31,214 nucleotides of DNA, taken from positions 1-31,214 of the IMG/VR virus record IMGVR_UViG_3300021964_000303; one strand, 5' to 3'. Positions 1 to 31,214 of this stretch are shown one piece after another. The stretch comes from a virus. The position numbers were made by a program, and so were the translations under genes. The notes below the pieces were generated by a model. The model was given only the letters and a program-made list of their open reading frames with translations. It did no database searches and was not told where the DNA came from. The number at the start of each line of letters is the position of its first letter. Position 1 is the stretch's first letter.

Positions 1-2
1 CT

Positions 3-164
3 CTCAAAGGTAGACCATCCTCTATCTCACAGAAGCAGGAACTACGCATCGGTGGTAAGGATGTAGCACAAATACGTGCAGAGATGATGGAGTATGCCCG
101 TGAGGAATATGAGAAGAAGCATCCAGAGCCAATCATCGTCACTGAGGCTCAAGATGACTCTTGA
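3..164 (+). CDS. C-terminal end of an upstream gene (partial; terminase region?)
   Basis: An open frame enters from the left edge and runs 53 codons to a TGA at 162-164. The visible part is charged and probably helical, with a Lys/Glu-rich stretch ending PIIVTEAQDDS. Its position directly upstream of the portal gene, 35 bases away, is where a terminase subunit usually sits, but no ATPase or nuclease motif is visible in this fragment. The terminase assignment is therefore only positional inference. Confidence 0.6.
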   Translation, partial: LKGRPSSISQKQELRIGGKDVAQIRAEMMEYAREEYEKKHPEPIIVTEAQDDS

Positions 165-199
165 CGCTCTGCCTATAACTTTATAGTAAGAGGTACATT

Positions 200-2281
200 A
201 TGGAGCAATTGTCGGATGAGGAATTAATCTACACACCTACGGGTGAACCCAATGTTAGCTACCTGCAACAACTGTATCGCACCACTCAGTCTGATCTTGC
301 CGAGTGGCTAGACCGCAGGCAGTGGGATTATGATACACGCAATTGCATCTGGAATGGTAAGTCTGATGACTTCCGTAAGCACAACCGAGACTCAGAGACA
401 GGGCAAGTCTTCCCGTGGGAAGGTGCAAGTGACCAGGAGGTTCCTGAAGCTGACGAAGCTATTGAAGCCCGTGTAGATATGTACATGGCAGCCCTTGAGC
501 GAGCCAATGTAGTTGCTGTGCCTACCGAGATGAATGATGTAGGGCAGGCAGGCGTCAACTCCAACTTCATGCGTTGGCTCATTAACGCCAAGATGAAGGA
601 GTATTATCCAGAAGCCGAACTTGCGGCTAATCATCTGGAGGAGAAGGGTCTTTGCGTGCAGTACATTTACTGGAACTACAAAGAAGACCTACGCCAGAAG
701 GAGATCACCCTAGACGAACTTTCCCAACAACTCGGCCCCGCTATGGATCAATTCATGGCTGGCGAGATGGATGACCAGTTGACCGCAACAATGGTACAAT
801 CATTAAATGTCTCCGAGAAGAAGGCAGACGCAATGATTCGTGAGTTGCGAACAAAGGGCTCCACTACTATTCACTATGCGGAGCCTATCACCAATCAACC
901 TGCTGTTAGAACCTTAGCCCCTGACGAAGACTTCTTTGCACCAGCATGGACTATTGACTTTCAAGAAGTGCCTTACTGCTTTCATGTGGTTCACATGACC
1001 CCAGAGCAATTAAAGGATAAAGAGAAGAACGAAGAGTGGGATTCGGAATTTGTGGAGTCTGCGATAGAGCAAAGCGGGATACAAAATACAGGAGATGATA
1101 TATACCTACGCCATCGGGACTCCACTTTTTTCTCTGAAGATACGAACGACGACACCATACGGGTTATCTATTGCTACCAAAGATTAATAGATGAGGACGG
1201 AGTGCCAGGCATTTACTGCACTGTGTTCTGTTATGGGGTTGAAGATAAGTTCGGTAAGCATGAATTGCTGGACTACCGACACGGCAAGTACCCGTTTGTA
1301 GTTACCCCACTTGAACGCACCAGTAAAAGGCTGTATGCCTCAAGGAGCACCACCGAGAAGGTGGCAAGTAGGCAGCAGGCATTAAAGGCAGAGACGGACG
1401 CATTCATAGATCGTCAATCAATTACCACATTGCCGCCATTGATGCACCCAATTAGCAAGCCTCCTACTCAATGGGGTCCAGGTGTTAAGGTTCCAGTCTT
1501 GCGACCAGATCAATATAAGTATGCAGACACTCCTCGTTATGATGGAGGCTCAAGGGAGATTCGTGAATATTTAAAGTCGAGTATTAATGCACAACTTGGT
1601 AGAGCTGGACCAGAGACAGATCCTGTTGAGGCAGATGCCAAGAGGCAGCGATTAGTCAATAAGTGGTTGCGTCACCATACTTGTGTGATGGATCAGGTGT
1701 TTAGCCTGTATCAGCAATTTGGCCCTGATCAGGAATACTTCCGTGTGATCGGTGAGAATAACGTGCAGCAGTACGAGAAGGGTAAGGCGGGAGAGCGTTA
1801 TGATTTCTGGGTAAGCTTCGATGTATTCACGCTAGATCCAGCGAAGGTCATTGAGCGGGTCAAGGCAGCAGCAGATCTCGGAGGTGCATTGGATAAGCAA
1901 GGCACACTGGATACTCAGCAATTGCTTCAGTGGGCGATCACTCAACTCTTTCCTGGTGCAGCTAATCAAATCTTACAGCCTGTTGAGCAGGCAGCGGAGA
2001 AGGCTATTGCTGAGGAGCGTAATACGATTGCAGAACTTTCAAGTGGTATTCTTCCAAATGTTAGACCTAATGACGCACACCAAACCAAGATGCAAGTTCT
2101 GGTAGAGTGGATGAAGCAACCTGACATTCAGCAACGAATGGGGCAGGAGCAAGCATTTAAGGAAAGAGTCGAGACGCACTATAAGCAACTTGAGTTCCAA
2201 TTGCAGCAACAACAGAATGCAGTGATTGGGCGAACAGGTACGCAACCTACACAGTTCGGCACTACGCAACAAGGGGCTTGA
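200..2281 (+). CDS. Portal protein
   Basis: 693 aa, a usual length for podovirus-type portals. The portal forms the dodecameric ring at the capsid vertex through which DNA is packaged and ejected. The N-terminal region carries a portal-like block (FPWEGASDQEVPEADEAI, about residues 71-88), where a nucleotide-sized acidic/aromatic loop precedes a helix of Glu/Ala repeats. The C-terminus (about 650-693) is Gln-rich and low in complexity, as in several portal barrels. The ATG is preceded by AGAGG at a suitable distance. It heads the head-morphogenesis genes, followed by a small protein, the scaffold and the capsid. I recognise it from overall pattern and gene order, not a catalytic motif. Confidence 0.85.
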   Translation: MEQLSDEELIYTPTGEPNVSYLQQLYRTTQSDLAEWLDRRQWDYDTRNCIWNGKSDDFRKHNRDSETGQVFPWEGASDQEVPEADEAIEARVDMYMAALERANVVAVPTEMNDVGQAGVNSNFMRWLINAKMKEYYPEAELAANHLEEKGLCVQYIYWNYKEDLRQKEITLDELSQQLGPAMDQFMAGEMDDQLTATMVQSLNVSEKKADAMIRELRTKGSTTIHYAEPITNQPAVRTLAPDEDFFAPAWTIDFQEVPYCFHVVHMTPEQLKDKEKNEEWDSEFVESAIEQSGIQNTGDDIYLRHRDSTFFSEDTNDDTIRVIYCYQRLIDEDGVPGIYCTVFCYGVEDKFGKHELLDYRHGKYPFVVTPLERTSKRLYASRSTTEKVASRQQALKAETDAFIDRQSITTLPPLMHPISKPPTQWGPGVKVPVLRPDQYKYADTPRYDGGSREIREYLKSSINAQLGRAGPETDPVEADAKRQRLVNKWLRHHTCVMDQVFSLYQQFGPDQEYFRVIGENNVQQYEKGKAGERYDFWVSFDVFTLDPAKVIERVKAAADLGGALDKQGTLDTQQLLQWAITQLFPGAANQILQPVEQAAEKAIAEERNTIAELSSGILPNVRPNDAHQTKMQVLVEWMKQPDIQQRMGQEQAFKERVETHYKQLEFQLQQQQNAVIGRTGTQPTQFGTTQQGA

Positions 2282-2312
2282 CAGTAGTTTGTTTTTGTGA
2301 AGGTTACGCTTC

Positions 2313-2573
2313 ATGGAATACACTAATGAAGAATTAGTGGTCGCAATTAACGACCTCAAAACCAATCACCACTTTCAGGTATTCTTGCAGATGCTTAAGG
2401 ACTCCAATGAGGAGACTGCTGAGTATGTAGCCAATCCTGTCCTATCTAATGGAGGCGGGATGAATACTAGCGAGCATTTAATAAACACTGGCATCATGCG
2501 GTGTTACAGGGATCTACTAAAGAAAATAGATACACCAGAGGACTACTTTCAAGTAGGACTTGACACGCCATAG
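2313..2573 (+). CDS. Small hypothetical protein between portal and scaffold
   Basis: 86 aa with no recognised domain. It is acidic, mostly predicted helical, contains no cysteine cluster or membrane segment, and ends in VGLDTP. It lies 31 bases after the portal stop and is followed by a strong terminator, so it is the last gene of the portal transcription unit. The start has only weak purine-rich sequence upstream (GAAGG, 13 bases before the ATG). Small genes at this place in related phages are often uncharacterised; I cannot assign a function. Confidence 0.75.
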   Translation: MEYTNEELVVAINDLKTNHHFQVFLQMLKDSNEETAEYVANPVLSNGGGMNTSEHLINTGIMRCYRDLLKKIDTPEDYFQVGLDTP

Positions 2574-2615
2574 GCTTTTAGGATTATGTGATTTGTACAT
2601 GGTTATTCTTGGTGG

Positions 2616-2655
2616 CCCCGTAGGAGTTCGGCATATGCTCCTGCGGGGTTTTTTT
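2616..2655 (+). terminator. Rho-independent terminator after the portal unit
   Basis: CCCCGTAGGAG (2616-2626) pairs with CTCCTGCGGGG (2638-2648) as an 11-bp stem with a single G-U pair. The loop is 11 nt, and an unbroken run of seven T follows at 2649-2655. It separates the portal unit from the scaffold/capsid unit. Confidence 0.92.
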
Positions 2656-2676
2656 GTGTCTGCATGCAAAGTAGTC

Positions 2677-2695
2677 GTGTACAAAAAATGTACAC
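2677..2695. promoter_or_regulatory. Perfect inverted repeat, possible operator
   Basis: GTGTACA (2677-2683) and TGTACAC (2689-2695) are perfect 7-bp arms separated by five A. The element lies in the gap between the terminator and the scaffold gene, about 20 bases upstream of a TTGACT -35-like box. No T-run follows that would make it a terminator. An operator or a transcript-stabilising hairpin would both fit; the function is inferred. Confidence 0.5.
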
Positions 2696-2714
2696 ATTAT
2701 GTCAAAAAATGCTC

Positions 2715-2741
2715 TTGACTTATTTTTCTAGCAAGTAAATA
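2715..2741 (+). promoter_or_regulatory. Putative promoter for scaffold and capsid genes
   Basis: TTGACT (2715-2720) followed after 15 bases by TAAATA (2736-2741) resembles a sigma70-type promoter, although the spacer is short. It sits between the terminator ending at 2655 and the scaffold start at 2774, where a new promoter is needed to express the capsid genes. Confidence 0.45.
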
Positions 2742-2773
2742 AGCAGGGCTACTGCGACAAGTACGCTGGATAA

Positions 2774-3868
2774 ATGAATACACAAGACGGGGTTACGGAT
2801 ACCGCCCCTAACGAGGTAACGGACGAAGGTTCGGGCAATCTCTCTCTTGCAGATTTAACACAGCGGTTCTTGCCGCAATCTGAAGAAGGTGAGTCCGACG
2901 ATGAAACCACAGCATCCGCTGAAGAAGAAACATTAGACACTGACGAAAATACTGATGTCGATGTAGAAACTGAAGAGGAAACTGAGGACGCTGACGAACA
3001 ACCTGTAGAATCGGATGACGAGGAAGAGGCTAACGAACAGCTTGATGTTCTTTCAAAGTATAATTTGGATCTAGAATCCCTCTCTGATGACGAGAAGAAG
3101 GAGTTGAATAAACTCCTGGGCGGTTCCATGTACAAGCGGGTCAATAAGTTGACTGCAAAATACAAGGCACTAGCCGACGAGTTAGAAGAGGCGAAGGGTA
3201 CTCCCAAGCAAGATAAGGCTCCCGTTGGTTTAGAAAGTGCAACTACGATTGAGGCACTGGATACCGAGGCAGAGACTTTAAACCAGACACTCGATTGGGT
3301 ATCTGAGACTCTTGATGATTGGGATGAGTTTGAAGGTGATAATGTTCACTATGACGAGGATGGTAACAAGTTTATCAAGATCGGTCAGGAACAGTACGAT
3401 AAGAAGCAATTGAAGCTAATTAAGCGTAACACTGAAAACACCATTAAAAAAGGGATACCCCAAAGAAGGAAATGGATTGAAGAGAAGGCAATCGCAGACC
3501 AGCAGGCAGGTCAACTGTTTGAGTGGTATAGCGATCCTGAATCTTCTGAGTTTCAATTGTATGAGCAAGCAATGGCAGATCCTGCCTACGCTCCAATTCT
3601 TACAATGCCAAACGCCAGTTTCTTAATGGGTGTTGCCATCGAAGGGATTAAGGCACTACAGGCAAAGCAACCGCAAACCCCGAAGGGAAAAGGTAAGGTC
3701 GCTACAACCAAAAAGCCGAAAGCCCCTCCGGCTCCAGCAGGAGCAGCAGTCTCTAAGTCCAAAACTACTACGAATAAACAGAAGGCAATCGCAGCCGCTT
3801 ATAAAACATACGAGTCAACGGGAAGTGCCGATGCATACGCAACTTACCTAAAACTTAAAAACTCTTAG
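2774..3868 (+). CDS. Capsid scaffold protein
   Basis: 364 aa. The N-terminal quarter is extremely acidic (about residues 37-88, mostly Asp and Glu), the middle is charged and probably coiled-coil, and the C-terminal part (about 300-340) is Lys/Ala/Pro-rich before a basic end. This charge layout, and the position directly before the major capsid gene, are typical of podovirus scaffold proteins, which shape the procapsid and then leave. No protease motif is visible. The start has only a weak GGA upstream. The capsid gene follows 4 bases after the stop, suggesting translational coupling. Confidence 0.85.
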   Translation: MNTQDGVTDTAPNEVTDEGSGNLSLADLTQRFLPQSEEGESDDETTASAEEETLDTDENTDVDVETEEETEDADEQPVESDDEEEANEQLDVLSKYNLDLESLSDDEKKELNKLLGGSMYKRVNKLTAKYKALADELEEAKGTPKQDKAPVGLESATTIEALDTEAETLNQTLDWVSETLDDWDEFEGDNVHYDEDGNKFIKIGQEQYDKKQLKLIKRNTENTIKKGIPQRRKWIEEKAIADQQAGQLFEWYSDPESSEFQLYEQAMADPAYAPILTMPNASFLMGVAIEGIKALQAKQPQTPKGKGKVATTKKPKAPPAPAGAAVSKSKTTTNKQKAIAAAYKTYESTGSADAYATYLKLKNS

Positions 3869-3872
3869 TACA

Positions 3873-4847
3873 ATGGCTAAAGCAACAACTTTAAATGCAG
3901 CAGGGAATCGGGAACAAATTACCGACATCCTTACACTGTCGGAGCCAGAGATGACACCAGTCACTTCTGCTGCTCCCAAGAAAAAAGCAACCGCAACATT
4001 CCCCGAATGGCAAGTGGACGCACTACAGGAACCATCTTTTGGTGGTGTCGATGAAGGCAAGGACGTAGATAGCTTTGAGAATAAAGCTGCCAATCGTGTC
4101 AAACTTGGTAACTATATCCAGAAATGGCGTAGAACCTTCCAAGTCTCTGATATTCAGCAACTTGTTGATACCGCAGGTGTCGCATCTGAGTTCGCACGTT
4201 CTCAAGCACTCGCCACCCGTGAAATTAAACGTGACGTAGAGGCAGCCGTCTGTTCTTCACAGGATCGACAACAACAAGGTGGTGCAGGCACTCCTTATAA
4301 GACCCGTGGTGTTTTCCGCTGGCTAGGATTTAATGGCACTGCTGGAGGTAATTATCCATCTGATGTTCCTGCTTCACAGCAGTACACTAATTACGTTGAT
4401 ACTGCCGCTCTCAGTGAGACTGAGTTTAATACTCTAATGTCGAATATGTACTCCGAGAATGGTATGCCAAATGGCACACTCATGCTCGTTGCTTCACCTC
4501 AGATTCGTCATGATGTTTCTATGTTCTCTCGTGCCAGTGATGCGACTCTTCGTGTGACACAGGCTGCGGCAGACAAGAAGATCACCCTTAACGTACGACA
4601 GTATGATGGTGACTTTGGAATGGTAAATATCGTTCCTGCGTCTCTATTCTTGGATCGCACAAGTGATTCCGCAACAGTACCTGGCGACCGAGGTCTTCTT
4701 CTGGACACTGGAAGTTATTCCCTGTTCACCCTGAAGGCTGAGTCTAATTCCGAACTTGAGGATCAAGGTGGAGGTCGCAGAGGTTTCTGTGAGGTTATTG
4801 CTGCTCTCGGAGTTGATTCTCCAAAGGCACATGGTTTTATCTACTAA
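3873..4847 (+). CDS. Major capsid protein, DUF5309/SU10 family
   Basis: 324 aa, the expected size for HK97-fold capsid proteins. The N-terminal pattern (NREQITDILTLSEPEMTPV, about 12-30, then FPEWQVDAL, about 43-51) and the helix rich in REIKRDVEAA (about 116-125) resemble the DUF5309 family of SU10-like phages. The stretch NYIQKWRRTFQVSD (about 80-93) also fits that family's strand before the long helix. There is no Shine-Dalgarno site before the ATG, so high expression may depend on coupling to the scaffold gene just upstream. The assignment rests on pattern and position. Confidence 0.88.
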   Translation: MAKATTLNAAGNREQITDILTLSEPEMTPVTSAAPKKKATATFPEWQVDALQEPSFGGVDEGKDVDSFENKAANRVKLGNYIQKWRRTFQVSDIQQLVDTAGVASEFARSQALATREIKRDVEAAVCSSQDRQQQGGAGTPYKTRGVFRWLGFNGTAGGNYPSDVPASQQYTNYVDTAALSETEFNTLMSNMYSENGMPNGTLMLVASPQIRHDVSMFSRASDATLRVTQAAADKKITLNVRQYDGDFGMVNIVPASLFLDRTSDSATVPGDRGLLLDTGSYSLFTLKAESNSELEDQGGGRRGFCEVIAALGVDSPKAHGFIY

Positions 4848-4872
4848 TCACTAACAAAGGAGATTTAACACA

Positions 4873-5403
4873 ATGGCTAATTTAGATATTGACGATAAAG
4901 GACAGGTTCTGTCTAACAACGAGGTCGGGCGTGGCTGGAACTTCAAGCGAGTTATTGATTTCAATGACTTTGCTACCAATGGAGCAAGCGAAAGCGACGA
5001 CGACACTCAGACCTATCAACTAATTCCGCTGCCAGTAGGTGCTTATGTTCGGGATGTAATGATCTTCCTCAATGAGGCATTTGATTACACTGGATCAGAG
5101 ACTACACTGACAGCAGTAATTGGTGACACTGGTGATGCAGATGGTTTTGTGACTTCCACAGAACTTTGCGTTGATGGTACAGAGATCTTTGCCAAGCAAG
5201 CCAATGGTGCTTATACCACTGGCACTGATGATAATGGAGTTTCTGGTGGTGACACCACTGCTTCTGTTATCAACGGCAAGGCTTATACCACTGCAAACAC
5301 ACTGGAGGCTTTGTTTACTCCAGCTTCTGGTGCGAAGTTGTCTGAGACGACTCAAGGCAAGATCACTATCCTAGCTGACATCGCCTTTGCGAATGACGCT
5401 TAA
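4873..5403 (+). CDS. Small structural protein, paralogue A (head decoration candidate)
   Basis: 176 aa, beta-rich and Gly/Thr/Asp-rich with no cysteine pairs or membrane segment. It is clearly paralogous to the gene at 5485: both start MAN-DI, both have DTQTYQL-PL (here from residue 44), and both then have VIGD-x-x-D-x-DGF. The start has a strong AAAGGAG site at the right distance, unlike the capsid gene, which points to abundant synthesis. A strong terminator follows 24 bases after its stop. Position next to the capsid gene suggests a decoration or head-fibre protein, but I do not recognise a named family. Confidence 0.85.
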   Translation: MANLDIDDKGQVLSNNEVGRGWNFKRVIDFNDFATNGASESDDDTQTYQLIPLPVGAYVRDVMIFLNEAFDYTGSETTLTAVIGDTGDADGFVTSTELCVDGTEIFAKQANGAYTTGTDDNGVSGGDTTASVINGKAYTTANTLEALFTPASGAKLSETTQGKITILADIAFANDA

Positions 5404-5427
5404 TTAATTAATCACTTCTATCCCCAG

Positions 5428-5481
5428 GGGGTGCTCAGGAATTTTCTAATGTTTCTTTTCTCCTGAGCACCCCTTTTTTTT
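5428..5481 (+). terminator. Strong rho-independent terminator after the capsid genes
   Basis: GGGGTGCTCAGGA (5428-5440) and TCCTGAGCACCCC (5461-5473) form a perfect 13-bp stem with a 20-nt loop, followed by eight T (5474-5481). It would end most transcripts of scaffold, capsid and paralogue A, so downstream genes would be made at lower level by read-through. Confidence 0.95.
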
Positions 5482-5484
5482 ATC

Positions 5485-6024
5485 ATGGCAAATACAGATA
5501 TAAACGTGGGGCTTGGTGCTCCATCAGAGAACGAACCAGCATTGAGTTACGTCATTGACTGGAAGCAGTTGGTGGACAACGCACCAAGTGATGAGGCGAC
5601 TAATGACACGCAGACCTATCAATTATTCCCATTACGTACAGGCACTATCATAAAGGGCGTGTATGCGATCATTGAAGAAGACTTCGTAGGTGCGACCAAT
5701 GCTGCCTTTGTGATTGGTGATGCTAACGACGGGGATGGTTTCATGACCACTAAAGGTCTTACTTCTGTATCGGCTGGAAATAAAGCACACGAAGGAGATG
5801 GTGCATACTTCCAAAGCACAGACACCACAAGTTCTAATGGCGAAACAGATGATGTTGTTGTTACTCTTGCTTCAACAATTAATTGTAAGATTTATTCCTA
5901 CGACGAGAGTTCTGCTCTGACTTATCTCACTGTGAAGCTTCTTCCTGTAACTGGCAAGCTAGGTTTAGCAACCGCAGGCAGACTCCGCATCGTAGTAGAC
6001 GCAATCTTTGGAAACCTTCTCTAA
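5485..6024 (+). CDS. Small structural protein, paralogue B
   Basis: 179 aa, homologous to the gene at 4873 (MAN-DI start; DTQTYQLFPL from residue 41; VIGD and DGF-x-TT following). The C-terminal halves differ. The ATG lies only 3 bases behind the terminator T-run and has no Shine-Dalgarno site, yet the start is supported because its first residues match paralogue A. It should be expressed by terminator read-through, at a lower level than A. The role is probably an accessory virion protein; the exact function is unknown. Confidence 0.82.
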   Translation: MANTDINVGLGAPSENEPALSYVIDWKQLVDNAPSDEATNDTQTYQLFPLRTGTIIKGVYAIIEEDFVGATNAAFVIGDANDGDGFMTTKGLTSVSAGNKAHEGDGAYFQSTDTTSSNGETDDVVVTLASTINCKIYSYDESSALTYLTVKLLPVTGKLGLATAGRLRIVVDAIFGNLL

Positions 6025-6026
6025 TC

Positions 6027-6365
6027 ATGGCTGAGTTAAAAGGAACAGCAGACGCACCACAAGTTTACCTCCCTGAGTGGGGGCATCTAGGTAATGGTTC
6101 ACAATGGATGAGAAATATGGATCGCTACCTACGTCATGAGGTGGATCTTGAAAGACACAAGGTAGCCACCTACGATGCCGTAGCAAGGCAAGAGGCAAGG
6201 CAGGCAGGTAACCACACAGTAGATGGGCTAGGCAAGCTTCAGGGCTGTATTCCAGCTCGTCACTTCTTTAGGGCTATGCAGCACTATGGAGATGAATGCT
6301 GGAGCGATAAGGGCTTTGTAAAAGACTGGTACAGGGATAACCCTAGTCACCGAGCACAATCATGA
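6027..6365 (+). CDS. Hypothetical protein upstream of the adaptor
   Basis: 112 aa, rich in Trp, His, Arg and Asp, with no recognised domain or cysteine motif. It begins 2 bases after the preceding stop and its TGA overlaps the next ATG (ATGA at 6362-6365), so it is translated as part of the same message as the adaptor. The location suggests a head-completion or packaging accessory protein, without direct evidence. Confidence 0.75.
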   Translation: MAELKGTADAPQVYLPEWGHLGNGSQWMRNMDRYLRHEVDLERHKVATYDAVARQEARQAGNHTVDGLGKLQGCIPARHFFRAMQHYGDECWSDKGFVKDWYRDNPSHRAQS

Positions 6366-7267
6366 GGACTGTCAGCATAGGCACAATTACATCTGGTGGG
6401 CCAACTACAAGCTTCACCGCTGGTACACTAATTGATAAGTTTAGGCACAAGTGTGGTCTAACTCAACTCAATGAGGATGAAGCCAATGCTGCACTGGAAT
6501 CCTTTAACAAGTATGCAAGGTGGGCAAGGGAACGCACTCGCTGGCCAGAAGCTACACGGGTTAAGCAAGTCATCCCTGACGTACGGGTTCGCTCAGTAGC
6601 AGTCGGCAATGGTGGGTCTGGTTATACTTCAGCACCAACTGTAACGATTGCAGCACCTGGAGGTGGAGGCACACAAGCAACAGGAACAGCGACAATCAAT
6701 GCGGATGGCGAAGTTAATGGTGTGGCGATTACTAATGAAGGTAGCGGTTATGCCAGTGTGCCTGCTGTTACTTTTTCTGGTGGCTCAGGGAGTGGTGCAG
6801 AAGCTACAGCAAGCCTTAATGCATATCTGGACTTTGGCACAGATGGCGATAGCACCGATACCATATACGAGTTATTTAGGGTGACAGAGGAAGATCCGTG
6901 CTCTGGTAACTACGGAGCCACTGAGATTCCATTCAAGTTGGTCTATGATAACGTGAACGCCACGGAGCTTGGTGAAGCACTATTAATCAACCGCACATCT
7001 ACCGCACCAGTCTGGATTGTTTACGGATTCCCGAAGGCAATTTATGCGTCGGGTGATACGGATTTTCTTTACGTTTGGAGTGAATACGCTATACAAGGTG
7101 CTTATGCAGACTGGTTACATGCAACACGCCAGACAGAAAAGGCTCAAGTCGCAGAAGGTAGGGCAGAGAGTATTATACTCAATGAACTCGACAGGCTTGA
7201 ACGCCAGCAGGGGCAAACGACATTTACGAAATACACAACACACCACACAACCGCACCATATAATTAA
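6362..7267 (+). CDS. Head-tail adaptor protein with an inserted beta-repeat domain
   Basis: 301 aa. The N-terminal part (about 20-75) is a helical connector-like segment, including WARERTRWPEATRV (about 54-67). The C-terminal part has a helical stretch YADWLHATRQTEKAQVAEGR typical of podovirus adaptor/head-completion proteins. Between them, residues about 79-152 hold two Gly-rich repeats sharing the pattern GSGY-x-S-x-P-x-VT, so the adaptor appears split by a beta domain. Adaptors of the P22 gp4/T7 gp11 type join the portal ring to the tail nozzle. The ATG overlaps the preceding stop. Confidence 0.7.
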   Translation: MRTVSIGTITSGGPTTSFTAGTLIDKFRHKCGLTQLNEDEANAALESFNKYARWARERTRWPEATRVKQVIPDVRVRSVAVGNGGSGYTSAPTVTIAAPGGGGTQATGTATINADGEVNGVAITNEGSGYASVPAVTFSGGSGSGAEATASLNAYLDFGTDGDSTDTIYELFRVTEEDPCSGNYGATEIPFKLVYDNVNATELGEALLINRTSTAPVWIVYGFPKAIYASGDTDFLYVWSEYAIQGAYADWLHATRQTEKAQVAEGRAESIILNELDRLERQQGQTTFTKYTTHHTTAPYN

Positions 7268-7278
7268 GGAGATATACA

Positions 7279-7758
7279 ATGGGAGCACAGACACTCAGTA
7301 ACTTTAAGAGTCTCGTAGTAGACGTAACGCCAACACTTGACACCAACGCCTATGCACAGAACGATGTGCTGTTTAACTTCACAGAGGTAGCGTTGGGTCA
7401 AGGAGATCAAGTTAAGGGAACGATCAACGGCTTTAGTCTTCTTGATAAGGATGATAACGGAAACCAGATCACAGTATTCGTGAGCGATAGTTCCACTGCA
7501 AGCCTTGGCACAGTCAATAGTGCGGTAAGCATTAGTGATGCAGATGCAGCTACCATCTTGAGTTATGTGGACACTGGGGCTACCTACGAGGACTTGATAG
7601 GAAGCCAGGTTATCAAGCCTGCTGCATTTACCCCAATTCCTTTTAATGTGGAAGCGGGAAGCATTTACATTGGCGGAGTCTTGCGAGGTTCAGCAACACC
7701 AACTCATACCGCCAGCGGGATTACAATTCGTCTACACCTCACCATTGAGGGTGCATAA
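7279..7758 (+). CDS. Hypothetical virion protein
   Basis: 159 aa, beta-rich, Thr/Ala/Asp-rich, no cysteines or membrane segment. The start is preceded by a strong AAGGAGATATACA, one of the best ribosome-binding sites in the window, suggesting many copies in the virion. Its end overlaps the ATG of the next gene by one base (TAATG at 7756-7760). The composition resembles small decoration or fibre-associated proteins, but no family is recognised. Confidence 0.8.
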   Translation: MGAQTLSNFKSLVVDVTPTLDTNAYAQNDVLFNFTEVALGQGDQVKGTINGFSLLDKDDNGNQITVFVSDSSTASLGTVNSAVSISDADAATILSYVDTGATYEDLIGSQVIKPAAFTPIPFNVEAGSIYIGGVLRGSATPTHTASGITIRLHLTIEGA

Positions 7759-8534
7759 TGCCACTTCGCTTTACAGGTACAGCCAGAGCAGCATCTATAG
7801 CGGCAGACGTATCAGCTTCGGGTGGTGCTCCTGTATTCTCTAATACATACTCAGTTGATTTCGACGCAAGCAATGACCATATCACAATTGCGAATACCCT
7901 AGCCACTACCTTTCAAGCCAGTTTCTCGATAGTTGCATGGGTAAAGATGGATGCAACTGGCAGCACGAGGTATATCTTTGGAATGGATAATGCAAGTGCA
8001 AGAGACAGAGTGGCATTATTCCAGAATACCAGTGGTCAGGCAGCAATCTTTTATACTGCTGACAATGTTGGTTCTACTGCACTAATCGATACAGTATCAG
8101 GCGTAGACCTTACAGGCTGGACAAATATTATTGCAGCATTCAAACAGAATGGAAGTAACGTAGAGCAAGAAATATTCATTAATGGGTCCAGTCAGGTGAC
8201 TAACTCTACTGCTGTAACCATGTCCACTTATGGAGACACTAACTCTCCAGTCGTTCCTTATATCGGGGCTAAGAATAATAATGGCACTCCTGCCTTATAT
8301 TGGAATGGTAAGATTGATGAGTTGGCGGTGATCCCAAGTGCGATTAACTCTAGTCAAGCAAGTGTTATTGGAGGCAGTTTGCCAGTTGATCTCTCCGTGT
8401 ACTCCCCTGTGCTTTGGCATCGAATGGGTGATAATGATGGTGGTACGGGAACAAATATTACCGATCAAGGTTCATCGTCCAGCAATGGGACTCTGGTAAA
8501 TGGACCCACCTTTAGTACTGATATTCCAGCATGA
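7758..8534 (+). CDS. LamG/concanavalin-like lectin-fold virion protein
   Basis: 258 aa. The central region matches the laminin-G/concanavalin A-like pattern: a strand VDFDASNDHITI (about 34-45), then FSIVAWVKMD (about 55-64), then W-T-N-IIAAFKQNGS, with a late GKIDELAVIP (about 187-197) and a conserved LWHRMGD near 220. Such domains bind glycans on cell surfaces, so this is a candidate adsorption protein on a tail or head fibre. The N-terminus may carry a short anchor. It is translationally coupled to both neighbours. Confidence 0.8.
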   Translation: MPLRFTGTARAASIAADVSASGGAPVFSNTYSVDFDASNDHITIANTLATTFQASFSIVAWVKMDATGSTRYIFGMDNASARDRVALFQNTSGQAAIFYTADNVGSTALIDTVSGVDLTGWTNIIAAFKQNGSNVEQEIFINGSSQVTNSTAVTMSTYGDTNSPVVPYIGAKNNNGTPALYWNGKIDELAVIPSAINSSQASVIGGSLPVDLSVYSPVLWHRMGDNDGGTGTNITDQGSSSSNGTLVNGPTFSTDIPA

Positions 8535-8782
8535 GTGTAGAACATAAATACGCAATCTGCGACCAAACCAAAGTTGATGGTTTTGATAGTGATGATATTA
8601 CACAGATCCAAGATACCTTTGATTATGATGTGATTATCGCTCCGACTCTCATGCCAGACGGAAATTACATAGTGGAATACTGTGGCAATAAGCCATACGC
8701 ACTTTACGGAACTACTGTACTAACCAAGTCACAAGTGATCGCTCGTAAGAGTGACCCTGAAGATCCTTGGTATGAGGAATAA
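8531..8782 (+). CDS. Small hypothetical protein
   Basis: 83 aa, acidic, ending PWYEE, with an ATGA overlap with the preceding LamG gene. No domain is recognised. Coupling to the lectin-like gene suggests a small partner or chaperone of that protein, which is inference only. Confidence 0.75.
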   Translation: MSVEHKYAICDQTKVDGFDSDDITQIQDTFDYDVIIAPTLMPDGNYIVEYCGNKPYALYGTTVLTKSQVIARKSDPEDPWYEE

Positions 8783-8785
8783 ATA

Positions 8786-9109
8786 ATGGAGATCTCAACA
8801 GGAGATTTAATCGGCTTTAGCAGTATTGGCATCACCGCATTGGGTGGTGCTGTTGCACTTGGAAAAGTCTGGAGCAAGGTAATGGCTAATGAGAGGACAA
8901 ATAATATTCTCTCTGAAAAGGTCGATAAACTCCAAGAGGAGCGAGCCGAGGATAAGACCTTAACAATGGTGCAGGAATCGAAGATCGAAAGACTTGAGGA
9001 GAATAGTAACAAGCTTTTCGAGTTGGCTGAATCTCAGGGGAAAGTCCTTGGGGAAATTAGGCAAGAACTTGGTATTATTATTACCAAGCTTGAAACGAAA
9101 AATGGCTAG
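8786..9109 (+). CDS. Membrane-anchored coiled-coil protein, holin/spanin candidate
   Basis: 107 aa. One hydrophobic segment at about residues 8-27 is followed by a basic KVWSKV and then a long charged heptad-like helix (about 40-105). A single N-terminal membrane helix plus coiled coil fits XhlA-type or inner-membrane spanin-like lysis proteins. GAGGA precedes the ATG at suitable spacing. It begins a run of lysis-like genes (DUF1353, lipoprotein, small membrane peptide). No endolysin is visible nearby. Alternative: a membrane-bound virion accessory protein. Confidence 0.65.
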   Translation: MEISTGDLIGFSSIGITALGGAVALGKVWSKVMANERTNNILSEKVDKLQEERAEDKTLTMVQESKIERLEENSNKLFELAESQGKVLGEIRQELGIIITKLETKNG

Positions 9110-9710
9110 GTTTCTCAACGTCCCTATGCGGATTGACTTAGGGCAAGATGGTAATCGGCTACTGCTTGAACCATTGCTCTTCCAATACGCAGGCAATCCA
9201 GTACCACCTAATATCGTAGGCGAGTATCTGGAAGGCTATAAGCGGCTAGTCTATGACTGTAATGTGAACTGGAAAGCCAGCACCTACAGGAAGGGCTATA
9301 AGGATTTGCAGAATAAGCTTGTCGCACAACTAGAGGATGAGCATATATGGATCGTTCCTCCAGGGAAGATCACTGATGGCCCAAGTATTCCGAAATGGGC
9401 TAGGCCAGTCATCGACCCTGCGACCATGAACCTATCAGGATATTTACATGACGACCTACGTGTTAAGTTTACCACTGGAAATATGGCTACTGATGGCTTC
9501 TTGTTTGATGCTGTTCGCAGTGAAGGTGGGTCTTATCTTAAAGCCCTTGTGGTTTTCTCTGCGGTTAGAGTTGGCACTCATACTGGGTTTAAGTCCACTA
9601 TTCCTACTTCCGACATTATCAGCGGCACTAGAGAGTATGCGAGGTATCTTGGGTGCGGTTCTTCAGAATTGACATTTGATACGAAGTTCTCTGAGATCAG
9701 AATCTTATGA
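9102..9710 (+). CDS. DUF1353 family protein
   Basis: 202 aa from the ATG at 9102, chosen over a more upstream in-frame ATG at 8994 because that would read through most of the preceding gene in another frame. The central part shows the DUF1353 pattern: ITDGPSIPKWARPVID, then GYLHDDLRV (His-Asp pair), then a conserved D-G-FLFDAV and a late AVRVGTHTGF. DUF1353 proteins occur in phage lysis or baseplate neighbourhoods; their activity is not established. It overlaps the previous stop by 8 bases and the next start by 4. Confidence 0.78.
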   Translation: MARFLNVPMRIDLGQDGNRLLLEPLLFQYAGNPVPPNIVGEYLEGYKRLVYDCNVNWKASTYRKGYKDLQNKLVAQLEDEHIWIVPPGKITDGPSIPKWARPVIDPATMNLSGYLHDDLRVKFTTGNMATDGFLFDAVRSEGGSYLKALVVFSAVRVGTHTGFKSTIPTSDIISGTREYARYLGCGSSELTFDTKFSEIRIL

Positions 9711-10000
9711 AAAAGCTACTCTTTACCACAATTCTGCTAACAGGTTGCGTCACTGACACAATCGACAAGGCAGTAAACAACATCCCACAGCATGAGTTCT
9801 CCGAGTTCTCTTACAATCGTGCAGGGAACGCCAGCTCAGGAAGCATCTCTGCTTCAGGTGCTAGATTTGAGAATGGTCAACACGTCATTGATGACCTGAA
9901 TATTTCTCACACCAACAGATTTGTTGGTAATATCTCCGTCTCGTTTAAAGACTTGAAGCGTCCAATCGCAGTAGGTGCTGTATCTGGTACGGGAAACTGA
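9707..10000 (+). CDS. Small lipoprotein
   Basis: 97 aa beginning MKKLLFTTILLTGC, a short basic N-terminus, hydrophobic stretch and lipobox (LLTGC, cysteine at residue 14). It should be lipid-anchored after signal peptidase II cleavage. The mature part is Ser/Gly/Asn-rich. The ATG overlaps the DUF1353 stop (ATGA). An outer-membrane spanin subunit is one possibility given the neighbours, though the sequence is not proline-rich as many o-spanins are. A membrane-adsorption or exclusion lipoprotein is the alternative. Confidence 0.7.
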   Translation: MKKLLFTTILLTGCVTDTIDKAVNNIPQHEFSEFSYNRAGNASSGSISASGARFENGQHVIDDLNISHTNRFVGNISVSFKDLKRPIAVGAVSGTGN

Positions 10001-10098
10001 TGCGTAGCTGGCTTGCACCACTTATCGCAATGCTGGTATTTGGGGCGATTGGCGTGCTGTTGATTCATATATTGACTATTCTGCTGGAGAAGTTATAA
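10000..10098 (+). CDS. 32-residue single-span membrane peptide
   Basis: ATG at 10000 shares its A with the TGA of the lipoprotein (TGATG). Translation gives MRSWLAPLIAMLVFGAIGVL and a further hydrophobic tail ending EKL. Nearly all residues 5-29 are hydrophobic, forming one transmembrane helix. The 1-base overlap and clean membrane composition argue for a real gene despite its size. A holin-like or lysis-regulating role is suggested by neighbours. Confidence 0.6.
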   Translation: MRSWLAPLIAMLVFGAIGVLLIHILTILLEKL

Positions 10099-10109
10099 GT
10101 TCTGCTATT

Positions 10110-12074
10110 GTGGCAGGATTTAGAAAGTATGGTGAGTTAGATGATCCTCTCGTAACGGATGGTGATCGGGAGATTCTTGGCGTTAATACATATATTGACC
10201 CAGACAGATTACCTCCTGGGTATTTGCAGAGTTCTATCAATATGCGTTGCGATGGGCGTAAGATCAGTCTTCGCAAAGGTGTAGTTTTCAAGGCAGGCAT
10301 GACGGGCGTATCCCCGACTTACACTTACTCTGCTGGAGACGAAGAAGTCTTTGGTTCTGGCGTATATAGTGACCCTGATGACGACAAAAAGGACTGGTTA
10401 GTATCGGCAACGAAGCAGGCAGCGTTAATCTGGGATGGCACCGACACGTACTATGTGAACTACTATAGTCTAAGCACTCTAGCTGCTGCAATTGATCCAG
10501 CCACTGATAAAATTGCTTTCCTTGTTGATCATAATTTTCAAGCTGGTGATTCTGTTCAGATTACAACAACTGATACCTTGCCTGCTGGTATTTCTGCTGC
10601 TGTAACTTATTACGTAATAGATAGTGCGGCAGGTGACATTCAATTGGCTTCCAGTTATAGTAATGCCTTGGCAGGCACGCAAATAGACATCACCTCTACT
10701 GGCGTAGGTACCCACACGATTCAGTCTATTGTGGACTCCTCACATGAGCCAGAGGTAGTGCAGGCATTTAATCAGGTCTACATCATGCGTTACAAGGGGC
10801 GACCTCTTGTCTGGGATGGCGTAACTACCGCCACGGGAGATGTGGTTGATAGTGAGTTTGAGCCTTTAAGTAGCGAAGCAACATTGCGAGGCGGAGACAC
10901 GGCAACTGGAGATCCATTTCCTGATACAAACATTACTGCCTATATCGCCAATAGATTGATCGGTGTACAGCCAAGGGAGATTGCTACACCAACGGGTGCC
11001 GATACATCCATCGGTGGCATCATAGACTCTTCTACTGTTATCCTTTCTGACCTATTGGAACCTAACAATTACACTCCATCTGATTCTGAATGGTATATAA
11101 ACCAAGGTGCTGCCGACTACGTGGTGGGCTTTATGCCATATCAAGAGAATAATATGGTCATCTTTAATCGTCGGAGCCTCACAGTGGCAACGAACGTACA
11201 ACAGACCAGTATCAGCACTCGTTACCAGTTGACCACACGTTACGGATGTATTGCCAAGAGGACAATCGCACAGGCTGGAGGCTTCACCTTCTTCCTGAGT
11301 GATGAAGGGGTTATGCAGCTTAATCCCGCCCTCGATGCTGTAACACAAGCGGGAGCCGCAGTATCTAAGCTTCAGGGTGCAGTAGTACCGATTTCCAATA
11401 CTATTCAGGATGTTTTAGATATAGGAGTGAACCCAGATAAGGCATGTGCTATAGTCTATGATAATAAATATTATTTGGCTGTAGAGTTATTTTCTAGGGG
11501 ACACTTCGTGTACCCTAATGGGTTTACTTTAGTTTATGTCTATGATATACTTAACGAGGCATGGGTTAGTATAGACCAGTACCCGAATATTATTATACGT
11601 GACTTCGTTACAATAGAAAATAGTAGTGGGAACTTTTCCCTAGTTGCTTGTACGCCTACAGGGTGGTATTTATTTGATGACGCAGGGCAAGACTCTTTGG
11701 ACGACACAAACCGAACAATAGGAAGCGACTCGGAGTCTGATACTACTGAAATACTTGGAAACTTCCTGACGAGAGCATACACCTTTGGTACTGATGACAT
11801 TAAGGACTTTCATGAGGTGCAGGTTGCTGCGGATGTAGCAAACGCAGATGCGTTCTCTACGACCATCACCACTACTGACCCAGATAATTTCGATTCACTT
11901 GGCACTTATACACATTCAGGATCAAACAACGATGTGGTGCGAAGGCTACCTACTAGACTACGTGGGCATAATGCCTATGTGTCTGTCTCCGTAACCGCAG
12001 GATCTCCAGACTTTAGATACATCCGTGTTAGTGGAACAAGACATGACCTCCTTGGTGGCAGAAGTCTAGACTAA
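10110..12074 (+). CDS. Tail nozzle / tail-hub protein (P22 gp10- or T7 gp12-like)
   Basis: 654 aa starting at a GTG with no clear ribosome-binding site (GGAG is about 20 bases away). The N-terminal block (GVNTYIDPDRLPPGYLQSS, about 24-42, then a basic RKGVVF) and a series of beta-rich repeats (QVYIMRYKGRPLVWDG; GFMPYQENNMVIFNRRSLTV; ACAIVYDNKYYLAV) look like a nozzle beta-propeller. Residues about 131-206 form a separate inserted beta module. The nozzle docks onto the adaptor and forms the short tail tube. Assignment is from fold-like pattern. Confidence 0.72.
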   Translation: MAGFRKYGELDDPLVTDGDREILGVNTYIDPDRLPPGYLQSSINMRCDGRKISLRKGVVFKAGMTGVSPTYTYSAGDEEVFGSGVYSDPDDDKKDWLVSATKQAALIWDGTDTYYVNYYSLSTLAAAIDPATDKIAFLVDHNFQAGDSVQITTTDTLPAGISAAVTYYVIDSAAGDIQLASSYSNALAGTQIDITSTGVGTHTIQSIVDSSHEPEVVQAFNQVYIMRYKGRPLVWDGVTTATGDVVDSEFEPLSSEATLRGGDTATGDPFPDTNITAYIANRLIGVQPREIATPTGADTSIGGIIDSSTVILSDLLEPNNYTPSDSEWYINQGAADYVVGFMPYQENNMVIFNRRSLTVATNVQQTSISTRYQLTTRYGCIAKRTIAQAGGFTFFLSDEGVMQLNPALDAVTQAGAAVSKLQGAVVPISNTIQDVLDIGVNPDKACAIVYDNKYYLAVELFSRGHFVYPNGFTLVYVYDILNEAWVSIDQYPNIIIRDFVTIENSSGNFSLVACTPTGWYLFDDAGQDSLDDTNRTIGSDSESDTTEILGNFLTRAYTFGTDDIKDFHEVQVAADVANADAFSTTITTTDPDNFDSLGTYTHSGSNNDVVRRLPTRLRGHNAYVSVSVTAGSPDFRYIRVSGTRHDLLGGRSLD

Positions 12075-12388
12075 TGAGCATCGTCAGTCCAGGGCAGGCA
12101 CTAGATCCCAACGCATGGGGTCGCCAGCAGATAAGTAGTTCTACCACAGAGACTATTGACATATCACGCTGCCCACGTATTGAGATCACTGCATCGGGCA
12201 ATACGCTCTCCGTAAAGAACCAGCGGGACAACTACGAGTTGGTAGTAGCGAACATCAGTACAGGAGATGCTTTCTTGAACTTCAATATCATCCTACAGGG
12301 AACAACCTTTACCGCACCAGTCACAATGCCAGCAGGGGATGTGTACTGCTTGGTGTGGGATTCAGCACAAACAGCATTTAGGTTTTGA
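12074..12388 (+). CDS. Small beta-rich virion protein
   Basis: 104 aa with a one-base TAATG overlap with the nozzle gene. It has Ser/Thr-rich beta-strand composition and no domain I recognise; the end VYCLVWDSAQTAFRF is aromatic. Its tight coupling to the nozzle gene suggests it is a tail component, perhaps a fibre adaptor. Unknown function. Confidence 0.72.
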   Translation: MSIVSPGQALDPNAWGRQQISSSTTETIDISRCPRIEITASGNTLSVKNQRDNYELVVANISTGDAFLNFNIILQGTTFTAPVTMPAGDVYCLVWDSAQTAFRF

Positions 12389-12390
12389 CA

Positions 12391-12564
12391 ATGAGTGGTA
12401 ATATTATACAGACTATAGGCACGGCCTCGGATGAAAAGATCACGAAAGGCGGACAGGACTACAGGGGAGTGGCGGATGTAGAATCCTATTTAGTATTGAA
12501 AGAGATACTGGAACTACAAAAGGAACTCCTAGAATTTTTAAAACAACAATTTGACCAGGAATAA
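12391..12564 (+). CDS. 57-residue coiled-coil protein
   Basis: A short frame from ATG 12391 to TAA 12562-12564 fills the gap between two genes exactly: it starts 2 bases after the previous stop, and the next ATG comes 1 base after its stop. The C-terminal half is a leucine/glutamate amphipathic helix (LVLKEILELQKELLEFLKQQ). The AGGA ribosome site for the following gene lies inside its last codons. Size, fit and helix support a real gene; role unknown, possibly a trimerising tail accessory. Confidence 0.65.
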   Translation: MSGNIIQTIGTASDEKITKGGQDYRGVADVESYLVLKEILELQKELLEFLKQQFDQE

Positions 12565-12565
12565 G

Positions 12566-13159
12566 ATGGCTCATATCGAAGATCCAAGCACAGGCTATAA
12601 AGCCTCCGTAACAAAACGCAACGAACTCAAGACTTTTGCTGTTACCGAATCCGAATCCGAGTTTGCTAACACAAAAGGCGATGTCTATAATATTAACAGC
12701 GGAGAGATAACAAGCCTCTCTGCTGGAGATGCCTCGTTGATTTATCTTTATAATGACGAAGATGTGGACTATGTTCTGAGTGCGGTTGCTGTAGGCATAA
12801 GGGGGTTCACTGGTTTGTCTGATATGGCTACAGTTACGATCATTCGTAATCCAACAGGGGGTGATTTAATAAGTGATGCTACTGCTGCATCAATCAATAG
12901 TAACAGCAACTTCGGTTCATCCAGAACAACCAGCACAGGAACACTAGTCTATAAAGGTAAGGCGGCTGGAACCATTTCTGGCGGAGCAGATCATGCCATT
13001 ATTTACATTGGCAATAACTCAAGGGTCTTTGCCACTATCCCTATCGAGATACCAAAGGGTAGCGCCATTGCTGTCAAGATTGACTCTGATGCTACTGCTG
13101 GTTCTGCGTATTGTGCTTTAGTCGGTTACTTTAAGGACTCCACAAGGGAGAATAGTTAA
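12566..13159 (+). CDS. Fibre/decoration-like protein with shared N-terminal module (first of two)
   Basis: 197 aa. The ATG at 12566 is preferred over a TTG 15 bases upstream because AGGA lies before it. The N-terminus (IEDPSTGYKASV, residues 4-15) matches the next gene's IVDPTTGNKARV, so both share an N-terminal module. The rest is beta-rich (SAGDASLIYLYNDEDVDYVL) like a tail-fibre or decoration domain. Likely a tail- or capsid-bound accessory protein. Confidence 0.72.
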   Translation: MAHIEDPSTGYKASVTKRNELKTFAVTESESEFANTKGDVYNINSGEITSLSAGDASLIYLYNDEDVDYVLSAVAVGIRGFTGLSDMATVTIIRNPTGGDLISDATAASINSNSNFGSSRTTSTGTLVYKGKAAGTISGGADHAIIYIGNNSRVFATIPIEIPKGSAIAVKIDSDATAGSAYCALVGYFKDSTRENS

Positions 13160-13803
13160 TGCCTCAAGGTGCGGTCAAAGCCTATATAGTTGACCCTACT
13201 ACTGGAAACAAGGCGAGGGTTCAGGATGAGGGCGTACTTAATGTCGTTACACATCCCCATCCTCCAAAGGGTGAGACGATTGATCCGCTTCCGTTTCGTC
13301 AATACCTGACCGATGACGGCACGTCTTCTGGTGATAATGACATGCTGGTTAATGGCAGCACCAATAATGTGGATTACTATGTGCAAGCCAATGGAGACTA
13401 TGATATATACATTGGTCGGATAGATATTCTGATTGCCGATGCGAGTGCTACACTGGACAAGTTTGGAAACATCACCGCACTAACTAACGGGGTGCTATTC
13501 CAGCATGAAAGTCAACGTGATGGCATTACTGTAATCCATGAAGGGTTGAAGAGTAACTTTGATTTTGTGCGATTGGCTGGAGGCAAGCCGTCATTCGGTG
13601 ATGGAGCAGGGGCGTTTCGTGCAGGCAACATGTTTGGTACTTCGGAAGGATACTTGCCTTGTGTGGACTTTGATGAGATCTTTAACCTTCAGTGGGGTTT
13701 AAGACTCCGTAAAGGAACCAATGATCGCATTGTGCTGAGGGTTAGAGATGATGTGACAGGGATTGATGCGTTTAACGCACAGTGCTATGGCATCAAGTTT
13801 TAA
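13159..13803 (+). CDS. Fibre/decoration-like protein with shared N-terminal module (second of two)
   Basis: 214 aa, overlapping the previous stop (TAATG). Residues 10-21 (IVDPTTGNKARV) repeat the module of the preceding gene. The rest differs and is beta-rich with many aromatic and aspartate residues (YDIYIGRIDILIADASATLD; LRVRDDVTGIDAF). No enzymatic motif is seen. A tail-spike-like or distal fibre role is possible. Its TAA lies inside the first copy of a 15-bp direct repeat. Confidence 0.72.
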   Translation: MPQGAVKAYIVDPTTGNKARVQDEGVLNVVTHPHPPKGETIDPLPFRQYLTDDGTSSGDNDMLVNGSTNNVDYYVQANGDYDIYIGRIDILIADASATLDKFGNITALTNGVLFQHESQRDGITVIHEGLKSNFDFVRLAGGKPSFGDGAGAFRAGNMFGTSEGYLPCVDFDEIFNLQWGLRLRKGTNDRIVLRVRDDVTGIDAFNAQCYGIKF

Positions 13804-13812
13804 TCCTTGCAC
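13798..13812. repeat. Direct repeat flanking an accessory cassette, copy 1
   Basis: TTTTAATCCTTGCAC, identical to copy 2 at 14234-14248, includes the stop codon of the preceding gene. The copies are 436 bp apart and bracket the gene at 13841. Confidence 0.85.
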
Positions 13813-13840
13813 GAATGCTTTAGATTTCTAAGCGTACGGG

Positions 13841-14239
13841 ATGGAAAAAGAAAAATACAAACCTTGGAATAGCTACATTCATTACAAAGAAGACTACACC
13901 AAGGAAGATGCTATAAGAATAGTAGATGAGTGGGTGGCGAGTGAAGAGTGTGGTAAGTTCATGAACATTCATAATACATTAAACAGGGTGGGGATGTGTG
14001 TTGATGGACCATTAAAGGGTTGTGTTATTGAGTTAATGAATCGAGTTGTTGGGGTGCATTATGGGAGTGCTGGGAATTGTAAGTATGTAAATTACGAGGC
14101 TACAATTCAGGAAAAGGATGGTATGTGTAATCTATACTGGAAGTTACACAGTGAGTACCCAAGAGAGAAAGAACCTAAAGCTACTTTCATTAACCCAGAT
14201 TTTGTTTACGATCCACGTATAGCCGAGCCGTTATTTTAA
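13841..14239 (+). CDS. Hypothetical accessory protein in a repeat-flanked cassette
   Basis: 132 aa with no recognised domain; contains four Cys and several Trp/Tyr, looks globular. It starts 37 bases after the previous stop with no good ribosome site, and both flanks carry the same 15-bp repeat. Codons are richer in G and T than in the neighbouring virion genes (runs such as TGTGTTGATGGACC and GTTGGGGTGCATTATGG). These points suggest a gene gained after the surrounding virion genes. Function unknown. Confidence 0.7.
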   Translation: MEKEKYKPWNSYIHYKEDYTKEDAIRIVDEWVASEECGKFMNIHNTLNRVGMCVDGPLKGCVIELMNRVVGVHYGSAGNCKYVNYEATIQEKDGMCNLYWKLHSEYPREKEPKATFINPDFVYDPRIAEPLF

Positions 14240-14248
14240 TCCTTGCAC
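14234..14248. repeat. Direct repeat flanking an accessory cassette, copy 2
   Basis: TTTTAATCCTTGCAC, identical to 13798-13812. As in copy 1, the stop codon of the preceding gene (TAA at 14237-14239) lies within the repeat. Confidence 0.85.
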
Positions 14249-14309
14249 AATTACAGAAGCCATGTAAGTATGCAGATCACTTTCACTGCCGCAGGGCATT
14301 AAACTGTAT

Positions 14310-14349
14310 AGGCTAATCACTGAATATCGGGGGTTGGCTTTTTTATTTT
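14310..14349 (+). terminator. Weak terminator-like hairpin directly before a start codon
   Basis: AGGCTAATC (14310-14318) can pair with GGTTGGCTT (14332-14340) as a 9-bp stem that includes three G-U pairs, with a 13-nt loop and T-rich sequence through 14349. The next ATG is at 14350. The wobble pairs make it weaker than the other two terminators. The preceding 60 bases (14249-14309) show no gene or other feature. Confidence 0.45.
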
Positions 14350-14802
14350 ATGGACAATTCGGATTTAGTAAAAGGAATACATGGCAAAGGCGATAAAGAG
14401 CTTGTTCTCTTAATAGCAAAAATGATTCCTGAAGATGTGCAACCTGCTTGGTTGATACGCAGCATTATATCCATGTCTGCTACCTATGACCATATTGTAG
14501 ATAATGATTCATACACTATCGAGGAGGTGCATAATATGGTTGGTGATATGCTTTATTATTTCCCAACTAATCCTTTCTTTGTGAGACATCAGCAGGTGCT
14601 GAGGGTGCTTTTACTAAACTCAATACACGCATGGAAGTTTGCCGAGAGTTGCCCTGATTACAGGATAAAGGTGGCGGATTGCATTTCTGAAATTGGGTGT
14701 GCGTGTTTACTCTTAACTGGCGGGTTAACAAGGTTGAATACCGAAGGCAATAAATGGCGGCAAGCCTGTTATAATTTATTAAAACAATCAGATAAAAGGT
14801 AA
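14350..14802 (+). CDS. Hypothetical protein, second gene of the accessory segment
   Basis: 150 aa, mostly helical, four cysteines (C-A-C near residue 128) and hydrophobic patches but no clear membrane span. Not recognised. There is no ribosome-binding site; the ATG follows a hairpin and T-run immediately. The next gene starts 4 bases after its stop, with AAAGG within its last codons. Its placement before the internal virion proteins is compatible with a virion or assembly role, but the gene may also be a passenger. Confidence 0.7.
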   Translation: MDNSDLVKGIHGKGDKELVLLIAKMIPEDVQPAWLIRSIISMSATYDHIVDNDSYTIEEVHNMVGDMLYYFPTNPFFVRHQQVLRVLLLNSIHAWKFAESCPDYRIKVADCISEIGCACLLLTGGLTRLNTEGNKWRQACYNLLKQSDKR

Positions 14803-14806
14803 TATT

Positions 14807-16393
14807 ATGGGTTTTTTAGAATGGAATAGCAGCGATCCACCAGAGCAAAAAGATTATGGCGAAGCAACCGCTGAAACCATACAGACACAATATGACTTCA
14901 TAACTGGCACTGGTCAGTTTGAGGGCAAAGGCTTACTGGATATGCTCCCTGCCGAGATACAGGCAAGGGGTGAATATCAAGATGCTGAAATGGATTTGCT
15001 CACTCGTCAATTGCTTGGCGAAATAAAACGCACCGATGAGCAAGGGAGGTACGTCAGCGGTCAACGATACCTAGATGCAGGCGGTCAAGAGATTTCAGAT
15101 GTTCAACAAATTACTGACGAGTCAGATAGGGGTCGCCTATGGTTACAAGTTCGACCTGACCTACAAGCTGCATTTGATAATAATGGGGTGGGGCAAGGCA
15201 ACACTGAAGCTAGGCAAATTGCAATCATTAAACAGCAGGGGGGTACTGCGGAGGATTTCGCCAACTGGCATAGGGATAGAGCACAGACTGGTGCATATGG
15301 ATCAACAGAGCAGAGTCGAGCTAACCAAGTTCCTGAAGTTGGTGCGTACTATAACCCTGCATCCATTCAAGCTGGCGTATTCAGTGATGATATTTCCGAT
15401 ACGCTTACCTCAGAGGATGTTTACAGTATTAAGAAGGATGCTGAGGGGAATGTACTTGCTAATGCCATATATGATCGTGAAGGCGGTCTGTTAGATGTCT
15501 TAGGAGGTAACACAAAGGTAAAGCAATTTAACCAAGCGAAGTATCAGGAAAACCTTGATAAAGGCATGTCCGAGGAGGAGGCTCGTAAGGCGGCAACCAC
15601 TTGGGGTACAGCAGGCTTTGATCCAGAGACAGGCGAGTTTAAGGGGTTGATCCCTATGATGCAGGAGGCACAAGCCTACATCACATCACAACAGCGGGAG
15701 TCCGACATATCTGACGTTGAGGCTTTAGGTGATAGAGCAACTGAGGCATTTCGTGTAGGTGACATCCAGGAAGTCCTTGATAACATTGAGAGGCAGGTTG
15801 CCGCTAACGAGGCTGCGGTAGATCCGCTACGCAAGCAGCTACTTACAAGGGCTAATGAGTTAGCTAACGCACAGTTGTCCGATAAGGAAAAATATGATTT
15901 AGGGCAATTAATAGATGCTAGGAGAGCTGGTAGTGGTAGGAGTTTAAGGGAAACAGGTGCAGAGCGAGATTATGTACAAGGCATTATGGAGGCAGATTGG
16001 AATAGGGGAATGCAAGGTGCGTTGGCAGGGGGTCAATTGATGGCAGGGGAGTCTGCAATGCAAACCAATCTACTTGGCCAACAAATGACTAGGCTAGGTG
16101 CAGAGCAGGCAACTGGAGGTGATCCATTTATGCAAGTCCTTGGTAGACCATCGCAAGCAGCACCAACCGCTCAAAGCGTACTAAGCACAGGTGCAGGACT
16201 TATGGCTCAATCAGGACCGCAGCTCGTTAACCCAGAATCAGGATTGCCGTACATCAGTAACCAGTACACTAACGAGGCAAACATGTATGCCGCTGAGCAG
16301 GCGAAATGGGGTAACATAATTGGTGGTGCTCTTGGTGGTGCTGGAGATCTGCTAAGTGGAGACTGGTTTAAGTTTGGAGAGAAAAACACATAA
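14807..16393 (+). CDS. Internal virion / ejection protein A
   Basis: 528 aa, charged and Gln/Ala/Gly-rich with long helical stretches and a C-terminal Gly-rich hydrophobic stretch (GGALGGAGDLLSGDWFKFG). No enzymatic motif is visible. It is the first of three adjacent, tightly coupled genes of the kind found at the end of podovirus structural operons, whose products are ejected with DNA to form a channel across the envelope. AAAGG precedes the start. It overlaps the next ATG by one base. Confidence 0.7.
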   Translation: MGFLEWNSSDPPEQKDYGEATAETIQTQYDFITGTGQFEGKGLLDMLPAEIQARGEYQDAEMDLLTRQLLGEIKRTDEQGRYVSGQRYLDAGGQEISDVQQITDESDRGRLWLQVRPDLQAAFDNNGVGQGNTEARQIAIIKQQGGTAEDFANWHRDRAQTGAYGSTEQSRANQVPEVGAYYNPASIQAGVFSDDISDTLTSEDVYSIKKDAEGNVLANAIYDREGGLLDVLGGNTKVKQFNQAKYQENLDKGMSEEEARKAATTWGTAGFDPETGEFKGLIPMMQEAQAYITSQQRESDISDVEALGDRATEAFRVGDIQEVLDNIERQVAANEAAVDPLRKQLLTRANELANAQLSDKEKYDLGQLIDARRAGSGRSLRETGAERDYVQGIMEADWNRGMQGALAGGQLMAGESAMQTNLLGQQMTRLGAEQATGGDPFMQVLGRPSQAAPTAQSVLSTGAGLMAQSGPQLVNPESGLPYISNQYTNEANMYAAEQAKWGNIIGGALGGAGDLLSGDWFKFGEKNT

Positions 16394-17643
16394 TGGCACA
16401 GAGATTATTTACAGGACAATACGGACCACTTAGCCAAGTGGATACACGCCCAATCGTGCAAGCAGGTCAGGCATGGGGGCAAGCCATACAAGGCACACTT
16501 GAAAACGTATCCAAGGCAATCGAGAAGCATAGACTCAATAAGGAGTGGGAGCAAACTGAGCCAGAGGTGCGAACACTAATGGAAGCACAGGGGATGCCTG
16601 CTGATGAGATTGAGGTGGCATTGAAAGCGGCTAAGTCTTATGGTGCTAAAGCAGGTCCAGAAGCTTATCGTATGGCTCGTGAATTTGCACAAACTAAGCG
16701 GCAAGCAGATTATAATGCTTTACAGCAACAGCAGATCCGCCAAACAATGGAAGCTCAGCAGACTGCTGAGGCTACACAGAAACTTTCGGATTCAATACAA
16801 GCGGCATCATCCTATCGTTCACAGGGCAAGCCGCTTCCAGAGACAATTGCTCAAAACCTTTATATGTACGGCAATAACCTTGGTGTCCCAGAAGCTGCTA
16901 TTGAAGCACGTATCCAGCGACTACAGCAATCGTCAAAGCAGGAGCAGGAAGTTCAAGACTTAAAAATGCGTGATTATGAGTCGTTAATAAAAAGCAGAGA
17001 CGTTGGAACTGAAGCAACTAAAGTCAGTACGGATACAAATAAAGCAAAGCAACTCACTCTGATGATTCCACCAAAGGAGTTAATGGGTCCATTTGCAGTT
17101 ACACTCCCACCTGGTTATAAGCATCAGCATCGTTTAATGGCTAGGGGTATGATCGAAATGGAAATGGTGAATGCACTAAAGGATAATCCATCGCCAGCAG
17201 TTGGTAAGCAAATCACCGACATAGACTCACAGCGAGACAAGTTGCTCAAGACATCATATCTGATTGACAAGAAAGGTAAGCGAGCGACCTTATCGGACAT
17301 TCTTGCAGATCCTAAGCTTATGAATAAGCGAATGGAGAATGATAATCTCAATAAAGACCTTATAGCCTATGATGCTTTAAGTAGTAAGATTACCGACCTT
17401 GCTGGAACTACGCAAGAGACTCGCACTTTCACTGACCCAAAAACAGGCCAAGCACGTACTGCCACTAAAACAGTTTCGGAATGGATGCAGATAGATGCGG
17501 AGAAAAGGAGGAGAGAGGTGGAAGAACAACAAAGGAAGGCACGAGAGCAAAGGGCGATAGGTCGCCCATTAACTCCTGATATACCAGTGGATAGTAGCGT
17601 GGCCCCATTCATTACACCTGAAGGTATTACGTTTGGATCTTAA
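16393..17643 (+). CDS. Internal virion / ejection protein B
   Basis: 416 aa, very rich in Gln, Lys, Ala and Glu, predicted to be almost all alpha-helical and coiled-coil, with an abrupt Pro-rich end (about 395-416, PLTPDIPVDSSVAPF). No domain recognised. It starts with the A of the preceding TAA (TAATG) and ends with the same overlap into the large protein. Composition and order fit the second ejection protein of a podovirus. Confidence 0.7.
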   Translation: MAQRLFTGQYGPLSQVDTRPIVQAGQAWGQAIQGTLENVSKAIEKHRLNKEWEQTEPEVRTLMEAQGMPADEIEVALKAAKSYGAKAGPEAYRMAREFAQTKRQADYNALQQQQIRQTMEAQQTAEATQKLSDSIQAASSYRSQGKPLPETIAQNLYMYGNNLGVPEAAIEARIQRLQQSSKQEQEVQDLKMRDYESLIKSRDVGTEATKVSTDTNKAKQLTLMIPPKELMGPFAVTLPPGYKHQHRLMARGMIEMEMVNALKDNPSPAVGKQITDIDSQRDKLLKTSYLIDKKGKRATLSDILADPKLMNKRMENDNLNKDLIAYDALSSKITDLAGTTQETRTFTDPKTGQARTATKTVSEWMQIDAEKRRREVEEQQRKAREQRAIGRPLTPDIPVDSSVAPFITPEGITFGS

Positions 17644-20600
17644 TGAGCATCGACCCTTTATACTTTTCAGAGGATGGAATTGATTTAACTGATCCTTCCA
17701 TTGCCACTTTTCGCAGTTCTGATCCATATCGAGAAGCACCTCCTACATGGCTAGAGAACGCAACGCTAATCGCAGCCGAGGTCGCCCCTAGTATAGCGGG
17801 TGGCATCGTTGGTTCATTCGCAAGCCCTGTTGCTGGCACAGCCGCTGGGGGAGCGATAGGTGCAGGGGTAGGCAACCTTTGGGCACAGAACCTACGCAGG
17901 GATATGGGACTCTCTGAAGGTATCGGCAAGGGCGAGTTAATGGCTGCGATAGGCACAGGTGCTATTCCGCTAGGTAACCTCGCTAGAGCAGGCACAGTGA
18001 CTCGTGCTGCATTACGTGGTGCTCAAGGTAGTACGCTTGCTGGTGCTGAGCTGTATGCCCGTACCATAATTGACGAAGGCAGAGCACCTACTCAAGATGA
18101 GGTAAAGAACGCACTGCTATGGGGTGGAGTAATTGGTGGTGGACTTGGATATGCAGAGGCAAAGTTCTTTAAGGATACTACGGGAGCCGACATTAAGAAA
18201 GATATGACGCCCGATGAGGTGGATAAAGCTATTTCAATTAAAGATAGCTCAACCATTGAGGAAGCTACTGCAAAGAGGGAACAGCTACAAGATGTATTCT
18301 ATGAAGAGTTCAATAAGCTAAAGCCCGAAGATTGGCAGCAAGCAGTAGGAGGTAGTGACTTAAAGAAACTTGGTGCTGCTTTGCAGAGCGAGGAAACTGG
18401 CGGTGCTGGAGGGCTACAGAGGCGTAGTGATCTTGAGTTGCAAGCGTTAAGCGATCAGTATCAGCAGCAAGAGAAGATTACTTTCAGGGATTTAATTCCA
18501 GAAAAAGCGAGAGGCATGTATAATGAAATGCAAGCCATTCAACAAAGCCTCAAAGAACGACAAACAACTTCATGGGATGATATCAATAAGGATGCTGAGT
18601 TTCTTAATGAGTTGGTGGATTACAGTTCACCTGCTGCTGTTGCACAAAAGAACCTTGGGACACAACGAACAGTCACGGATGCACAACCACAAGCCCCTGC
18701 TCAAGCAGGTATTGATTTACAACCCAACCTTGCCACCACTCTAAAAGGTGCTATGACTGGCATTACCGATGATCTCTCTAGTGATATAGGTAGACTTAGC
18801 CACATTCAGAAAGAGATTGCCAAGCTAGAGGCGATTAAGGCAGACAAGTCTAGGGGCTTCACTAAGTACCATAAGCGAAAGCTTACCGACCTACGCAGTC
18901 AAGAAGATGACATCACAAGTAACCTTCCGACAGACAATGCCTTCGATGGATACAAGGAACAATTCAAGAAGATAAAGGCACTTGAAAAGGACATAGACCA
19001 ACTGGACTATGCAATTCAACAAGCCAAACCCGAACAACGTGGCAACATTGTTAATGAGCGTAACATGAAGCTGAAGGAGTTGCGTGGTGCTAGGCTGAAT
19101 ATTCCCAAAGAAGAGCAGGCAGCTAAGGATTTCTTCACCAGCAAGAAGTTTCAGCAGTATGTAGCTTCTGGTGCATTGAGTGCTGGAGGTGCAGCAGGAT
19201 TGGCACAAGCCATAGCGGGAGCCGAAGGTGATGAGGATAATCTGTACAAGGCAGACATGAGCCACATCTTCGGAATAGGACTGCTGGCATTACTAGCAGG
19301 TGCAGCAACTAAAGGCAGATGGCGTGGCAGTGCAAAGAATGTCAATCGCCTAGAGAAGCCTAAGATTAAGAATGGTAAGATCGCTAGAGAGTCAGAGTCT
19401 CCTGAGATGACAGAGAGTAAGGTGCAGCAAGGTCTTCAGGATTTAGAGAAGGGAAGATACAGCAAGACTGCTGTGCGGATGGAAGAGGCGAAGAAGCTAA
19501 TCAGTAACGCCATTGATCCACTCTCAAGGGTGGCAAAAAGTGTGGAGCAGAAAATTGCAAGTGCATTAAAGACGTTCGAGTACAGTGTAATCAATCGACA
19601 AAGTGAACTCAAGAAACGTGTTCACCGCTTCTGGGTTCCAATGCAGAACGTCCTTACCAAGAAGGGATTACTTGCCGAGTTTAATACAGCCGCACGTAAT
19701 CAAGATTGGAAGTCCATTCAGAAGTACATGGACACTTACCACACTGAGTTGAATGCCGAGATCAAGAAGGTTGCCAAGAAAGCTGGCGACAAGGATTGGC
19801 AGAGTGCTACATTCGACGGCAAGGTACGTGATGAGGCGAAGGGTATCCTGGATGAGATCTTTGTAGAGGCACGAGAAGATGCCTCGATGGATATTGGATA
19901 CATCAACTCTTACATTCCCCGTCTACTCAAGAAGGGTGCTTACAAACAGATGCGTAAGTACATGGATGAGAATGGTATGTCACAAGAGATCAATGATCTT
20001 GATCGGGCGTTGGAAGAATATGCAGCTCGTATGGATGTGCCAGTTGAAGCACTAAGTGATCTGGAAAAGGTAGAGGTCGCCAGTAGAGTTCTCGGTACTA
20101 AGCCTCGTGGGACAAAGACCAGTCACGAGAAATCAAGAGTGTTTGAGCAGGTAGATGATAGGCTTGCAGACTTTTATGAGGATACTGTCACGAGTGTTAG
20201 TCACTACATTGACTCGATGGTGGAGCGTATTGAGTCCCGTAAGTTCTTGGGACAGCAGATCAGCAAAGCTAATGAACGTGCAGGCATTCGCACTGTTGAT
20301 CCTGGTGGAGATGTATTGCAGAATATTAACGATAGATTTGCAGGAGTGGGTGCGAATGTACGCATTGACGATACACTTGCGGGAAAGCTTGCTGAAACTT
20401 TTGGGGATAACTTTGGGGTAAAGAGTCAGGACGACTTGCGTAAACTTCAGTATGTAATCCAGAAGAGATTTAACGGGGAGTCTACCAATACAATTATTAA
20501 CGACCTGAAGACCGCCAATTACTTTGGAACCATTGCCAACTACGGCACAACCTTGACTCAACTAATGGATCTGGTGAATGGGTTCTGGTTTGCGGGTGCT

Positions 20601-21524
20601 CCCAATATGATGAAGGCAGCACTTAACAAGCAGAGGCGAGATTGGTTCAATGACATTGGGCTAGACCGCAATAACTCCATTGACTTTGGTGCGACATCGG
20701 GAGGATTCAATAAGGCACTGGACAAGGTGCTGACCGCAACAGGATTCAATCAATTAGATAAGTGGTCAAAGAATACATCACTCGAAGCACTGTACCAGAA
20801 GTTTCGCAAGAAGGCTAAGGCTAATCCTGATAAGCTCAGAACAGAGTTGATTAGTAAGTACGGGGATGATGGCAAGCAGATGGTTGATGACCTGCTTGCT
20901 TACGATGGTAGTGTTGCTAAGGATGCAGCACCCAAGAGTATTCAAAGCTTACTCTTTAGTGAGGCATCAGACTTCTTGCCACTAAGTAGACTAGAGATGC
21001 CAGGTATGGCGACAGGTCCGATTGCTCCCATCTTCTATCAACTTAAAACCTACATGGTAAAGCAGGCAGACGTCTATCGGGAAATTGCCAATGGTGATAT
21101 TGCTAAGGGCTTTGAGTTAATGAAGCAAGGGAAGTTTGACCAAGCCGCAAAGAAGGCGGCTCCCGCTATGGGTAAACTTGCGGCTTATGGCGGATTACTT
21201 GCGGCTGCTGGTATGCCCGTGGATATGGTGAAAGATTGGATGTATGGCAGACCTATCGAGATGGATGAGACTGTACAGAACAACTTACTTCGCATTGCTT
21301 TAATCAATCGCTACCATATATATAACGCCAAGCGTGAAGGTATAGGCAAGACTGCCCTAGAGTACATGATGCCTGCTACCACGATGCTTGACCGCACAAG
21401 TAAAGACATGTGGGCGTTTGCATCAGGTGAGGACATTAAGGGTCACTCCTTACAGGGTACAATCCTTGATCTAGTGTATTGGCATCATGACATGCTTGGT
21501 GGTTACGAGAAAGCTAATCGCTAA
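17643..21524 (+). CDS. Large internal virion protein (ejection protein C)
   Basis: 1293 aa, the longest gene here. Residues about 41-80 form a Gly/Ala-rich hydrophobic segment, and further hydrophobic segments occur near 158-172, 508-525 and 540-556 and again near 1175-1200; between them lie long charged helices. This resembles the largest podovirus core proteins that insert in the envelope during DNA entry. I see no lysozyme or transglycosylase active-site pattern. Its stop overlaps the stop of the oppositely oriented gene at 21521 by 4 bases. Confidence 0.78.
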   Translation: MSIDPLYFSEDGIDLTDPSIATFRSSDPYREAPPTWLENATLIAAEVAPSIAGGIVGSFASPVAGTAAGGAIGAGVGNLWAQNLRRDMGLSEGIGKGELMAAIGTGAIPLGNLARAGTVTRAALRGAQGSTLAGAELYARTIIDEGRAPTQDEVKNALLWGGVIGGGLGYAEAKFFKDTTGADIKKDMTPDEVDKAISIKDSSTIEEATAKREQLQDVFYEEFNKLKPEDWQQAVGGSDLKKLGAALQSEETGGAGGLQRRSDLELQALSDQYQQQEKITFRDLIPEKARGMYNEMQAIQQSLKERQTTSWDDINKDAEFLNELVDYSSPAAVAQKNLGTQRTVTDAQPQAPAQAGIDLQPNLATTLKGAMTGITDDLSSDIGRLSHIQKEIAKLEAIKADKSRGFTKYHKRKLTDLRSQEDDITSNLPTDNAFDGYKEQFKKIKALEKDIDQLDYAIQQAKPEQRGNIVNERNMKLKELRGARLNIPKEEQAAKDFFTSKKFQQYVASGALSAGGAAGLAQAIAGAEGDEDNLYKADMSHIFGIGLLALLAGAATKGRWRGSAKNVNRLEKPKIKNGKIARESESPEMTESKVQQGLQDLEKGRYSKTAVRMEEAKKLISNAIDPLSRVAKSVEQKIASALKTFEYSVINRQSELKKRVHRFWVPMQNVLTKKGLLAEFNTAARNQDWKSIQKYMDTYHTELNAEIKKVAKKAGDKDWQSATFDGKVRDEAKGILDEIFVEAREDASMDIGYINSYIPRLLKKGAYKQMRKYMDENGMSQEINDLDRALEEYAARMDVPVEALSDLEKVEVASRVLGTKPRGTKTSHEKSRVFEQVDDRLADFYEDTVTSVSHYIDSMVERIESRKFLGQQISKANERAGIRTVDPGGDVLQNINDRFAGVGANVRIDDTLAGKLAETFGDNFGVKSQDDLRKLQYVIQKRFNGESTNTIINDLKTANYFGTIANYGTTLTQLMDLVNGFWFAGAPNMMKAALNKQRRDWFNDIGLDRNNSIDFGATSGGFNKALDKVLTATGFNQLDKWSKNTSLEALYQKFRKKAKANPDKLRTELISKYGDDGKQMVDDLLAYDGSVAKDAAPKSIQSLLFSEASDFLPLSRLEMPGMATGPIAPIFYQLKTYMVKQADVYREIANGDIAKGFELMKQGKFDQAAKKAAPAMGKLAAYGGLLAAAGMPVDMVKDWMYGRPIEMDETVQNNLLRIALINRYHIYNAKREGIGKTALEYMMPATTMLDRTSKDMWAFASGEDIKGHSLQGTILDLVYWHHDMLGGYEKANR

Positions 21525-21748
21525 CATCCACTGACTGCATGGATGTCTTCAACTTCTCTAATAATCTTATTGCCTCCCGCAGCAAACACCTCACCCGATT
21601 GGGAATGGATGCTAAAACATTCTTTCCCTTCGACATCGAATGTGGGAACAGGGAATGTTCCAGTAGGCCCGAAGTTTCCGTGAATGATGTAGAGTGCGGG
21701 TCCATTCTCTATCCTATAGGTTAGGGTTTGTGTGTAGGGTTTATTCAT
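21521..21748 (-). CDS. Small hypothetical protein at the end of the early operon
   Basis: 75 aa, no recognised domain; predicted beta-rich with a clear globular start (QTLTYRIENGPALYIIHGNF). The ATG overlaps the stop of the upstream gene by 8 bases, so it is co-translated. An alternative overlapping frame at 21514-21705 is less supported. It is the last gene of the leftward unit. Function unknown. Confidence 0.6.
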   Translation of the reverse strand: MNKPYTQTLTYRIENGPALYIIHGNFGPTGTFPVPTFDVEGKECFSIHSQSGEVFAAGGNKIIREVEDIHAVSGC

Positions 21749-22067
21749 GGTTCTCTGGTTCTATGTATTTTAGGATCTCCGCTTCAATATCCATCCATGC
21801 GTCATGTATTGCATTTGATTGTTCGCATTGGTTATAGTTGGAGAAGTCATATTCTCCCTGCCCCCTTCGGTATCGAATGATTCTGGCGAGCAGGCTGAGT
21901 ATGTCGTCATCTAGCTTTGGGGGATTAGTGGTATTCCTTGGATTAAGCAGTTGGTAAGCGAGGTTTCCGAGGATACGCATAAACTGCTCCCGTTCAAGAG
22001 GGTGTAGTTTATCAGCGGGTTTCCATTTAAGGATCTCGTCTTGTAGTTGTTTAATTTCTGGCGTCAC
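21741..22067 (-). CDS. Hypothetical early protein
   Basis: 108 aa, helical, basic/acidic mix, no membrane segment or cysteine motif. Its start overlaps the stop of the upstream gene by an ATGA. It sits in a compact block of four early genes below the nucleotide-pool gene. Not recognised. Confidence 0.72.
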   Translation of the reverse strand: MTPEIKQLQDEILKWKPADKLHPLEREQFMRILGNLAYQLLNPRNTTNPPKLDDDILSLLARIIRYRRGQGEYDFSNYNQCEQSNAIHDAWMDIEAEILKYIEPENHE

Positions 22068-22456
22068 TTCAGTTTCTTCTCCCGCAGTTTTTTGAAGTGG
22101 TCGAGGAGTTCTTGCTTAATCTCAACAGTACAAAAATCACAAAAACCTTTCTCTTTATTCCAAACTCGATACCCTCTCAGTTGGTTTAGCATCCAGTCAA
22201 TATCGGATATTATGTTTTTGCCATAATCTGGAGGTAACTCTTCGCACTCCCGCACCTCTTTGAGTGACAGTTCCCGATCCCAGTCCGGTGCGTCTGACTT
22301 GCGACGATAATGCCTCACTGTGTCAGGAGTTGGTGCGATTAAACAATCCTCCCACCAGTCATCTCGTATATGCAATTGCCACCACTCCCAAGGCTTGCCT
22401 TCTGGGTGTAGGAGTTCGTCAAGGTCGTAGGCTTTCGTCTGTTCTTCGGTGGTCAT
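22064..22456 (-). CDS. Hypothetical early protein rich in Trp
   Basis: 130 aa. The N-terminal part is unusually tryptophan-rich (KPWEWWQLHIRDDWWEDC, about 21-38), followed by HYRRKSDAPDW (about 49-59). The Trp/Arg-Arg-Lys layout recalls small phage proteins whose function is unknown. Both ends have ATGA overlaps. Nothing else can be assigned. Confidence 0.75.
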   Translation of the reverse strand: MTTEEQTKAYDLDELLHPEGKPWEWWQLHIRDDWWEDCLIAPTPDTVRHYRRKSDAPDWDRELSLKEVRECEELPPDYGKNIISDIDWMLNQLRGYRVWNKEKGFCDFCTVEIKQELLDHFKKLREKKLK

Positions 22457-23028
22457 GATTGTGTTGCTTCCTCTCTTTCGTTAATCACTTCCAGCATAAT
22501 CATTGCGGTGGCTCCGATATGAGCCCAATGAGATCGTTGTGATTCTGGATCTAGTGCTTCACCTTTCATCATGGCGTTGATGTGCCGTCGTGTGGCCCCG
22601 TAGTAGGTGGCATCTTGGATGGAGTCGATATTGCCTCGCCAATTATATACGCCATACTTATCAGCACCGAGTTTGAGTACGTGTGCAATCTGTTCCTCTG
22701 CCACTGGCGGGATTAGATCTAGTGGTGCTTTATCGGTGGACGCTAGTTGCTTAGGGTCGCCTTCCTTGATTAGCTTTTCTTCCTCCCGCCATTTGGTAAT
22801 GTATCCGTAGAAGTACGAAGTTGCGGCTTTCCATTCTGCGTTAGGGCAATCATCTTGATCTGCCCATCTACCTGCATTTGTGGTGATATAATGACGTTTA
22901 TTTCCATTTTCCCATGTGATATGACCTAGATATTTCTTTAGGTAGCCTCCTATTTCATTCGGCAGTGCAAAGTATTCTTCCCTTGTGAGTGGCGGTATGG
23001 TTTCTAGTGGGTTTTTGTATTCGCTCAT
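22453..23028 (-). CDS. dATP/dGTP diphosphohydrolase-like protein (MazG superfamily, DUF5664/PF18909)
   Basis: 191 aa. The C-terminal half (about 98-185) matches the DUF5664 pattern: a KAPLDLIPP start, LKLGADKYGVYNWRG (about 117-131), then Y-x-A-T-RRHINAMMKGE-x-x-DPES and a final helix WAHIGATAMIMLEVI with conserved His/Glu. Relatives of this family (S-2L MazZ) hydrolyse (d)NTPs to monophosphates, which affects the nucleotide pool during phage replication. The N-terminal ~95 residues are Trp/Tyr-rich and not recognised. AAGGA precedes the start. Start and stop fit the operon. Confidence 0.72.
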   Translation of the reverse strand: MSEYKNPLETIPPLTREEYFALPNEIGGYLKKYLGHITWENGNKRHYITTNAGRWADQDDCPNAEWKAATSYFYGYITKWREEEKLIKEGDPKQLASTDKAPLDLIPPVAEEQIAHVLKLGADKYGVYNWRGNIDSIQDATYYGATRRHINAMMKGEALDPESQRSHWAHIGATAMIMLEVINEREEATQS

Positions 23029-23080
23029 TGGTTTCCTTTTGTGTCGTTGGTTATGCTTGGTTTTGGTGGTCGGCTAAAGG

Positions 23081-23350
23081 TTAGTTGCTCACCATGTCGT
23101 GTTTTACATTGTCATAAGGCTCGTTGCCCATTTCTTCCCATGCTTCACTCATTGCGTGTCGCATTGATGGCGATGGTTCGTGTGGCTTTTCCCATGCTAC
23201 GTGTAGGATTCCTTTCTGGTCTATTAGCCTCATAATGCTATACGGGGTTTTCATTAGACCAAGGTAGTATCCTAGCACTCGATTAAGCCTATCGTGCCTC
23301 CAGTTTTCGCTTTCATCTGCAAGTAGTTCAATTTCGTTTATGTCTTTCAT
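23081..23350 (-). CDS. Hypothetical early protein
   Basis: 89 aa, mainly helical, with no cysteine or membrane signature. It lies between the helicase and the nucleotide-pool gene with short gaps on both sides (22 and 52 bases). The gap at 23029-23080 has no obvious hairpin. Not recognised. Confidence 0.7.
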   Translation of the reverse strand: MKDINEIELLADESENWRHDRLNRVLGYYLGLMKTPYSIMRLIDQKGILHVAWEKPHEPSPSMRHAMSEAWEEMGNEPYDNVKHDMVSN

Positions 23351-23372
23351 GTCTTTATTTATCTTTTGTTAG

Positions 23373-24659
23373 TTAGTAGTTGGTGAAATGTGAGATTGGT
23401 TTATTGAAGGACAATGCGGCTTTGCCTTCAGCTCCATGTCTATTGGCTGCAACTTTGGCCCAAGTCTTGTCTGGGTCTTGCATGTCGTTGTAAAGGATGG
23501 TGACGGAATCTGCATCTGACTCAAGGCTTCCACTCTCTCTAAGGTCTGATTTGCGTGGCTCCCTGTTCTCGGACTCTGATCCTCGGTTGAGTTGGCATAA
23601 TACAAGACCTTGGCTTTTAGTGTCTTTGAAAAGGATCTTGAAGTCCCGTGATATTGTTGCCACTTGCTGCTCCCGTGAGAGTTTCCTTTCGATAGACCTG
23701 ACGAGTTGCAGGTAGTCTACCACACAGAAGGCTTGCCCGTACTTAGCGATGTCCTGTTTGTGTTGTGCTGCAATCCTCTCTGTTGTTACGTTGGCAATGT
23801 CCTTGATTGCTAGGGGAAGCTTGCAGATCTCGTGCCTTGCAGACTCTAGGCGATCAAACTCGGCTTGCGTCAGGAGGCAGTCATTAGCCCTGTTGGGATT
23901 TACTTGAGCGATTGCACACAGCACCTTGAATAGCAGTTGCTCGTCTGACATCTCCAGCGACCAGATGCGAGTGAAGATGCCTTGCTTTGCGTTATGTAGT
24001 GCAACCTGTAGAGCTAGTGTAGTTTTTCCAGCCTTCGAGCGACCAGCAATGATGTTGAATGAGCTTTCACGAAATCCCCCAAGGATGGTATCAAGGTTAG
24101 ATAGTCCTGTGCCTAGCCCGACGAACTTCTTGCCGTCTTGGTTTCGTTGCTTGAGGTCGTTAATTACGCTCTCTGTGACTGTCGGAATGTCTGTGTCTTG
24201 GCTAGTTTCTGTTGCCGAGTCGCTGAGTGTTTGCAGTAAATCTTTAGCGATGCGTTCTGGGTCGTCGTCTTTGGTAATTCTATCAAGGGCGGTTAAGCAT
24301 CCTTCACGGGTCTTTCGTAATTTAGATATACGAAGAGCCTCTTTAATATAGAACGGCATGCTTACAGTGGTCTGTACGGCTTCTGTGAGCGTGTTAAGTT
24401 CCCGATAGGCACCACCCTTGTCATGTTCGTGATCCCTCGCTAGACAATCAGCTACCTCAATTTCGCTGGGATGTGTCCCGTCTTTATCCATCTGAACCAG
24501 TACGCTCCAGATGTCTGCATGGAATATCGTGCTGAATGTGGCATCCTCAATGCCTGAGCAGATCGAGTCCTGAATGCACTTAGGGTCTAAGAAGCAACAG
24601 GCAAGTAGCCCCTGCTCGTACTCCGTAGAGTCTGGTACTGTTACTGTGTCATGAATCAT
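23373..24659 (-). CDS. dnaB: Replicative DNA helicase, DnaB family
   Basis: 428 aa. The N-terminal domain (about 1-150) is a DnaB-like collar with E-Y-E-QGLLACCFLDP near 13-27. The C-terminal RecA-like domain has Walker A GRSKAGKT (206-213), the catalytic SLEM (Glu236), Walker B VVDYLQL (313-319), QLNR (356-359) and an ANRHGAEGK arginine-finger-like loop (405-413). It unwinds DNA at the fork as a hexamer. The start overlaps the end of the initiator gene by 11 bases, so the two are co-translated. No polymerase or primase is encoded in the window, so host enzymes probably follow it. Confidence 0.93.
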   Translation of the reverse strand: MIHDTVTVPDSTEYEQGLLACCFLDPKCIQDSICSGIEDATFSTIFHADIWSVLVQMDKDGTHPSEIEVADCLARDHEHDKGGAYRELNTLTEAVQTTVSMPFYIKEALRISKLRKTREGCLTALDRITKDDDPERIAKDLLQTLSDSATETSQDTDIPTVTESVINDLKQRNQDGKKFVGLGTGLSNLDTILGGFRESSFNIIAGRSKAGKTTLALQVALHNAKQGIFTRIWSLEMSDEQLLFKVLCAIAQVNPNRANDCLLTQAEFDRLESARHEICKLPLAIKDIANVTTERIAAQHKQDIAKYGQAFCVVDYLQLVRSIERKLSREQQVATISRDFKILFKDTKSQGLVLCQLNRGSESENREPRKSDLRESGSLESDADSVTILYNDMQDPDKTWAKVAANRHGAEGKAALSFNKPISHFTNY

Positions 24660-25428
24660 TCTTAATGTCCTCGGTTATGGCTTCCTGAATACTTTGTGGT
24701 AGGTCGTCCCATTGTTTGTACTCGGTTTCCAGCTTGTCCCTGAGTTGTGGGTATTGTTCAATTGCAAAACCATGCCAGTTGATGGGTTCGATTGGAGTTG
24801 ATTTAATCTCGGTGTTTTGTATCTGCTGGTTGGCTTTAACCTTTGCGTGCCTTTCAGGTAACCAGTCGCAGCAAGCTTTCCTCCATGCTGCATTCCAGTC
24901 CTTGTAGATCTGCCCTTTAGATGTCGCCCAAAGCTCAAATATCTCGAAAGCTATATCTGGGTTCATGCTGTATTTTTCAGCAAGCGACATATCAAAATAT
25001 GACTTGTCAGGAATTTGTGTTCCACGCTTCCCACCTTTAGGGGGGATTATGGGGGGAGTATCTTGTTTGTCATTAACACTAGCACTTACATTGTCATTTA
25101 CATTAACATTATCATTGTCAGCTTTTTTGGGTTTTTCTAAAAAGGGTTGGGTTTTTTGGGTTTCCTGATTAACCGCTGGCTTCTTTGGCCTACCGCCCCT
25201 TTTCCCATTATCCCGTTGCTTTTTAATGTACTCAGAATACTTCTTGGTATCCCGCTTGATTTGCTGCTGCACCAATCCAAAGATTACATCCAGCACAAGA
25301 TCGTCGGTTGTTGGATTGTCTCCATTGGCATACTGCAAAATCATCTTCAGCAACCTGCCTGCTGTTTCGTCTGATAGCTTTTCCACAGTCGGCAGTAAGT
25401 CGTTATAAAGTATGAACGAGTTTTTCAT
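24649..25428 (-). CDS. Replication initiator / helicase-loader-like protein (DUF6291 N-terminus)
   Basis: 259 aa. The N-terminal part (about 1-80: SFILYNDLLPTVEKLSDETA, then KQRDNGKRGGRPKK) fits the DUF6291 replisome-organizer-like pattern. A low-complexity linker of Asn, Asp and Val (about 104-119) follows. The C-terminal Trp-rich half (WATSKGQIYKDWNAAWRKACCDW) resembles DnaT/replication-organizer tails. It precedes and overlaps the DnaB helicase, as expected for a protein that loads the helicase at the origin. No AAA+ motif is present. The start has no ribosome site and follows the structured leader. Confidence 0.7.
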   Translation of the reverse strand: MKNSFILYNDLLPTVEKLSDETAGRLLKMILQYANGDNPTTDDLVLDVIFGLVQQQIKRDTKKYSEYIKKQRDNGKRGGRPKKPAVNQETQKTQPFLEKPKKADNDNVNVNDNVSASVNDKQDTPPIIPPKGGKRGTQIPDKSYFDMSLAEKYSMNPDIAFEIFELWATSKGQIYKDWNAAWRKACCDWLPERHAKVKANQQIQNTEIKSTPIEPINWHGFAIEQYPQLRDKLETEYKQWDDLPQSIQEAITEDIKNDS

Positions 25429-25436
25429 ATCAAAAA

Positions 25437-25481
25437 TTAAACCTCGCAGGAAATCGTAGCAGTGGGCGATAAACTACCCAT
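25437..25481 (-). CDS. Possible 14-aa leader peptide in the initiator leader
   Basis: ATG at 25481 (GAG 5 bases upstream) opens a 14-codon frame ending at TAA 25437-25439, giving MGSLSPTATISCEV. It lies wholly inside hairpin B of the structured leader, so its translation would disrupt that fold. This is weak evidence; such short frames occur by chance. Confidence 0.2.
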   Translation of the reverse strand: MGSLSPTATISCEV

Positions 25482-25560
25482 TGATCTCAACTGCGAGGTT
25501 TGGTAAATATATTTAATCTTCATGGTCTATCATTCGGCCTGCTACAGCCGTAAGATTAAG
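25439..25560 (-). promoter_or_regulatory. Structured noncoding element with two hairpins and complementary loops
   Basis: Hairpin B: AAACCTCGCAG (25439-25449) and CTGCGAGGTTT (25491-25501), a perfect 11-bp stem. Hairpin A: TTAATCTT (25513-25520) and AAGATTAA (25552-25559), 8 bp, with an inner CGGC (25535-25538)/GCCG (25547-25550). The inner loop of A (CTGCTACA, 25539-25546) is complementary to CGTAGCAG (25455-25462) in the interior of B, 7 exact pairs plus one G-U. The AT-rich 25499-25520 lies between them. The element fills the leader of the initiator gene. A kissing-loop RNA regulator or an origin element are both possible. Confidence 0.6.
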
Positions 25561-25566
25561 TCACCT

Positions 25567-25594
25567 ACAGTAGTGCAGGCGGTAGTCGTGTCAA
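25567..25594 (-). promoter_or_regulatory. Putative promoter for the initiator/helicase genes
   Basis: On the minus strand TTGACA (25594-25589) is a perfect -35 hexamer, and TACTGT (25572-25567) follows after 16 bases as a partial -10 match. It sits just after the previous gene's stop and would give a ~130-nt leader containing both hairpins ahead of the ATG at 25428. The -10 region has an imperfect dyad (CACTACTGTAGGTG) that could be an operator. Confidence 0.5.
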
Positions 25595-25597
25595 GTT

Positions 25598-25912
25598 CTA
25601 GTTGGTTAGGATTGTTTCACTCCATTCCTTAACGTGTGATGCAATGATACTGCGACAATCACCCCTATCATAAATAGGTGGCAAATCTTTCTCTACGCAC
25701 TTGGTATTCCAGTAATCAGCAAGAGTACTCCCGAACTCGTTAGCAATGCGTGAGCAAAGGTCTGCAATGTGGTGCTCCTGTATTATGGGTGCGGAGTTTG
25801 CTAACTTCAATTGCTCATGCACGTATTGCAGGTGTGGATCTTCTACGCCATGCTCTAGTCTGCAATTAACTTCCGTAAGTAAGTGCTGTATTTGTTTTGG
25901 TTGGTTTTTCAT
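25598..25912 (-). CDS. Hypothetical early protein
   Basis: 104 aa, alpha-helical, two internal Cys and several His, no domain recognised. It is upstream of the initiator promoter and 6 bases downstream of a zinc-binding-type small protein. Its start context (AACCAACTATG) has no ribosome site, as for many genes of this operon. Confidence 0.72.
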   Translation of the reverse strand: MKNQPKQIQHLLTEVNCRLEHGVEDPHLQYVHEQLKLANSAPIIQEHHIADLCSRIANEFGSTLADYWNTKCVEKDLPPIYDRGDCRSIIASHVKEWSETILTN

Positions 25913-25918
25913 AGTTGG

Positions 25919-26122
25919 TTACTTAGGTTCATATTCATCGCAGTAGCAGTGCTTTTCTGGCCCGACACTAGCACCTAGCGATGTCATTTTGGTACAATTG
26001 TGGTAAACCTTCTCAGGCAGATACCGATGTTCCGTAGTGGTGAAGTATTTGCATGCCTCACAACACTCGAACACACTGCCTTCACGATAGCGTAGTTGTT
26101 CTTTAATCTCCTTATTGTTCAT
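25919..26122 (-). CDS. Small Cys-rich (zinc-binding type) protein
   Basis: 67 aa with cysteines in C-C-x-x-C (about 20-24) and later C-T, C-Y-C (about 43, 58-60), plus several His. This could bind zinc in a compact fold. Overlaps the upstream gene's end by 11 bases. The role could be a regulator or host-takeover protein, but none is demonstrated. Confidence 0.65.
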   Translation of the reverse strand: MNNKEIKEQLRYREGSVFECCEACKYFTTTEHRYLPEKVYHNCTKMTSLGASVGPEKHCYCDEYEPK

Positions 26123-26342
26123 GAGTAACTGCCAGCCCGATGAGGTTGTAATGCTTGCGATTTAGCTCATCCGCTGCATCCATAGCCTGAGCTGTTGTCG
26201 CCCACTGTTCACGTTCTGCTGGATTAAATGGGGTGAACTGCATTGAGTTGTCATCCCCATTAATGATGTACGTGCCATAGTCTGACACTGCACCAATGCA
26301 GTTGTTTGACATCTCCTGCCATATTAGTTGTTTTGGTTTCAT
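26112..26342 (-). CDS. Small hypothetical protein
   Basis: 76 aa, ends ...LAVTHEQ, with a DYGTYIINGDD beta segment (about 21-31) and a helix near the end. The layout (beta hairpin then Ala-rich helix) resembles small phage proteins with an unknown role. No ribosome site. Not recognised. Confidence 0.68.
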   Translation of the reverse strand: MKPKQLIWQEMSNNCIGAVSDYGTYIINGDDNSMQFTPFNPAEREQWATTAQAMDAADELNRKHYNLIGLAVTHEQ

Positions 26343-26348
26343 AGTTTC

Positions 26349-26435
26349 TTAGTTTTGGTTAAAAGTGAAGCAAGCCAGCACCTTAGCCGCTCTAGCGAAT
26401 CCCTTCGCTGTAATCGTTTCCGTACTTACCGACAT
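26349..26435 (-). CDS. Possible 28-aa micro-gene between exonuclease and the next gene
   Basis: ATG at 26435 is preceded by GCAGG at 8 bases and opens a 28-codon frame ending TAA at 26349-26351 (MSVSTETITAKGFARAAKVL then ACFTFNQN). It fills most of the 113-bp gap. A real ribosome site in an operon where most genes lack one is the main support. No homology can be claimed. Confidence 0.35.
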   Translation of the reverse strand: MSVSTETITAKGFARAAKVLACFTFNQN

Positions 26436-26455
26436 AGTGCTGACCTGCAAATTGA

Positions 26456-27103
26456 TTAGAACAATATCCTGTCTGTGATGTACTCTAATATCTCGACATC
26501 AGTCTTGAGATATTCCATTGCCATGCGTTGCTGCTCAGGAGATCCATGGTAATACTCGGCAAACTCCTTGCCTGATATGCCTCGCTTTCCTGGATGACCC
26601 AAAAACTTAGCCACCTTGTCAAGCCCAACCCACGCATCGGAGCCTCGCTTGCCATAAGACCAGATGAGCATGAGATCCTTAACACAGGAGTGCTCAAACC
26701 CTCGGTTATCATACAGCACAACAGGCACCAGATGACCAAGACCATGTAGGAATGCACGATGCCTGATGAATGGTAGGTCGAACCCTTTGAGGTTCCAGCC
26801 GCAGATATAGTGCTGATGGAACAGTTCGTTATTCAACCAGGGCAAGAACTCCGCCAGGACTTCCTTTTCATTGTCACCATGAATAGCAATATAGCCATTA
26901 CTGTGGTCATGCACTCCAATCGCCAGCACCTGACCCGTCATTGGACTAAGGGCAAGCTTGTCTTGATACACTGCCTCTGCCTCCTTGATCTTGGCTGCAA
27001 TCTTGGCAGGGTCTTTTAGGTGACTAATATTTACAGAGTCAGGATCAAACTCAGGGGCATTAGCCCATTTTTGTGTTTCAATATCTATATAGTTTCTTTT
27101 CAT
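26456..27103 (-). CDS. DEDDy 3'-5' exonuclease, PolB-exonuclease-like (PF10108 type)
   Basis: 215 aa. Exo I DIE (Asp7, Glu9), Exo II N104-x-x-x-FD109 within GWNLKGFDLPFI, and Exo III Y198-x-x-x-D202 in YLKTDVEIL are all present, so the DEDDy active site looks intact. Such enzymes remove nucleotides from 3' ends; in phage operons they act in proofreading or end processing during recombination. There is no polymerase domain: it is exonuclease only. It lies next to the SSB-like and ERF genes, consistent with a recombination role. Confidence 0.88.
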   Translation of the reverse strand: MKRNYIDIETQKWANAPEFDPDSVNISHLKDPAKIAAKIKEAEAVYQDKLALSPMTGQVLAIGVHDHSNGYIAIHGDNEKEVLAEFLPWLNNELFHQHYICGWNLKGFDLPFIRHRAFLHGLGHLVPVVLYDNRGFEHSCVKDLMLIWSYGKRGSDAWVGLDKVAKFLGHPGKRGISGKEFAEYYHGSPEQQRMAMEYLKTDVEILEYITDRILF

Positions 27104-27112
27104 TGGTTCTTA

Positions 27113-27472
27113 TTAGAATGGTGCTACATCATCAGTGTTTGGCGTAAATGGAGCAGGTTGTCCCTGTGCTGGTTGTGGTGCAGCTTGCTCGCCAGTGTCA
27201 ATCTTCCAGACTCGTTTACCTTCAAACCACTTCCCGTTCCATTCACGATCAGAAATAGACCAGTGCAGGGTGATGGTCTTGCCCTTAGATAAGCCAGCAA
27301 GAACTTGGTAAAACTTATCATGGAGTTTGCCAAAGAACTCGAACTTTGCATAGGTCGGGTACTCTGGCTTATCGGTCACATCGAGAATGATGCTCTGCTT
27401 TGTTGCTTCACCCGCCTGTTCTGGCTGGGTGATTTCGTGGATTGCTCCTGTTGTGGTGTAATTATTACTCAT
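27113..27472 (-). CDS. DUF3127 single-strand-binding-like protein
   Basis: 119 aa. Residues about 8-92 match the DUF3127 pattern (EQAGEATKQSIILDV, YAKFEFFGKLHDKF, WSISDREWNGKWFEGKRVWK), an OB-fold-like family related to SSB. A Gln/Pro linker (about 93-112) is followed by the acidic tip TDDVAPF, which resembles the DDDIPF end of bacterial SSB that recruits partner proteins. It lies between ERF and exonuclease genes, where a phage SSB is expected. It probably coats single-stranded DNA during recombination and replication. Confidence 0.82.
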   Translation of the reverse strand: MSNNYTTTGAIHEITQPEQAGEATKQSIILDVTDKPEYPTYAKFEFFGKLHDKFYQVLAGLSKGKTITLHWSISDREWNGKWFEGKRVWKIDTGEQAAPQPAQGQPAPFTPNTDDVAPF

Positions 27473-27608
27473 GTTCGTATGGGTATTTGATTGCTTGGCG
27501 TTTGCGGTATTGTTTGTTTGAATGGAGCAGCCCCCATCCGATGAGAGTTGTGAGCAGTGTCCATGGTATGGCTACTGCTAAGATGATCTGATAGAGTTCG
27601 AGTTCCAT
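27465..27608 (-). CDS. 47-residue single-span membrane protein
   Basis: The frame from ATG 27608 to TAA 27465-27467 gives 47 aa. Residues 6-29 are hydrophobic (LYQIILAVAIPWTLLTTLIG), then a basic tail with NKQYRKRQ. Its ATG overlaps the ERF stop (TAATG) and its stop overlaps the DUF3127 start by 8 bases (ATGAGTAA), an exact fit. A charged cytoplasmic tail after one span is a common plan for small phage membrane proteins. The location between recombination genes suggests a moron or a membrane-tethering partner; function unknown. Confidence 0.78.
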   Translation of the reverse strand: MELELYQIILAVAIPWTLLTTLIGWGLLHSNKQYRKRQAIKYPYEHE

Positions 27609-28213
27609 TATTTCTTGCCTTTCAAGTTGATTTGATGCTGGCGAGCATTCTCAAGTACCTTCTGAGGGTCTGCAATGATCTCAGAACGCCACTTCTGCAC
27701 GTCATCGAACCCTTGCCCTACTTTAATCGCCTTAACGCTCACAAGGTAGCTTAGAACGATCTCACCCTCGGCTCCGAATGCCTCGACAGTCTTCTGTGGC
27801 AGGCCAATCTTGCCTTTGCCTTGCGTGACAGGCTTAGAGTCGCCTTGTGATGCTTGATTTCCATCATCGTCCTCATCTACTGGACAAACTCCAGTAGCAG
27901 AAAGCCAAAGCATTCGCCTTGCGTAGGTTTGGGCGGACTTGAGTTGCTGAGGATTACTTACGTCCTTACACCGCAACTCAATTGAGCTATATAACTCTTC
28001 GCCTGACTCAGTGTGAATCAGTGTTAGTTTTTGGAGATCCGCATCGGAGTATTCCAATACAGCAATGCCTTGTTTACTGAACACTGGACGGCACTGCTTG
28101 ATGATCGTGTCCAATGTTGCGTAGTTGCTACGGAAGTGCGGATTGACCGCATTGTTTTCGATTACAGGCATCTCGTTATGAGCCTGTAATAGTGCTTTTG
28201 CTAGTTCTTTCAT
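27608..28213 (-). CDS. erf: ERF family single-strand annealing recombinase
   Basis: 201 aa. The N-terminal ~125 residues follow the ERF superfamily pattern (LAKALLQAHNEM, NPHFRSNYATLDTIIKQCRP, then KSAQTYARRMLWLSATGV near 92-109, then an acidic DEDDDGNQ). ERF proteins anneal complementary single strands and form rings, working with an exonuclease and SSB. All three are adjacent here. The C-terminal part (about 125-201) is lysine-rich and linker-like. Start context TAATCCTATG lacks a ribosome site, as for other genes with this leader. Confidence 0.88.
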   Translation of the reverse strand: MKELAKALLQAHNEMPVIENNAVNPHFRSNYATLDTIIKQCRPVFSKQGIAVLEYSDADLQKLTLIHTESGEELYSSIELRCKDVSNPQQLKSAQTYARRMLWLSATGVCPVDEDDDGNQASQGDSKPVTQGKGKIGLPQKTVEAFGAEGEIVLSYLVSVKAIKVGQGFDDVQKWRSEIIADPQKVLENARQHQINLKGKK

Positions 28214-28253
28214 AGGATTATCTTAGGTTTGGGTTTAGAGACATGTAGGAATT

Positions 28254-28499
28254 TCATGAATTGCCTTGCGTGTCAAGAAATAGTTTTTTCTTAGGTTCCT
28301 TTACATGGATCACCATTTCCCTGGTGAAGTATCGGTGCTGGCAATGCTGGCACTTGCGTTCTCGCACGATGCCATTGTTAAAGCCTGCTATTTGGCCTTG
28401 ACGGACACATGGATGACCATGCTCGTTGTCGGTGTTTTCTGACAGTTCTCTTGTGTCAATAACGGAGAGTTTGGTTCGACATATAGTGCAGTATTTCAC
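28254..28499 (-). CDS. NrdR-like zinc ribbon protein without the ATP-cone
   Basis: 81 aa, starting at GTG 28499 with AGGA 8 bases upstream. Cys4-x2-Cys7 and Cys50-x2-Cys53 form a zinc ribbon, and VIDTR (13-17), VRERKC (45-50) and RYFTREMVIHV (56-66) closely follow the N-terminal DNA-binding domain of the ribonucleotide reductase repressor NrdR (VIDSR, RRRRQC, RFTTFE). The ATP-cone that makes up the rest of NrdR is absent. A spacer of about 20 residues is inserted between the cysteine pairs. It could bind NrdR boxes in the host or phage, without nucleotide sensing. Confidence 0.72.
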   Translation of the reverse strand: MKYCTICRTKLSVIDTRELSENTDNEHGHPCVRQGQIAGFNNGIVRERKCQHCQHRYFTREMVIHVKEPKKKLFLDTQGNS

Positions 28500-28576
28500 A
28501 ATAATAGTCCTTCCACCTTGCGTGACAGGTTCTCATGGTTATGGATTGATAGTATTATTTCAACTGAGTAGATCAT
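28496..28576 (-). CDS. Possible 26-aa micro-gene bridging two early genes
   Basis: ATG at 28576 overlaps the stop of the upstream gene (ATGA at 28573-28576), and its TGA (28496-28498) overlaps the GTG start of the NrdR-like gene (GTGA). It translates as MIYSVEIILSIHNHENLSRK and ends in VEGLLL. The double overlap makes coupling likely, so translation of this frame could deliver ribosomes to the next start. A GGAAGGA near its end serves the next gene. Confidence 0.45.
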   Translation of the reverse strand: MIYSVEIILSIHNHENLSRKVEGLLL

Positions 28577-28938
28577 GATGCAACCCTCATATCGTGACAA
28601 AGGTTCCCAATTTGCTCGTCCGTTAGATCTTGATTAAAGACCATGCCCAGTCGAACAAGAATCCAATACAAATCCTTGTCTGTATATGCAGACAAGGGAC
28701 TTAGGTCCATTTCCTCTAGTCGTCCTGCTACACCGAAGTAATGAGGGCTCAATATGAACTCGGTAGTGGAGCGACTCCTAACCACTGGCCCCTCGGCCTG
28801 CTTAGGCGGGATCACTATAACTTCCTCCAGCGTTAGCTGGATCTCTTCACACTCAAGCAATGTACTAAAGTTGACTGTATCATGGTTTACCCATTTGGTG
28901 TTCATTTGTTTAATAGCTAGTGTTTTCATGTTTTTCAT
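28573..28938 (-). CDS. Hypothetical early protein behind a conserved leader
   Basis: 121 aa, not recognised; beta-rich middle (TLEEVIVIPPKQ) and a C-terminal helix with CHDMRVAS. Translation could begin at M1 or M4 (MKNMKTL). M1 is favoured because the leader repeat ends exactly there, as at 29318. The leader before it is identical over 33 bp to that of the gene at 29007. Confidence 0.7.
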   Translation of the reverse strand: MKNMKTLAIKQMNTKWVNHDTVNFSTLLECEEIQLTLEEVIVIPPKQAEGPVVRSRSTTEFILSPHYFGVAGRLEEMDLSPLSAYTDKDLYWILVRLGMVFNQDLTDEQIGNLCHDMRVAS

Positions 28939-28961
28939 AGGATTATTTTTGAGTTATTGGT
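28929..28961 (-). repeat. 33-bp leader repeat, copy 1
   Basis: The + strand sequence at 28929-28961 is identical to 29309-29341. It spans the start codon (28936-28938) and reads on the minus strand as CCAATAACTCAAAAATAATC then CTATGAAAAAC. It contains no Shine-Dalgarno site, so it may be a shared translation-initiation or regulatory leader. Confidence 0.85.
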
Positions 28962-29006
28962 AAAAAATTGGTCCAGTTAATTGGCGAATTGCATTGCGTG
29001 ACTAGA

Positions 29007-29318
29007 TTACGAACAGCAACCGCAGCATGGTGCGTCTTCACAACGTCCGTTTTTGTTTTGGTAGACGTAAGACCCTGTGCTGGGAATGTAAGCACTCCAG
29101 GACTGATATTTACTGCTTCCAGATTGAGAGGCTGCATAAATACCAGCGGCATCGCCTTCATCACCCCAAGAAAGCTCTAAGGCTTCACTTGCGGTCAATG
29201 GTTTGCATTCTAAACAAGTGCAGCTCCACTTGCGTCTCCTGAGTTTTTTAATTGTACCCATACCAGGGTTTACTTTCGTTCCACATTGGGAACATTTTGA
29301 TGCGTATTTGTTTTTCAT
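29007..29318 (-). CDS. Cys-rich hypothetical protein (zinc ribbon N-terminus, Cys-cluster C-terminus)
   Basis: 103 aa. Cysteines C9-x2-C12 and C33-x-C35-x2-C38 form a zinc-ribbon-like unit at the N-terminus, with KKLRRRKW between them that suits nucleic-acid binding. The C-terminal end is GRCEDAPCCGCCS, five cysteines in eleven residues. The middle is Ser/Tyr-rich. The two cysteine regions probably bind metal. Function unknown; a small DNA- or RNA-binding early protein is plausible. Confidence 0.68.
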   Translation of the reverse strand: MKNKYASKCSQCGTKVNPGMGTIKKLRRRKWSCTCLECKPLTASEALELSWGDEGDAAGIYAASQSGSSKYQSWSAYIPSTGSYVYQNKNGRCEDAPCCGCCS

Positions 29319-29341
29319 AGGATTATTTTTGAGTTATTGGT
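29309..29341 (-). repeat. 33-bp leader repeat, copy 2
   Basis: Identical to 28929-28961, including the start codon at 29316-29318. The next bases differ in one position and then continue similar (TAAAAAATTGG versus TGAAAATTTGG). Confidence 0.85.
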
Positions 29342-29369
29342 GAAAATTTGGCCCATCCCACCCATCCAA

Positions 29370-30260
29370 CTATTCACCCTTAATCCAGCTTACTGCTTGA
29401 ATGAATGCATCATAAGTTAGGAAGAATCCTTCTTTAATGCCTATTTCAGTATTTCCAGTTTCCTTTACTCCTAGGATGCCGAATTGCTGCGGCCCGTCCA
29501 AGAACCTCAAATCAGTATCATCAAAGCTTTGGGTATTTGGAAGGGAAAGAACCCTTGCAACATCAGCCTTTACGATAGGAAACGCTATTTTTTGTCCCCT
29601 TGCTAATGCATTGCGATAGTGCTGTAATCGACCACTAGAGAATCCACCCCAACTAAATGTGATGTGGTGATTGTCAGAACCAGTATTATTCGGGTTCTTT
29701 GTATAGTCGTAGAATTGCACCTGCGGAAAACTTGCAATCAGGTCACTAAAATCAACATCACTGGTACAATTCAAGCGAACGCAAAACTTGCGTCCTTCCT
29801 TTTTTGCCTTGCGGTTCCCTGAAATAATTTCAGCACTTAGAATCTTGTAAGCGATATCCTTCCTAAATTCGAGAGTCCAGGATTTCAAGATTCTTGCTAT
29901 ATCAATTGAATTATGGCCAGAACGTTTCTCGATCAGATTATGGCCAGATTCATCTAAACAAGCCGCCTCACATCCATTGCAACTAAACGTGCATAGATCC
30001 TTTCCAGACTTGCCAGCGGGCGATAGGTAAAGACCTAGGCTATCGAACCCTTGCAAAGAACCTTTCACAAGCTTTTGCGAACTGTTTACGCTTGCAAAGT
30101 AGGAGACTCCTACCGCTTCCAATAAGGCTGTTTTGGACTGCTCAATCTCAATAGATTCCAGGAAGGACTGCACTCGCAATCTAAGTTTAAGCTTTTCAAC
30201 GGGTAAAGTAGCTAACAAGAACTCATCAGCCAATTTTCTAAGTGTATGTTCGTTTTTCAT
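29370..30260 (-). CDS. GP88-like protein with a CxxxCxxC cluster
   Basis: 296 aa from the ATG at 30260. A GTG at 30314 would add 18 residues but overlaps the previous gene by 11 bases, and the ATG has the leader used by other genes of this operon (ACTCTAAAAAT upstream). Residues 78-101 contain YLSPAGKSGKDLCTFSCNGC and then EAAC: Cys90, 94, 97 and 101. Later strands VRLNCTSDVDF, FYDYTKNP and HITFSWGG resemble the GP88 family of phage proteins of unknown function. The pattern could hold an Fe-S or zinc site. Confidence 0.6.
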   Translation of the reverse strand: MKNEHTLRKLADEFLLATLPVEKLKLRLRVQSFLESIEIEQSKTALLEAVGVSYFASVNSSQKLVKGSLQGFDSLGLYLSPAGKSGKDLCTFSCNGCEAACLDESGHNLIEKRSGHNSIDIARILKSWTLEFRKDIAYKILSAEIISGNRKAKKEGRKFCVRLNCTSDVDFSDLIASFPQVQFYDYTKNPNNTGSDNHHITFSWGGFSSGRLQHYRNALARGQKIAFPIVKADVARVLSLPNTQSFDDTDLRFLDGPQQFGILGVKETGNTEIGIKEGFFLTYDAFIQAVSWIKGE

Positions 30261-30303
30261 AAAAATATTTTTAGAGTCAAGATTCAAGATGGAGGTATTT
30301 AAA

Positions 30304-30513
30304 TTATAGTTCACTTAGGAAACCAGCGTATTGCTGGGCGATCTCTCCATATCGCTTGAGGATCACATCTTCCCCACTAGCTCTCCCTACAGCATTCATT
30401 GAGAGTTGTATGTATACTGCCATTTCCTTTTTGGCTGCATTCAAGGAATCGCCAGCATATACACTACCAACATTACTGACGTATACGTGGTATTTATGGA
30501 TTAATTTATTCAT
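30304..30513 (-). CDS. First gene of the early operon, small hypothetical protein
   Basis: 69 aa, beta-alpha: a strand YHVYVSNVGSVYAGDSL (8-24), then Ala-rich helices. It is the first gene transcribed leftward from the right-end region. Its leader (ACTCTAAAAATCCTATG) is a shorter version of the 33-bp leader repeat. Not recognised. First genes of phage early operons often target host functions, which is only a positional idea. Confidence 0.68.
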   Translation of the reverse strand: MNKLIHKYHVYVSNVGSVYAGDSLNAAKKEMAVYIQLSMNAVGRASGEDVILKRYGEIAQQYAGFLSEL

Positions 30514-31214
30514 AGGATTTTTAGAGTTTGTCCGTCTGGTTTATTCCAGCGAACACAAACACAAAACCACAAAACCTAGTGTAGCGTCAAGAAAAACTGT
30601 AAACTATTTTTCTACCCTTTAGGGTACACTCTCACATTTCCACCTCAAAACAATCAATGAATAAAAATGCAATCAAAGTACTATCACTCCTAAGCACAAC
30701 TCTCACACCGCTCCAACGCATACGTGTAACTTATATACTTGACACACCATTTTCTGACTCCCACATTTACCCCCTATTGATTGTTTCTTACCCCCAATTG
30801 GCTACTCTCTCACCCGTAGCCGGAATAGGCCAAAGCAACTATTCCCAAAAGGATAAAGCTAGTCACCTAGTATGCAGCTCTAGCAGATAGCCAAGCAAAC
30901 TACAGGCCATACGTTACAACATGTGGGCCATATGATAGGCCTAACCAAGTCCGGCATTACCTTCCCTCGATCCACTCTTCCTACTGACTGAGCACCTGGA
31001 CCCGTAAGCTAATAACCGCAGGCGATCCATCAGGTTACACGCATCACCGACACACCTGCACGATCCACAACTTACACGCCTAGCATCGGCACGCAGGCAA
31101 CTTAATAAACGCACGCCAATAAGTTACGCATCACGCACGCTCTCTAGTTAGGCATGGGGGGGGGCGGTACGGGTTCGCTCGCCTGATTTTACTATTAGCC
31201 TGACTACCCCCTCG
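30514..31214. other. Long noncoding right end with C/G skew and short repeats
   Basis: About 700 bases with no convincing gene. A 77-codon frame at 30657-30890 has no ribosome site and looks random. The left part is C-rich and G-poor on the + strand (20 C and 5 G in 30661-30720). TTACACGC occurs at 31035-31042 and 31072-31079, and TTACGCATCACGC at 31124-31136. A run of nine G lies at 31156-31164. It may hold early promoters, a packaging or terminal sequence, or an origin; none can be shown. Confidence 0.5.
30613..30626. promoter_or_regulatory. Palindrome upstream of the early operon, possible operator
   Basis: TACCCTTTAGGGTA is a palindrome with 6-bp arms and a 2-base centre. It lies 100 bases before the first early gene. 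The sequence between (30514-30612) includes TTGACG on the minus strand at 30588-30583, -35-like but without a good -10. No T-run suggests a terminator. Confidence 0.3.

Follow-up and report, generated by a model that had tools for sequence, protein, structure and literature searches.

A predicted stand-alone NrdR-type zinc ribbon without an ATP-cone in the early operon of an estuarine phage

Introduction

DNA recognition by NrdR, the repressor of ribonucleotide reductase (RNR), involves residues D15, R17, R26, R28 and R37 of its zinc ribbon, and the pairing of two ribbons involves R27, R29 and E42 (PMC9110341, PMC12176259). DNA binding requires R17, and its specificity depends on D15; the R17A substitution abolishes binding, and mutation of the RRRR motif (R26–R29) impairs it (PMC9110341, PMC12176259). 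NrdR tetramers are joined through ribbon pairs (PMC9110341). A zinc ribbon of similar size to the one described here is found in phage P2, where the 72-residue zinc protein Ogr is a phage transcriptional regulator. Stand-alone ribbons of phages carry the UniProt name "Transcriptional repressor NrdR-like N-terminal domain-containing protein", and our literature search found no study of phage NrdR-like ribbons.

Genomic context of the ribbon gene

IMG/VR record IMGVR_UViG_3300021964_000303 is a virus DNA of 31,214 bases, analysed over its whole length and referred to below as the window. It belongs to an estuarine phage. The plus strand carries structural genes up to about 21,524, and the early operon lies on the minus strand, running from about 30,513 down to 21,521. 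PaP3-like Pseudomonas phages hold distant kin of the major head protein of the phage, and other viral contigs hold close kin of it. Two contigs of related phages, L066 and L076, are used for comparison throughout. The genes around the ribbon gene that matter for the argument are as follows.

28254..28499, minus strand: 81-aa NrdR-like zinc-ribbon gene with a GTG start (open reading frame, PF22811 match, orthologues, predicted fold)
27608..28213, minus strand: Erf-like single-stranded DNA annealing protein, directly downstream of the ribbon gene, syntenic in L066 and L076
27113..27472, minus strand: DUF3127/single-strand DNA-binding protein (SSB), the next gene in the early operon
29007..29318, minus strand: phrog_5664 small cysteine-rich protein, upstream of the ribbon gene, syntenic in L066 and L076

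The ribbon gene is flanked upstream by the phrog_5664 gene and a small uncharacterised gene, and downstream by the genes for Erf, SSB and a PolB-type exonuclease.

Several other features of the region were recorded. The window probably covers only part of a genome of some 38 kb, lacking a stretch of about 7 kb present in L076, since L076 runs about 7 kb past its match to the end of the window and then matches window positions 1–133 at 99%. Upstream of the early operon, a region of about 700 bases without conserved genes (30514–31214) is conserved with L076; by eye it is rich in GTTAC-CGCATCAC-like repeats, and it is possibly an origin or promoter region. The start context AAAATAATCCTATGAAAAA is common to several early genes, as direct repeats (28208, 28933, 29313). 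The sequence CTGTCACGCAAGG and near copies of it stand at 27819, 28264, 28516 and 28992, around the ribbon and Erf genes, and are partly kept in L066 and L076; a scan allowing up to three mismatches found these repeats no more frequent near the ribbon gene than expected by chance.

The minus-strand gene at 22453–23028 contains a dATP/dGTP diphosphohydrolase N-terminal domain (PF18909, E = 6.5e-25). Its PHROG matches include families labelled "endolysin; inhibits RNA polymerase", a label that seems misleading here. At the orthologous locus of L076, the position of the GP88 gene is taken by a different protein with a weak DUF7227 match (L076:2831-3535), which suggests a swap there. In another relative, a terminase-like open reading frame (L035:2856-4946) shows an apparent in-frame, intein-like insertion (CLHGDTEIYDPYEGYKKI ... 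VPEYENYYAQGCFHHNS), noted by eye only.

Evidence for the gene

A Shine–Dalgarno-like stretch, GGAAGG, precedes the GTG start. Orthologues with 83% identity occur in L066 and L076 in the same position beside Erf. The dN/dS value of the whole gene against the L066 copy is 0.11, and that of the insert described below is 0.32; at the level of coding sequence, this shows purifying selection on the ribbon gene. The gene is kept in L066 and L076, where two of its neighbours in the window, a 121-aa gene and the GP88 gene, give no match within the examined stretches of both contigs. No ribbon was found in G007, a more distant relative carrying Erf, SSB, phrog_5664 and GP88. Searches of viral contigs and phage records with the single protein returned no relatives. 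Judged by its orthologues and substitution pattern, the gene at 28254–28499 is real.

Identity and predicted fold of the ribbon

The 81-aa protein follows the pattern C4xxC7 ... VIDTR(13–17) ... RERKC50xxC53 ... RYFTRE(56–61). Both CxxC pairs (C4, C7, C50 and C53) are kept in L066. Its parts map to the window as follows.

28431..28490, minus strand: N-terminal half of the ribbon with the first CxxC (C4, C7) and VIDTR, matching PF22811 positions 3–23
28365..28448, minus strand: hairpin segment, residues 18–45 (between R17 and R46), holding the 18-residue insert and the conserved GHPCVRQGQIAGF; pLDDT about 50
28317..28376, minus strand: C-terminal half of the ribbon with RERKC, the second CxxC (C50, C53) and RYFTRE, matching PF22811 positions 23–42 and the motif

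The only sensible Pfam domain match is Zn_ribbon_NrdR (PF22811; E = 6.9e-6, 26.3 bits), which falls 0.9 bit short of the cut-off of 27.2 and comes in two stretches because of the insert. Matches to Cox20 and YlxR lay under their own cut-offs and were rejected. On a profile built from other ribbons, from which the 81-aa protein was excluded, it scored 43.9 bits; the highest of 5000 shuffles that kept the four cysteines in place reached 23.7, and none scored as high as the protein. The NCBIfam equivalog model of full NrdR, TIGR00244, gave 12.3 bits, where its cut-off is 124.65. The ATP-cone (PF03477) was absent from both the protein and the whole window, in searches whose controls worked.

A profile of 22 phage ribbons was compared with the PDB, and its significant sequence matches were to NrdR only (E = 1e-10 to 7e-8). 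AlphaFold2 run with a 22-row alignment predicted a three-strand ribbon with a core pLDDT of 85–91. The best PDB fold matches of this model were NrdR chains, at a Foldseek probability of 1.00 and with E-values of 0.02 or worse. As the alignment includes NrdR-like rows, the fold match is consistent with the sequence result and not independent of it. The fold computed from the single sequence was set aside (pLDDT 47). Taken together, the profile comparisons and the model show the protein to be a predicted single zinc ribbon of NrdR type without the nucleotide-sensing domain. A sequence-only reading of the same DNA had proposed the NrdR-type metal-binding and VIDTR/RYFTRE pattern and the missing ATP-cone, and had named a structural match to NrdR as a check; all three agree with these results.

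The insert

The two cysteine pairs are separated by 42 residues in the 81-aa protein and by 24 in Escherichia coli NrdR, a difference that gives the insert a length of 18 residues, close to the earlier estimate of about 20. It is kept in the L066 and L076 orthologues. The same-length insert pattern occurred only in these two among the viral contigs and nowhere in species-representative genomes; this pattern has a fixed length, and kin with inserts of other lengths would escape it. An apparent long insert in L071 was not counted, for the alignment there covers only the second half, and a longer open reading frame overlaps this one in a different frame. What is new in the 81-aa protein is the conserved insert, which was seen in three related phages only.

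DNA-facing and pairing residues

By alignment, three of the five NrdR residues for DNA recognition are kept (D15, R17 and R37, the last as R56) and two are lost, R26 being replaced by V45 and R28 by E47, so that the stretch corresponding to the RRRR motif reads V-R-E-R. D15 and R17 are present in the L066 copy as well. All pairing residues are kept: R27 corresponds to R46, R29 to R48 and E42 to E61. The protein has thus retained the interface and the base-reading pair and lost part of its grip on the DNA backbone. The loss of R26 and R28, with the insert beside the DNA-facing strands, suggests that its target site or its affinity differs from those of NrdR at the NrdR box.

Stand-alone ribbons in other phages

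A search with the E. coli NrdR ribbon found short ribbon reading frames, several of them unannotated, in EBPR siphovirus 2, Synechococcus phage S-CRES2, Blautia phage Montmirail, Roseobacter phage CRP-901 and others, and a motif scan of viral contigs gave 41 stretches matching an NrdR-like ribbon. PF22811 was matched by all 22 aligned ribbon members, the 81-aa protein included, and none of the 26 ribbon-bearing records showed an ATP-cone. The conservation of R27, R29, R37 and E42 in the motif-selected set is no independent evidence, as the pattern required these residues. Many proteins in a viral fold library are already named NrdR-like. Stand-alone NrdR-like ribbons are therefore common and spread over unrelated phages, and "unusual", as the early reading had it, is too strong a word for one.

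The same reading had called for a search of phage genomes for truncated ribbons near RNR genes. Many ribbons were found, and those checked mostly adjoin replication or recombination genes, not RNR; DNA polymerase, helicase, RecE and sigma-factor genes lie near them.

Discussion

We tentatively favour, at a probability of roughly 45%, the view that the 81-aa protein is a dimeric ribbon made early and insensitive to nucleotides, whose most likely role is that of a small DNA-binding regulator of the phage. Encoded in the early replication/recombination operon, it would pair as an NrdR-like ribbon–ribbon dimer, as the kept interface residues suggest. With D15 and R17 in place, the dimer would bind a short palindromic DNA site free of nucleotide control and act on transcription as a small regulator whose targets are probably phage genes, in the manner of P2 Ogr. 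The PF22811 match, the profile score far above the shuffles, the NrdR matches in sequence and fold, and the kept base-reading pair argue for this reading, as do the genes near other phage ribbons and the weak relation to Ogr. Against it stand the two lost DNA-face residues, R28 now being a glutamate, the weakness of the Ogr link, and a place in the early module, where small phage genes of any kind are often found; nor was a DNA target found.

The ribbon might instead have no regulatory role and be a structural element of the Erf/SSB/helicase recombination module, with single-stranded DNA, branched DNA or partner proteins as its ligands. This is unlikely, although Erf, SSB and the exonuclease lie downstream in an arrangement that is syntenic in L066 and L076, other phage ribbons are placed near polymerases and helicases, and the change of R28 to glutamate would be easier to accept if the NrdR-type kinking of DNA were gone. 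A generic ribbon would not need D15 and R17, which both the 81-aa protein and its L066 copy keep, and G007, where Erf and SSB are present and no ribbon was found, implies that the module can work without one.

Slightly less probable still is the proposal of the sequence-only reading that the ribbon blocks or frees host RNR operons by occupying the NrdR boxes ahead of them, by which the phage would set its dNTP supply. The kept base-reading pair would suit such a role, and with the diphosphohydrolase-domain gene at 22453–23028 the phage may alter dNTP pools. Infection by the pneumococcal phage SpSL1 strongly induces the NrdR regulon, though no ribbon is implicated there (PMC6755750). However, R26 and R28, which belong to the motif whose mutation impairs NrdR binding, are lost, and NrdR acts as a tetramer over two boxes, built partly through the ATP-cones that the 81-aa protein lacks. 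The window and the searched relatives, several of which are fragments, yielded no large, small or class III RNR subunit, an absence that is not proof; RNR large-subunit genes above the cut-off were present in two of the 26 ribbon-bearing records and missing in 24. NrdR boxes in the window were not above chance (two, against a shuffle mean of four). Nothing found ties the 81-aa ribbon to control of DNA-precursor synthesis, and the proposed control of RNR is unsupported.

It is improbable that the ribbon is dominant-negative, forming mixed dimers with the ribbon of host NrdR so that no DNA-bound tetramer arises and RNR is derepressed. In favour of this idea, all three interface residues (R27, R29 and E42) are present although two of the DNA face are gone, and ribbon pairs do join NrdR into tetramers (PMC9110341). 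A homodimer, however, would use these interface residues as well, and the 18-residue insert could clash. An extended form, in which the ribbon, its DNA face weakened and a hairpin inserted, captures host NrdR in DNA-incompetent dimers as a nucleotide-insensitive viral antagonist of the RNR repressor, is a long shot. That the ribbon occupies or poisons host NrdR is, in general terms, possible.

The residue pattern, with the interface kept and the DNA face partly lost, makes the host-NrdR and phage-regulator readings testable against each other. If the ribbons are phage regulators, small early genes of an entire class would gain a function. Ribbons directed at host NrdR or at NrdR boxes would form a viral switch on dNTP supply, and if the antagonist reading is true, phages would have in their many stand-alone ribbons a widely used means of unlocking dNTP synthesis.

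Comparison with known systems

The closest described system is the N-terminal ribbon of NrdR (PF22811; PDB 7p37, 9fxk and 9gex), which shares with the 81-aa protein two CxxC pairs, the VID[ST]R, RxRxC and RxxTxE motifs, the predicted three-strand ribbon and the dimer-interface residues R27, R29 and E42. The 81-aa protein differs from NrdR in having no ATP-cone, in its 18-residue hairpin insert and in the changes of R26 to V, R28 to E and R/K12 to S. The families phrog_36879 and phrog_10675, listed in PHROGs as function-unassigned, are likewise single ribbons of about 50–110 aa without an ATP-cone. Unlike the 81-aa protein, most stand-alone phage ribbons lack a long insert, and the match to phrog_36879 reaches only E = 0.035. 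P2 Ogr differs in lacking the RxRxC arginine pattern and in having CxxxxC as its second pair; the Ogr/Delta family (PF04606) gave no match to the 81-aa protein at E ≤ 1. The ribbon family as a whole resembles P2 Ogr, taken there as a single sequence, weakly (hhalign probability 72%, E = 3e-5). By analogy, this weak relation fits the idea that phages may use ribbons of such size as regulators.
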